Shown here one piece after another: positions 1-50,738 of a DNA stretch of 50,738 bases. The notes under the pieces are model-generated. The model was given only the letters and a program-made list of their open reading frames with translations, ran no database searches and was not told the origin of the DNA. The stretch is from Desulfobacteraceae bacterium (GTDB lineage: Bacteria; Desulfobacterota; Desulfobacteria; Desulfobacterales; JAABTS01), in assembly GCA_011389735.1 (NCBI GenBank), contig JAABTS010000018.1, forward strand, positions 1-50,738, in the 5' to 3' direction. How positions within the stretch are numbered: the stretch's first letter is position 1; the number at the start of each line of letters is the position of its first letter. A program made the translations under genes and the position numbers.

Positions 1-150
1 GTCCACGACGAACTTATTTTCGAAGCGCCGGAGGATGAAACGAAAATCCTCGAGGACCGGATCAGACGCATCATGGAAACGATCTGGGAACTCGATGTTC
101 CGCTCAAGGTCAACATCAATCACGGAAAAAACTGGAGCGAAGCCCATTGA
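1..150 (+). CDS. polA: DNA polymerase I, C-terminal end (partial)
   Basis: The window opens inside a reading frame that gives 49 residues and a TGA stop at 148-150. It starts with VHDELIFEAP, the motif C of family A DNA polymerases (the HDE acid and histidine of the palm active site), and ends with the usual short tail containing the HGKNW motif. The protein extends and repairs DNA; the missing 5' part lies upstream of the window. A hairpin plus T-run terminator follows at about 130 bp. The family call is firm because this C-terminus is highly conserved; whether the full protein keeps 5' or 3' exonuclease domains cannot be seen. Confidence 0.93.
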   Translation, partial: VHDELIFEAPEDETKILEDRIRRIMETIWELDVPLKVNINHGKNWSEAH

Positions 151-190
151 TGGCGCCACAGGGGCATGGTAGATGTTTATCAGCTTATTT

Positions 191-266
191 ATCGGGATCG
201 GGATCGTAATCGGTATCGAAAGATTAAATTTCGATCCCGATCCCGATCCCGATCCCGATCCCGATC
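191..266. repeat. GGGATC/GATCCC hairpin element, copy 1
   Basis: A left arm of short GGGATC units and a right arm of five CCCGAT units flank a short AT-rich loop, so the whole segment can fold into one long stem. The central part (gatcgtaatcggtatcg and following bases) reappears in inverted orientation at 20726-20806, so this is a dispersed family and not just a simple-sequence slip. Seen directly; function unknown. Confidence 0.8.
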
Positions 267-281
267 TCAAATACGCTCTAA

Positions 282-322
282 GGGGGTTTGAAACCCCCGA
301 CGCCTTGACGGGCGTTTTTTTT
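282..322 (+). terminator. Rho-independent terminator after polA
   Basis: A perfect palindrome (GGGGGTTT-G-AAACCCCC, 282-298) is followed directly by a second small hairpin (ACGCC/GGCGT at 300-304 and 311-315) and an eight-T run at 315-322. The double hairpin with a T-run fits intrinsic termination of polA. Confidence 0.7.
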
Positions 323-537
323 ATTTACCCGTAAAACGAAGCCATTTGATTTCTGACGGCGTTTCATTTTCTACTGGTAACGGTATAATACATGTCTATA
401 CATCAGAGTATAGCTAAGTACATAAAAGCCGCTACAAGAAGACCTGAGAGCGTCACAGGGGCGCAAAAGGTTGATGTGTGTGTTCAAACCATGCTACCAA
501 ACCTTAAATGTTTCTTCGATAATTTTTGGCGATTCCT

Positions 538-802
538 GTAGGTCGGGTTAGCGTTCCCATCATTGCGAACAACCACGAGCATTCGCGTATTGACATGATT
601 GCATTCAAAGCCCATGCAGACCTCGCGTAACCCGACGTTCAGACTTGCCTGTTCCACCCCCCCCGAAGGACAGCTAAAAACTTCAACCGAAAAAGTCTGA
701 ACGTCGGGTTACGCGATTCCGGCTTGGGATTTTAAGACAGTCATGACAACACGGCAATGTACGTGGTTGTCAGAAATGAAGGCGACCGCTAACCCGACCT
801 AC
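538..802. repeat. Nested inverted-repeat element (REP/MITE-like)
   Basis: Two perfect inverted repeats are nested. The outer pair is 16 bp (gtaggtcgggttagcg at 538-553 against cgctaacccgacctac at 787-802). The inner pair is 23 bp (624-646 against 693-715, containing taacccgacg). Both share a TAACCCGAC core, which suggests that related small palindromic elements inserted into each other. Such cores are typical of REP-type sequences mobilised by REP-associated transposases; none is encoded in this window. The rest of the 151-1066 gap holds no convincing gene. Confidence 0.75.
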
Positions 803-806
803 GCGC

Positions 807-889
807 TGTCGTCGATAAGATCGGCCTACCCCCGTAAAACAGGCGTCCTTGCCTGTTTCAAACACCGTAGAACAGGTTTTGACCCAGCG
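807..889. repeat. Dispersed 80-bp repeat, copy 1
   Basis: This segment (around cctacccccgtaaaacaggc) matches the reverse complement of 45231-45310 almost base for base, including an internal small hairpin AAACAGGC/GCCTGTTT. The two copies lie 44 kb apart in opposite orientation. It directly abuts the nested inverted-repeat element at 538-802. Confidence 0.75.
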
Positions 890-1066
890 GCCATTCTCCA
901 GGCGTCGCTCACTCGCCGCCGGCCCGTTTCAGGCGGAAAGCGGTCGTCACCCGAATTTTTTCGCTGTTTCGTTCATTCGAAAAACCATTCCTTGTCGTTT
1001 GACGAGAATAATGATATACAAAGTGAAATGGGAACCGGAAAAGATAATTAACCCAGGAGAAATTAA

Positions 1067-1354
1067 ATGTCAATCACGGCGGATCCCAGCGTAACAAGGG
1101 ATGGAGCATTTTCATCGTTTAAGGAGAATCTGAAAAGCGTTAAACTGATTGGCCGCGGTCCGGTCACGGAAGCCGTTATGCAAAAGCCGGCGGGCGACTT
1201 CGGCGAAGATCCGGTTCTTTGGAGCGCATCCGGTGTCACGCCAAAAACCGGAGCGAAGCGCATTGAAGCTGGTTTGCATGATTGTACGAGTGTGAAGCCG
1301 CGCCGAAATGCAGTACGATGTTTAAAGTCAAACGGGCAAGATAAAGTCGTCTGA
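1067..1354 (+). CDS. Small unrecognised ORF, possible leader gene of the WD40 protein
   Basis: A 95-residue frame begins at an ATG preceded by a good Shine-Dalgarno (AGGAGA at 1055-1060, about 7 nt away) and stops only 3 bp before the start of the WD40 gene, which would allow translational coupling. The protein has no recognisable domain, signal peptide or membrane segment. Its composition is unremarkable and the overlapping reverse frame is also open, so the frame alone is weak evidence. The ribosome site and the tight junction are the main reasons to list it. It could also be a decayed fragment or non-coding leader. Confidence 0.4.
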   Translation: MSITADPSVTRDGAFSSFKENLKSVKLIGRGPVTEAVMQKPAGDFGEDPVLWSASGVTPKTGAKRIEAGLHDCTSVKPRRNAVRCLKSNGQDKVV

Positions 1355-1357
1355 GGG

Positions 1358-3607
1358 ATGAAAAAGTATTTTTGGGTGATTGTTTTTGGTGTTTTTATCG
1401 GGTTGGGAGTGGTATTGAGTTTTTTGGAAATGGCTCCGGAACTGGATTTTGATTTAAGTCTGGACAAAATAACGTCGCTCGGTAAAAATAAAAAAGAGCC
1501 GCCCGTGGAACACAAAAAGAATAGTTTCCGAAAAGATCCGGACGTTATCCAGGCGATTATGGACAGGGCGGACGTGCTGGCTCGAGCCGCCGGCCGCAGT
1601 CTGGCGACAGATCCCATGCAGGCGTTCCGGCTTGCCGAAGCCTCGATCCTCATAGCTCCGAACCCCAAAGCGGAGGCCGCCCTGTGGAAATCCCTGGAAT
1701 ATCCGTTCTATTGTAACCTTCTGGAAAATCAGAAAGATATTGTCAAAACCCGTTTTTCTTCCGATGGAAAAAGCATCGCCGCTGCGTCAACCGATTTCGC
1801 CGTCCGAATTTTTGATGTGGAAACCCGTCAAATAATACGGACGATCAACACGGAAGGCGTGGTCTATTGCATCGCTTTTTCCCCCGACGGCAGGTTGCTG
1901 GCCGGCGCCGGAGCCGACAACCGGTTGAAGGTGTGGGACATCGGCTCCGGACGCCGAATTTTGAACGCCGCACATCACACCGGACGTATCCGGGATGTCT
2001 GTTTTTCGCCCGACGGCCGGTGGATCGCCACTGCGTCTAAGGATAAGCGCGTTGTTTTCTGGAACGCCGATAACGGAAAACCGGTAAAAGATATCCGTGA
2101 TTTTGGAGCCGAAGTGACCGGCGTTTCGTTTTCGAACGAATCCAATTATTTGATCACCGTATCCGGAGGCGGCCGGATCGGGGTTTACAAAACGGTGAAC
2201 GGGGCAGGGGAGGGCGGCGGAAAACTCCTGTTCAAAATGGACGGTTTCAGGAGCCGACTCCGAGACGCTCTGATATCGCCGAACGGCCGTCATATAATCA
2301 TCCTGTTTATGGACGATGCGCCCCAATTGTGGGATGTGTCTCCGTCTTTCCGAAAACATCGGGTAACGTTCAGCGGCCGTGGCGTCGCGTACGCCGCATC
2401 GTTCTCGGCCGACGGACAATATGTGGTTACGGCCAATGAAGGCGCGGAAGCACACATATGGGAGGCTTCCAGCGGAAAGCACGTATATTCCCTGAAAGGA
2501 CACCGGGATGCGGTGTTGTCTGCCTCCTTTTCGCCGGCTGCGCATCTGGCGGCGACCGGTTCCAAAGACGGCGCAGTCAAATTGTGGAGTCTCGATATCG
2601 GTATAAAAACGCAAACCTTCGCCGGACACGACGATCAGGTCATTGACGTGGCCTTTTCCCCTGACGGTGAAAGGCTTCTGTCCGCATCCCTGGATAATAG
2701 CGTCCGGCTGTGGAATTTAAAAGAAGAAAAGGAGATTTTTAAAGACCGGAAAAACGTACCCGGCGTTTCAAGGATTGCGTTTTCGCCGGATAATGTACGA
2801 TTCGCGGCCGCATCCGGAGACGGCGTGTGCAGGATTTGGGATACGGCTTCGGGAATTCTGCTCCATTCGCTGGAAAGGCATACCGGCGCGATCTCGAACA
2901 TCGCCTATTCTCCGGATGGAGGACAAATCCTCACCGGGTCGATAGATCGCACGGCTATCCTCTGGGACGCCTTGAAAGGCGCTTCGGTGAAAACCTTCAA
3001 AGGGTTTGAAAGCTCCGTGATCAATGTAGGTTTTTTGTTCGGCGAACATACGGCCGGAATCGTCACCGGCGGGGGAACCCTGTTTATCGCCCCTCCCGTG
3101 GGAGACCTCATCAGGTTTGATTTCAATATTTTATCTCCGGAAATGAAACCGCTTGCGATTTTTCCAAATGATGTGTTGTTGACGGAACGGGAATGGAAAA
3201 ACGCCGCTTTCCTGTGGCGCATGCCGGACATTCGGCCGCCCCTGGAATTGGTGGACGCCGGCGGCGTTATTCACAGCGCCGCCGTGTCGCCCAAGGGGGA
3301 ATATATCGCCGCAGTTCTGAAAGAGGGGGGGATAGTATATTACCACATCGAATCCGGGGAACTGGTCGCCGCCATCGACTCAAACTCCGGGAAAACCTTG
3401 CGGGTCGCATTTTCGCCGGACGGAAACGACCTGGCGTGCGCGTCAAGCAACGGCTTGATTCACGTCCGGCCGATTCATTATTCGCAAATAATCCGCGCGA
3501 TACGTGAAGATACCCGGCGGGGCGTGATTTCGCCTATGTCCGCGCCGGAAATCGAAGCGGCCGTGAGCAACGAAAAACGGAAAGGAAAGGACGAATGGAA
3601 AAAGTAA
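1358..3607 (+). CDS. Membrane-anchored WD40 repeat protein
   Basis: This 749-residue protein starts with a short cytoplasmic tip and one hydrophobic segment (about residues 4-24), so it is probably an inner-membrane anchor with the rest exposed outside, although the orientation is not certain. After a linker and a small helical region (about 50-115) come at least twelve WD40-type blades, recognisable by repeated 'FSPDG..(I/L)..AS.D..(V/I)..WD' units, enough for one or two beta-propellers. WD40 propellers are protein-binding platforms without catalysis. The downstream alpha/beta hydrolase overlaps its 3' end by 13 bp, so the two are co-translated and may work together. No kinase or protease domain is fused to it. 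The binding partner is unknown. Confidence 0.85.
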   Translation: MKKYFWVIVFGVFIGLGVVLSFLEMAPELDFDLSLDKITSLGKNKKEPPVEHKKNSFRKDPDVIQAIMDRADVLARAAGRSLATDPMQAFRLAEASILIAPNPKAEAALWKSLEYPFYCNLLENQKDIVKTRFSSDGKSIAAASTDFAVRIFDVETRQIIRTINTEGVVYCIAFSPDGRLLAGAGADNRLKVWDIGSGRRILNAAHHTGRIRDVCFSPDGRWIATASKDKRVVFWNADNGKPVKDIRDFGAEVTGVSFSNESNYLITVSGGGRIGVYKTVNGAGEGGGKLLFKMDGFRSRLRDALISPNGRHIIILFMDDAPQLWDVSPSFRKHRVTFSGRGVAYAASFSADGQYVVTANEGAEAHIWEASSGKHVYSLKGHRDAVLSASFSPAAHLAATGSKDGAVKLWSLDIGIKTQTFAGHDDQVIDVAFSPDGERLLSASLDNSVRLWNLKEEKEIFKDRKNVPGVSRIAFSPDNVRFAAASGDGVCRIWDTASGILLHSLERHTGAISNIAYSPDGGQILTGSIDRTAILWDALKGASVKTFKGFESSVINVGFLFGEHTAGIVTGGGTLFIAPPVGDLIRFDFNILSPEMKPLAIFPNDVLLTEREWKNAAFLWRMPDIRPPLELVDAGGVIHSAAVSPKGEYIAAVLKEGGIVYYHIESGELVAAIDSNSGKTLRVAFSPDGNDLACASSNGLIHVRPIHYSQIIRAIREDTRRGVISPMSAPEIEAAVSNEKRKGKDEWKK

Positions 3608-4395
3608 GTACGGAACAATACGCCAATCTTGACAGGCCGGAAGTTCTCATGTTCCTGTTTTACCCCAGACGGTCGGAAAGAATCCATGCCGGCGAGAAAG
3701 ACCGGTTGATTCTTGTTGAAGAGGATGTGGTGGTCGGAGGAAAGTTTCATATGTGCAATCCTCTGGGGGCCGTTATTTTGTTTTTTCACGGGAACGGCGA
3801 AATCGTGGATGATTACGATGACATGGCGGACGTGTACAATCAGATGGGAATCAATTTCATCCCCGTCGATTACCGGGGGTACGGGCGGTCTACAGGCGCT
3901 CCTACGGTGACGGCTATGATGAAGGATTGCCACACCATATTCGATTATGTGACCCGGTATCTGGAAGAAAACGCCTATTCAGGGCCACTGATCGTCATGG
4001 GCAGGTCTCTCGGAAGCGCATCCGCTCTGGAACTCGCCTACCATTACCAGGACCGGATCGCCGGCCTTATCGTTGAAAGCGGATTCGCCTATGCGGGACC
4101 GTTGCTCAGGCTGCTGGGAATCGACGCAGGAGCGCTTGGCTTCAAGGAGGAAGACGGATTTCGGAATGATGAAAAAATTGCATCCTATGATAAGCCGTTG
4201 CTGATCATTCATGCGGAATTCGACCACATCATACCCTTTTCCGACGGTGAAGCCCTGTATGAAGTCTGTCCTTCTCCGCAAAAAAAGCTGATTCGGATCA
4301 GCAACGCCGATCACAACACGATTTTTTACTATGGGGCAAGAGAATATCTGGAGGGGATCAAGAATTTTATCGATACGGCGAGGGCGTGGAGGTAA
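3595..4395 (+). CDS. Alpha/beta hydrolase (serine hydrolase)
   Basis: The 266-residue protein has the full alpha/beta hydrolase signature: HGNGE near 65-69 (oxyanion strand-turn), the nucleophile elbow GRSLG with Ser138, an acidic residue in EFDHIIP (Asp210) and the late histidine in ADHNT (His240). There is no signal peptide, so it is probably cytoplasmic. It resembles the bacterial relatives of the BEM46/ABHD13 group of short hydrolases, but the substrate cannot be read from sequence. The start codon lies inside the end of the WD40 gene (13-bp overlap), and this region of the WD40 gene supplies a purine-rich ribosome site (GGAAAGGA). Confidence 0.85.
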   Translation: MEKVSTEQYANLDRPEVLMFLFYPRRSERIHAGEKDRLILVEEDVVVGGKFHMCNPLGAVILFFHGNGEIVDDYDDMADVYNQMGINFIPVDYRGYGRSTGAPTVTAMMKDCHTIFDYVTRYLEENAYSGPLIVMGRSLGSASALELAYHYQDRIAGLIVESGFAYAGPLLRLLGIDAGALGFKEEDGFRNDEKIASYDKPLLIIHAEFDHIIPFSDGEALYEVCPSPQKKLIRISNADHNTIFYYGAREYLEGIKNFIDTARAWR

Positions 4396-4473
4396 CATCC
4401 GGCGCCTGAATTGTATTCTTGAAACGTATCGCCCAATAGAATTTTCTTGCAATTACGCACCAAAATGAATTAC

Positions 4474-4669
4474 TATAGCTTTTCAGATAATTAATTTCAT
4501 TTCGTTGTCGGCCCGGGGATATACGAATTTTATTATGTTGAATGTTGAATGTGAGTCCCCCATTTAGCATTTAACATTTAGCATTCAACATAAATAATTT
4601 AGCATTGAACACAAAATTCAACAATCCCGCGCCCGCCGCCTTATGAAATTTAATTCCTGAAAAGCTATA
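4474..4669. repeat. MITE-like element, full copy A
   Basis: The ends form a 13-bp perfect inverted repeat (tatagcttttcag at 4474-4486 and ctgaaaagctata at 4657-4669) that continues imperfectly through an AT-rich ATTAATTTCAT arm. Inside are a GGCCCGG core, 'gatatacgaatttt', and a second palindrome built from TATGTTGAATGT/ACATTCAACATA words. A second near-full copy lies at 34251-34432, with shorter relatives elsewhere. No ORF lies inside. It fills the 300-bp gap between the hydrolase and the helicase genes. Confidence 0.82.
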
Positions 4670-4696
4670 AAAACACAGTCAATGAAATGAAGGATA

Positions 4697-6244
4697 ATGA
4701 TAGTAAAGATAATAAAAAACATAAGAAGCGCCTTGTTCGGAACTGAAGCGGAGCCGTCCGCATCAGCCGATAAGGCGGTGAAAGAAAAATCATCGAATAG
4801 GGCTAATACGGCCGGCCGGGACAAGTCCCCGGCTGATCCGTCTGAAAGGGACGACTCACCAAAAAAGGCGGCCGGGAAATCCAGGCCGCGAAAACGAAAA
4901 CGGCGTCCCGACGTTCCAAAAACCCCGGTTGCAAAGGAAAGCGCCGTTCAATGGGATCTTTCTCAATTTGAGGCCCCGCCGCAGGAAGGAAAAATTCGTT
5001 TTCACGATTTCGATCTGCCCGATGAAATCATGCACGCGATTTACGACCTGGGATTTCAATACTGCACGCCCATTCAAGCGGAAATCATGCCGATCCTTCT
5101 CGCGGGCAAGGACGCCATGGGCCAGGCTCAAACCGGCACCGGAAAAACCGCCGCATTCCTTATCGCCGTGCTCGAGGAACTGAACCGAAACCGTCAGCCC
5201 GGCCGGTCCAAAGGATCGCCCCGCGTATTAATTATCGCTCCGACCAGGGAACTGGCGATTCAGATCGAAAAAGAGGCCGGCGTATTGAACAAATATCTCG
5301 GTTTCAGCACCACGGCCGTTTTCGGCGGAATGGACTATCAGAAACAAAAAAGGGATCTTTCCGATCAGGTTATCGATATTGTGGCGGCTACCCCCGGCAG
5401 GCTTCTCGATTTCCATCAGCATAGGGACGTGGATTTGAGCAAAGTCGAAATTTTGATTATCGACGAAGCGGATCGGATGCTGGATATGGGATTTATCCCC
5501 CAGGTCAATCGAATCGTCCGGGCCACGCCGATGAAAGACAAGCGGCGCACCTGGCTGTTCAGCGCGACCATTACGCCGGACGTGGAACGGCTGGCCGCCA
5601 AATGGACCACCGATCCGTCGCTCGTGTCCATTCGGCCGGAAAAAATCGAATCCGATTCAATCAACCAAATCATTTATCTGGTGACCACCAACGAGAAAAT
5701 CCCGCTCCTGTACAATCTGATTGTACGCCAGGACTTACGGAGGGTCATCGTTTTTTGCAACCGAAGGGACGAAACGAGACGGCTGGTGGAAATTTTCAAA
5801 CGGTATCGGGTCAATTGCGCCGCTTTGTCAGGCGAAGTGCCCCAGAAAAAGCGGGTCGCCACCCTCGAACGATTCCGGAGCGGCGATATCAGAGTGCTTG
5901 TGGCTACAGACGTAGCAGGCAGGGGAATCCACGTGGACGCTGTCAGTCATGTCATCAATTACACGCTGCCGACCGACCCGGAAAATTACGTCCATCGTAT
6001 CGGTAGAACCGGCAGGGCGGGCGCCGTAGGCGTATCGATCAGTTTTGCCTGCGAAGAAGATTCTTTTCGGATACCGGATATCGAAGCCCTGCTAGGGCAT
6101 GAAATGAGATGCATTCAACCCGAAGAAGGATGGACCGAATTGCCGCCGCCTCCGCCTGAACAAAAGCCCCGCCGGGGACGAAAACCGCCGGTAAAACGAA
6201 AGGCCGGGCGAAATCAAAAAGGAGGGGCGTCCAGGGAGGAGTAA
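4697..6244 (+). CDS. DEAD-box ATP-dependent RNA helicase, RhlB-like
   Basis: This 515-residue protein unwinds RNA using ATP. Motifs in order: a FxDF lead-in and Q motif around 101-128 (YCTPIQ), motif I AQTGTGKT (about 144-151), PTRELA, TPGRLLD, DEAD followed by RMLDMGF, SAT, a VIFCNRR strand, and motifs V-VI (ATDVAGRGIHVD, HRIGRTGRAG). The wording around motif Q (RFHDFDLP, DLGFQYCTPIQ) is close to RhlB. A basic, low-complexity N-terminal arm (about 90 residues) and a basic proline-rich tail flank the core and probably bind RNA. Its stop overlaps the start of the kinase gene (TAATG). The AGGA ribosome site is only 2-3 nt from the ATG, which is unusually close. Confidence 0.92.
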   Translation: MIVKIIKNIRSALFGTEAEPSASADKAVKEKSSNRANTAGRDKSPADPSERDDSPKKAAGKSRPRKRKRRPDVPKTPVAKESAVQWDLSQFEAPPQEGKIRFHDFDLPDEIMHAIYDLGFQYCTPIQAEIMPILLAGKDAMGQAQTGTGKTAAFLIAVLEELNRNRQPGRSKGSPRVLIIAPTRELAIQIEKEAGVLNKYLGFSTTAVFGGMDYQKQKRDLSDQVIDIVAATPGRLLDFHQHRDVDLSKVEILIIDEADRMLDMGFIPQVNRIVRATPMKDKRRTWLFSATITPDVERLAAKWTTDPSLVSIRPEKIESDSINQIIYLVTTNEKIPLLYNLIVRQDLRRVIVFCNRRDETRRLVEIFKRYRVNCAALSGEVPQKKRVATLERFRSGDIRVLVATDVAGRGIHVDAVSHVINYTLPTDPENYVHRIGRTGRAGAVGVSISFACEEDSFRIPDIEALLGHEMRCIQPEEGWTELPPPPPEQKPRRGRKPPVKRKAGRNQKGGASREE

Positions 6245-7809
6245 TGGGGACGAAACCGGATTACGAAGAACTTGCCGCGCAGGTCAAGGATTTGCAAAAG
6301 AGGCTCGCTTCCATGGAAAAGGTGCGGAGTCAAAAGCAGTCCCTTGATTCGTTGATCGGTCTTTCCGGGCAGTATGTCTGGGAATGGGATTTCGTAGCCG
6401 GGGTAAAAACGTTCAGCCGGGAATTTTACCGGCTGACCGGCCTGGACGCAAGAAAAAAGAAGTTCTCGGCGAAGGACTGGGAGAACCTGATACATCCGGA
6501 CGACCGCGCCGAATACCAGGAGGCTGTACAGAAAGGCGTGCGGCTTGAAGCCGGCCGGTTCGACGCCGAATACCGTATTCGACCCAAAACCGGGGAGTGG
6601 AAATGGGTTTTCGAACGCGCCGTCGTCACCGAACGCGGTGAAAATGGAACCCCTTTGCAAATCCAGGGAATCAACTCCGATATTACCGACGCCGTAAGGC
6701 TCAAAAACAAACAATTCAATAGCGAACAATTCATTCAAAGCGTTTTTGACGCGATCCGGGACGGGGTCACTGTTTTGTCTCCGGATCTGACCATTATCCG
6801 CACCAACCATTCCCAGCGAAAACGGTTCCGCGCCAAAAGGCCGCTCATCGGCCGTAAATGCCATCAGGTCTTCCAGAACCGGAACACACCCTGCAAATTA
6901 TGCCCCGCTCTGCGCTGCCTGGAAACCAAAGCCTCCGAACAAAACGAAATGAGATTCGAAGCCGAATCGGATCCCATATGGTCCGAAATCCACGCCTTCC
7001 CCCTGTTCAATAAACAAAAGGAAATCGTCAACATCCTCGTTTATTCCCGAAATATCACGGACAAAAAGAAACAGGAGGACGAGGTGGTCAAGACGCGGAA
7101 ATTCAGGGCCATCGGCGCTCTGGCCGGTGGAATAGCCCATGATTTCAATAACCTGATCTACGCCATCAAGGGCAATATAGATCTGGCCAAAAAAGACCGG
7201 CGCCCTCGTAAAAAAATTCTCAAAAACCTGTCTGAAATCGAGAAAGCCTGCAACTATGCACGCGAACTCATCAGTAAATTCATATTGCTTTCTTCGGGAG
7301 GAGTTCCTCGAATCAAGGAATTGTGTATCACCGGTTTGATCAAGGCTTCCGTTCAAACCTGGGTTCAAAATTCGAAAATTACATACGAAACCATCTTTCA
7401 TGACCATACCTGGCGAGTCAAGGCGGACGGCGATCAAATGCAGCGTATCCTGTTCGAACTGGTCAAAAATTCCGAAGAGGCCATGCCCGACGGCGGCAAA
7501 ATCGTGATCTCGGTGGCGAACCACGACGCCGCCGTTTATAGCCCGTCACACCCGTCCGCCGCCGTCGGCCGATTCGTTCGACTGGACGTTTGGGACACCG
7601 GCCCTGGAATTCCGGAACAAGATCTGCCGATCATTTTCGATCCCTATTTCTCGACAAAGGCCAGGGGCGCTCAAAAAGGCATGGGCCTGGGACTCGCCAT
7701 GGTCCATTCCGTGGTCGAGAAGCACAACGGGTTTATCGATGTCCGCAATCGCCGGGAAAACGGCGCCATGGTCACTATCTATCTTCCTGCCGACACTACA
7801 ACCCATTGA
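6244..7809 (+). CDS. PAS-domain sensor histidine kinase (soluble)
   Basis: The 521-residue kinase has a short coiled N-terminus, a PAS_3-type domain (about 40-148; ends with the WKWVFERA and GINSDIT signatures), a second PAS-like domain (about 160-270) carrying four cysteines at 206-225 (including PCKLC), then a dimerisation helix with the phospho-acceptor in GGIAHDFNN (His299) and an HATPase_c domain (N box with KNSEEAMPDGG, G1 DTGPGIP, G2 GMGLGLAM). No transmembrane segment and no receiver are present, so it must pass phosphate to a separate regulator. The clustered cysteines suggest redox or metal sensing; this is inference. It begins on the last base of the helicase stop codon, so the two are translationally coupled, an uncommon pairing. 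Confidence 0.9.
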   Translation: MGTKPDYEELAAQVKDLQKRLASMEKVRSQKQSLDSLIGLSGQYVWEWDFVAGVKTFSREFYRLTGLDARKKKFSAKDWENLIHPDDRAEYQEAVQKGVRLEAGRFDAEYRIRPKTGEWKWVFERAVVTERGENGTPLQIQGINSDITDAVRLKNKQFNSEQFIQSVFDAIRDGVTVLSPDLTIIRTNHSQRKRFRAKRPLIGRKCHQVFQNRNTPCKLCPALRCLETKASEQNEMRFEAESDPIWSEIHAFPLFNKQKEIVNILVYSRNITDKKKQEDEVVKTRKFRAIGALAGGIAHDFNNLIYAIKGNIDLAKKDRRPRKKILKNLSEIEKACNYARELISKFILLSSGGVPRIKELCITGLIKASVQTWVQNSKITYETIFHDHTWRVKADGDQMQRILFELVKNSEEAMPDGGKIVISVANHDAAVYSPSHPSAAVGRFVRLDVWDTGPGIPEQDLPIIFDPYFSTKARGAQKGMGLGLAMVHSVVEKHNGFIDVRNRRENGAMVTIYLPADTTTH

Positions 7810-7857
7810 AATTCAATACAATAATTTTTCTTCCGGTTGAAACCCCGATTTTTTAAA

Positions 7858-7886
7858 TTGACACGCCTGGTTCTATACTCTACACT
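7858..7886 (+). promoter_or_regulatory. Probable sigma70 promoter of the TPR lipoprotein gene
   Basis: A perfect -35 box TTGACA (7858-7863) is followed at 17 bp by TACACT (7881-7886, four of six matches to the -10 consensus). It lies about 65 bp upstream of the lipoprotein start and after the stop of the kinase gene. Confidence 0.5.
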
Positions 7887-7951
7887 TCGATAAACTATTA
7901 ATTTTTAACAAATAAATGATTATGATCGATCACAGGTCAGGGAGGTGTGCG

Positions 7952-9571
7952 ATGATCAGGAACTTGAAAATCCATTATGTTTTGACAGCCGCCGTTTTGA
8001 CAATATTGGCGGGGTGCGGGGGAGGGCGGCCGGTGTCTCCGCAAGGATCGTATGGCGGCGTTTCAGAGGCGGAGGCCAATCTGGCGCATGCGATGGCGAG
8101 TGTTTCGGAAGCCCGATACACCGAGGCCCTCGAAGAATTTACGTTAATACTGGAAAATAGTCCGAATAACGCAACGGCCTGCTGCGGCGTAGGCATGGTT
8201 TATGAAAAGATCGGAGACGCCGACAAGGCGGTGCTGGAATATTCCAGAGCGCTGGAAATCAACCCTGATCATCCGGGCGCGCTTTATAACCGGGCGAATG
8301 CGTGGTTGTCAAAAGGGGATCGGAAAAGCGCGATTGCGGATTACAGCCGTTTGATCGAAATCCGGCCTGATTATGGGTCTGCCTGGTATCGGCGGGGTTT
8401 GGCGTCGGCCGAGGAGGGGGATATCGACGCGGCGATTCGGGATTTAAGCAGAGCGCTCAATTTGCACTGGATAGCGAAAGCGTCAGGCGATATGGGCAAA
8501 TCGGTCGAAAGCGGAGCGGCGCTAATGGAAATTCGCACAAAACTGGCAAGGCTTTTTTATGATCGCGCGCTTGCGGAAACTGAGGGGCAAACCGATTCGG
8601 ACGCCATTGTGGATCTAAAACGGGCGTCGGGGGTTCTTGCCGGGGCGGAAAATCTTGAATCCCAGGCCGCATTTCTCCGGGATATAAATCAGAAACGGGC
8701 GCAGATCCTGCTACGGCGTGGGGATTCATACAGGGACGAAAGAGAATATCGGAAAGCGGCCGATGATTACGATGAGGTTTTGGCCCTGTTCCCGATGAAT
8801 GAAGACGCATATATCGGCAGGGGGATAGTACGTATGGAACAAAATGAATTCGAATCCGCCATCGCCGATTTTGATAAGGCGGCCGACTTGAATCCGCGAA
8901 ATGAAAACGCGCTTTATTACCGGGGAACGGCTCGATTCCGGGAAGGTGATGTGAACCGGGCGATATCGGATTTCAACGCCGCGCTGGAGCTGAATCCACA
9001 ATTCGCCAAAGCCTGTTTGCGCAGGGGGGACGCATGGTTTCAGATCGGAAACAACGCTCAGGCCTATGAAGATTATAGCCGCATGATATCCATGGATTCC
9101 TCAAAGGCCGAAGCCTTCTATAAGCGGGGGCTTGTCCTGGAAAGACAGGCGAATTACGAACAGGCGATCCGGGATTACTCCAGGGCGCTCGAATTAAAGC
9201 CGGATTATGTAGAAGCAGCCTACCGGAGGGGAATATGCTATAAAAACAGCGGAAAACATCAAGAGGCCATTGACGATTTCGGCCTTGTTCTGGATAAAAA
9301 TCCCAACCATGCGGAGGCGTATAATTATCGAGGGGTGTTACGGGTCATGACCAATGAAATCGATACGGCTATCAAGGATTTCAACCGGGCCGTCCGCCTG
9401 AACCCCAAAGCGGCTCAGGTTTACAGCCATAGGGGCATGGCGTTTTATAAAAAGGGCAATTTGTCGAGAGCCCTGGCCGATGTTCAACGGGCCCTGAAAT
9501 TATCGCCCGGAAACGAAGAGTACGGGGCGGCGGCGCACGCCATTAAAGCCAGGCTAAAAAAAGGGAAATAA
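7952..9571 (+). CDS. TPR-repeat lipoprotein
   Basis: The start was set at 7952 because GGAGGTG (7941-7947) sits just before it and because the protein then opens with a clean lipoprotein signal: MIRN, a hydrophobic stretch, and the lipobox LAGC. An ATG 36 bp upstream is possible but lacks a ribosome site. After cleavage at the cysteine, about 500 residues consist of tandem TPR units (repeats of 'A...RG.A....G....AI.DY.RA.EL.P'), roughly eleven of them with a less regular stretch in the middle. TPR solenoids bind protein partners; lipidation places this one at a membrane facing the periplasm. No enzymatic domain is seen and the partner is unknown. Confidence 0.87.
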   Translation: MIRNLKIHYVLTAAVLTILAGCGGGRPVSPQGSYGGVSEAEANLAHAMASVSEARYTEALEEFTLILENSPNNATACCGVGMVYEKIGDADKAVLEYSRALEINPDHPGALYNRANAWLSKGDRKSAIADYSRLIEIRPDYGSAWYRRGLASAEEGDIDAAIRDLSRALNLHWIAKASGDMGKSVESGAALMEIRTKLARLFYDRALAETEGQTDSDAIVDLKRASGVLAGAENLESQAAFLRDINQKRAQILLRRGDSYRDEREYRKAADDYDEVLALFPMNEDAYIGRGIVRMEQNEFESAIADFDKAADLNPRNENALYYRGTARFREGDVNRAISDFNAALELNPQFAKACLRRGDAWFQIGNNAQAYEDYSRMISMDSSKAEAFYKRGLVLERQANYEQAIRDYSRALELKPDYVEAAYRRGICYKNSGKHQEAIDDFGLVLDKNPNHAEAYNYRGVLRVMTNEIDTAIKDFNRAVRLNPKAAQVYSHRGMAFYKKGNLSRALADVQRALKLSPGNEEYGAAAHAIKARLKKGK

Positions 9572-9593
9572 AAAAAACCTCCTCACGCTCCCA

Positions 9594-9647
9594 GGGGATT
9601 TGCAATCCCCGCCGGCAACGAGAATGACACGCGGGTTACAAACCCGC
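9594..9647. repeat. Pair of short palindromes (REP-like) between convergent genes
   Basis: Two perfect hairpins, GGGGATT-tgc-AATCCCC (9594-9610) and GCGGGTT-aca-AACCCGC (9631-9647), lie between the converging TPR and PIF1 genes. They may act as a bidirectional transcription stop; there is no clear T-run. Confidence 0.6.
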
Positions 9648-9679
9648 TCAAAGCCGTCGCATGGAGCAGCCGACGGTCA

Positions 9680-11881
9680 TCACTCAGCATTTTTAGACAA
9701 TTTCTTCCGTAACTCCGCCTGCGGGGTTTCCATTCCGTATTCTTCCCGGTAGGCGGAGACCATTGCTAAAATCTCCTTTCCATACTTCTTGACGGTTTTA
9801 GCGCCGACGCCGTTTATTTGTCTTAAATCAGCGGAAGTTCCGGGCAAAGACTCCACAATTTGAATCAACACCCGCTGATGCAGCACTTGAAAATGAGCGA
9901 TGTTTTCCGATTCGGCCTTTTGGGAGCGCCAATCTTTCAAGGCGTGGAAAAGTTCGGTATGCTCGATTTCCGATTCCTCCATCGAGGGCGCTTTTGCCCG
10001 CTTTTCCGGTTTTTCCGGTTTTTCTTTCCAATCCGCATTCGACACGGCTCGAATATAATCGGCCGGCGAAAACCCGTTCTCGCAGGATTTTACGCCCGCC
10101 TGCTTTACGGCGATCTCCTTTTTCAAGAGATCCAGGGCCTGGGAGATTTGCCTTCGTAACTCTTTATTGTCGGTTTCCACCTGTATTCGCTTCACCGGAT
10201 CTTTCAAAATCAGAGATGTTTGTTCCTGAAACCACGCCGAAGCTTTGCCGATTCGTTCCAGAACGAAAGCATCCGAATCAGGGGAATGTGAGTCGTTGAA
10301 CAGGGAACGTAATTGTCGTTTGAACTTTTCACCGACATCGAGTATCGTATCCCTGCACGATTGTTTCATCCCTTCGATATCGACGGCTCCCGATATTCTC
10401 AGCACTCTGGCGTTATCCGTCAAAATTCGGGCCAGACGGTCAATGCGTCCTTGCAGGCGGTGAAAATCAAAACATTCCAGTAATAATTGCTGCTGATAAA
10501 TGATTTTGGCTTCCTGAAGCCGCTCTTCCGTTGGAGGTTTTTCTCTTGCGGCGTCGTCAAACCGGAGGACATCCCCATCGGTGCGAACCCCGTTGGGGGG
10601 AATGGGAGAACTGAACACCATGCCTTCAAATGTCCGGCAACGGCTCAACGCAACATACACCTGGCCGTGCGCAAAGGCGGATTGGATATCGATGACGGCT
10701 CTGTCAAACGTCAGCCCCTGGCTTTTATGAACGGTAATGGCCCAGGCTGTTTTCAGCGGATATTGTTCGAAGGCCCCTGTCACTTTTTCTTCGATTTCAC
10801 CTGTCTCCGGGTTCGCCTCGTACTTGATATTCTTCCACTTCACGGGCTCCACCATGATTTCCGCGGGATCGTCCGGACAGACCACGCTGATGGAATCTTC
10901 CAAAAACGCTTTGATTTTGCCGATTTTACCATTGAAATAGCGCTTTTCGGGTGATGAGTCGTTACGAAGGAACATGACTTGCGCGCCGACTTTAAGCACC
11001 AGCGTTTCCGGCGCCGGATACTGATGCTCGGGAAATTCCCCGCTGATTTCGGCTTTGAACCGTCTTTCTTTCTTCTCGATGGCTTGAAGCCGGGTCCTGT
11101 TGACGGCGTCGGCTCTGGCGTTATGTGTCGTCAAAGTGATATATCCTTGCCCGTCGTCCGGTTTGAAATCCGGAATATAACGCTGGTTAAGGGCTTCAAT
11201 GGCGGATTGGTCTAGCCTGTTGTCACGAACCCGGTTCAACAGCCGGATAAATTCCTGATCCGACTGCCGGTAAATGTGTTTCAATTCTATAGTGACCAAA
11301 TCCGTTTTGGCGAGAGCGTGGCTGCTGAAAAAATACACGGAGTCGTAATGCTCCTGCAAGAGCCTCCATTCATCGGCTTTAGCCACCGGTGAAAGCTGGT
11401 GGAGATCGCCGATCATCAGTAACTGGACGCCTCCGAACGGTTGATTGGAACGTCGGCGCCGCCTTAGAACCGAATCCACGGCGTCGAGCAGATCCGCCCG
11501 CACCATGCTGATTTCATCGATTACCAGCAGGTCAAGGCTTTTGATTATCCGTATTTTCTCCTTGCTGAACCGGTGAAACCGTCCACGGCTGCTTTCATAA
11601 GCGTCGGAGCCCGGGATAAAAGGCCCGAACGGTAACTGGAAAAACGAATGGAGCGTAACGCCGCCGGCGTTAATGGCCGCAACCCCGGTCGGAGCCGTGA
11701 CGATCATTCGCTTGACAGTGTTTTGCTTTAATTGGTGCAAAAAAGTGGTTTTGCCTGTTCCGGCTTTGCCCGTCAAAAAAATGTTGCCGCCGGTGTGATT
11801 CACGTAATCGCCGGCCAGCCTCAATTCAGGATTCGGAGGCGATGAAGATGAGTCCGGAGTAGGTGGGATCGTGTGTTTCAT
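9680..11881 (-). CDS. PIF1-like superfamily 1B DNA helicase with C-terminal HRDC domain
   Basis: The 733-residue protein has a PIF1/RecD-type helicase core: Walker A GKAGTGKTT (residues 38-46), TAPTGVAA, LLVIDEISMV (Walker B), IGDLHQL, a late TVHKSQGLTF and a final YVALSRCRT motif VI. Residues about 640-715 match an HRDC domain (VLHQRVL, then a helix-hairpin GVGAKTVKKYG), a DNA-binding module found in RecQ and RNase D proteins. PIF1 proteins unwind G-quadruplexes, R-loops and forked DNA; the HRDC would add structure-specific binding. The gene has no close same-strand partner and converges on the TPR gene. The fusion is known in bacteria, so it is not itself new. Confidence 0.88.
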   Translation of the reverse strand: MKHTIPPTPDSSSSPPNPELRLAGDYVNHTGGNIFLTGKAGTGKTTFLHQLKQNTVKRMIVTAPTGVAAINAGGVTLHSFFQLPFGPFIPGSDAYESSRGRFHRFSKEKIRIIKSLDLLVIDEISMVRADLLDAVDSVLRRRRRSNQPFGGVQLLMIGDLHQLSPVAKADEWRLLQEHYDSVYFFSSHALAKTDLVTIELKHIYRQSDQEFIRLLNRVRDNRLDQSAIEALNQRYIPDFKPDDGQGYITLTTHNARADAVNRTRLQAIEKKERRFKAEISGEFPEHQYPAPETLVLKVGAQVMFLRNDSSPEKRYFNGKIGKIKAFLEDSISVVCPDDPAEIMVEPVKWKNIKYEANPETGEIEEKVTGAFEQYPLKTAWAITVHKSQGLTFDRAVIDIQSAFAHGQVYVALSRCRTFEGMVFSSPIPPNGVRTDGDVLRFDDAAREKPPTEERLQEAKIIYQQQLLLECFDFHRLQGRIDRLARILTDNARVLRISGAVDIEGMKQSCRDTILDVGEKFKRQLRSLFNDSHSPDSDAFVLERIGKASAWFQEQTSLILKDPVKRIQVETDNKELRRQISQALDLLKKEIAVKQAGVKSCENGFSPADYIRAVSNADWKEKPEKPEKRAKAPSMEESEIEHTELFHALKDWRSQKAESENIAHFQVLHQRVLIQIVESLPGTSADLRQINGVGAKTVKKYGKEILAMVSAYREEYGMETPQAELRKKLSKNAE

Positions 11882-11946
11882 AATAATCTGCTCTATCCTG
11901 GTGTTTTGTCGGTTTTGGTTTTGATTGCTTGAGACATCGATGCGCG

Positions 11947-14619
11947 CTAAAAGGCGTCCCCGGATACATTCTTTCCGACAGACACATAAAACCGGCTTCC
12001 GACGCCCGGCTCGGATTCGACGCGAACCGTCCCGTAATGTTTTTCAATAATTTTCCGGATGATCGTCAAACCCAATCCTTCTCCCTCGATTTCCGGATCA
12101 AGCCGGTGAAACAGCTCGAATATTCGGCCTTGCTCCATCTCGCTGATTCCCGGGCCGTTGTCCTCCACGCAATACTCCACGTGACCACTTTCCTTGACCC
12201 CTGAAATTTTGATAACCCCCGGTTTGTCCGGTGGTAAAAATTTGAGGGCGTTGTCGATCAGGTTCGAAAACACCTGATTGAGCATGGATTCATCAGCGTC
12301 GCAATCAGGCAAATCGTCGTGCGTGACAAACGCGCCGGCCTGTTTTATCCGGTATTTGAATGTTTTGACGATATCCGAAATCATGGAGTTCATGTGAACC
12401 AGCTTTATTGAAGGCTTTGCCCCGCCTAAACGGGAAATACGCAACAGACCCGACAGGAGAAGATCCATCTTCGCGGCGCTCCTGAATATGAAATCCAGGG
12501 ATTGCTTGACATCCCGCTTGAACAGTTTGTTCATTTTCTCCCGGACGGTCTCCATGTCGTCGCTTTTCGACACCGTGTCGAAAATGTCCGTAAATGTATA
12601 GTCCAGCTCCCGGCTGAATCCCTGAATGTTGACCAGAGGAGATCGAAGATCATGGGAGGCCGCGTACACAATTTGTTCAAGCTCCTTATTTTTATTCGTC
12701 AATCGCCGGTTTAAACGCTTGATCGTTTCTTCGGTCTTTTTAAGTCTGGTAATATCCGGAAATACGGCGAAACCGGCGATAAGCGCGCAGTCTCGATTGT
12801 AAACCGGCGCGCCGCTCACCAATTCCCATCGTTTTTCACCGTCTTTGCGGACAATACAATACAGCTTATTTCGTGTTACTTCCCCCTCCAGCGCCCGGGC
12901 CAGTGGAAGTTCGCGCAAGGTCACGGGTTCGCCGTCTTCATTGAAGTCCGCCCAGGATTGATGATAGGAAAACAGATCCATTCCCACCGGATCGGGTTCG
13001 TCTTCGATTCCCAGAAATTCTTTACAGGCGGTGTTTACGATCATGATCTTACCGTCTTCGGCCGACGCCATTACCATCGGAATGGGCGTTTGTTCAAAGG
13101 CGGCTTCGAGCATGGCCTTGGTGTCGGACAATTGCTGTTCCATCCGTTTACGATCATCGATATCCGTTGAAATGCCGCATATTTCGTTTATCCTGCCGCT
13201 TGACCCGGATAATAAAGGGAACTTTGCGGAAACGAAGGTGTGCATCGAGCCTTCGACCGGACCGAATTCTTCCGTTTCGAGCGCCGTTCCGCTTTTGAAG
13301 ACCTCGATATCGTGTGCGGTGGAATTTCGCGCGACTTCAGGCGGGAACAGTTCGAAATCGGTCTTGCCCAGAACATCTTCCGGCCGATACCCGGATAATT
13401 TGGTGAAATGCCGGTTGACAAAGGTATAGCGCCCCTCCCGGTCTTTCACGTAGATAACCGATGTTGCGCAATCAAGAATTTCCTGAAAACGCTCCCTGGT
13501 TCTTTGTAAATTATTTTCTGCTTTCTTTCGCTCGCTGATATTCCGGACAATGGCCATTACCCCTTCAACTTCGCCGCCGCCGTTTCGTATGGGAATCAGC
13601 CGGATCAGATAATGACCGTCCCGGCAGTTGAATTCATTCTCGGCCGGCCGGCCGCTCAGGGCGTTTTGTAGCGACGGCTCAAGGATTTTTCGACGTTTTG
13701 CGTCAACCACCTCGTCAAAACGTCTGCCTTCCAATGATTCGGCCATGAGTCCATAACGTTTCATCTCCATTCCTTCCGCCGCAAGAAATCTTAAATCCCG
13801 GTCAAGCAGAAAGAGATCGGAATCCGGGATATTCCTTGCAAGCAAACCGTATCGATAGGTGGTTTGTTTAAGACGGCTGTTTAAATGACTCAATGCCGTG
13901 TAGGAATGTTTGAGATCCGAACACATACGGTTGATTGCGTCCGCCAGTTGTTCCAGTTCGTCTCCGGGTTTATGGCGGGCCCGGTTTTTGTTCAGAATGA
14001 GCGGATCTTTAAAACTGCCGATATCGACTGTTTCCACAAATTGGACGATCGAATGGAGCGGCCGTCCGACAATGACGTAAAACAAGAAAAAGAAGAGTAT
14101 GAACACCGAAAACACGATGATTCCCTGAGACACGGCAATTACGCGAAAACCGTCTTTCAAGCGCTGATAAACATCTTCCATGCCCGCTGCGACTTGAAAC
14201 GTTCCCAGCATATAATCCCGGTTGTTTCCATCCGGGCGATACGTCAGTGTAAAAACCCGTTCGATCGTTTTATTCGACGCCGGCGGACTTCCAGCGGAAA
14301 CATTCAATCCGCCGCCGGATTCCGTTTTTAAAACGGCCGCATATTCGATATCGGACAGATTGACCACGGCTTCAAGTTGAATCCGTAAATATTCTCGATC
14401 CATCGACCATAAGGCCGCGCTAAGGCTCGGGATATAGCCGGTCTTGATATCCTCGAATTTTTTTTCAATTGCCCGGATATTCCGGATATGTTCGAATCGC
14501 AATTGAACTCCGGCGGTAATGCAGAAAACGAGGATGCTGAAACAAAAGAGATAAGTGATCAGCTTCCATGCGATTTTGTTCCCCTTGAATCGAAACCGGA
14601 GCGCTCCGAATTCCTTCAT
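11947..14619 (-). CDS. Membrane-bound multi-PAS sensor histidine kinase
   Basis: About 890 residues from the chosen ATG at 14619. The frame is open upstream to 14679, but that would overlap the preceding gene by about 50 bp. Order: a membrane segment (about 18-40), a periplasmic sensing region of roughly 150 residues, a second long membrane segment (IVFSVFILFFFLFYVIV) leading into a HAMP linker, then three PAS domains (the second with VIYVKDREGRY, the third with IPMVMASAEDG), a HisKA helix with YAASHDLRSPL and an HATPase_c domain (NLIDNALKF, DNGPGI, GEGLGLTI). It senses a periplasmic and/or cytoplasmic signal and phosphorylates a separate regulator. It follows the hybrid kinase gene by 10 bp and was probably transcribed with it. 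Confidence 0.9.
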   Translation of the reverse strand: MKEFGALRFRFKGNKIAWKLITYLFCFSILVFCITAGVQLRFEHIRNIRAIEKKFEDIKTGYIPSLSAALWSMDREYLRIQLEAVVNLSDIEYAAVLKTESGGGLNVSAGSPPASNKTIERVFTLTYRPDGNNRDYMLGTFQVAAGMEDVYQRLKDGFRVIAVSQGIIVFSVFILFFFLFYVIVGRPLHSIVQFVETVDIGSFKDPLILNKNRARHKPGDELEQLADAINRMCSDLKHSYTALSHLNSRLKQTTYRYGLLARNIPDSDLFLLDRDLRFLAAEGMEMKRYGLMAESLEGRRFDEVVDAKRRKILEPSLQNALSGRPAENEFNCRDGHYLIRLIPIRNGGGEVEGVMAIVRNISERKKAENNLQRTRERFQEILDCATSVIYVKDREGRYTFVNRHFTKLSGYRPEDVLGKTDFELFPPEVARNSTAHDIEVFKSGTALETEEFGPVEGSMHTFVSAKFPLLSGSSGRINEICGISTDIDDRKRMEQQLSDTKAMLEAAFEQTPIPMVMASAEDGKIMIVNTACKEFLGIEDEPDPVGMDLFSYHQSWADFNEDGEPVTLRELPLARALEGEVTRNKLYCIVRKDGEKRWELVSGAPVYNRDCALIAGFAVFPDITRLKKTEETIKRLNRRLTNKNKELEQIVYAASHDLRSPLVNIQGFSRELDYTFTDIFDTVSKSDDMETVREKMNKLFKRDVKQSLDFIFRSAAKMDLLLSGLLRISRLGGAKPSIKLVHMNSMISDIVKTFKYRIKQAGAFVTHDDLPDCDADESMLNQVFSNLIDNALKFLPPDKPGVIKISGVKESGHVEYCVEDNGPGISEMEQGRIFELFHRLDPEIEGEGLGLTIIRKIIEKHYGTVRVESEPGVGSRFYVSVGKNVSGDAF

Positions 14620-14629
14620 GCCCACGCCT

Positions 14630-16582
14630 TTACAGTGTTTCGCCGTCCAACGCATTGCGCACGGAAACAGCGAATTCACGCATATTCAACGGTTTTTCGA
14701 TATATTTGGAGATTCCCAGAGCGCGAGCTTTTTGGGAATCGATCTGTTCACTGAAGCCCGTGCATAGAATGACCGGGATTTCCGGGCGCGTCGCCTTGAT
14801 CTCGCGAGCCAGTTCGGCTCCGGTCATCCCGGGCATGGTCATGTCCGTTACGACCAGATCGAAGGTATGGGGCCGGGACTTGAAAAGCGCAAGCGCTTGA
14901 ACCGGGTTTGATTGAACCGTGACCCGATATCCCAGCCGTTCCAGCATTGACTTACCCAATTCCAGGAGGCCGGCTTCGTCGTCAACTAATAACAGACTTT
15001 CCGCGCCTCCGGGAATACTTTCCGAAACAGGGGACTCATTTTTATCCGGATTCGATATCAATGGGAACAGGATTTTAAACGTGGTGGTCTTACCGGGCTC
15101 GCTGTATATGGAAACGGCGCCGTTATGGCTTTTCACAACCCCGTGAACAACCGCCAATCCCATTCCAACGCCTTCGCCCACCTCCCTGGTCGTGAAATAG
15201 GGTTCCAAAATCCGGCCCTTGATTTCCGAAGGAATTCCGTGCCCGGTGTCGCTTACCGATATGGAGAGATACCGGCCTGGAAAAATGTCCGTATATTGAG
15301 AGACGTCGGTCTCGTCGAGTTCAAGCGTTCTGACGCTGACTTCAAGAATTCCGCCGTTTTCCCGCATGGCGAAAACCGCATTGGCGCATAAATTGACCAG
15401 GGCCTGATGGATTTCCGATGGTTCCGCAAGAATTTCGCCCGTGTTTTCCGGTATGTTCTTTCGGAAATCGATGGCGTCGGACGTCGAGGTTTTAATCAAT
15501 TTCAGGACATCTTCGATTATAGGGCCGATCTTGATTGGTTTTCGGCGTCCCTCGGATTTTCGCCTGAAACTAAGAAGCCCGCGAACTACATCCTTCGCCC
15601 GAAGAGACGCTTTTATCACTTCATCCAGATTGCGCCGGGCCGGATTCCATTCTGGAATATCGTCAATCGCCAGTTCCGTGTTGCCGATAATGATTCCCAG
15701 GATATTGTTGAATTCATGGGCTACGCCCCCCGCAAGCGTAGCCGCCGCTTCCATTTTATGGGCCTGGCGAAGCTGAAACTCCAGCTTTTTCCGGTAGGTG
15801 ATATCCGTATGGGCGCCGACCACCCGCCGAACCGATCCCTGCCCGTCCCGCTCGACAACCTTCCCCCGGCTCATGATCCATTTCCAATCGCCGGAACTCG
15901 TTTTAAGGCGAAATTCCATCTGGTAGGCGTCTTTTTCACCGGCCGCCAGCGCGGTTTTCAGCGCGGACACTTTCGACCGGTCGTCGGGATGCACGAACGG
16001 CTCCCAGGCGTCCGCCGCCGGACGTTCGGCGCAAGGGCCGTATTCCAACTGAGTGCAAAGCTTCGGGCTTAAATAAACAGAGTTCGAGGGAATATCCCAA
16101 TCGTAAAGCCCTTCGTTCGCCGCTTCTATCGCCAGCTTGAAACGCTCTTCGCTTTTTCGGAGCGCCGCCCGGGTTTCTTCAAGCGCCTTTTCCGTTTCAA
16201 GCGCCTCTGAAACCTTCCGAACCACCGACGGCAGCATATCTATAAAATGGGCGTCCTTGATTAAATAATCTCTTGCCCCCAGTTTCATCATTTCCACGGC
16301 GGTCCGTTCATCCCCGCAGCCCGTGATAATAATGAACGGCAAGCTGATTCCCGCCTGGCGCAATTGCTCCAAAATTTTTTCGCCGTTGGTTTTTCCGAGC
16401 TGGTAATCGAGCAGAATCAAATCCGGCGACGCATCCACCACCGCCGACAGCGCTTTCGATCCATCCGTGCAGACCGATACTTTGTATCCTGACCGTTCGA
16501 GATTTTTTTGAATCAAAAACGCCAGATCCGCGTCGTCTTCAAGTATAAAAACACCGCCCGCCGCCGCTGATCGCTTTTCCAT
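14630..16582 (-). CDS. Hybrid histidine kinase: REC-PAS-HisKA-HATPase-REC
   Basis: This 650-residue soluble protein has a receiver at each end. The N-terminal REC (about 11-115) has acidic pocket EDD and the phospho-acceptor Asp59 (LILLDYQ). It is followed by a coiled linker, a PAS_3 domain (about 145-262), a dimerisation helix with GGVAHEFNN (His289), HATPase_c (N box NLCANAVFAM, DTGHGIP, GVGMGLAV) and a C-terminal REC (about 530-645, VTDMTMPGMTG). A GAGGGA ribosome site precedes the ATG. The N-terminal REC may receive a signal from another kinase and the C-terminal one relay or quench it. The membrane kinase gene follows by 10 bp. Confidence 0.92.
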   Translation of the reverse strand: MEKRSAAAGGVFILEDDADLAFLIQKNLERSGYKVSVCTDGSKALSAVVDASPDLILLDYQLGKTNGEKILEQLRQAGISLPFIIITGCGDERTAVEMMKLGARDYLIKDAHFIDMLPSVVRKVSEALETEKALEETRAALRKSEERFKLAIEAANEGLYDWDIPSNSVYLSPKLCTQLEYGPCAERPAADAWEPFVHPDDRSKVSALKTALAAGEKDAYQMEFRLKTSSGDWKWIMSRGKVVERDGQGSVRRVVGAHTDITYRKKLEFQLRQAHKMEAAATLAGGVAHEFNNILGIIIGNTELAIDDIPEWNPARRNLDEVIKASLRAKDVVRGLLSFRRKSEGRRKPIKIGPIIEDVLKLIKTSTSDAIDFRKNIPENTGEILAEPSEIHQALVNLCANAVFAMRENGGILEVSVRTLELDETDVSQYTDIFPGRYLSISVSDTGHGIPSEIKGRILEPYFTTREVGEGVGMGLAVVHGVVKSHNGAVSIYSEPGKTTTFKILFPLISNPDKNESPVSESIPGGAESLLLVDDEAGLLELGKSMLERLGYRVTVQSNPVQALALFKSRPHTFDLVVTDMTMPGMTGAELAREIKATRPEIPVILCTGFSEQIDSQKARALGISKYIEKPLNMREFAVSVRNALDGETL

Positions 16583-16640
16583 AATTTCCCTCTCTCGGGA
16601 CTATTTGTTGGCTCGGTTCTAATTTCGGCCATTTTAATAA

Positions 16641-16714
16641 AACCACGAAATAAACGAAGCACACCAAAAAAAATTTATCAATATTTTCGTGTGTTTTCGT
16701 CTATTTCGTGGTAG
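16641..16714. repeat. Inverted repeat of the 'ccacgaaa...tttcgtgg' type
   Basis: Arms of about 24 bp (aaccacgaaataaacgaagc and following bases, against gtgtgttttcgtctatttcg and following bases) enclose an AT-rich loop. Similar hairpins are scattered through many environmental genomes. It fills the promoter side of the hybrid-kinase gene; the rest of 16583-16865 shows nothing else. Confidence 0.6.
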
Positions 16715-16865
16715 TATCCAAAAACATAATCGGCCGGTTTTCGAACCAACCCCCTATTTGTTTTTTTCAGGCATGAGTTCAGCCTTTATCGGTTTTCATG
16801 TTCCTACAGTCGATGTCATCGAGCAAGAACAGAGCCGCGACAGCGCCCAAAGCCCACATACCAAA

Positions 16866-17348
16866 TCACAAACCGTTCGAATGTACATCTCCCTTTACAC
16901 AAAGCACTTTTCCCTCAATATCGGGAACTCGCACAATATCCAGAAATGCGCCCAGATTGTGTATGGTTTCCACAAAACGATCGTACTCCACCGGCTTTAC
17001 AATATAATTGTTGCATCCTTGTAAATGACATGTCTCGATCTCACGCGGATCATCCGTGGTCGTAAGCATGATAACCGGCATCACCTTCAGCTTCTCGTCG
17101 TTCTTGATCCTTTTGAGAACATCCACTCCGTCCATCTTGGGCATTCTGATATCCAGCAAGAGCAAATACGGCGTTTCGGGTTTACGGAACGGTCCGCTCC
17201 CTTCCCGGCATAAAAACCCAACCACCGCCTCCCCATCCTTGAAACGAACCAGTTCGTTCAAAATCCCGGCGCGGCGAAGATTCCTTTCGATCAAGATTGC
17301 GTGTCCCTCGTCATCCTCCGCCACAAGAATGGTCACTTCCGGATCCAT
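16866..17348 (-). CDS. Single-domain response regulator (Rcp1-like receiver)
   Basis: A stand-alone receiver of about 160 residues. The start at 17348 is preferred over 17366 because AAGGA precedes it at 8 nt. It carries the acidic pair AEDDE near the N-terminus, the phospho-acceptor in LLLLDIRMPKMDG, the Thr in MLTTTDD and the conserved Lys in YIVKPVEYDRF. The inserted loop between beta-2 and the acceptor (CREGSGPFRKPET) is typical of Rcp1-type receivers, which pair with phytochrome-like or PAS kinases. There is no output domain, so it acts through protein contact. It lies upstream of the hybrid kinase on the same strand, separated by about 280 bp. A cognate kinase nearby is plausible but not shown. 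Confidence 0.9.
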   Translation of the reverse strand: MDPEVTILVAEDDEGHAILIERNLRRAGILNELVRFKDGEAVVGFLCREGSGPFRKPETPYLLLLDIRMPKMDGVDVLKRIKNDEKLKVMPVIMLTTTDDPREIETCHLQGCNNYIVKPVEYDRFVETIHNLGAFLDIVRVPDIEGKVLCVKGDVHSNGL

Positions 17349-17380
17349 TTGAGGTCGTCCTTCCATTTTTATCCTGTTAT

Positions 17381-17480
17381 ATTCTATTTCAGCAATTAAA
17401 TTTCACAAAGCGGCCGACAAGCGGTCATACGATTCGTATATCCAGGAACAGCGGCGCAACGAAATTTGATTTCCGGAAGG
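17381..17480. repeat. AT-ended palindromic element (MITE-like family), short copy
   Basis: The left arm (ctatttcagcaattaaattt and the next bases CACAA) and the right arm (cgaaatttgatttccggaag) are inverted repeats around a central gcggccgacaagcgg/gtatatcc core. The arms match the ends of the full copies at 4474-4669 and 34251-34432. Confidence 0.65.
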
Positions 17481-17549
17481 AGATTTCAGGGGGCAGGTTT
17501 CAGGGGGGGCAGGTTCAAGGGGGCGGGTTGAACCGGAATTATGAAAAAG

Positions 17550-17618
17550 CCTCCACCCTGCACCCTTATTACCTGCACCCTTTTACCTGCACCCTGTACC
17601 CTTTAACCTTGCACCCTT
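17550..17618. repeat. Short tandem array 'cctgcaccctttta', copy 1
   Basis: Five imperfect repeats of a 10-14 bp unit (variants of ctgcacccttttac) lie just after the 3' end of the NtrC-like regulator gene. A shorter array of the same unit lies at 19236-19279, just upstream of that gene. The G-rich stretch at 17487-17528 (gggggcaggtt units) is its complement-like counterpart, so the region can form a large imperfect hairpin. Confidence 0.6.
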
Positions 17619-17623
17619 CAGAG

Positions 17624-19069
17624 TCAATCGCTCCCGCCGCCGGCCGAATCATCATCATCTTTGGCCAGGTATTTAACCAGGGTTTGCCGGGTGATTCCCA
17701 GGATGCGCGCCGACAACGACCTGTTGTTTCCTGTGCGCTGCATGGCCTCGAGCGCCATCAGCCTCTCGACGTCTTTCAGAGGGGGCAGTTTTTTCCATCC
17801 GGAAATCGCCATTCTTTCTTCAGCCAGCATATCATCCGTAATGTTTTCCGAAAGGGGTTTATTATTGCTCAGGTACGAATCAAAGGCGTCGATTTTCACG
17901 GTTCCCGATTTGTTTTGAGCGGCCGCTTCGAATATCATTTTTTTCAATTCCGAGATATTGTTAATAAATGGATAGCTGGAGAGGAGTAGGGGGAGGTTTT
18001 TGGGATACCTGTATGGTTTGGCGTCTGAGTTTTTAGATGCGGATTTGAAAAAGTGATCGATGAGGAGAGGCAGGTCATCGGTTCGTTGCCGCAAGGGGGG
18101 GATTTCGATCATATTGGCCGCCAGCTTGTTGTACAGGTCGTACCGCAAAGATTTGGATTCAATGAGCGACGCCGGATCTTTCACGGTTGCGAACACAAGC
18201 CGGGTGTCCGGGATTCTTGTGTTATTGGTTCCGGGTATGGTGAATTTTTTGGACTGGATGAGTTCGAACAGCGCTTTTTGAACGGCGTCGGGAATATCCT
18301 CGATTCCGTCAAAATATAGCGTGCCGCCCTGGGCTTTCAGAAGCTCTCCCCGCACCGGCTTTTCTTTTTTTGCGCCTGTCCCTTTAACGTCCCGACCGAA
18401 AATGATCTCGTTAAAGCGGTCCTTATCCGATTCCGAGGGCTTGATATAAACAAACGGCCCGTCTTTGTCGCTGATCGAATGAATCGTTTCAGCGAAGAAT
18501 TGTTTTCCGACGCCGTATTCGCCGGTAATCAGCAGATGGGAGTTAGTAGGGGCGACGGCTTCGGCGTATTTGTACACGGAGATCATTTTGGGATTTTGAG
18601 TAATAATGCGGTTGAATACTTCCGGGTGTTCGAATTCCTCGGATAGAATTGATTTTTTGAGGGATTTGTTTTCCCTGCTGAGTTCCCGGAAGCTTATACA
18701 ACGTTTGACGCATGGAATCAACTGGGTTTCATCGATGGGTTTCACCAGGTAATCATAGGCGTTGTTTTTGACGCAGCGAACGGCGGTTTCGGTTTCATTG
18801 ACGGCGGTCAGGATAATGACCGGGATTTCGGGATACCGCGCCGTGGTCGCGGCAAGCAGTTCCTCTCCCGACACGCCGGGCATTTTTAAATCCATCAGAA
18901 TCAGACATACCTCGGTTTTACTCAGAATCTCCATTACTTCAAGAGGATCCCAGCATGGGACAATGTTGTTGATTCCATTGTTTTCGAGTACTGATTCCAC
19001 CATTTCAAGGGCTTCCTTTTTATCATCCACAATCAGGATCGGCAGGGAGGGATAAGATATCTGTTTCAT
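17624..19069 (-). CDS. NtrC-family response regulator with degenerate sigma54-activator motifs
   Basis: 481 residues: receiver (about 10-125, phospho-acceptor Asp60 in LMDLKMPG), AAA+ domain (about 152-385) and a Fis-type DNA-binding helix-turn-helix at the C-terminus (TGNNRSLSARILGITRQTL). The Walker A is GEYGVGKQ (183-190). The GAFTGA loop that contacts sigma54 is missing: the corresponding segment reads FGRDVKGTGA. The Walker B reads LYFDGI instead of LFLDEI, so the catalytic Glu is Gly255, and the second arginine of the FREDLYYRL finger is a lysine (LRYDLYNKL). It therefore probably does not activate sigma54 RNA polymerase and may repress or bind DNA in a phosphorylation-controlled way. 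Family membership is clear; activity is inferred. Confidence 0.88.
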   Translation of the reverse strand: MKQISYPSLPILIVDDKKEALEMVESVLENNGINNIVPCWDPLEVMEILSKTEVCLILMDLKMPGVSGEELLAATTARYPEIPVIILTAVNETETAVRCVKNNAYDYLVKPIDETQLIPCVKRCISFRELSRENKSLKKSILSEEFEHPEVFNRIITQNPKMISVYKYAEAVAPTNSHLLITGEYGVGKQFFAETIHSISDKDGPFVYIKPSESDKDRFNEIIFGRDVKGTGAKKEKPVRGELLKAQGGTLYFDGIEDIPDAVQKALFELIQSKKFTIPGTNNTRIPDTRLVFATVKDPASLIESKSLRYDLYNKLAANMIEIPPLRQRTDDLPLLIDHFFKSASKNSDAKPYRYPKNLPLLLSSYPFINNISELKKMIFEAAAQNKSGTVKIDAFDSYLSNNKPLSENITDDMLAEERMAISGWKKLPPLKDVERLMALEAMQRTGNNRSLSARILGITRQTLVKYLAKDDDDSAGGGSD

Positions 19070-19106
19070 GACGGCCTGTTATTTCCTTTCGTTATGTTTG
19101 ATCGTT

Positions 19107-19233
19107 TGGCGTCCTTCATCTGTCAGTTTACACTTTGAAATCGGGATCGCTATCGCTATCGGGATCGGGATCGCTATCGCTATCGAGAGCGAATTGTTTC
19201 GATCCCGATAGCGATCCCGATCCCGATCCCGAC
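19107..19233. repeat. GATCGC/GGGATC hairpin element with conserved flank, copy 1
   Basis: Runs of tatcgc and gggatc units form a long stem around gagcgaattgtttc. The element, including the 30-bp outer flank ttggcgtccttcatctgtca and the following gtttacactttgaaa, recurs inverted at 40759-40857. A 60-codon frame across it is a by-product of the repeat. Confidence 0.8.
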
Positions 19234-19235
19234 TT

Positions 19236-19279
19236 GGTAACCTGCACCCTTTTACCTCCACCCTTTAACCTGACCCCTT
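19236..19279. repeat. Short tandem array 'cctgcaccctttta', copy 2
   Basis: Three imperfect units (acctgcacccttttacctcc, then accctttaacctgacccc) overlap the 3' end of the REC-kinase gene and match the array at 17550-17618. The two arrays bracket the regulator gene at 17624-19069. Confidence 0.55.
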
Positions 19280-20581
19280 GTTTATGAAAGCCGGTAACGA
19301 TATTGTCGCAATCGTTCCTTTACCTTCCTCTGAGGAAAAGGAAAGTTTCCCCTTATTTTTTTTGACAAGGCGATTGGACAGCATGATTCCGATTCCGGTC
19401 CCGCCGGTGTCGGTTTTGGTGGTGAAGTAGGGGTCGAAAATTTTGGACATATTTTCATCTGGAATGCCGACGCCTTCGTCCTTTATCAGGATGCCGACGG
19501 TGTCGTCGTTTTTTTGGCGAACCGTCCGGACCTGGATGGATTGTTGAGGCCCTTCGAGCGCATGGCAGGCGTTTTGAACCAGATTGACGATCACCTGTTC
19601 AAGTTCCTGATACGCGCATTTCACGTAAGGCGTTTCCTCGTACACAACTTGAAAATTGCCGGTGGATTCACGGATGGCGGGGGCTAGAAACGTCAGAGCG
19701 GATTCGATGACCTTGTTCACGTCGATATATTCATGCGTCTGAATTTCGCCTTGTTTCCGATAGTATTCCTTCAACTCCTCCACAATGGTTTTAATCCTGT
19801 GAACGCCTTCATTGATGGCGTCGAAAGATTTCGCGAACTTGCGTTTAAACCTTTCAACGGGCTGATTGAAATACAAATCCGCTTCGTCATCATCGACACG
19901 CTGTTCGATCAGAGGGATCACCTTTTCCCACATGCCTTCCAGAGAGTTGGCGCTTAACATGACGTAATTGACGAGATTTTTGATTTCATGGGAGATTTCG
20001 GACACCATGGCTCCCAGGGCGCTCATCTTTTGAGCGTGGGTGAGCAGATTTTCCATCATATGGGTTTCATCCCGCTGCTGATCCAGTTCGCGTTGCCGAT
20101 CCAGCAATTTCATGTTGATGCTGGAAATATGGTTTTCGAGTTGGTCACGGTAGCGTTTGAGGGCCACATGGGCGCGAACTCTGGCGGCTACTATCTCCTG
20201 ATTGAAAGGTTTGGTGACGTAATCCACGGCGCCCAAAAGGAATCCGCGATACTGGTCCTCCGGCTTGTCCCTGGCGGTGACGAATATGACCGGGATGTGT
20301 TTGGTTCGTACGTCTTTTTTCAGGGCCTCGCAAACGTTATACCCGTCCATTTCCGGCATCATTATATCGAGGAGAATCAATTCAGGAGGAACGCTTAATC
20401 GAATCATTTCAAGTGCTTCAATCCCGCTTTTGGCGAAACGCACCTGAAATTCCTCCTTCAATGTGTTCCCTAAGACCCGGATGTTCATGGGGTCGTCATC
20501 GACGATCAACACGTAATCATCCGCCCCCCGGTCCAGGTACGGCGGCGAATTCGATTCTATGTCTTTATCAAATATCGACAT
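19265..20581 (-). CDS. REC-histidine kinase (receiver fused to a soluble kinase)
   Basis: This 438-residue protein has a receiver (about 22-140; acidic pocket VDDD, phospho-acceptor Asp72 in LILLDIMMP, Lys in VTKPF), a coiled coil, a dimerisation helix with SEISHEIKN (His198) and an HATPase_c domain (NLVQNACHALEG, DEGVGIP, GTGIGIML). The phospho-acceptor helix has two extra turns of charged sequence (about 205-260), as in kinases that act late in phosphorelays. No membrane segment is present. The receiver at the N-terminus suggests that another kinase controls this one. It lies upstream of the degenerate NtrC-like regulator on the same strand; the two could form a relay, which is inferred only from proximity. 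Confidence 0.9.
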   Translation of the reverse strand: MSIFDKDIESNSPPYLDRGADDYVLIVDDDPMNIRVLGNTLKEEFQVRFAKSGIEALEMIRLSVPPELILLDIMMPEMDGYNVCEALKKDVRTKHIPVIFVTARDKPEDQYRGFLLGAVDYVTKPFNQEIVAARVRAHVALKRYRDQLENHISSINMKLLDRQRELDQQRDETHMMENLLTHAQKMSALGAMVSEISHEIKNLVNYVMLSANSLEGMWEKVIPLIEQRVDDDEADLYFNQPVERFKRKFAKSFDAINEGVHRIKTIVEELKEYYRKQGEIQTHEYIDVNKVIESALTFLAPAIRESTGNFQVVYEETPYVKCAYQELEQVIVNLVQNACHALEGPQQSIQVRTVRQKNDDTVGILIKDEGVGIPDENMSKIFDPYFTTKTDTGGTGIGIMLSNRLVKKNKGKLSFSSEEGKGTIATISLPAFINKGSG

Positions 20582-20668
20582 GCGAACGCCCGGCTAAAAT
20601 GATGAAATGGATTGTAAAGACGACATACTATTTGCCACTATAACCTTGTAATCGATAAATGTAAAGAT

Positions 20669-20806
20669 ATATAGATTTTCAGAAATTAAATTTTCACAAG
20701 GCGGGAGGCCCGGATATTTGCATTTATCGGGATCGATATCGGGATCGGGATCGGGATCGAAATTGAATCCTTCGATACCGATTACGATCGGGATCCCGAT
20801 CCCGAT
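20669..20806. repeat. Composite repeat: half MITE-like end plus GGGATC hairpin
   Basis: The segment 20669-20697 (tatagattttcagaaattaa and the next bases) is one arm of the AT-ended element family. It is followed by a GGCCCGG core and then, instead of the other arm, a GGGATC/GATCCC hairpin (20726-20806). The hairpin carries the same centre (tcgataccgattacgatc) as the copy at 191-266, in opposite orientation. It looks like one element inserted into or joined to another. Confidence 0.7.
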
Positions 20807-20848
20807 TTTAACATATCGGTTGGCCGAAAATAGAACCAGGCCCAACAT

Positions 20849-22240
20849 TCAAAAGTCATCGGGATATCGAATGTCCGGGATGCTCCGGCGGTAGACCATG
20901 AACCGGGCGTCGGCGGCGGCCTTGAGAGGGCCGACGTTTACATCGACGTAATCGAAAACTTTCGGAGTGGGTTTGCCTTCGGCGGGACGCAATATCCGGC
21001 CGATATACTGAATGACTCTGCCGCTGAACCGGATCGGAGTAGCGATAAAGAGGGATGTCAGGTTTTTGCAATCAACGCCTTCGCCGATCAATTGCCCCGT
21101 GGCCACAAGAGCCTTGATTGTTCCGTTGTCGATGTCGTCCAAAATCGCTTTTCGTTCGGCCGGGCCCGTGTCTCCCGTCAATATCGCGGCTTCGATCCCG
21201 TGTTCGTGTTTCATTAGATCAAAGAGAATCCGGCAATGGCGTTTTCTGTCGGACAGCACCAGAACTGCGCCGTTATTCTCCCTGCATTCCCTTGCAGCGT
21301 CCGATGCGATCAGACGGTTCCGTTCATCATCGGCGGTCAGTTCGGAAAGCATTTTGCTGTATTCCACGGTGGGGTCGTGAAAGGGTTTGAACGCGGTTTT
21401 ACGGAACACGATATCCGCCTGGAGGATATGTCCCTGATCCACCAGTTCCGCGCTTTCGATTTTGTAATGAAGATCTCCGAGATACCAGCAGATCAACCGG
21501 GACAGCTTGTCCCGTCTGTATGGCGTTGCGGAAAGGCCGAGCATATACCGTGAATCGAATGCGGCGATTGCTTCCGTAAATGTGCGGCTGGGAGCCCGAT
21601 GGCATTCGTCGGCCACGAGAAACCCTATTTTTTGAGCCGCCTCGTCCGTATGTTTATATAAGGTTTGCACCATGGCCACGGTTATTTTTTCACCGATTTC
21701 GCGTTTGCCCGATCCGATCAGACCGATTTCGTCCCGGGGGATAGCCAGAAAACGGCTGATTCTTTCAATCCACTGTCGGGCCAACTCTTTTGTGTGGACG
21801 ATGATCAGGGCCGGTTGAGCCCGAACAGCGATCATATAAAGCGCCATGACGGTTTTACCGCATCCGGTCGGGGCGCATAACACCCCGAATTCCTTTGAGA
21901 GCATTCGATCGACGGCCTTTTGCTGAAACGGCTGCAAATTCGCGTCGAACGAAAACGTCACCGGCGGCGCCGATTTGCGCCGGTCGTCAAGGAGGTAAGG
22001 CTGGTTTTGGTTCCGACATTCCAGCAGTAAACGGCGAATGTAGCCCCTTGGTATTTCGATCCCGCCGGAATCAGTTCGATCGAAAAAGGTGAGGAATTTT
22101 GGAGTCCGGCCGTTCCACCTCCCGCGCCGGTCGTTTTCCGCCCACACCGGATTGATGAATTTCAACCGGAGGGTCAGATCGTGTTCGAAATCCTTTGGAA
22201 CGTCCTCCAGGATAAGCTTGTTCGACAATATGATTTTCAA
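20849..22240 (-). CDS. Superfamily 2 DNA/RNA helicase (SSL2/UvsW/Res-like)
   Basis: 463 residues beginning at a TTG codon; an in-frame stop just upstream excludes a longer start. The N-terminal 90 residues are a small accessory domain. Then come the SF2 motifs: FQQKAVDRML (Q-like), Walker A APTGCGKT, a VHTKELARQW motif Ia, DECHRAPS (motif II DECH), LSATPYR (motif III), and in the second lobe a VLSDRK strand, ALVATGQLIGEGVD and QYIGRILRP (motif VI). The architecture matches the XPB/SSL2 and UvsW-like group of helicases that remodel DNA forks or restart transcription. A nuclease domain is absent. The gene starts 25 bp after the stop of the GspE-like gene, so it is probably co-transcribed with it. 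Confidence 0.85.
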   Translation of the reverse strand: MKIILSNKLILEDVPKDFEHDLTLRLKFINPVWAENDRRGRWNGRTPKFLTFFDRTDSGGIEIPRGYIRRLLLECRNQNQPYLLDDRRKSAPPVTFSFDANLQPFQQKAVDRMLSKEFGVLCAPTGCGKTVMALYMIAVRAQPALIIVHTKELARQWIERISRFLAIPRDEIGLIGSGKREIGEKITVAMVQTLYKHTDEAAQKIGFLVADECHRAPSRTFTEAIAAFDSRYMLGLSATPYRRDKLSRLICWYLGDLHYKIESAELVDQGHILQADIVFRKTAFKPFHDPTVEYSKMLSELTADDERNRLIASDAARECRENNGAVLVLSDRKRHCRILFDLMKHEHGIEAAILTGDTGPAERKAILDDIDNGTIKALVATGQLIGEGVDCKNLTSLFIATPIRFSGRVIQYIGRILRPAEGKPTPKVFDYVDVNVGPLKAAADARFMVYRRSIPDIRYPDDF

Positions 22241-22265
22241 CGGAGCGACTCACCAAAACCGGATG

Positions 22266-24641
22266 CTAGTTGACAATGTACAATCTGCGGATTTCAGCCA
22301 TATCGGTGATTCCGTTGAACACCTTTAAAATCCCTTCCTGTTTCAAGGTGGTCATCCCCGACCGCATCGCCTGCCATCGGAGATCTTCCGGGCCGAGTTT
22401 CATTTTGATCATGCGTTTCATTTCATCATCCACCGGCATGAATTCAAAAATAGCGGTTCTACCTTGATACCCGGTGTGGCGGCAGGCGTCGCAGCCTTCA
22501 GGGGTATACAACGTCAGATCTTTGGAGTAGGGGATATCGGGACCTTTTTGAAAATCCTCGACGCCGTATTCACGCACCAGATCGTCATATTCTTCCCGGT
22601 CCGGGTGTTTCGGTCTTTTGCAACGGGGACAGAGCATTCTAGCCAGTCGCTGAGCCAGGATACAGGACAGGGCGTTGGATAGATTCCATGAATTGATTCG
22701 CATTTCCAGAAATTTGGTAATGCAGTCCGGAGTGTCGTCGGCGAACACCGATCCCAGCACCCGTTTGCCGCTCAAAGCCGCCTCCACGGCCATGGCGGCC
22801 GTTTTTTCGTCCTTGATGTTTCCGATCATCACGGCGTCCGGATCAGCCTGCAATACGAATTTAAGGGCCTCGGGATATCCGAAACCCTGGTTGCGCCGGA
22901 GCCTGACCTGACTGACGGTCTTGTGTTCGATTTCAATCGGATCTTCAATGGTCCATATTTTAGTGTCAATGGTGTTGATGTGCGCGACGATGGAATGAAG
23001 AGTGTTGTTTTTTCCGGACGCGGCGGCGCCTGCCGTAAGTATCAGCCCGTAAGGTTTCTCGATATGTTTTACGGCTTTTTCGTAAATACCCGGTGAAAAA
23101 CCGCAGTCTTGAAGTTTGGCGGCCCGTCTCTGCACCGCTATTTTAACGGATAAGGCTTCCGTGTCGCCCAGTACCGGGATAGCGGTGGTTAAAAGCGCAA
23201 TCCGCCGGTCGTCGGGCGATTTCCAGTGAATTTTACCGTTTTGAGGCGTTTTATGGGCCGATACGTCCAGACCGGCCATCCGTTTAATCCGAGATATGAG
23301 TTCGATTGTGACGTGTTCCGGATAGGTCGCGTAAACCGTCAGGCGGCCGTCAATTCGAAATCGAACGACGCTGTTGCGGTTTCCGGGATTCGGTTCCACA
23401 TGGATGTCCGATGCGTTACTCGCCAGGGCTTCCGTGACAAGGGAGTGGAAAAGGTTGGCCACGGCGCTGTGCAGATCTACGGCGCCGGTCGGTTCGGCCT
23501 TCCCGGGCGCGGCGTTTTCTTCTTCCGGAAGAAATGATTCCTCCGTATCGACCCCTTCCTCTTCGACGGCGAATTGTTCCGCAGGCGACAACGGCTTTGC
23601 GTTTTCATCCTCTTCCATCACGGCGGTAAAATGATCGATAAACGCCAGGATATCGGATTTCAAAGCCACATTCAAATACAGCGTCATGTTGGGAAAGACG
23701 GCTCGAATTTCGTCCACCCGCCATAAATCGTAAGGATCGTCGATAGCGACAAAGGCGGCGTTTTTTTCTTGTCGTATCGGAACCCAGAGGCTCTTTTTCA
23801 AAAAACGGGTTTTCAATCCCTTTAGAAGCGAATGAGGAACGGGAGCGAACGGATCGAATTCAACGAACGGGACATGGTAATAATCCGCCAGCGATTCGCC
23901 TATAAGCACCTTGGAAACGCCATAGTGTTCCATCAGGACGTTTTCCGGGGGCCGGCCGGTTTTGACGGACTCGGAAACTGCTTTGCTCAAATCGTTGTGG
24001 GACAAAACCATTTGCCGCACCAGATAGCCGAATTCGGCGCCGGACGCGGAAACCGATTTTTTCCGGTTGAAGAGATTGACGCCGATCATCCGGGCCAGCT
24101 CCAGGGCCATTTGTTCGTCTTCCGGAGTGAAAACGCCTCCGTTTTTGCGGTTCATCACTTCCATGACGCCCATGAGGTAGTTCCGGATAATGATCGGAAC
24201 GGCAAGCACCTGGCGGGTGGTGAAGCCCGTTCGGTCGTCCCAGCGTTTATCGAATTCGAGCCCTTCGCCGATTTGCTGCAATTCGGTTTTATCGTTTACA
24301 TCGGCGATGTTCAGAATTTTCTGATTGAGCGCAGCGTAACCGGCGATGCTTTTTCTGGAAATGGGAATCCGAATTTCAGCGATCTCGCTTTTTGACATGA
24401 ATCGCGACACCAGTTCTTTGGTCGTGCCGTCAACCACATATATGGTGATTCGTTCGGCCTCGAAATAATTGATGATATCCTCTTTCAGATCAATCAATAT
24501 CGCATCGATGTTTTTAGCGGCCAGAATTTTTTCTCCCAACTCTTTCAACATCGCTCTTTTGTCCGATACGGATAATGATTGACGGACGGAATTCATATCG
24601 TTCGGTTCCGACGGTTTGTCGGGCTGTTTTTTACGCGCCAT
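22266..24641 (-). CDS. GAF-fused GspE/PilB-like protein with degenerate ATPase motifs
   Basis: 791 residues: a GAF domain (about 35-195, ending VMEVMNRKNG), a GspE N-terminal (T2SSE_N-like) domain (about 205-345), an acidic linker, and a type II/IV secretion ATPase core (about 395-790) with SDIHVEP, RIDGRL and four cysteines (CPRCKRP, CDACRHTGY). Key residues are altered. The Walker A is AGAAASGKNNT (537-547) where functional proteins have GPTGSGKTTT. The Walker B reads MIGNIKDEKTA (605-615) with Asn608 for the catalytic Glu. The His box reads GSVFADD instead of STLHTND. Lys544 and the Asp-box IEDPIE remain. It probably binds nucleotide weakly or not at all and may be a regulatory paralogue in pilus or secretion control. 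The start overlaps the DHH gene by 11 bp. Confidence 0.9.
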   Translation of the reverse strand: MARKKQPDKPSEPNDMNSVRQSLSVSDKRAMLKELGEKILAAKNIDAILIDLKEDIINYFEAERITIYVVDGTTKELVSRFMSKSEIAEIRIPISRKSIAGYAALNQKILNIADVNDKTELQQIGEGLEFDKRWDDRTGFTTRQVLAVPIIIRNYLMGVMEVMNRKNGGVFTPEDEQMALELARMIGVNLFNRKKSVSASGAEFGYLVRQMVLSHNDLSKAVSESVKTGRPPENVLMEHYGVSKVLIGESLADYYHVPFVEFDPFAPVPHSLLKGLKTRFLKKSLWVPIRQEKNAAFVAIDDPYDLWRVDEIRAVFPNMTLYLNVALKSDILAFIDHFTAVMEEDENAKPLSPAEQFAVEEEGVDTEESFLPEEENAAPGKAEPTGAVDLHSAVANLFHSLVTEALASNASDIHVEPNPGNRNSVVRFRIDGRLTVYATYPEHVTIELISRIKRMAGLDVSAHKTPQNGKIHWKSPDDRRIALLTTAIPVLGDTEALSVKIAVQRRAAKLQDCGFSPGIYEKAVKHIEKPYGLILTAGAAASGKNNTLHSIVAHINTIDTKIWTIEDPIEIEHKTVSQVRLRRNQGFGYPEALKFVLQADPDAVMIGNIKDEKTAAMAVEAALSGKRVLGSVFADDTPDCITKFLEMRINSWNLSNALSCILAQRLARMLCPRCKRPKHPDREEYDDLVREYGVEDFQKGPDIPYSKDLTLYTPEGCDACRHTGYQGRTAIFEFMPVDDEMKRMIKMKLGPEDLRWQAMRSGMTTLKQEGILKVFNGITDMAEIRRLYIVN

Positions 24642-26046
24642 ATTTTACCTCGTCGTTTCGTTCCGGCGGCGGTTCGGTTAGTGCTTTTCTCTCGGTCATG
24701 TCCTTGACGATCGTATCAGTGTCCGATGTGGAATGGTAAAAATAATTCATGGCGTCGGATCTTGTTACAATACCTGATAGTTCTCCGTTGTCGATCACGG
24801 GAAGCCTGCCTATATCGTGTTTGACCATCAGCCTGGCCGCCTGAAGGGGACTCTTGTCGGCCGGAATCGTGATGACGTTTCTTTTCATGAAGGCTTTCAC
24901 CGGAGCTCGAAAGGCGCTGTCGCGATTTCGTAATTTCTTGAAATCCCGCCGGGATATCATGCCCACGATTTTGTTGTCCTCGACGACCGGAACACCTGTG
25001 CATCCTTTTTCTCTCAAAAGATCCGCCACCTGGTTCATAGGCGTTTCCGGCGGAACGCTGACAACCGGAAACGACATGATGTTTCTAATCAGTTCCTTGC
25101 TTGACCGGGCGCCTTTCATAATGTTCCGGATCATCTTTTCGGCGGCCTCGGGGTTCGTTTCTTTCAGGAGCGCGGAACCTGCTCCGGGATGCCCGCCGCC
25201 TCCGATCCGGCGCATGATGTTGCCGACATTCAACCCGTCGATTCGGCTTCGGGCAATGACAATACATTTATCATTGTTGCTGAAAATACCAAAAGCGGCG
25301 TCCACGTTCAGAATCTGCATATACATATTCACCACGACCGCCGCGTTTTCCAGATGTCCGTCCATCGCCTGCCTGTTGAATGACACGCTGAATCCGTCTA
25401 TGTCCGACCGCTCGGCCGATTTAAGCATCTTGAACAGCATGTCTTTCTGACGCTCCCCATAAGCGGGCCGCAAAAAATTGGACAGAATCTGCAAATCCGC
25501 CTTTTGATCGAGCAGATAAGCGGCGGCTCGAATGTCTTCAGACGTGGTGGAGGGAAACATCATGCTGCCCGTATCCTCATAAATTCCCGCCAGAAAGAGC
25601 GTGGCCTGCATGGGATCGATTTTGCGGTTTTCATCTTTGAGTTTCCGGATCATCAATGTAATCGCGGCTCCGCAAGGCTCCACATGAATCTCGTCCGCAT
25701 GGATGTGATCGTCCGCATCGCCGGGAGATAGGTGATGGTCCCATACGATTATATGCAGACCGGTTTTTTCCTGAAGCGGTTTGACATGAGATATGCGCGA
25801 CCAGGCGTTGACATCGGTCGCCACAAGCCCGGAAACCCGGTCAAAATCAATCAGGTCGGCGTAATGCACCTCGAAAATGTCCTTGTGAATCGAATAAAAC
25901 GCCTTTACGTTAGGGTTCACGTTTTTCGGAATCACCGCAATGGTTTCCGGATATAGCAGAGTTGCGCAAATCACCGTTGCAAACGCGTCGAAATCCATGT
26001 TCCGATGCGAGGTTGCAATCCAAAATGGTTCAGTTGTCTTTTCCAT
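24631..26046 (-). CDS. DHH-family phosphoesterase with two CBS domains
   Basis: From the ATG at 26046 (preceded by CGGAG) this is 471 residues; a longer frame to 26109 would overlap the upstream gene much more. The N-terminal half is a DHH phosphoesterase: SHRNMDFDAFA (metal motif I), VWDHH (DHH, residues 103-105), YEDTGSM and the DHHA1 glycine motif GGGGHPGAGS. Two CBS domains follow (about 345-460), each with a 'GVPVVEDN'- or 'RLPVIDNG'-like strand; they normally bind adenine nucleotides. The family resembles the N-terminal part of the CBS-DHH CCA/polyA-polymerase group, but no nucleotidyltransferase domain is present. The substrate may be nanoRNA or a cyclic dinucleotide. It overlaps both neighbours. 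Confidence 0.88.
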   Translation of the reverse strand: MEKTTEPFWIATSHRNMDFDAFATVICATLLYPETIAVIPKNVNPNVKAFYSIHKDIFEVHYADLIDFDRVSGLVATDVNAWSRISHVKPLQEKTGLHIIVWDHHLSPGDADDHIHADEIHVEPCGAAITLMIRKLKDENRKIDPMQATLFLAGIYEDTGSMMFPSTTSEDIRAAAYLLDQKADLQILSNFLRPAYGERQKDMLFKMLKSAERSDIDGFSVSFNRQAMDGHLENAAVVVNMYMQILNVDAAFGIFSNNDKCIVIARSRIDGLNVGNIMRRIGGGGHPGAGSALLKETNPEAAEKMIRNIMKGARSSKELIRNIMSFPVVSVPPETPMNQVADLLREKGCTGVPVVEDNKIVGMISRRDFKKLRNRDSAFRAPVKAFMKRNVITIPADKSPLQAARLMVKHDIGRLPVIDNGELSGIVTRSDAMNYFYHSTSDTDTIVKDMTERKALTEPPPERNDEVKYGA

Positions 26047-26899
26047 TGGACGCTCCGGGCCGGGATGAGGGCGGCGTAGTATTGTCGTCTTCTTCTTTCC
26101 ACGCCACAAGCGGAATATCTTCGTCCCCGGTCTTGTGATATTCCAGGCTTGGGCCCATCTTGACGCCGTGAGTGTATTCGAGCTTCATTTTATATTTGTC
26201 CACTTCCACCTGGCTGTCTATGGCTTTGCCTGCCAGCCGGTATTTTAAATAAATAATCCAGATGATCAAGGCGAAAATCATCAGGGACGCCGTCAGAAAA
26301 AACCATTTGAAACGGATCAGGGTGTCGATTCCAACACGGCCGACATATGTCGCGAAATTCGGTATGATCCAGTACAACAGAACGCTGAATAGAACCAGAA
26401 AACCTATCACGAAAATATTGAAGCGGCTCACGCCGGCGATAATCCTTTCCATACGCGTATGATACTGGCCGTTTTCAGCGTTTTTGGCGAACGACAGCTC
26501 ATCTTCGTTGTGAAAAAGCGCCATATAGGCTTTCACCACAAAGGCAAACAGGAGGATCACGCCGATGGGAATCCCCACGGCCGCAACAAACCAGGCGCGG
26601 AACGGAAAGGGGCGATCGTTCTTCACCAGCTTTACCTGGTAATCGTCAAACGATCCGAAGGTTTTTTCAAAATAATATTTGTTGAAATCGCTTAAATTTT
26701 TACCGTCCGTTTCATGAATCAGATTACCGTTGTTGTCCATGACCTGAAGCTTATAGTCAGTCCCTGACTTCAAAGCCGCCACGGCGAAGATCTCCAGCTC
26801 GATCAAAAACAGGCCGACGGCGATAATGATGATTATGGTTTTGTTTTCCCTGGCCAGGTCCGCCAATTTTTTTCGTTGTGGCATGTCGTTATTTTCCAA
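26030..26899 (-). CDS. Four-helix inner-membrane protein of unknown function
   Basis: Up to 289 residues (TTG at 26899 is 11 nt from an AGGAGGT; ATG at 26884 is the alternative). Hydrophobic segments lie at about 20-42, 112-135, 158-180 and 196-217. A loop of about 65 residues between the first two is probably periplasmic, and the charged C-terminal tail (about 220-289) is cytoplasmic. The gene overlaps the DHH-CBS gene by 17 bp and is first in the row that includes the GspE-like gene and the SSL2-like helicase, so it is likely the membrane partner of one of them. No family was recognised. Confidence 0.75.
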   Translation of the reverse strand: MENNDMPQRKKLADLARENKTIIIIIAVGLFLIELEIFAVAALKSGTDYKLQVMDNNGNLIHETDGKNLSDFNKYYFEKTFGSFDDYQVKLVKNDRPFPFRAWFVAAVGIPIGVILLFAFVVKAYMALFHNEDELSFAKNAENGQYHTRMERIIAGVSRFNIFVIGFLVLFSVLLYWIIPNFATYVGRVGIDTLIRFKWFFLTASLMIFALIIWIIYLKYRLAGKAIDSQVEVDKYKMKLEYTHGVKMGPSLEYHKTGDEDIPLVAWKEEDDNTTPPSSRPGASNGKDN

Positions 26900-26938
26900 A
26901 TCCGTTCAATACCTCCTGATCGCGATACGTTAGTTCAC

Positions 26939-27043
26939 TACAGGCTTGTAGAAATAAGATTTCATTGACTCGCCGGCCCGGGATATGCAAACCGTATTGT
27001 TCCAAACCCGCGGCCTTTGAAATTTAATGTCTGAAAGCCTGTA
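26939..27043. repeat. AT-ended palindromic element (MITE-like family), mid-size copy
   Basis: The terminal inverted repeats tacaggctt.tag (from 26939) and ctgaaagcctgta (to 27043) enclose ATTTCA/TGAAAT arms and the shared core cgccggcccgggatatgcaa. It has the same layout as the full copies but no inner TTGAATG palindrome. Nothing else is visible in the 400-bp gap 26900-27299. Confidence 0.72.
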
Positions 27044-27299
27044 TCCAAACGAATGTACATTTCTTTTCCTTGTAATTTTGGTCGAAGTACGGCATACTGT
27101 TTTGTGGTCGCCATGATTCAATTCTAGTCGCCGCCGGTTTCATCTGTTTTCCGAAATAACGGGGTGAAAGTCAATGAATTTGATCGATAGCCTTTGAAAT
27201 ATCATATTTTAAAACCTATAACATACATGCGCCGGTAGATTCAAGCCGTAAAAACAATTTCGGCGGAAGATTCGGGCGCGGGGCGCAGGATACGACACG

Positions 27300-27854
27300 A
27301 TGGAAAAGATTGTCATTTCAGTTTTGGGGCGGGATAAACCCGGGATTATCGCCGCTGTGGCCGGAATTTTGTTCGAATGGAGCTGTAACATCGAAAATGT
27401 CAGCCAGACCATTTTACAGACCGAATTTGCGGGTATTTTCATCGCACAGACACCTGCCGGCACGGATTTGCAGGCGTTTGAACGGGATCTGAGATCGGGG
27501 CTCAATCCTATGGGGCTGGACGTTTCAATTAAATCGATGAATCCCGGAACCATCGACGATAGGCCTGATAATACGGAACCGTTCATCATCACCACTCGCG
27601 GCCCAGACCGAAAAGGGCTGGTGGCTGCCGTCACCGGCGTCCTAGCACGGCATCGCGCCAACATCACCAACATGAAAGCGGTTTTCGAAGGTGGAGACGA
27701 CCCGGATAAAAATGTCATGATTTACGAAGCCGATATACCTCAAGGAAAAGGCGATACCGATCTCTACGACGAACTCCGGAAAACCGCCGCGGAATTGAAC
27801 CTCGATATCAGTATCCAGCATCGTCGTATTTTTGTGGCCATAAACCGGATATGA
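27300..27854 (+). CDS. Double-ACT-domain regulator (GcvR/UPF0237-like)
   Basis: A 184-residue protein made of two ACT domains (about 4-85 and 97-180). The first starts IVISVLGRDKPGIIAAVAG, the second IITTRGPDRKGLVAAVTG; these are the ligand-binding loop and helix of GcvR-type ACT pairs. ACT domains bind amino acids or related metabolites and signal to partner proteins. The UPF0210/PFL gene is two genes downstream, and UPF0237 and UPF0210 proteins are often encoded side by side in other bacteria, so a shared pathway is likely. No DNA-binding domain is present. The ribosome site is weak (CAGGA about 8 nt upstream). Confidence 0.85.
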   Translation: MEKIVISVLGRDKPGIIAAVAGILFEWSCNIENVSQTILQTEFAGIFIAQTPAGTDLQAFERDLRSGLNPMGLDVSIKSMNPGTIDDRPDNTEPFIITTRGPDRKGLVAAVTGVLARHRANITNMKAVFEGGDDPDKNVMIYEADIPQGKGDTDLYDELRKTAAELNLDISIQHRRIFVAINRI

Positions 27855-27999
27855 TCCGGCGCTGAAACGTATCGCCGGCAGGCAGGGCGAAAAAACGGCT
27901 TACCGGTTGCTTTTTCGAAAAAACTATGGCTTTATAAAGAGGATACGTATCAACCTGAAAACCGATATCAAGACCTGCTTTAAAGAAAAGGACGGATCC

Positions 28000-28710
28000 A
28001 TGAATCGATTTTGGACATATGCGCCGGTGATTTTCCTGTTAATCGGCCTTATCGCGCCTGTTTCCGCTCATGCGGAGTTCTACAAATACGTGGATAAGGA
28101 CGGCGTGCTTCGTTTTGCCGACGATTTGAGTATGATTCCGGATGAATACCATGACCAGATCGAATCATACAAGGAAAGAACCGATGGTTTGTCCGAAGAA
28201 GAAAAACTCCGCTACGAAGAAGAAAAACGGATCAAGGCCGAACAACGCGCCCTGGAACGGCAAAAAGAGCTGGAACGGCAGGCTCGTTCCCAGTCATTGG
28301 AAACACCGGTCATGATTCTGGGAAACCAGGTGATCGTACCCGTTACCGTATCCTATGGCGACACCGATATTCAAATCGACCTGCTCATGGACACTGGCGC
28401 GTCTTTTACGACTATTCATGAAGACGCCGTGAAAAGCGTTTATATCGATCAATTCATCCCCACTAAGGCGCGTATCGCCGGAGGACGGACGATCGACGTA
28501 AAAATGGTGCGTATGGACGCGATCAAAGCGGGACCGTTTTCGGTCGAAAACATTCTGGCGGGCGTTATCGATTTCGAAGGCGACCGCGGCGACTTTGACG
28601 GGCTGCTAGGTATGAACTTTCTTAAACACATAGAATACCGTGTCGATTTTAAACGAAACATGATTGTATGGAAACCCGTCAACGGTCTTACGATCCGGGA
28701 CGGGCAATGA
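28000..28710 (+). CDS. Secreted or periplasmic retropepsin-like aspartic protease with DUF4124-like start
   Basis: The start at 28000 was chosen because AAGGA precedes it at 8 nt and because it opens a normal signal peptide (hydrophobic stretch ending APVSAHA, then EF); the frame extends upstream without either. The mature protein begins FYKYVDKDGVLRFADD, as in DUF4124 proteins, followed by a charged helix of about 45 residues and a single retropepsin domain. Its active site LLMDTGASFT and the terminal LLGMNFL-hydrophobic strand are those of the bacterial clan AA family. Such domains dimerise to form the catalytic pair. The gene sits between the ACT and UPF0210 genes with 12 bp before the latter; a role in that pathway is not evident. 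Confidence 0.86.
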   Translation: MNRFWTYAPVIFLLIGLIAPVSAHAEFYKYVDKDGVLRFADDLSMIPDEYHDQIESYKERTDGLSEEEKLRYEEEKRIKAEQRALERQKELERQARSQSLETPVMILGNQVIVPVTVSYGDTDIQIDLLMDTGASFTTIHEDAVKSVYIDQFIPTKARIAGGRTIDVKMVRMDAIKAGPFSVENILAGVIDFEGDRGDFDGLLGMNFLKHIEYRVDFKRNMIVWKPVNGLTIRDGQ

Positions 28711-28722
28711 GGTTGCGAACAT

Positions 28723-30090
28723 ATGCTCACTGAAAACGAAATTATTTCCACGCTGGAGATGCTCCGGAACGAACATCTCGATGTGAGAACCGTTACTCTG
28801 GGGATCAATTTAGCGGATTGCGCGTCGCATTCACCCGAGGTCTTCAAGCGCCGCATCACGGAAAAAATAACCGGCCTGGCGGGCGATCTGGTGAATACCT
28901 GTGACCGTATCGGGAAAAAATACGGGATTCCCATTGTCAACAAACGTGTTTCCATAAGCCCGATCGCGGTCGTGGGAGCGCCGTTCGAATCGGACGAACT
29001 TGTGGATATCGCGCTGACGCTTGACGAGATTGCGGAAAGCGTAAATGTGGATTTTATCGGCGGCTTTACCGCTCTGGTGGAAAAAGGAATGGCAAAAGGA
29101 GACCGTTCATTGATTCACGCGATTCCGGAGGCTCTTTCACGGACGCAGCGGGTTTGCGCGTCGATCAATGTAGCCACCACTCAGGCCGGAATCAACATGG
29201 ACGCGGTTTTGCTGATGGGGAAAACAATCAAGCGAGCCGCCCTGTTGAGCGCGGACAGGGACGGCGTCGCCTGCGCCAAGCTGTGTGTGTTCGCTAATAT
29301 TCCCCAGGATATCCCGTTTATGGCGGGGGCCTACCTGGGGGTCGGAGAGGCGGACGCGGTGATCAACGTCGGTGTCAGCGGCCCGGGTGTAGTCAAGAAA
29401 GCCATTGACAGAGAGATCGGCGCCAAACCGGATCTGGGCGCTGTTTCCGAAATCATAAAACGAACCGCCTATAAAGTGACCCGGATCGGCGAGTTGATCG
29501 GTCGGGAAGTAGCGTCCAGCTTGAATATCCCCTTTGGCGTTGTGGATCTTTCCCTGGCTCCGACTCCCAATGTGGGAGACAGTGTCGGCGAAATTTTTCA
29601 AAGCCTCGGCCTTGAAAGCATCGGCGCACCCGGATCCACGGCGGCGCTTGCGATGCTCAACGACGCCGTCAAAAAAGGCGGGGCGTTCGCAAGTTCTTAT
29701 GTCGGGGGGCTTAGCGGAGCGTTCATTCCGGTGAGCGAAGACCTGAATATTTCCCAGGCGGTCGAAAACGGCCTGCTGTCTATCGAGAAACTTGAAGCCA
29801 TGACCTGCGTGTGTTCCGTGGGGCTGGACATGGTCGCACTGCCCGGCGATATCTCGGAAGACACCCTGGCTGCTGTTATCGCCGATGAAATGGCCATCGG
29901 CGTGATCAACAAAAAGACCACCGCCGCCCGCTTGATTCCCGTGCCAGGCAAGAAGGCCGGGGATTTCGCCGTCTTCGGCGGCCTGCTTGGGGAATCGACC
30001 ATCATGAATGTGAAAAACTTGCACGGCGAAAATAAATTCCTCAATCTCGGAGGACGGATTCCGGCGCCGATTCAAAGTCTCACGAACTGA
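28723..30090 (+). CDS. UPF0210 (PFL-like) family protein
   Basis: 455 residues matching the UPF0210/DUF711 family over its whole length: the start has NLDVRTVTLGIN-like wording, then AVGAPFES-type and GGFTALVEKG segments, a serine/glycine-rich 'SGPGVVKKA' region, and the C-terminal GGLLGEST and PIQSL motifs. Structures of the family resemble the pyruvate-formate-lyase fold but lack the glycyl-radical loop; the function is unknown. It starts 12 bp after the retropepsin gene with GAGGT in the overlap of the stop. The frame is full length and intact. With the double-ACT gene nearby it recreates the UPF0237-UPF0210 pair. Confidence 0.9.
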   Translation: MLTENEIISTLEMLRNEHLDVRTVTLGINLADCASHSPEVFKRRITEKITGLAGDLVNTCDRIGKKYGIPIVNKRVSISPIAVVGAPFESDELVDIALTLDEIAESVNVDFIGGFTALVEKGMAKGDRSLIHAIPEALSRTQRVCASINVATTQAGINMDAVLLMGKTIKRAALLSADRDGVACAKLCVFANIPQDIPFMAGAYLGVGEADAVINVGVSGPGVVKKAIDREIGAKPDLGAVSEIIKRTAYKVTRIGELIGREVASSLNIPFGVVDLSLAPTPNVGDSVGEIFQSLGLESIGAPGSTAALAMLNDAVKKGGAFASSYVGGLSGAFIPVSEDLNISQAVENGLLSIEKLEAMTCVCSVGLDMVALPGDISEDTLAAVIADEMAIGVINKKTTAARLIPVPGKKAGDFAVFGGLLGESTIMNVKNLHGENKFLNLGGRIPAPIQSLTN

Positions 30091-30112
30091 TTGATCGAAA
30101 CCGCACACTAAT

Positions 30113-30790
30113 ATGCACGCTATCAGTCGAACCCATGTATTGAAAACAGAGCAGGTTGACTCCATCAGACTCCCGGATCAGGCCATGTGCCTGCGGTTGA
30201 TCAGGGAAACGGAGATGCTCGACAATATCGTGTTTCATTCGATCCAGGTGGCCCGGGTTGCAATGGGATTGACGGATCTTCTCGGATACGCCGGATTTCC
30301 CTTGAACAGGAACCTGGTGCTGACAGGCGCCGTTTTGCACGACATAACCAAAACCAGAAGCATTACCACCAAAGAACGGCATGACTCCACAGGAAAAAAA
30401 CTGCTCGTTGAAAAAGGTTTTCCCGAAACCGGAAACATCGTGGGCCAGCATGTGCGTGTGGACCCTCATATCGACCCGTCGGTCGTCACCGAATCCGAAA
30501 TCGTCAATTACGCCGATAAACGGGTTGTTCACGACACTGTGGTTCCTTTGGACGAACGTATGGCGTACATCCTTGAACGTTATGGGAAAACTCCCGCCCA
30601 TTGTTCGAGAATCAAGGAGATGTGGCGTGAAGCCGAAACCATTGAACAAAAAATATGGCGTCGGATTCCGGAAGAATTTCTTCCCGTGCTGGAAGATTGC
30701 ATAAAAAAGCCGTTACAAGACGATATCGAAACGGAAATGGAGCGTTTGTTTCAACCGGAAAGCGATATCCTTTTATTGATCAAAAACTGA
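30113..30790 (+). CDS. HD-domain metal-dependent phosphohydrolase
   Basis: A 225-residue single-domain protein. The metal ligands of the HD fold are visible: His in NIVFHSIQV (about 42), HD in VLHDITK (about 80), then GQHVRVD and the Asp of YADKRVVHDT. HD proteins hydrolyse phosphomonoesters or nucleotides; the substrate is unknown. The ATG at 30113 has no clear ribosome site, and a later ATG (30188) is possible but would remove a charged helix. It follows the UPF0210 gene by 22 bp and is followed by the membrane protein gene at 18 bp, so all are probably one operon. Confidence 0.82.
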   Translation: MHAISRTHVLKTEQVDSIRLPDQAMCLRLIRETEMLDNIVFHSIQVARVAMGLTDLLGYAGFPLNRNLVLTGAVLHDITKTRSITTKERHDSTGKKLLVEKGFPETGNIVGQHVRVDPHIDPSVVTESEIVNYADKRVVHDTVVPLDERMAYILERYGKTPAHCSRIKEMWREAETIEQKIWRRIPEEFLPVLEDCIKKPLQDDIETEMERLFQPESDILLLIKN

Positions 30791-30808
30791 AAGGATTCCT
30801 GGAAAACA

Positions 30809-31414
30809 ATGAGTGGAGAAGCAGGTAAAGGGGAAGGGGGAAAAGGCGACGCCGCAGGGAAGGGAGAAGGCGGCAAGGGCCCGGAGTCTCAAAAAACGTC
30901 CTTTTTGAAAAGCAAATGGTTTCTGATATTGTTGTTGATTGCCGCCTGCTGGGCTGCATATTATTTCCTTTTCCCTGGAAAAAACGGCGAACCGGATAGA
31001 TCCGCCGACGATGACAAGGTGCTCGGACTATACGATCCTAAAGAATCGGCTCCTGAAAGAAAAAATATTGTCGATCTTTACCATAAAAGCCTGGAATTCG
31101 CTCAATTTGAAGTTGAAACCTTTCTGATCGAACTTGAAAAATTGCAGCGCACCAAGGAGCTGGACATCCGGCTTGCAGGACGCAAAGCGATGTTCTATGC
31201 TCAGGATAAGGGCGAAGAACAAAAACAGATTGAAACCGAAAAAAACCAGGCGGAAAAAAAGGAGCGGGCCAGAATAGAATCTGAAGAAAAACGCCTTAAA
31301 TCACTCCTTGATGAAGCTATCGAGGATGTGAAACGATTGAAAAAGAAGCTCAGGGACGCTCGAATAGAAAATGTTCAACGGAAAGACGAAGACGGCGGCG
31401 GATCAAAAAAATAA
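30809..31414 (+). CDS. Single-pass membrane protein with coiled-coil tail
   Basis: 201 residues with a Gly/Lys-rich N-terminal arm (repeats of GEGGKG), one membrane segment (about 36-54, WFLILLLIAACWAAYYFLF) and a long charged C-terminal part that is almost all heptad-like lysine/glutamate sequence (about 95-190), so it should form a coiled coil. The orientation is probably N-terminus in the cytoplasm, because the arm is lysine-rich. No known domain is visible. The small membrane-protein frame described at 31427-31570 runs in the opposite direction just past its stop. Confidence 0.7.
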   Translation: MSGEAGKGEGGKGDAAGKGEGGKGPESQKTSFLKSKWFLILLLIAACWAAYYFLFPGKNGEPDRSADDDKVLGLYDPKESAPERKNIVDLYHKSLEFAQFEVETFLIELEKLQRTKELDIRLAGRKAMFYAQDKGEEQKQIETEKNQAEKKERARIESEEKRLKSLLDEAIEDVKRLKKKLRDARIENVQRKDEDGGGSKK

Positions 31415-31426
31415 TCGAAACCGGCG

Positions 31427-31570
31427 TCAACGCCATCCGGTATCCGAAAAAAGGCTTCGAGCGTATTGCAACTTGTCTATGATAAATTCCCAGTTAATCC
31501 CAATCAAAAGACCTGCGCTGAAAGAAATGACGACGATCCAGATATCTCTTTTAAGATCATCTTTCCCCAT
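31427..31570 (-). CDS. Small single-pass membrane protein (47 residues)
   Basis: A short frame begins at ATG 31568-31570 after a strong GGAGGAG ribosome site at 5 nt and ends at TGA 31427-31429. The peptide has a charged N-terminus (GKDDLKRD), one hydrophobic helix (about residues 11-26, IWIVVISFSAGLLIGI), and a short amphipathic tail with Trp at both ends of the helix. It converges on the membrane-protein gene at 30809-31414 (12-bp gap between stops). Its ribosome site and membrane segment make it a credible small protein; no similarity was recognised. Confidence 0.6.
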   Translation of the reverse strand: MGKDDLKRDIWIVVISFSAGLLIGINWEFIIDKLQYARSLFSDTGWR

Positions 31571-31857
31571 TGTGACTCCTCCATTTCAATCGATATTCGT
31601 GTTACGGGAAACGTTCTTTACCGGAAAACTGAGCCGTGATTCATGCGAAATCGTTCCATCACCCGAATGATTGCCATTTTTACGCCGGCTTGTCAACGGT
31701 TTAACCGTCGATCCGATGCGATACGGCCTTGCTAAACAAAATTTTTCCGATAGAGGGATAAAAATATAAAATATAGAAGATTCGATATTGAAAAATGACG
31801 AAAAACTATGTAGGAAAATACGAAGCTAAAGCTTTCGGCGACAGGGTCGGGTTCATA

Positions 31858-31917
31858 CTATAGCCTTCCGGAAATTGAGTTTCCCTGCTTTGCCGGCCTG
31901 GGATATACGAATAACAC
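31858..31917. repeat. AT-ended palindromic element, solitary left half
   Basis: The segment ctatagccttccggaaattg and what follows (tttgccggcctgggatatac, gaataac) matches the left arm and core of the MITE-like family but has no right arm, so it is a truncated copy just upstream of the cohesin-domain gene. Confidence 0.65.
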
Positions 31918-31974
31918 GAGGAAAAGAAACGTTTTCTATAAAAAAATAAGGATACAGAAAGGGGAGTGATGTCG

Positions 31975-32529
31975 ATGACGCGGATTTACAAAGGATGGTG
32001 TATTATAGGAGTTTGTGCGGCCCTGGTGTTCTTCACGGCTTTAATCGGTTCGGCGAACGAGCTGATCATACCGGAACTGGAAGGCGAACCCGGCCAGATC
32101 GTAACGGCGCCGATTATCCTGGATCAGGTCGACAACCTTGCGGGAATCAAGCTTTCCTTAAAGTATGACGCCGGTCTGATTAAATATAAAAAGTCGGAAA
32201 AAGGCAAATCAACGTCCTCGTTTCTTCATGTGGTGAACGATAAAAAGCCCGGCGCATTGATTATAGTCATGGCGAGCGCCACTGGAATCAAAGGAAAGAA
32301 CCTTACCCTCGTAACGCTTGATTTTGAAATCAACGCCTCGATAAAAGCAAAAACCGCCGCAAAATTAGATGTTATAGAACTTCAATTGATGTCTGACAAG
32401 CTTGAAGATTTAAAATATGACATCAAAAGCAATCCAATCCGTATCAACGTCAAATCGGTTCAACCTGAAAAAAAGCCGGCGGCCAAACCTGATGACCCTC
32501 CAAACGCCCCAAAACCCGATATAAAATAA
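31975..32529 (+). CDS. Secreted cohesin-domain protein
   Basis: 184 residues from the ATG at 31975, placed 8 nt after GGGGAG. A GTG and another ATG just upstream are too close to the ribosome site. It begins with a signal peptide (about 1-27, hydrophobic core GVCAALVFFTALIG) and then a single cohesin-like beta-sandwich: IPELEGEPGQIVTAPIIL, LAGIKLSLKYDAGLI, a long middle, and VTLDFEINASIKAK. A proline/lysine-rich tail ends the protein without a sorting signal. Cohesins bind dockerin modules; a dockerin-like remnant exists at 45430-45659. Secretion is clear; the binding partner is unknown. Confidence 0.83.
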   Translation: MTRIYKGWCIIGVCAALVFFTALIGSANELIIPELEGEPGQIVTAPIILDQVDNLAGIKLSLKYDAGLIKYKKSEKGKSTSSFLHVVNDKKPGALIIVMASATGIKGKNLTLVTLDFEINASIKAKTAAKLDVIELQLMSDKLEDLKYDIKSNPIRINVKSVQPEKKPAAKPDDPPNAPKPDIK

Positions 32530-32937
32530 CGAACATGATCGGAAACGATCACCCCGTATCATGAAATGAGTTTCACAGTAAACGGGTTGAGTCTTTTGCA
32601 AAGGGTTAAATATTTCTCACAAAGGCACAGAGGCACAGAGAAAAAACTCCGTGCCTCCGTGCCTCCGTGAGAGAATTAATAACAATCATGATCTGAAACG
32701 TCCACTCCATAACATAAAATGAATTTCACAGTAACGAACATGATCGGAAACGATCTCCCCGTATCATGAAATGAGTTTCACAGTAAACGGGTTGAGTCTT
32801 TTGCAAAGGGTTAAATATTTCTCACAAAGGCACAGAGGCACAGAGAAAAAACTCCGTGCCTCCGTGCCTCCGTGAGAGAATTAATAACAATCATGATCTG
32901 AAACGTCCACTCCATAACATAAAATGAATTTCACAGT
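32528..32937. repeat. 205-bp exact tandem duplication
   Basis: The sequence starting aacgaacatgatcggaaacg at 32528 is repeated from 32733 with a period of 205 bp; only one difference was seen (gatcaccccg against gatctccccg). Each unit carries a long hairpin (cacaaaggcacagaggcaca / ctccgtgcctccgtgcctcc) and starts and ends with similar 'atgaaatgagtttcacagta' segments that may have mediated the duplication. Nothing else lies in 32530-33008. Confidence 0.9.
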
Positions 32938-33008
32938 AAAAGAATCACCATGTGCAGGGTGGAGCTCATAAAAGGCTCCACCCGCCGCAAGTGACGCTTA
33001 TATTGCAA

Positions 33009-33941
33009 TCAGTCCTCCAATTTACCAGGAACTTCGAAAGACGGACTTCGATTCACCATCCGCTTTAAATCCTCCCAATCGAAATGAAGGTACCGCCGGG
33101 TCGTATTCAGGTTTTCATGTCCCAAAAGGTATTGAATCATGATAATGTTCTCACCGGATTTCGCTTTCAGGCTGGCGCCTGAATGCCTCAATAAATGGGG
33201 CCCTTGTTTGCGTTTATGAATATTCGCCCTTAAAAGCGCTTTACTGATAATATTATGGATTTGCCTCGGTTTGAGCTGTTTTCCGTGGCTGGAAAGAAAT
33301 ATCCAGGGTAACTGGTGTCCCTTGAAGCATGAACGGATCGACAGCCAGTTTTCGAATTTATTGATAATATCATCGTTTATTGGTACATTTTCGACTTTTT
33401 GCCGTTTACGAGTGATCCATATCTCTTTTAGATCAAGTCTGACATCTTCCATACGCAAATTCACGACCTCCGACACTCTCAGGCATAAATCCGTAAAAAG
33501 GCTGAATAGCAACAAGTTACGGTCAATAAACTTGTTATGGCCGTTTTGTGCTTCATCATGGAATAACACCTGTAATTCCTCGAATGACAGGTAATCAGTC
33601 CTTGGAGTATAACTTTTCGGCTTATCAATAATTCCAGCGTAGTTATCCAGTATATAATCCTCTGTGACCAGAAAATCAAAAAAACTGCTCAAGGTGTACA
33701 ATAGGCTTGCTTTGGAAGCTTTTGAAATCTTGACGCCTTTAAGATAGGCTATTATTAAATTTTTGCGAATATCATGAACATAATCGATATTTTGTGACTT
33801 ACAATAATTGTTGAACCTTTTAAGCTCCCAACTTCTATTTTTAATAGTTGTAGCGCTAAATGCGTCGATAGCTTCTTTTTCGTCAAAATATTCTTTAATA
33901 GCGTTTTCGATTGTAATTTGTGCTTTCGGCTGATAATCCAT
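33009..33941 (-). CDS. Tyrosine recombinase (Xer/integrase family)
   Basis: 310 residues from the ATG at 33941, chosen because AAAGGA precedes it by 7 nt (an ATG 15 bp upstream overlaps that site). The N-terminal SAM-like core-binding domain (about 10-100) is followed by the catalytic domain with all key residues: Arg in LCLRVSEVV, Lys in RKRQK, HLLRHSG (HxxR), His in LLGHENLNT and the Tyr nucleophile in RRYLHF. Codon use is AT-rich compared with neighbouring genes, pointing to transfer. It could move an integrative element or resolve dimers; no att site pair was found. It lies next to the 205-bp duplication and palindromic sites. Confidence 0.92.
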   Translation of the reverse strand: MDYQPKAQITIENAIKEYFDEKEAIDAFSATTIKNRSWELKRFNNYCKSQNIDYVHDIRKNLIIAYLKGVKISKASKASLLYTLSSFFDFLVTEDYILDNYAGIIDKPKSYTPRTDYLSFEELQVLFHDEAQNGHNKFIDRNLLLFSLFTDLCLRVSEVVNLRMEDVRLDLKEIWITRKRQKVENVPINDDIINKFENWLSIRSCFKGHQLPWIFLSSHGKQLKPRQIHNIISKALLRANIHKRKQGPHLLRHSGASLKAKSGENIIMIQYLLGHENLNTTRRYLHFDWEDLKRMVNRSPSFEVPGKLED

Positions 33942-33980
33942 GATAAATCCTTTCAATGTTATATATGGAACATGAATCCC

Positions 33981-34009
33981 TTATAATACCTGAAAGCGAT
34001 ACTTGTCAA
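33981..34009 (-). promoter_or_regulatory. Promoter of the tyrosine recombinase gene
   Basis: On the minus strand, TTGACA (34009-34004) and TTATAA (33986-33981) are spaced 17 bp apart, about 40 bp upstream of the recombinase start. The -35 box sits directly beside an ATTGCACAAT word of the operator-like cluster. Confidence 0.6.
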
Positions 34010-34014
34010 CACAA

Positions 34015-34132
34015 ATTGCACAATAGTACAATCGCCGTATTTGGGTTATTATCGTTGAAGGAGGTTTTGAGCATGTTTAAGCCGGGTGGATTTGTCTAAA
34101 AAAAATTGCACAATATAATCATATTGTGCAAT
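34015..34132. promoter_or_regulatory. Operator-like cluster of ATTGCACAAT sites
   Basis: The 10-bp word ATTGCACAAT occurs at 34015-34024 and 34105-34114, and inverted (ATTGTGCAAT) at 34123-34132. The last two form a perfect 12-bp-arm palindrome with a 4-bp loop (34105-34132). The first copy lies directly upstream of the recombinase -35 box. Such spacing suits a repressor, or a recombinase or attachment site. Confidence 0.6.
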
Positions 34133-34250
34133 ATTTATTTTCAATTACGACACCATTGTTATATATTCCTATTATTTCAGGATGTTATATTGTGTCAGGG
34201 ATTTGGTTCACAGAGACGGCCGGCCCGGGAAAATATCCCAGGCCGGTAAA

Positions 34251-34432
34251 ATAGCTTTTCAGATAATAAGATTCACTGCGTTGTCGGCCCGGTGATATAC
34301 GAATTTTATTATGTTGAATGTGATCCCCCTCATTTAACATTTAGCATTCAACATAAATAATTTAGCATTCAACAAAAAATGCAACAATCCCGGGCCTGCC
34401 GCTTTGCGAAAGTTAATTCCTGAAAAAATTAT
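34251..34432. repeat. MITE-like element, full copy B
   Basis: Same internal sequence as copy A (ttgtcggcccggtgatatac, gaattttattatgttgaatg, catttagcattcaacataaa). Left end atagcttttcag matches perfectly; the right end has diverged (ctgaaaaaattat). It ends 8 bp from the 3' end of the STAS gene. The remaining part of 33942-34250 is the promoter and operator region and a GC-rich hairpin (ggccggcccgggaaaatatc then ccaggccgg). Confidence 0.82.
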
Positions 34433-34439
34433 GATACTT

Positions 34440-34751
34440 TCAAGACGCTTTGGTGATGGAGAAAATAGTATTCAGTTTCAAGACGGTGAACAGTTCGAAG
34501 ACTGTTCCGGAGGTGTTTTCGATCCGGATTTTTCCACCGGTGACGGCCAGATCTTTGTAAAACAGGAGCAATTTTCCTATGCCGGCGCTGCCGATATGCG
34601 TCACTCCGGCGAAATCAAAAACGGCTTCTTTTAACGACGAGACATCGAGACTTCTAAAATGCCGTTTCAAATCTTCAGCGCCTCTTTCATCGATATTGCC
34701 CTTTAGTTCGAATCTGGCGCGATTATCATTCTGTGTGACATTAATTTCCAT
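34440..34751 (-). CDS. STAS-domain anti-anti-sigma factor (SpoIIAA/RsbV-like)
   Basis: A single STAS domain of 103 residues: an N-terminal strand (INVTQNDNRARFELKGNID), the loop with the regulatory serine in HIGSAGIGKLL (Ser in the usual position for phosphorylation by an anti-sigma kinase) and the terminal IRIENTSG strand-helix. It is preceded by a strong GGAGG ribosome site. In partner-switching systems the unphosphorylated form binds the HATPase anti-sigma partner. The gene directly follows the gene encoding a PP2C phosphatase and HATPase domain on the same strand, so the two should form one circuit; the sigma factor or other target is not in the window. Confidence 0.88.
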   Translation of the reverse strand: MEINVTQNDNRARFELKGNIDERGAEDLKRHFRSLDVSSLKEAVFDFAGVTHIGSAGIGKLLLFYKDLAVTGGKIRIENTSGTVFELFTVLKLNTIFSITKAS

Positions 34752-34827
34752 AAAACCTCCTGATATGCGTGTTGTTAATCGATCAAACCCGCCTGGCGGT
34801 CAAGAATAATTTCAGGCGAAGTCCGGT

Positions 34828-37023
34828 TTACCATAAAGTGATTGGATTGTTCGTTTCCCGTTGATCTTCGGGCAGCGGATTTTTTCTGAACCATGTGCGA
34901 AGATGCCTGCCGCAGTCGTTCCATGCTGCAGAATCGGCGAAATGTTTGATGATGAAAATGCCCCTGCCGCAAGGTTTTTCAATATTATTATCAAGAGTTG
35001 GATCGGGAATTCGGCAGGAATCGAAACCGGGCCCCTGATCTATAATTTCGAGGTTAAAATCATTCCCGATTCTCCATCGCACGGTAATTGTTTTTTCGGG
35101 ATTTTGTTGATTACCGTGAATCCATGCGTTCAAGACGCCTTCCTCGATTACCATTCGAAGGCGGGCGTCCGGGTTTTCAAAACCGTTGACATTCCAGATC
35201 TCAGCAAGTAACTTATAGGTTTCATCAATAAAATCAGAGATATCGGTCGCATTTTCAGCTTTTATGGTTCGTTCTGAATATCCGTTGTTGTTTTCTATTT
35301 CAAAGCAAAGGAGGGTCACGTCGTCACCGGATGTGTTTATTGGCCCGTTTTCCTCTTTTCCGGAAACGACCTGCTCGCCGCTCAACGCCGCCGCCTGGTT
35401 CAGTACGCCGTCCATAATGTCGGTGACCGGGATTTCGTTTCGATCCTTTATAATATCTTTTACCAAAGAAATCAATTGGTGTGTCGTTATGATTTCGTTT
35501 TTATTCTTTAGAGGCATTTCCGTGAGCCCGTCCGTATAAAACAGAAGCTTATCCCCGATTTTAAGCGCGGTTTCACCATAGGTGAATTCGATTCCGGGAA
35601 CGAAAGCGACAGGCACGTTGCTCCCTGACGCCCCTGTTTCCGGCATTTCAAACACTTCGTTGCCGCGTATGAGCAGAAAAGGTGGATGGCCCGCTGAAAT
35701 AAATTTCATTTCAAGGGTTTCATGGTTTATCTCCGCGGTGATCGATGTAAAAAAATCATCCCGCCTGAACGCCCCCAAACGGCAGATGGTGTCGTTCAAG
35801 GCGGAAATGACGTATTCGATGGAATCGAACTCCGGCCGGTTCAACATTGAATTATGAAGAAGGTCCGTAATAATGCTTCTTAGAACGCAGCTCACTTCAT
35901 GGCCGGACTGGTCTTTGAGGCTGAACACGGTTTTAGCGGATGGATCGCCGGCGACGGTGCGCACAAAAAGATGATCGCCGCCTTCGGCGTAGCACGGCGT
36001 GGAGACGCTGTTCACAAACAGCGCCAGGTTCCGGGGTAATGGAACGTACCGGGGCGGCGGCTGATTCACCAAACCCAGCAGGTTTTTTGCAAGATCGATG
36101 TTCATTTCCTGTTTGTTCATCAAATCCTTGATGTCCGTGATATCGAGCAGGCTGTAAATATAATATTCGTTGTCCCGTATGACGGCCTTGGCGAAAGACC
36201 GGCGGACCTGGATTATCTCCTTGTTTTTTGTTTCCAGGATACAGTCGCCGCCTTTGACGGACCGGCAAAACAGGGGCATCAGATACGTATTGTTGAAATT
36301 TTCATCCTCGATGTCGCTGCATTCGCTTCCCACCAGTTCGTTTTCGGAATAGCCGACCATTTTGCCCACCCAGGGATTGGCGTCGATAATCCGCCTTGTT
36401 CTGGGATCGATAATCAGAACTCCGGTTTGAATCGTGGACATGATGGTCTGCAAGTATTCTTCATTTTCCTTGAGAGCGGCTTCGGAACGTTTTCTTTCGA
36501 TAATTTCCTGTTTTAACAGAGCGTTGCTTCGGGATAGTTCCGCAGTTCGCTCTTCGACCCTCCGTTCAAGCTGCTCATGCGATTTCCTGAGATCTTCGGT
36601 TCGTTCCCTTACCAGATCTTCGAGATGATCCCGGTAAAGTTTCAAGTCAAGATGGGTTCGCACTCTAGCCCGAACTATTCCGGGACTGAACGGCTTGGTG
36701 ATATAATCCACGGCTCCCAGCCGGAACCCTTTGGCTTCTTCTTCCTCTTCGTTAATGGCGGTGATAAAAATGATTGGAATGTGTTTGGTTTCGGCGCCGG
36801 CTTTCAATATCCGGCAGACTTCGTAGCCGTCCATGCCCGGCATCATGATGTCGAGCAGAATCAGGTCGGGCTTTCGGATGGATGTGGCGATTTCAACGCC
36901 TTCCGGCCCGTTGGTGGAAACACTGATATCATAATCCGACATCAGGGTTTCTCCCAATAGTTTGATATTGATCGGCGAATCGTCGATAACTAAAATATGC
37001 CGTTTTTGCTTTTCATTTTCCAT
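34828..37023 (-). CDS. REC-PAS-PP2C phosphatase-HATPase partner-switching regulator
   Basis: 731 residues: receiver (about 8-125; Asp58 acceptor in LILLDIMMP), coiled coil, PAS (about 190-300), SpoIIE/RsbU-type PP2C phosphatase (about 320-577) and a C-terminal RsbW-type HATPase (about 590-715; VIEEGVLNAWIHGN, DQGPGFD, GRGIFI). Phosphatase residues are partly kept: GGD at 348-350, D371 and SGH (371-375), TDGL (497-500), GDD (566-568); the second Asp of the usual GGDxxD is Phe/Val. One polypeptide thus carries both the phosphatase and the kinase/anti-sigma activity that normally sit on separate proteins, under control of a phospho-receiver. It precedes the STAS gene by about 75 bp and follows two small genes. 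Confidence 0.9.
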   Translation of the reverse strand: MENEKQKRHILVIDDSPINIKLLGETLMSDYDISVSTNGPEGVEIATSIRKPDLILLDIMMPGMDGYEVCRILKAGAETKHIPIIFITAINEEEEEAKGFRLGAVDYITKPFSPGIVRARVRTHLDLKLYRDHLEDLVRERTEDLRKSHEQLERRVEERTAELSRSNALLKQEIIERKRSEAALKENEEYLQTIMSTIQTGVLIIDPRTRRIIDANPWVGKMVGYSENELVGSECSDIEDENFNNTYLMPLFCRSVKGGDCILETKNKEIIQVRRSFAKAVIRDNEYYIYSLLDITDIKDLMNKQEMNIDLAKNLLGLVNQPPPRYVPLPRNLALFVNSVSTPCYAEGGDHLFVRTVAGDPSAKTVFSLKDQSGHEVSCVLRSIITDLLHNSMLNRPEFDSIEYVISALNDTICRLGAFRRDDFFTSITAEINHETLEMKFISAGHPPFLLIRGNEVFEMPETGASGSNVPVAFVPGIEFTYGETALKIGDKLLFYTDGLTEMPLKNKNEIITTHQLISLVKDIIKDRNEIPVTDIMDGVLNQAAALSGEQVVSGKEENGPINTSGDDVTLLCFEIENNNGYSERTIKAENATDISDFIDETYKLLAEIWNVNGFENPDARLRMVIEEGVLNAWIHGNQQNPEKTITVRWRIGNDFNLEIIDQGPGFDSCRIPDPTLDNNIEKPCGRGIFIIKHFADSAAWNDCGRHLRTWFRKNPLPEDQRETNNPITLW

Positions 37024-37087
37024 CAGGTGATTACCGCGCGTCTGTCCCCTACCCTCTTTGCCGTAACGAAAAGGGGAGAATTGTCTA

Positions 37088-37450
37088 TCAGGATTCTAAA
37101 GAATTCCAATACTCCGTATCTTCCAATGAAAATTTACATGTCCTCCGATTATTGCCGGATTCAATGACATTGTAGATGAAACGGGCCTTTTTGGTTTCGA
37201 TTTGTTGTTGGAAATTTTCACCAGTGAGTTCCAAAAGCTGTTCGTCCGCCGCTGCTTCGGATTCCAGACGAGCGATTTTATCGAATATTTTGGATGTGAT
37301 CTTTTCAACGATCACGTTTCTGCGATGCTCTCTGGACACCGAATCTTCATGAATCCGCGCAGGGAGGCCAAATTGTTCGCCGTGAGCCTGAGCAAGGCTC
37401 CGGCTATACATTTTCAACACCTTGTGAACCTGATAATCCGAAATATTCAT
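37088..37450 (-). CDS. Small helical protein resembling DVU0524-type FlgM-associated proteins
   Basis: A 120-residue all-helical protein. The N-terminus (MNISDYQVHKVLKMYSRSLA) and the middle (SVSREHRRNVIVEKITSKIF) read like the short 'DVU0524' proteins of Desulfovibrio-type bacteria, which sit near the anti-sigma factor FlgM. This match is from memory and was not searched. No signal peptide, membrane segment or catalytic motif is present. Position 7 bp after the stop of the preceding small gene and 64 bp before the partner-switching gene suggests a shared operon. If the match is right it would link the partner-switch to flagellar regulation; this is inference. The ribosome site is weak. Confidence 0.65.
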   Translation of the reverse strand: MNISDYQVHKVLKMYSRSLAQAHGEQFGLPARIHEDSVSREHRRNVIVEKITSKIFDKIARLESEAAADEQLLELTGENFQQQIETKKARFIYNVIESGNNRRTCKFSLEDTEYWNSLES

Positions 37451-37457
37451 GGTAAGC

Positions 37458-37724
37458 CTACTTTTCTTTCTGAAACAGATATTTAGTGACGATTTTAAAT
37501 GTATTCCTGGCCTCTATTTTATAGTTGGCCTTTTCCTTTTCCTCCAAATTCTCATATGAGGTGGCGCCCGTTTTAATCCATTGGTACACGTAATGGGCGG
37601 GAATAATCATGTTCCCCTCTTTATCCTGCTTGCACCTGGACAGCAAATGGCGCATCCATCTAGACCATTTGCGATGCTCTTCGAGCGCCAAATCTTCTAT
37701 AAGATATTTTTCTTTGATCGTCAT
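37458..37724 (-). CDS. Small protein with HRKW motif, phage-like
   Basis: 88 residues from the ATG at 37724. The frame is open further upstream, but that part translates a repeat half-element (37761-37794) and is not believable as protein. The body has LEEHRKWSRWMRHLLSRC, a basic/aromatic pattern, then IPAHYVYQWIKTGATSY and a charged C-terminus. The HRKW...W pattern with an IPxxxVxxW strand recalls small prophage proteins of unknown role. It lies 7 bp before the start of the next gene. The start choice is uncertain because no clear ribosome site is visible. Confidence 0.5.
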   Translation of the reverse strand: MTIKEKYLIEDLALEEHRKWSRWMRHLLSRCKQDKEGNMIIPAHYVYQWIKTGATSYENLEEKEKANYKIEARNTFKIVTKYLFQKEK

Positions 37725-37760
37725 TTTATTAGCCCGACTCTCTGGTGCTGTTGAACATAA

Positions 37761-37794
37761 TCTGATTTCCGAAAACCTGTATAATCTAATGTTA
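37761..37794. repeat. AT-ended palindromic element, solitary right half
   Basis: The segment cataatctgatttccgaaaa followed by cctgtataat matches the right arms of the MITE-like family (compare 40490-40516); no left arm is present. It lies in the 246-bp gap before the ABC transporter genes. Confidence 0.5.
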
Positions 37795-37970
37795 ACCATC
37801 GTAGAACGAATCTCAATCAAATGTATTAATGCACGTCTTGGGCGATTGTGTCAATATCTTATGGCTTTTCGAGGCCCGACTTTGTTCGGGAGGCTTGACA
37901 TAACTTTAATAAGAATGCATATTACAACCATAATACAGCCGATCATTCATTAGATTTTAATGAGCTGATC

Positions 37971-38762
37971 ATGAAATATCGACCTGATGAATGTTTATGC
38001 TCCAAATTTTTATATAAAATGAACGGTAACGCAGTAGAGGTCAAGAACGTAAGTTTTTCATACACGGGCCGTCCGGTGCTGGAAGATATCACGTTTTCGA
38101 TTCCGGAAAAAGGGTTTATAGCGCTTATCGGGCCTAACGGCGGCGGCAAGACCACTCTATTGAAATTGATGGCGGGCCTGCTGACGCCCGACCAGGGAAC
38201 AATATCCGTTTTCGGATCGCCTCCTAAAAAGGCGTTTCGCAGAATCGGGTACGTCCCCCAGGAAATCCACACCAACAAAGATTTCCCCATTACGGTGGGC
38301 GACGTGGTTTTAATGGGAAGATTGAAACCGTTCAACGGATATGGACGGTCTCGCAAAGACGTGGATATCGTCAGGGAAAGCCTCGAGCAAATGGGCGTAG
38401 CCCCTTTTCATAAAAAGCGGATCGGCGAGCTGTCCGGAGGGCAGCGGCAAAAAGTGTTCATCGCCAGAGCCCTTGCCGGAAAACCGGATATTTTGTTTCT
38501 CGACGAACCGACATCCAGCGTGGATTCTCAATCCCGAAGAGATCTCTACCGCACCCTGAAAGAACTGAACAACTCCGTGACCATCGTGCTTGCAAGCCAT
38601 GATCTTATGATGCTGTCCAATTTTGTCAAGTCCGTGGCCTGTGTCAACCGGACGCTTCATTGCCATGACAACACCTGTATTGAATCCGATATGGCCGACA
38701 CCTATCAATGCCCGATGGAATTGATTTCCGCAAAAACCCTACGCCCCGGCGCCGCGGATTGA
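37971..38762 (+). CDS. ABC transporter ATP-binding protein (zinc/manganese type, ZnuC-like)
   Basis: About 250-263 residues. The first 16 residues of the longer frame are uncertain; an ATG at 38019 (MNGNAVEVKNV) starts exactly at the domain. Motifs: Walker A GPNGGGKTT, Q-loop YVPQEI, signature LSGGQRQKV, Walker B ILFLDEP, D-loop and H-loop (LASHDL). The C-terminal CVNRTLHCHDN is cysteine/histidine-rich, as in zinc or manganese transporters of the ABC-3 group. It is followed 16 bp later by the matching permease. The substrate-binding lipoprotein gene is missing from the window, so it is encoded elsewhere or was lost. No clear Zur or Fur box was identified. Confidence 0.9.
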   Translation: MKYRPDECLCSKFLYKMNGNAVEVKNVSFSYTGRPVLEDITFSIPEKGFIALIGPNGGGKTTLLKLMAGLLTPDQGTISVFGSPPKKAFRRIGYVPQEIHTNKDFPITVGDVVLMGRLKPFNGYGRSRKDVDIVRESLEQMGVAPFHKKRIGELSGGQRQKVFIARALAGKPDILFLDEPTSSVDSQSRRDLYRTLKELNNSVTIVLASHDLMMLSNFVKSVACVNRTLHCHDNTCIESDMADTYQCPMELISAKTLRPGAAD

Positions 38763-38778
38763 AAGAAAGTTTAAATCC

Positions 38779-39621
38779 ATGCTGGAAATCCTTCAGTTCG
38801 AATTTATGAGAAACGCCTTGTTCACCGGCTTGCTGGCCGGGATTACATGCGGGGTTATCGGCTCCCTGGTAATTGTCAACCGGATTGTGTTCATATCCGG
38901 AGGAATCGCTCACGCCGCATACGGCGGCATAGGAATCGCCGTTTTTTTCGGTCTTCCCTACCTGCTCGGCGTCGTAGGATTTTCAATTCTGTGCGCCATT
39001 GTCATGGCCCTGGTAACCCTAAAAGAAAAACACCGGGCGGACACCATCATCGGCGTTATTTGGGCTCTGGGCATGGCCCTGGGCGTCATTCTTCTCGACT
39101 TGACCCCCGGATACAACGTCGATCTCATGAGCTATCTCTTCGGCAGCATATTGACCGTCCCCAAATCCGAATTATGGATGATTTCAGGCGTTACCGTATT
39201 GACCGTCGCCGTGGTTTCCGTTTTTTATCTGGACTTTCAGGCCATGGCGTATGACGAAGAATTTTCACGGCTGAAAGGCGTGCCGGTCAACTTTTTATAT
39301 TGCCTGCTGCTTTGCCTGATCGCTTTGTGCGTGGTTACGCTGATCCGGATCGTCGGCCTGATTCTGGTGATCGCGTTATTGACCATTCCGCCGTATATCG
39401 CTGAAAAATACGCCGGTTCCCTGAAAACGACCATGATCTGGGCGGCCGTGTTAAGCACCTTGTTTACCTGGGCCGGTCTCTGGCTGTCATATACATTGAA
39501 TTTGACATCCGGGGCCACCATTATTCTGGTCGGCGGCTGCTGTTTTTTTATATCCCTTTTCACCGATAAACTGCTTGTTCGCCTTCGCGAAAACGCCCAA
39601 AAATCGGATAAAGCGGCTTAA
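38779..39621 (+). CDS. ABC-3 family metal transporter permease (ZnuB-like)
   Basis: 280 residues with about eight membrane-spanning segments. Family marks: the N-terminal 'FMRNALFTGLLAGITCGVIG' start, VNRIVFISGGIAHAAYGG (the conserved segment near helix 2), and late LTIPPYIA. It forms the channel of a zinc, manganese or iron importer together with the ATP-binding protein encoded 16 bp upstream. The C-terminus is short and basic. No periplasmic binding protein gene is adjacent. The ribosome site is modest (GAAAG about 10 nt upstream). Confidence 0.9.
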   Translation: MLEILQFEFMRNALFTGLLAGITCGVIGSLVIVNRIVFISGGIAHAAYGGIGIAVFFGLPYLLGVVGFSILCAIVMALVTLKEKHRADTIIGVIWALGMALGVILLDLTPGYNVDLMSYLFGSILTVPKSELWMISGVTVLTVAVVSVFYLDFQAMAYDEEFSRLKGVPVNFLYCLLLCLIALCVVTLIRIVGLILVIALLTIPPYIAEKYAGSLKTTMIWAAVLSTLFTWAGLWLSYTLNLTSGATIILVGGCCFFISLFTDKLLVRLRENAQKSDKAA

Positions 39622-39652
39622 AATAATTTATGAATAAGTTTGAAGGAGTATC

Positions 39653-40378
39653 ATGATTTACAATATCGAAGAGAAAAACACCCTGAAAAAACTGGAAAGC
39701 ACCAAAAAAAACGAAACCGGCTATGTGGAAAACGCGTTGCGGCTGCTCATCACCATTGGTACGACTTTGTTTTATCTTCCCTTGATTTTGTTCACTATCG
39801 TCACAACCATCGCCGCCTATATCAGGAACCACGAAAAAGCTCATGAAGACCAGGAATATATCGATATCCAAAACCAGGTGAAACACGAATTCAACTATGA
39901 CCGGATTCATATCGACTGTGAATATGAACAGGACGCCGGCAGTATTTCGTTTAAAATGAATTATCACGCCCTGAAAAGCTTTGCGAACGCCATCAAGACG
40001 GTCTTTTCCGACTCACCGGAAAAGGACCGCCGCCTGCGGGAATTGATAAAGTTTATCGATCCGGTTGAAAAAAACGGATTTCATATCAATTCCGATTTTT
40101 TCTATCCCTATCTGCCCCGTCAAATTGAAGTGGGAACCGCAGAGGGTCCGGTTCGTGTGGACGATGCGGAACGGTTGTATGCGTCTCCTGAATTATGGAA
40201 CCGCATATGCGATGTTTGGATGGAAGTCGCGGACAGCAAGATTCCCAAACTGATCGTACTCGATAAATACCAGACCGACTGGTGTGATCCGGAAAGCAAC
40301 GGCCGTTTCATCATTGAATATATTCCGGATTTTTCGGTCCGGCGGAATAACCGGAATACGGCCAATGCAAACAGTTAG
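39653..40378 (+). CDS. Membrane-anchored hypothetical protein
   Basis: 241 residues preceded by AAGGAG at 6 nt. One hydrophobic segment (about residues 28-58, LLITIGTTLFYLPLILFTIVTTIAAYI) is long enough to be one or two passes. The rest is a soluble domain of about 170 residues with no motif recognised; it contains several aromatic and acidic patches (IHIDCEYEQDAG, FHINSDFFYPYLP). It follows the transporter genes by 31 bp and could be an accessory of the metal importer, but nothing in the sequence shows metal binding. Not recognised in any known family. Confidence 0.65.
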   Translation: MIYNIEEKNTLKKLESTKKNETGYVENALRLLITIGTTLFYLPLILFTIVTTIAAYIRNHEKAHEDQEYIDIQNQVKHEFNYDRIHIDCEYEQDAGSISFKMNYHALKSFANAIKTVFSDSPEKDRRLRELIKFIDPVEKNGFHINSDFFYPYLPRQIEVGTAEGPVRVDDAERLYASPELWNRICDVWMEVADSKIPKLIVLDKYQTDWCDPESNGRFIIEYIPDFSVRRNNRNTANANS

Positions 40379-40418
40379 CATCGGATTCCGAGATAAGGCG
40401 ACACGTCCGTCGCCTGCA

Positions 40419-40516
40419 ACCGGAAATTAAATTTCACAAGACGTGTGATCCGGGATAATACTGTTGGAATCTCCCAAACCGACAGTGAAGTGAAATCTAA
40501 TTTCCGAAAGACTATA
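40419..40516. repeat. AT-ended palindromic element (MITE-like family), short copy
   Basis: Inverted arms accggaaattaaatttcac (from 40419) and gtgaaatctaatttccgaaa (ending gactata at 40516) flank a short centre with gatccgggataatac and caaaccgacag. Same family as 26939-27043. Confidence 0.72.
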
Positions 40517-40758
40517 TCCATTTGGCCGCCCTTATGGGCAAAGGCGTTTAAATCCGTCGCCAGGGTGCGCCTGGCGCGACGATCCACGACGAAATGACTT
40601 GAAATCGTGTCTTTTGGGCTTGATTCTCAATTCGGCCATATCTATTGTTCTTACTCCGCTCTCAATCTTGCTCTAAAGCCGACAATATGTAATAAGGGAG
40701 GTCGCATAAAATAAACGGCATCCTTCATAAACCCAGGAAAGTGGTTGACACTTTCCAC

Positions 40759-40857
40759 GTCGGGATCGGGATCGCTATCGCTATCGGGATCGAAACAATT
40801 CGCTCTCGATAGCGATCTCGATTTCAAAGTGTAAACTGACAGATGAAGGACGCCAAA
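40759..40857. repeat. GATCGC/GGGATC hairpin element with conserved flank, copy 2
   Basis: Inverted copy of 19107-19233, including the flank ttcaaagtgtaaactgacag and the following atgaaggacgccaaa. The hairpin part is shorter here, so copies vary in the number of GATCGC units. The rest of the 604-bp gap 40379-40982 holds no gene. Confidence 0.8.
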
Positions 40858-40982
40858 TAAACTACCGATCTTGCGTGCCTTTATTCAGCGCAATATTGGG
40901 TTGTTTATTTCCAATAACTCCCCTAACCAGTGCATATTTTAACGATCATGTTTGTGCGCTGCATATAAAGGAGCGTAAAACC

Positions 40983-42149
40983 ATGAAGTACGGCAAACGT
41001 CTTGAGCTGAGGAAATTCGTGGCGCCTGAATTCGTTTTCGGCGAGGGCGCGTTGGATCTGGCCGGGCAATACAGTGATAATTTCGGAGCCGAAAAGGTGC
41101 TCATTATTACCGATCCGGGTGTTCGGAAAACCGGATGGGCCGCCAGGGTTGTTTCATCGCTGAACAGTCATGGAATCAATTATGCGGTTTTCGACCATAT
41201 CACTCCAAATCCCAAAGACTATGAAGTCATGGCCGGGGCTGAATTCTATACGTCCGAGCAATGCGACGTCATTATCGCAATCGGCGGCGGGAGTCCAATG
41301 GACTGTGCAAAAGGCGTCGGCGTGGTTACGACGAATCAAAAGCATATATTGAAATTCGAAGGCGTTGACGAAGTGCCCGTGCCGGGCCCGCCGCTCATCT
41401 GTATTCCTACGACCGCCGGAACTTCCGCCGATGTTTCCCAGTTTTCGATCATTACCGATTCTTCCCGGAGGATAAAGATCGCCATTATCAGCAAAACTGT
41501 CGTCCCTGATATCGCGCTCATAGATCCTGAAACCACGACGACCATGCCCCTGGAACTGACCGCCGCCACCGGCATGGATGCGCTGGTTCACGCAATCGAA
41601 GCTTATGTGTCCAATGCGGGTTCGCCTTTGACCGACATGAACGCGCTTGAAGCCATTCGGATCATTAAAACGGAATTGCCCGGAGTCATCCGGAATCCGG
41701 CCAATATGGTCTCACGGGATCGTATGATGCTGGCAAGTCTTCTGGCCGGACTCGCGTTTTCCAACGCCAGCCTGGGACTTGTTCACAGCATGGCCCATTG
41801 TTTGGGCGGACTGCTGGATCTGGCGCACGGCGAATGCAACGCCGTCCTTCTGGAACATGTGGTGGATTTCAATTATGAATCAGCCCCCGAAAAATACCAA
41901 AAAATCGGCGAAACCCTGGGCGCGGATATGAGTGCGAAAACCAGGGACGGAAGAAAAACCGCCCTTCTTGAATACCTGTCTGAATTTCGAAAAAAAACCG
42001 GTATTCATCAACGCCTGACGGATATGGGCGTAAAATCTTCGGATATTCCCCGTCTATCGGAAAACGCCTTCAACGATCCTTGTCTGGCGACGAACCCAAA
42101 ACAACCTACTATCCGGCAGATTGAAAAAATTTATGAAAAAGCCCTCTGA
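40983..42149 (+). CDS. Iron-containing alcohol dehydrogenase (group III)
   Basis: 388 residues from the ATG at 40983, chosen for the AAGGAG at 9 nt; the frame is open further back but has no ribosome site. Class marks: the nucleotide motif AIGGGSPMDCAKG (NAD(P)H binding), PTTAGTSADVS, and the metal-ligand helix region DALVHAIEAYVS and MAHCLGGLLDLAHGECNAV, which hold the Asp and three His ligands. It reduces aldehydes or oxidises alcohols with NAD(P)H; the exact substrate is unknown. The 3' end overlaps the hybrid kinase gene, so they are co-translated; the kinase may sense a redox or alcohol state. Confidence 0.93.
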   Translation: MKYGKRLELRKFVAPEFVFGEGALDLAGQYSDNFGAEKVLIITDPGVRKTGWAARVVSSLNSHGINYAVFDHITPNPKDYEVMAGAEFYTSEQCDVIIAIGGGSPMDCAKGVGVVTTNQKHILKFEGVDEVPVPGPPLICIPTTAGTSADVSQFSIITDSSRRIKIAIISKTVVPDIALIDPETTTTMPLELTAATGMDALVHAIEAYVSNAGSPLTDMNALEAIRIIKTELPGVIRNPANMVSRDRMMLASLLAGLAFSNASLGLVHSMAHCLGGLLDLAHGECNAVLLEHVVDFNYESAPEKYQKIGETLGADMSAKTRDGRKTALLEYLSEFRKKTGIHQRLTDMGVKSSDIPRLSENAFNDPCLATNPKQPTIRQIEKIYEKAL

Positions 42150-43773
42150 TTCTTCGGACGCCCCCAGGGATGAACTCAGGGAAAAGATCATCGGGCTGGG
42201 CGAGCGTTCCTTGCGAAAAAGCTATTACCCTCAGCTTCGGGAACAGATTGAAATGCTGAAAAAAAGCGAGGAGCGTTTCCGGTCCATTTATGAAAATGCG
42301 GTCGAAGGAATCTTTCAAACCACGATCAACGGCCGCCTTCTGGATGCAAGCCCCTCTCTGGCGGGCATTCTGGGATATGAAACATTGAACGAATTTTTGT
42401 CTGAAGTTAAAAACATCAGGGATCAGGTTCATGTGCGGATCGAGGACGGACTTGAAATAAAGCGCATTCTGGAAAAGGACGGCGGGGTGTCAGGTTATGA
42501 AACCCGGTTTCGAAAAAAGAACGGGGATGTTATCTGGGTGTCGATTTCAGCGAAAATAGTCGGGTGTGAAAAATGGGCTGAAGCCTATGTGCAGGGATTT
42601 GTGGTAGATATTACGGAACGGAAAAAAATGAGCGCCCAGCTTCGGCAAGTTCAGAAAATGGAAGCGCTGGGAGCGCTCGCAGGCGGCGTAGCCCACGACT
42701 TCAACAACATCCTCGGCGTCATTACAGGCTATACGGAATTGTCACTGTTCGAAGTGTCCGGGGAGGAAAAGCTGTACAAAAATTTGAATACAATCCTGAC
42801 GGCCTGTAATCGAGCAAAGGAACTGGTTCAGCAAATTCTGACATTTGCAAGACTCCGGGAATCCGAAAAAAAACCCATCCGCCTGGATATCATAGTCAAA
42901 GAAAGTATTAAAATGCTAAGGGCTTCCCTGCCCTCGACCGTTCAAATCGAAACCGAATTCAATTGCAAAAATACGCATGTACCTGCCGACCCGACTCAAA
43001 TGCATCAGGTGTTGATGAATCTTTGCACAAACGCAGCCCACGCCATGCGCGACGGCGGCGTCCTGAAAATCCAAATGGATGATACTGGCCCGGATTTCGA
43101 GGATAAACAGCGATTTCCGGAATTGAACACCGGAGACTACGTTAAACTCACGGTGAGCGATACAGGCGCTGGAATGGACGAATCCGTCATGGAACGTATT
43201 TTCGACCCCTATTTCACCACCAAAGGACCCGGAGAAGGTACGGGACTCGGTCTCTCAGTCGTTCACGGGATCGTCAAACATCATGAAGGCGTCATTCATG
43301 TCGCCAGCCCTCCCGGCGAAGGCGCTCGCTTTTCCATTTTTTTACCCCTCGTGAAGTCCGAGGAACCTCCGGAACAAGAGGAAACCGAATCTGAATACGA
43401 CCAGGGCCGCGGAACCATCTTTGTGATTGACGACGAACCCTTTTTGCTGGAAACGGCCCAGCAGTTGCTTGACCGGCTGGGATACCGGGTTATCACCGAA
43501 TCGGACAGCTTGAAAGCCCTCGAACGGTTTCACGCCGAACCGGATCTATTTGATCTCGTCATTACGGATATGACCATGCCGAAAATGACAGGGGCCGAAC
43601 TTGGAAAACGGATCAAGGAGATTCGGCCCGATATCCCTATGATTCTCTGCACGGGATTCAGCGAACAGATAAACGAAAAAAGCGCTCTGGAAATCGGATT
43701 CCACAAATATTTGATGAAACCGGTCAAGTTTCGGGAGCTGGCCGATATCATTCGGAACATGTTGGCCACATAG
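42133..43773 (+). CDS. PAS-histidine kinase-receiver hybrid
   Basis: 546 residues from the ATG at 42133; a TTG 12 bp earlier is the alternative. It overlaps the alcohol dehydrogenase gene by 17 bp. Domains: a PAS domain (about 45-165, ends VVDITERKK), dimerisation helix with GGVAHDFNN (His about 188), HATPase_c (NLCTNAAHAM, DTGAGMD, GTGLGLSV) and a C-terminal receiver (about 425-540, VIDDEP, VITDMTMPKMTG). It has no membrane segment. The layout matches the C-terminal part of the 14630-16582 kinase closely, including the phrase TDMTMPxMTGAEL, so the two look like paralogues. The receiver could be a sink or the input for an HPt protein. Confidence 0.92.
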   Translation: MKKPSDSSDAPRDELREKIIGLGERSLRKSYYPQLREQIEMLKKSEERFRSIYENAVEGIFQTTINGRLLDASPSLAGILGYETLNEFLSEVKNIRDQVHVRIEDGLEIKRILEKDGGVSGYETRFRKKNGDVIWVSISAKIVGCEKWAEAYVQGFVVDITERKKMSAQLRQVQKMEALGALAGGVAHDFNNILGVITGYTELSLFEVSGEEKLYKNLNTILTACNRAKELVQQILTFARLRESEKKPIRLDIIVKESIKMLRASLPSTVQIETEFNCKNTHVPADPTQMHQVLMNLCTNAAHAMRDGGVLKIQMDDTGPDFEDKQRFPELNTGDYVKLTVSDTGAGMDESVMERIFDPYFTTKGPGEGTGLGLSVVHGIVKHHEGVIHVASPPGEGARFSIFLPLVKSEEPPEQEETESEYDQGRGTIFVIDDEPFLLETAQQLLDRLGYRVITESDSLKALERFHAEPDLFDLVITDMTMPKMTGAELGKRIKEIRPDIPMILCTGFSEQINEKSALEIGFHKYLMKPVKFRELADIIRNMLAT

Positions 43774-43975
43774 TTGTTTCCGGAATTAATATTGATTATA
43801 TTACAGCAGGTTACATCAAAATATGCCATTCAGCCGATTGACATCATGATATTCCTGATATATAAAAAGAATGTAACGCTATTTATACATCCGGGAGGAA
43901 TGCACTCATATTAAGCTCCAAAATCCTTTTTTGCACACCCATGACCCGATGTGAGACGGTCTGCAACGGAGAATC

Positions 43976-44797
43976 ATGCCCTATTCCATGACCAAATCTC
44001 AAAACATTGCCAAATCCTCGAAATCCAAAAAAGTTGAGGATAAGCTTTTCCAAACAGCGAAAGCCATCGCCAAAAGAGGTAAAAACGTCTTCTTTACCGG
44101 AGCCGGTATTTCGACCGAGAGCGGCATACCGGATTATCGGGGAAAAGGCGGGGTCTGGCGGAATTACCGGCCCATCTATTTCAACGATTTCATGACCTCC
44201 AAAGAGGCTCGAATCGAATATTGGCGAAGAAAACACCACCTTTTAAAGGATCTCGACAAAGCACTACCCAACCAGGCCCACCTGGCGCTCAATTATTTCC
44301 ACCAGATGGGACTCCTGAATATGATCATAACTCAGAATGTGGACGGGCTTCACCGGAAATCCGGCGTCCCAAAAGACAAAATTATCGAGCTTCACGGCAA
44401 TACGACCAGAGTAAGGTGTATGAGCTGCGGGGATATATATCCGATGAAAGATGTCCGCGAACGGATCGACAGCGGCGATTCGGCGCCGGAATGCCATTGC
44501 GGCGGCTATCTGAAAACCGACACCATATCCTTCGGCCAGTCCATGCCGGCGGACGAAGTAAACCGGGCCTTTTTTCACGCACGCAATTGCGACTTTTTTT
44601 GTGTGATCGGATCGACCCTGCTGGTCCAGCCCGCGGCTCAAATCCCGCAATATGCAAAAAGCAAAGGCGCCTTTTTATCCATAATAAACCTGTCGGAAAC
44701 GCCCTGCGATCAAATTTGCGACATTATGATACGGGAAAAAGCCGGGGAAGCGCTTTCCAAAATCATGCAGCAAGTTTCGATCCTGCTTTGTTTATAG
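43976..44797 (+). CDS. Sir2-family NAD-dependent protein deacylase (sirtuin)
   Basis: 273 residues. Sirtuin motifs in order: GAGISTESGIPDYRG (NAD loop, about 42-56), TQNVDGLH, the catalytic His in IELHGN, two cysteine pairs CMSCG and CHCGG (zinc ribbon), SFGQSMP and IGSTLLVQPAAQ. It removes acyl groups from lysines using NAD. The first 20 residues are a charged extension without a signal peptide. Start: GGAGA lies 3 nt before the ATG at 43976, a little short; a second ATG at 43988 is in frame. A stand-alone gene, about 200 bp after the hybrid kinase. No substrate gene (such as an acetyltransferase) is adjacent. Confidence 0.93.
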   Translation: MPYSMTKSQNIAKSSKSKKVEDKLFQTAKAIAKRGKNVFFTGAGISTESGIPDYRGKGGVWRNYRPIYFNDFMTSKEARIEYWRRKHHLLKDLDKALPNQAHLALNYFHQMGLLNMIITQNVDGLHRKSGVPKDKIIELHGNTTRVRCMSCGDIYPMKDVRERIDSGDSAPECHCGGYLKTDTISFGQSMPADEVNRAFFHARNCDFFCVIGSTLLVQPAAQIPQYAKSKGAFLSIINLSETPCDQICDIMIREKAGEALSKIMQQVSILLCL

Positions 44798-45230
44798 GCT
44801 TGCGGCCGTTCAAGTCTATGGGGGGCGACTCTTTAATCGAGCCCCTATATTTTCAAATCGCCCGCGCAATCTCTCATCTTTCAAAAACCGCTTATTCAAT
44901 GCCGATCAGCCACTTTTCGTTATTTCAGACAGCATCATTGAACCGCGGATTTGCACGGATTACGCCGATTTCGCGGATTTTGGGGCGGGGCTGTTGCGTC
45001 GATCGTTCTGAACCGGACGGTTGTCTTTTACGGATGCGGTTTGAAAGGGTATTTTTGAAATTGAAAAAAACGTTATAAGATTCTGGAAGAGTACCGGATT
45101 CCAAAACATTTTGCTGTCCCATATTCGCCTCTCCATAATTCGCCTCTATAGAAAAGCAATCTTTGCTCTGAAGCGATGGACAACATCTTGTACACGAAAG
45201 AGGCTATACGCCCGCCTTGAGAACGGCAGC
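44798..45230. other. Gap with no supported gene
   Basis: No convincing frame. It holds a repeat-like stretch around 44940-44990 (ccgcggatttgcacggatta and gccgatttcgcggatttt), of a kind common in environmental genomes, and a short duplicated tcgcctctcca/attcgcctctat word at 45124-45150. Several open frames here have no ribosome site and no recognisable domain. Confidence 0.5.
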
Positions 45231-45310
45231 CGGGTTAAAACCTGTTCTACGGGGATTGAAACAGGCAAGGATGCCTGTTTTACGGGGGTAGACCGACTTT
45301 ATCGACGACA
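45231..45310. repeat. Dispersed 80-bp repeat, copy 2
   Basis: Reverse complement of the copy at 807-889, with the internal hairpin ttgaaacaggcaaggatgcc and a match up to atcgacgac; a few substitutions only. Confidence 0.75.
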
Positions 45311-45429
45311 GACAAAAACCTTTTATGCCGCCGTGACGCTCTCAATGCCTGGTATTTCATGTAAAAGGAAAGCTTAAGCATTTGAAAAGACAGGCATAAC
45401 ACAGGTCTGAAGGAACCCCTGGCCATTAA

Positions 45430-45659
45430 CCGCCACAGGCTCACATCGTTCCCTCCAAAGTTTCCGATCTAAACGAATATCTGACAGGCGGAGACCCGAT
45501 TCATCCGGTTGATATTTCACAGGCCGGTCTTATGGACGTTATCACCGGTTTGCAGACACTCGCCGGCGTGGATGGGATTGCCGGTCGTCTGATATAAAAG
45601 GTGATCAAAAAGTCGGTTTTACGGAGGTTATCCGGGCGTTTCGGGTTCTGTTTGAATAA
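45430..45659 (+). pseudogene. Frameshifted remnant with dockerin-like repeats
   Basis: Frame 1 (45430-45597) reads ...GGDPIHPVDISQAGLMDVIT then GLQTLAGVDGIAGRLI and a stop. Reading in the next frame from about 45580 gives SSDIKGDQKVGFTEVI then RAFRVLFE and a stop at 45657-45659. Together they match the double-helix pattern of the dockerin/EF-hand-like modules that end many secreted deltaproteobacterial proteins (a DxxGDxxV...EVI unit preceded by an LxDVITGLQTLAG unit). There is no start codon or ribosome site, so this is the decayed 3' end of a gene. The match is by pattern only. Confidence 0.5.
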
Positions 45660-45695
45660 AACGCATCTTTTACACCATGTAAATTGAAGAAAAGA

Positions 45696-46277
45696 TCAAA
45701 CGTCAAAACGAATTCGCTTGTAGATTTCCTTGAGCGGCAGTTCGCAATCAAGGTGTTTCAATATCAGGATATCGTCCGCTTTCGTTTTTTCTTCCAGTTC
45801 CCACTGGCCCCGGTCGTTTTTATAGAAGTGTTCGACGTGGACGCTGTATTGATCGACGAGGATATAGTGTTTAAGCGAACTGATTTTCCGGTAGGAAGCG
45901 AATTTATCGCCCCTGTCGAAGCTTTGGGTGGATTTGGACAACACTTCGACGATCAGAACCGGATTTAAAAGGGTGGTTCGCTTTTCATCATCCAGGAATT
46001 CGGTTTTTCCGCAGACGACCGCCACATCCGGATAGGTGTCGTGTTTTCCCGCTTCCACCTGAACTCTCATGGCCGCGCCGACAATATAACATGATTCAGG
46101 AAGCACCGAATTAAAATGGGAGCCGACATTGGTGCAGATCTGGTTATGTTCGAGCCTAGCGCCGACCATTGCGAACACTTCTCCATTATAATATGTCAGT
46201 TTTTCGTCCGAACCGTCATCCATCGCGAAATACTCTTCTTCCGCTATGAATTTTTTATCTGTTTCCGGATGAGCCAT
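45696..46277 (-). CDS. Uma2-family (DUF820) protein, PD-(D/E)XK nuclease fold
   Basis: 193 residues typical of the Uma2 family: N-terminal '[20 protein letters not shown]' region, then [18 protein letters not shown] and the [21 protein letters not shown] stretch, with the acidic residues (D of YPDV, E of VEVLS) expected for the nuclease-like pocket and Lys of the last helix. Most members have unknown function and are very common in cyanobacteria and environmental bacteria. A GGAGG ribosome site lies 8 nt before the ATG. It is a single gene with repeats on both sides and is the last gene before the RM region. Confidence 0.88.
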
Positions 46278-46390
46278 TTTTAGACCTCCTGCAAAAAAAA
46301 CTTTCCTGATTCAAATTCAGAATTCTTGATCTCCGGGAAAATACAGTGACACAATTTTATCGATTTGTACTCCTATTGATAATAAAAATA

Positions 46391-46452
46391 ACCTCTGAGG
46401 ACACAGATGTCACAGAGATATATTTCTCTGTGTTCTCTGTGAACTCTGTGGT
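46391..46452. repeat. 'Ctctgtg' inverted repeat
   Basis: The segment acctctgaggacacagatgt..cacagaga and its partner tctctgtgttctctgtgaac fold into a long imperfect hairpin. It belongs to a widespread class of simple hairpin repeats. The rest of 46278-46828 is AT-rich, with one open frame (46491-46730) that has no ribosome site or motif; no gene is called there. Confidence 0.6.
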
Positions 46453-46828
46453 AAAAAAGCAGTAATTCCATTTTCCGATCTCTATTCACTTTGAAATCTG
46501 GTTATCTATCTAATTTTAAGAACAATTTACATGAAACAGAAATAATCGAGATCAAGTGTTCTGAAATTATCGGCAGTATACTTCCATCAAGTTCCATCAT
46601 TATCTTGAATTTCATCTATATATCGCCTTTGACAAATCAATTTATGATTTATAACAGTTTTTATCTGCTTTTTCAAAATAAAACCGGTGAACTGAGGAAT
46701 GTGGAATTGCTATCTTGCTTTTTCGATTGACACCGTGTTCCTGATTCAATTATTCTTCTTTGAAAATCAATAGCGAACGGCTGTTTATCAATTGAACCGA
46801 AAACTTCAAGGGTTGAAATTCCCTTTTC

Positions 46829-47968
46829 ATGAATGCCGAGAATCGAATGAATAAAAAGGAAAACAATAAAAGAATCGAACATTTTTCATCGCTCATCCTC
46901 GGCAACGCCCATTGCAAGGCGGACATTCTCGGCAGATCTTACGAATATCTGATCAAGAAATTCGCGGATCTCACCAACAAAAAGGCCGGGGAATTTTATA
47001 CGCCGCGTTCCGTGGTGGCGCTGATGGTCAAAATCCTGGCGCCCCAAGCCGGAGAAACCATTTATGATCCGGCCTGCGGCGCCGGCGGCATGCTCCTGGA
47101 AGCCCTTCATCACGTCAAAGCCTGCGGCGGCGACGAAAACCTGATGCTCGGTAAATTGTTCGGCCAGGAAAAGAATCTGACCACTTCCGCCATTGCGCGA
47201 ATGAACCTCTTTTTGCACGGGGCCGAGGATTTCCATATCGAGCGCGGCGATACGCTCCGGCGGCCGGCGTTCTATTCCGGCGACGGTCTGGCCGTGTTTG
47301 ACTGCGTGATCGCCAATCCGCCGTTTTCCCTCAAAAACTGGGGCGATGATGTCTGGATCAACGATCCGTACGGACGAAATTTCGCCGGACTCCCGCCCGC
47401 CAAAACCGGCGATGTGGCATGGGTTCAGCACATGATCAAATCCATGGCCCCGAAAACCGGGCGCATGGCGGTGGTTCTGCCGCACGGCGTATTGTTCCGA
47501 ACCGCGAAGGAAGGCGCCATTCGCCGAAAACTCCTTGAAATGGGGATTCTCGACGCCGTGATCGGGCTCGGCCCCAACCTGTTTTACGGCACGGGGCTGG
47601 CGGCCTGTATTCTGGTTTTCCGCGCCGCCCGGCCTCGGGAACGCCGTCAAAAAACGCTTTTTATCGATGCATCGCGGGAATATAAAATCGGCAGGGCGCA
47701 AAACGAACTCCTCCCCGAACACGTCGAAAAAATCCACCGGTGGTATGCGGATTACCGGGATGTGGAAGGCGTCTGCCGGGTCGCCGGACTCGATGAAATC
47801 CGGGAAAACGATTTCAATCTGAATATTCCGCGCTATGTCGAACCCGTGATCGAAGAAGAAACCATCACGGTCGAACAGGCGCTCGCCGATCTCAAAAAAT
47901 CCCTGGACGATGCGTTCGCGGCGGAAGACAGGCTCAAGGAATTGCTGATTCGGGAAGGGCTGATATGA
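46829..47968 (+). CDS. Type I restriction-modification methyltransferase, N-terminally short HsdM
   Basis: 379 residues of HsdM that start about where the catalytic domain begins (EHFSSLILGNAHCKADILG) after a 14-residue arm unrelated to HsdM. The usual N-terminal helical domain (about 130-150 residues) is absent. Catalytic motifs are intact: FYTPRSVVALM, motif I DPACGAGGM, motif IV NPPF, and the C-terminal IPHGVLF-like and IGLGPNLFYGT segments. HsdM adds methyl groups to adenine as part of an M2S complex. No upstream piece encoding the missing domain was found. Its stop overlaps the start of the next hsdM (ATGA). It may be a functional short paralogue or a truncated copy. Confidence 0.87.
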   Translation: MNAENRMNKKENNKRIEHFSSLILGNAHCKADILGRSYEYLIKKFADLTNKKAGEFYTPRSVVALMVKILAPQAGETIYDPACGAGGMLLEALHHVKACGGDENLMLGKLFGQEKNLTTSAIARMNLFLHGAEDFHIERGDTLRRPAFYSGDGLAVFDCVIANPPFSLKNWGDDVWINDPYGRNFAGLPPAKTGDVAWVQHMIKSMAPKTGRMAVVLPHGVLFRTAKEGAIRRKLLEMGILDAVIGLGPNLFYGTGLAACILVFRAARPRERRQKTLFIDASREYKIGRAQNELLPEHVEKIHRWYADYRDVEGVCRVAGLDEIRENDFNLNIPRYVEPVIEEETITVEQALADLKKSLDDAFAAEDRLKELLIREGLI

Positions 47969-49473
47969 AGGCGGACAAACCCATTACGCAAACGGAACTC
48001 GAATCGTACCTCTGGGGCGCCGCGACCCTGTTGCACGGAACCATCGACGCCGGCGATTACAAGCAGTTTATCTTTCCGCTTCTGTTTTACAAACGGCTGT
48101 GCGATGTGTATGACGAAGAAACGGCGGAAGCGCTCGCGGAATCCGGCGGCGACCGGGAATACGCCGGTCTTCCGGAACAGCACCGGTTTTTGATTCCGGC
48201 GGACGCCCATTGGAAAGCCACGCGGGAAAAGGTCAAAAATGTCGGAAAGGCGATTCAGGACGCATTCCGGAAAATCGAAAGCGCCAATCCGGACACGCTT
48301 TTCGGCGTGTTCGGAGACGCCCGGTGGACCAACAAAGACCGGCTTTCCGACCAGATGCTCCGGGATCTGGTCGAACATTTCAGTTCTCAAACATTGTCCC
48401 TGGCCAATTGTCCCGAAGATGAGCTTGGCGTGGGGTATGAATTTCTGATCAAAAAATTCGCGGACGATTCCGGCCACACCGCCGCCGAATTATACACCAA
48501 CCGGACGGTCGTCCATCTGATGACGGAAATGCTGGAACCGCAACCAGGCGAATCGATCTATGATCCGACCTGCGGATCGGCGGGCATGCTGTTATCGGCG
48601 GCGGCGCATCTGAAACGGCGGAATAAGGAATGGCGGAATCTCCGCCTGTTCGGACAGGAACGAAACCTTTTGACCTCAGCCATCGGCCGGATGAACCTGT
48701 TTCTCCACGGGATCGAGGATTTCCGGATTGTGCGCGGCGATACCCTGGCGCATCCCGCATTCGTCGAAGGCGACCGGCTGATGCAATTCGATGTGGTGCT
48801 GGCCAATCCGCCCTATTCGGTCAAACAATGGGACCGGGCCGCCTGGAGCGCCGATCCCTGGGGCCGGAATATCTATGGAACGCCGCCTCAAGGCCGCGCC
48901 GATTACGCATTCTGGCAGCACATCATCAAAAGCATGAATCCGAAATCGGGCCGTTGCGCCATTCTCTTTCCTCACGGCGTCCTGTTCCGCAATGAAGAAT
49001 CGGCGATGCGTGAAAAGCTGATCACTCATGATGTTGTTGAATGCATTCTCGGTCTCGGGCCGAATCTCTTTTACAATTCGCCCATGGAGGCGTGTGTCGT
49101 CATTTGCCGGATGAACAAGCCCAAAAATCGCAAAAACCGTGTTCTTTTCATCAACGCCGTGAATGAAGTCACCCGCGAGCGGGCTCAGAGTTTTCTAACC
49201 GAAGACCATATTCAGCGCATTGTAGATACATACAAGGCGTTCGCCGATGAAAACGGATTCGCACGGGCGGCCGGTAATGATGAAATCCGCGAGAAAAGCT
49301 GTAATCTCAGCATTCCGTTGTATGTGAGAACCGGGAACGGAAATGGCGGCGACAAGTCCGAGGATGATGACGCCGCCGGTTTGGAACAGGCGATTTCTGA
49401 TTGGCTGGAAAGCTCCGATGTGTTAAGAGAATCTATGAATCAACTTTTTAAAACATTGGATACAAACATTTGA
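47965..49473 (+). CDS. hsdM: Type I restriction-modification methyltransferase HsdM, full length
   Basis: 502 residues with the complete layout: N-terminal HsdM_N helical domain (about 1-130, YLWGAATLLHGTIDAGDYKQ), the catalytic AdoMet domain with DPTCGSAGM (motif I), the adenine-methylation motif NPPY, and a short acidic tail. It starts inside the stop of the short hsdM (ATGA overlap). It is 45-50% identical by eye in the shared core to the upstream copy. The specificity subunit HsdS and endonuclease HsdR are not in the window; instead HigA-like genes follow, so either the RM genes are further downstream or the system is incomplete. Confidence 0.93.
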   Translation: MKADKPITQTELESYLWGAATLLHGTIDAGDYKQFIFPLLFYKRLCDVYDEETAEALAESGGDREYAGLPEQHRFLIPADAHWKATREKVKNVGKAIQDAFRKIESANPDTLFGVFGDARWTNKDRLSDQMLRDLVEHFSSQTLSLANCPEDELGVGYEFLIKKFADDSGHTAAELYTNRTVVHLMTEMLEPQPGESIYDPTCGSAGMLLSAAAHLKRRNKEWRNLRLFGQERNLLTSAIGRMNLFLHGIEDFRIVRGDTLAHPAFVEGDRLMQFDVVLANPPYSVKQWDRAAWSADPWGRNIYGTPPQGRADYAFWQHIIKSMNPKSGRCAILFPHGVLFRNEESAMREKLITHDVVECILGLGPNLFYNSPMEACVVICRMNKPKNRKNRVLFINAVNEVTRERAQSFLTEDHIQRIVDTYKAFADENGFARAAGNDEIREKSCNLSIPLYVRTGNGNGGDKSEDDDAAGLEQAISDWLESSDVLRESMNQLFKTLDTNI

Positions 49474-49481
49474 GGCGACTT

Positions 49482-49757
49482 ATGAATGCAAAAATGAGAT
49501 ACGAGTTTAAACCGGATTATGCTGTTCCTCCGGGCATGACACTTTTAGAAGCGGCTGAATCGCTCAATATGTCCCGGACGGAAATCGCCGATAAAACCGG
49601 TTTGAGTTTAGAAACAATAAATCAGATTATAGAGGGGAAACGGCCGATAACTTTTGATATTGCAGAACGGCTGGAATCAGTGGTTAATATGCCCGCGGCT
49701 TTTTGGAATAACCTGGAAACTCAATACCGGGACCAATCCAATAAATTTGTTGAATAG
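49482..49757 (+). CDS. HigA-like antitoxin / XRE-family regulator
   Basis: 91 residues from the ATG at 49482 (GAGG about 5 nt upstream; a TTG 12 bp earlier overlaps the hsdM stop). It has the HigA layout: PDYAVPPGMTLLEAAESL, a helix-turn-helix MSRTEIADKTGLSLETINQI, then IIEGKRPITFDIAERL and the typical tail MPAAFWNNLETQY. HigA binds operator DNA and neutralises HigB; no toxin gene is seen beside it, on either side. It sits 9 bp after hsdM, suggesting co-transcription, with possible autoregulation of the cluster. A solitary XRE regulator of the RM system is another possibility. Confidence 0.88.
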   Translation: MNAKMRYEFKPDYAVPPGMTLLEAAESLNMSRTEIADKTGLSLETINQIIEGKRPITFDIAERLESVVNMPAAFWNNLETQYRDQSNKFVE

Positions 49758-49800
49758 TAAGCATCCATGAGGCTTTTAACCCTCGGAAAGAATGAGGCTT

Positions 49801-50070
49801 ATGAGTAAAGATTTCAAAAACCAATATCTGCCCGACTATCTTGTTACACCGGGAGAGGTGATTGAAGATTATCTTGAAGCTTTCGGAAACATTGAAGCCG
49901 ACGAAACGATCAAGAAAATCGTAAACGGGATGTCACCGATTACGCCTGAAATCGCATTGAAACTCGAAAATATGTTCGGACGCCCAGCGCATTTCTGGAA
50001 TAATTTGGAAAGCCAGTTTCAAGAGGATCGTCTGCGCCTGAAAAAATTGGATGTATTGTCAAACTTGTAA
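49801..50070 (+). CDS. HigA-like protein with shortened helix-turn-helix
   Basis: 89 residues from the ATG at 49801 (GAGG 3-4 nt upstream). The start PDYLVTPGEVIEDYLEAFG and the end ITPEIALKLENMFGRPAHFW match HigA closely, but between them only NIEADETIKKIVNGM is found, about nine residues shorter than the normal helix-turn-helix, so the first recognition helices are missing. DNA binding is therefore doubtful. It lies 43 bp after the first HigA-like gene. It could dimerise with the first protein and modulate it, or be a decaying copy; the frame is intact. Confidence 0.8.
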   Translation: MSKDFKNQYLPDYLVTPGEVIEDYLEAFGNIEADETIKKIVNGMSPITPEIALKLENMFGRPAHFWNNLESQFQEDRLRLKKLDVLSNL

Positions 50071-50093
50071 TCACAGGGCTGAATCCCGTGATT
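50069..50093 (+). terminator. Possible terminator after the HigA-like genes
   Basis: AATCAC and GTGATT arms with an inner GGG/CCC pair form a hairpin (50069-50093) beginning at the stop codon of the second HigA-like gene. No T-run follows, so this may be a weak or Rho-dependent stop. Confidence 0.35.
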
Positions 50094-50214
50094 CTCGATT
50101 CTAACAAGAACGGCGTTAATTTCAATATGAATATAACGACTTGAATTTTTTAGTTTTTATGCAATTTTTTACCGTCTATAATCAACCAGATCATAAAAAA
50201 CTCAGGAGAATAAG

Positions 50215-50738
50215 ATGACATCAACTTCCATTTTTCTAATGAAAAAAGCCACTTCTTCAGAAGAAATAATTTTCGCGCAAGATGTTACTAAAAATTTCGA
50301 AATTAATAATCAAGCTGATGAACCGATTGGCAATATTAAAATTGAAAATGGACGTGTAACGCTCAATAAAAAAGAAGAAATAGTAATAGATATAAAAGGC
50401 GGAAAAATAGTTGATAAAACAGAAAAAGATGAAAAAAAGGATGAGAAAGACTTTGAATGCACTCTCTTAGATTTAGATAAGGGAACAAAATGGAAATATG
50501 ATGATCATTTCTTCATCCATTTTCTGTTTCCCTTCGATGGGGCAAAAACTTATTTCGCCAAACCTGGATTTTATTTGTCCGAACCCCCTCTAATTGCAAT
50601 ATCATTTGATATCAATGGAAATACAGTAACTTTTAAACCACCTGATGAAAATGGTGGAAAGAATCGTCCCTGTAAAGGTGAACTTACATATAAAGATAAC
50701 GGATTTTCGCCCAGAGAAGAATCATATGAGGTTCAAAG
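50215..50738 (+). CDS. Unrecognised protein, 5' part only (partial)
   Basis: A frame starts at the ATG 50215-50217 with AGGAGA 7 nt upstream and stays open for 174 codons to the end of the window. The N-terminus reads MTSTSIFLMKKATSSEEII; later parts have charged low-complexity sequence (KTEKDEKKDEKDFE) and aromatic beta-strand-like segments (FFIHFLFPFDGAKTYFAKPG). No domain was recognised and no signal peptide is clear. The DNA is noticeably AT-rich compared with the two hsdM genes, suggesting recent transfer. It may belong to the RM/antitoxin island; this is only a guess from position. Confidence 0.6.
   Translation, partial: MTSTSIFLMKKATSSEEIIFAQDVTKNFEINNQADEPIGNIKIENGRVTLNKKEEIVIDIKGGKIVDKTEKDEKKDEKDFECTLLDLDKGTKWKYDDHFFIHFLFPFDGAKTYFAKPGFYLSEPPLIAISFDINGNTVTFKPPDENGGKNRPCKGELTYKDNGFSPREESYEVQ

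Follow-up and report, generated by a model that had tools for sequence, protein, structure and literature searches.

The window analysed here, a stretch of 50,738 nucleotides that makes up the entire contig C79 of a Desulfobacteraceae genome (6.5 Mb in 477 contigs), carries a gene for a PilB/GspE homologue that appears to have lost catalysis while its GAF domain was preserved. The explanation that we favour, and to which we assign a probability of roughly two in three, is that a PilB-type motor has lost its catalysis and become a signalling scaffold under GAF control. Because the fold and the sensor domain are kept, and because the same locus is occupied in a distant relative, the gene is probably not a broken one but encodes a signalling protein that arose from a motor. 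An earlier reading made from the letters of this DNA (the sequence-only reading) had proposed a pseudo-ATPase with a GAF sensor, and this proposal is strengthened by the recurrence of such losses in Desulfobacterales bacterium HSG16 and in the genus g59 (family f59), and by a selection that seems to be centred on the GAF domain.

The gene and its product

The open reading frame begins with ATG and runs for 791 codons with no internal stop, which bears out the uninterrupted frame described previously; its G + C content at the three codon positions (0.56/0.37/0.61) is similar to that of the neighbouring genes. The T2SSE profile of Pfam is matched with 278 bits over profile positions 6-370 of 370. 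In NCBIfam, the nearest families are PilB and GspE, at about half the equivalog cut-off; for type_IV_pilB (TIGR02538), the protein scores 353 bits against a cut-off of 675.65 (676) and is thus below equivalog level. It is a PilB/GspE (T2SSE) homologue by fold and ancestry. The c-di-GMP receptors of the MshEN type carry two 24-residue motifs, each beginning with RLG. Despite the Pfam match to MshEN, the first motif region of the window protein reads FGYLV and lacks the Arg in the alignment, and this Arg is also absent from the canonical GAF-PilB relatives. The coordinates of the features are collected in Table 1.

Table 1. Features of the pseudo-PilB gene, its product and its neighbours in the window
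Feature	Position	Strand	Evidence
GAF-MshEN-T2SSE pseudo-ATPase gene (791 aa)	22266..24641	minus	ORF, Pfam, NCBIfam
GAF domain, aa 47-189; 12/12 invariant residues kept	24075..24503	minus	Pfam and alignment
MshEN domain, aa 255-341	23619..23879	minus	Pfam
T2SSE ATPase core, aa 392-786	22284..23468	minus	Pfam
First arginine finger replaced by Leu484 (GmPilB R271)	23190..23192	minus	R in 87/87 canonical
Second arginine finger replaced by Lys500 (GmPilB R286)	23142..23144	minus	R in 87/87 canonical
Degenerate Walker A GAAASGKNN, aa 538-546, Lys544 kept	23004..23030	minus	alignment
Asp box TIEDPIE, aa 564-570, intact; E570 = GmPilB E357 (Mg ligand)	22932..22952	minus	alignment
Degenerate Walker B MIGNIKD, aa 605-611, Asn608 in place of the catalytic Glu	22809..22829	minus	alignment
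Lost His box SGKRVLGSVFADD, aa 624-636, without either His	22734..22772	minus	alignment
Zinc Cys pair 1, C671 and C674, kept	22620..22631	minus	alignment
Zinc Cys pair 2, C717 and C720, kept	22482..22493	minus	alignment
DEAD/ResIII-type helicase gene, downstream	20849..22240	minus	Pfam; orthologue directly downstream of HSG16 pseudo-PilB
Upstream DHH-DHHA1-CBS gene, probably starting at an ATG near 26046	24631..26109	minus	Pfam and comparison
Membrane protein gene, upstream; conserved in HSG16 too	26030..26899	minus	comparison

A structure was predicted with AlphaFold2 from an alignment of 22 relatives (mean pLDDT 75, pTM 0.42, with the relative placement of the domains unsure). The GAF domain and most of the core were folded with fair confidence, and the stretch around the Asp box (563-587) had pLDDT values below 50. 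The best PDB matches found by Foldseek were PilF/PilB of T. thermophilus, GspE of V. vulnificus and PilB of G. metallireducens, with TM-scores to the target of about 0.8 for PilF and PilB (0.82 to PilF 5oiu for the predicted model). As modelled, the window protein has a PilB fold preceded by a GAF domain.

Loss of the catalytic residues

The active site was compared with 87 aligned canonical relatives, in which every position scored as lost is invariant (87/87). Functional roles were taken from the assignments for G. metallireducens PilB (GmPilB; McCallum et al. 2017, PMC5424180), in which E395 is the catalytic Glu, E357 in the Asp box is a Mg ligand, H420 touches the gamma-phosphate, T411 and H413 belong to the His box, R271 and R286 are the arginine fingers and R455 makes an inter-chain contact. 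The mapping is our own and adds 213 to the GmPilB numbers (214 at R286, owing to one extra residue near 494); the canonical set carries the letter of that paper at every mapped position.

Eight of these otherwise invariant residues are replaced in the window protein: R484 by L, R500 by K, T540 by A, T545 by N, E608 by N, T624 by S, H626 by K and H633 by F. The same positions are standard in the genome's own PilB/GspE proteins, where T545 is Thr or Ser; the Lys followed by Thr or Ser of a motor's Walker A is thus reduced to Lys544, with Asn at 545. The motifs GAAASGKNN (538-546), MIGNIKD (605-611) and GSVFADD (630-636) had been quoted exactly, and the loss of the Walker A Thr, the Walker B Glu and the His box stands; the list was incomplete, since both arginine fingers are lost as well. 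Lys544, the Asp box (with E566 and the Mg-ligand position E570) and the four Cys of the zinc site are intact, as had been claimed, and R668 (GmPilB R455) is also kept. Judged by these residues, the protein is without nearly everything that ATP hydrolysis requires and does not carry the sequence signature that defines a working PilB/GspE motor.

The losses are unevenly distributed. The GAF domain keeps all 12 of its invariant residues, whereas the ATPase core keeps 80 of 135 (Fisher p=0.004). Within the core, active-site invariants were lost more often than the others (17/27 vs 38/108, p=0.015); as this enrichment is only moderate, much of the core appears to be relaxed, and not the pocket alone.

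A degenerate orthologue in HSG16

An initial scan of contigs with the window protein alone as query found no relative. The window genome contains 11 T2SSE matches and encodes at least seven full-size PilB/GspE-like proteins; one of the matches, on contig C437, is a canonical GAF-MshEN-PilB that is 43% identical to the window protein. Across the order, a GAF-PilB match at E<=1e-140 was present in 197 of 291 sampled genomes. HSG16 harbors two GAF-PilBs, one canonical and one degenerate (JAUCGE010000080.1). The latter reads GPKCCGKTT and MIGDLSG and has no STLHTN; it has lost the catalytic Glu (to Asp), the distal His and both arginine fingers, and it retains the Walker Thr and the first His. The two degenerate proteins come from different families and are 38% identical.

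In the window, the gene order is ACT (divergent), membrane protein, DHH/CBS, PilB and helicase, with 25 bp between the last two; in HSG16, it is ACT (divergent), membrane protein, PilB and helicase, with the DHH/CBS gene on another contig. Other genomes of the order carry the block of ACT, membrane protein and DHH/CBS without PilB, and in some of them (L122, L123) the helicase gene directly follows DHH/CBS, again with no PilB. The adjacency of DHH/CBS and helicase is ancestral, and the DHH/CBS gene is an ancestral neighbour and not a specific partner. The simplest reading is that one GAF-PilB copy was inserted before the helicase gene in an ancestor shared by the window genome and HSG16, and that DHH/CBS was later relocated in HSG16.

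The phylogeny agrees with this arrangement, grouping the window protein with the degenerate HSG16 copy (91/94) and the canonical copies of both genomes with each other (100/99), on long branches; the canonical paralogues of the two genomes also occupy a shared context. As the duplication node is weakly resolved, the orthology rests mainly on gene position. Since HSG16 has a degenerate orthologue at the same site, the window gene is not a lone mutation, and a single-genome mutation or an assembly error is rejected. The sequence-only reading had held that its proposal would be overturned by orthologues that combine this gene context with normal motifs; the same-context orthologue turned out to be degenerate as well, and the normal copies that were read belong to other loci, none of the canonical relatives whose contexts were read lying at the window locus.

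The sequence-only reading had further taken overlaps of the gene with a CBS-DHH gene and a membrane-protein gene as a hint of a nucleotide-signalling complex. The overlap with the DHH/CBS gene is real (24631-24641), and it is this DHH/CBS gene, not the pseudo-PilB gene, that overlaps the membrane-protein gene. Co-transcription is probable for such overlapping genes, and this would suit a complex with the DHH/CBS and membrane proteins; however, the block occurs order-wide without PilB, and HSG16 keeps membrane protein, PilB and helicase together with DHH/CBS elsewhere. The proposal is not upheld by these comparisons, and we consider such a complex extremely unlikely.

Several features of the surroundings were recorded in passing. 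The DHH-DHHA1-CBS protein (24631-26109) is like the N-terminal half of an A-adding tRNA nucleotidyltransferase (NF041569) but stands alone; it is conserved across the order at about 47-56% identity, with genes for ACT-domain and DUF711 proteins close by, and a longer homologue of 914 codons is encoded on C287 of the same genome. The membrane protein (26030-26899; 289 aa) has no Pfam match, and its gene is conserved beside that for DHH/CBS in many of the order's families. Downstream of the helicase gene, positions 14630-20581 hold a dense two-component cluster with receiver-kinase hybrids, an NtrC-type regulator and a lone receiver, and this cluster was not found near the pseudo-PilB gene of HSG16.

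Probably independent degeneration in genus g59

Two genomes of the genus g59 (G058 and G335) carry a canonical GAF-PilB, and two others (G177 and G309, with proteins 92% identical to each other) carry a degenerate GAF-PilB only, no canonical GAF-PilB having been found in either. The degenerate proteins read SGRTT, in which the Walker Lys has become Arg, DDIPDGKT or DDMPDGKT, and FTGPGA. A third protein, from G294 (55% identical to that of G177; its sequence ends at the contig end), has SGRTT and GDMPD with both arginine fingers present, and is thus intermediate. The genes of G177 and G309 stand in exactly the slot that holds the canonical gene in the sister species, flanked by the same upstream cluster on one side and by the methylmalonyl-CoA genes on the other (the gene names around this slot are our own reading of the sequences), which suggests that catalysis was lost in place there. 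Separate origins of the degeneration in g59 and in the window/HSG16 pair are therefore favoured. A common origin of all degenerate GAF-PilBs is disfavoured by the canonical slot and by the intermediate in G294, although a single clade was not rejected by the AU test (p=0.198).

These comparisons bear on whether the window protein could still be an ATP-driven motor with unorthodox catalysis through other residues. Such an enzyme would still have the Walker residue Lys544, the two Glu of the Asp box and Arg668 for the inter-chain contact. However, none of the catalytic Glu, the two His, the two arginine fingers and the Walker Thr is left; the HSG16 protein, with Asp for the catalytic Glu, also lacks both fingers and the distal His; and the g59 proteins have exchanged even the Walker Lys, for Arg. 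We regard a working motor as very improbable.

Selection on the degenerate proteins

The GAF domain of the window protein shows an identity of 0.50 to the canonical set (canonical mean 0.56), and the C-terminal ATPase domain (CTD) one of 0.44 (canonical 0.73). The resulting GAF/CTD ratio is 1.13 for the window protein, 1.34 for HSG16 and 1.17 for G177, as against 0.60-0.85 in all canonical proteins. Core losses in the window protein and in G177 coincide (odds ratio 4.8, p=3e-5): of the core invariants, 49 survive in each of the three degenerate proteins, among them the zinc Cys and both Asp-box Glu, and 28 are lost from each, among them R484, E608, T624 and most of the STLHTN stretch. Judged by conservation, constraint in these proteins is shifted and has not vanished.

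The dN/dS values were obtained solely in the parallel g59 lineage, as the window protein and its HSG16 counterpart are too diverged for the purpose. Between G177 and G309, dN/dS is 0.23 overall, 0.09 in the GAF domain, 0.32 in the CTD and 0.40 in the N2D; in the canonical pair G058/G335, for which synonymous sites are near saturation, it is 0.08 in the GAF domain and 0.02 and 0.04 in the core. GAF domain and core of the degenerate pair differ (p=0.007), and both lie below neutral expectation (p<1e-5). Thus, as estimated in g59, the degenerate proteins are under selection, chiefly through the GAF domain.

It could be argued that the window gene is a redundant duplicate of GAF-PilB that is decaying into a pseudogene: the same genome has a canonical paralogue, the branch in the tree is very long, and 55 of 135 core invariants have been lost. 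Such decay is disfavoured and, in our estimate, improbable. The frame of 791 codons is open with normal G + C content at its codon positions, the gene has been kept in place in two families whose proteins share only 38% identity, catalytic residues have gone while GAF and zinc residues are intact, and dN/dS is well below 1 in the parallel g59 lineage.

A possible signalling ring and its partners

Under the favoured explanation of a dead, GAF-controlled scaffold, a copy of the canonical GAF-MshEN-PilB would have landed between the DHH/CBS gene and the helicase gene before the lineages of the window genome and HSG16 split, as the shared position suggests. As the alignment shows, this copy no longer has its catalytic Glu, His box and arginine fingers, along with further residues, and it still carries the GAF domain, the zinc site, the P-loop Lys and the Asp-box Glu. 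The protein would still fold and would probably assemble as a PilB-like ring or partial ring. Its GAF domain may sense a small ligand or a redox state and so set the state of the ring, to which nucleotide held by K544 and E570 may perhaps also contribute, and this state would be passed to partners through binding, with no hydrolysis of ATP.

The likeliest partners would be the canonical GAF-PilB paralogue of the same cell, through mixed rings or competition, or a downstream regulator, the latter variant being modelled on the ATPase-dead M. xanthus PilB in exopolysaccharide control. In the window genome, the canonical GAF-PilB is the natural candidate; in g59, the dead GAF-PilB is kept without a canonical one, which speaks for an independent role. 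As the sequence-only reading had suggested, the window protein may plausibly control a pilus or secretion ATPase encoded elsewhere.

A narrower form of this explanation makes the window protein a dead regulatory subunit of one specific pilus or type II secretion machine, working in mixed hexamers with another PilB/GspE. The genome offers at least seven full-size PilB/GspE-like proteins, the R455 equivalent and the zinc site are kept, and there is a precedent in PilU, which works only with PilT (PMC6762196). Against this, the window gene and the canonical GAF-PilB genes lie away from pilus and secretion genes, none of which was found beside them in the contexts read, and the dead copy of g59 is the sole GAF-PilB there, with no canonical GAF-PilB partner left. 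We regard such a subunit as possible but rather unlikely, and, given those neighbours, naming the window protein a pilus component is unsupported.

The canonical GAF-PilB itself looks like an orphan (C437 of the window genome, locus L069; also L113 and L068), adjoining, in the genomes read, either branched-chain amino-acid transporter genes or a gene for an M48-peptidase/TPR membrane protein, with no pilus genes beside it. A literature search of partial coverage found no account of its function.

Relation to known systems

The canonical GAF-MshEN-PilB, encoded on C437 and found order-wide, has the domain order, length, GAF invariants and zinc Cys of the window protein, but it also has GPTGSGKTT, VGEMRD, STLHTN and both arginine fingers, and it lies at a different locus. 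The degenerate protein of HSG16 agrees with the window protein in gene position and in the loss of the catalytic Glu, the distal His and both arginine fingers, and differs in its Walker Thr, its first His, the Asp in place of the catalytic Glu and the absence of DHH/CBS from the site. With GmPilB (5TSH), TtPilF (5OIU) and EpsE (1P9R), the window protein shares the fold (predicted, as noted above), the zinc site, the P-loop and the Asp box; unlike them, it has lost catalytic residues, carries an N-terminal GAF domain and falls far below the equivalog cut-offs.

A functional precedent is the Walker A Lys mutant of M. xanthus PilB, which is inactive in ATPase and motility and dominantly turns on exopolysaccharide (EPS) production, nucleotide-free PilB seeming to be the signalling state (PMC5544727). 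Both are ATPase-dead PilBs by mutation or by predicted loss; the mutant signals, and signalling by the window protein would follow by analogy. However, the M. xanthus case is a laboratory mutant of a working motor with no GAF domain described, whereas the dead state is natural and fixed in the window protein. PilU resembles it as a second homologous ring protein that depends on the main motor, but PilU keeps functional Walker A and B motifs and needs its own catalysis (PMC6762196). The same literature search, partial in coverage, found no description of a GAF-linked PilB, a degenerate PilB or a pseudo-ATPase GspE.

PilB/GspE motors are defined by their ATPase activity. If our explanation is correct, a natural PilB that is dead, selected and GAF-linked would mean that the ring itself has a signalling role separable from motor work, and would provide the natural counterpart of the M. 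xanthus mutant, which signals EPS production without hydrolysis. It would also be a warning for annotation, as homology scores such proteins as pilus assembly ATPases though the catalytic Glu, both His of the His box and both arginine fingers are gone here. The window/HSG16 pair, together with the series from canonical through partly to fully degenerate within the single genus g59, makes the question directly testable.

Orphan PilB-like proteins in the order

A broader reading, to which we give slightly less than even odds, is that the orphan PilB-like ATPases of Desulfobacterales form a signalling family in which motor activity is optional, with the PilB ring as a scaffold for signal sensing that can be reused independently of any pilus. 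It is based on the apparent loss of GAF-PilB catalysis at least twice, once in the window/HSG16 duplicate and once in place in g59, and on losses in an MshEN-PilB family.

This second orphan family, MshEN-T2SSE without a GAF domain, is represented in the window genome on C422 (L070, positions 8746-10434) and elsewhere by L197-L214. Order-wide, it has canonical as well as degenerate members, the latter in the window genome, HSG16, G042 and G143, with those of G196 and G073 partly degenerate. The gene on C422 adjoins a gene for an RR-GAF-PAS-adenylate/guanylate cyclase, and in its product the active-site losses were not enriched over other core losses (p=0.67).
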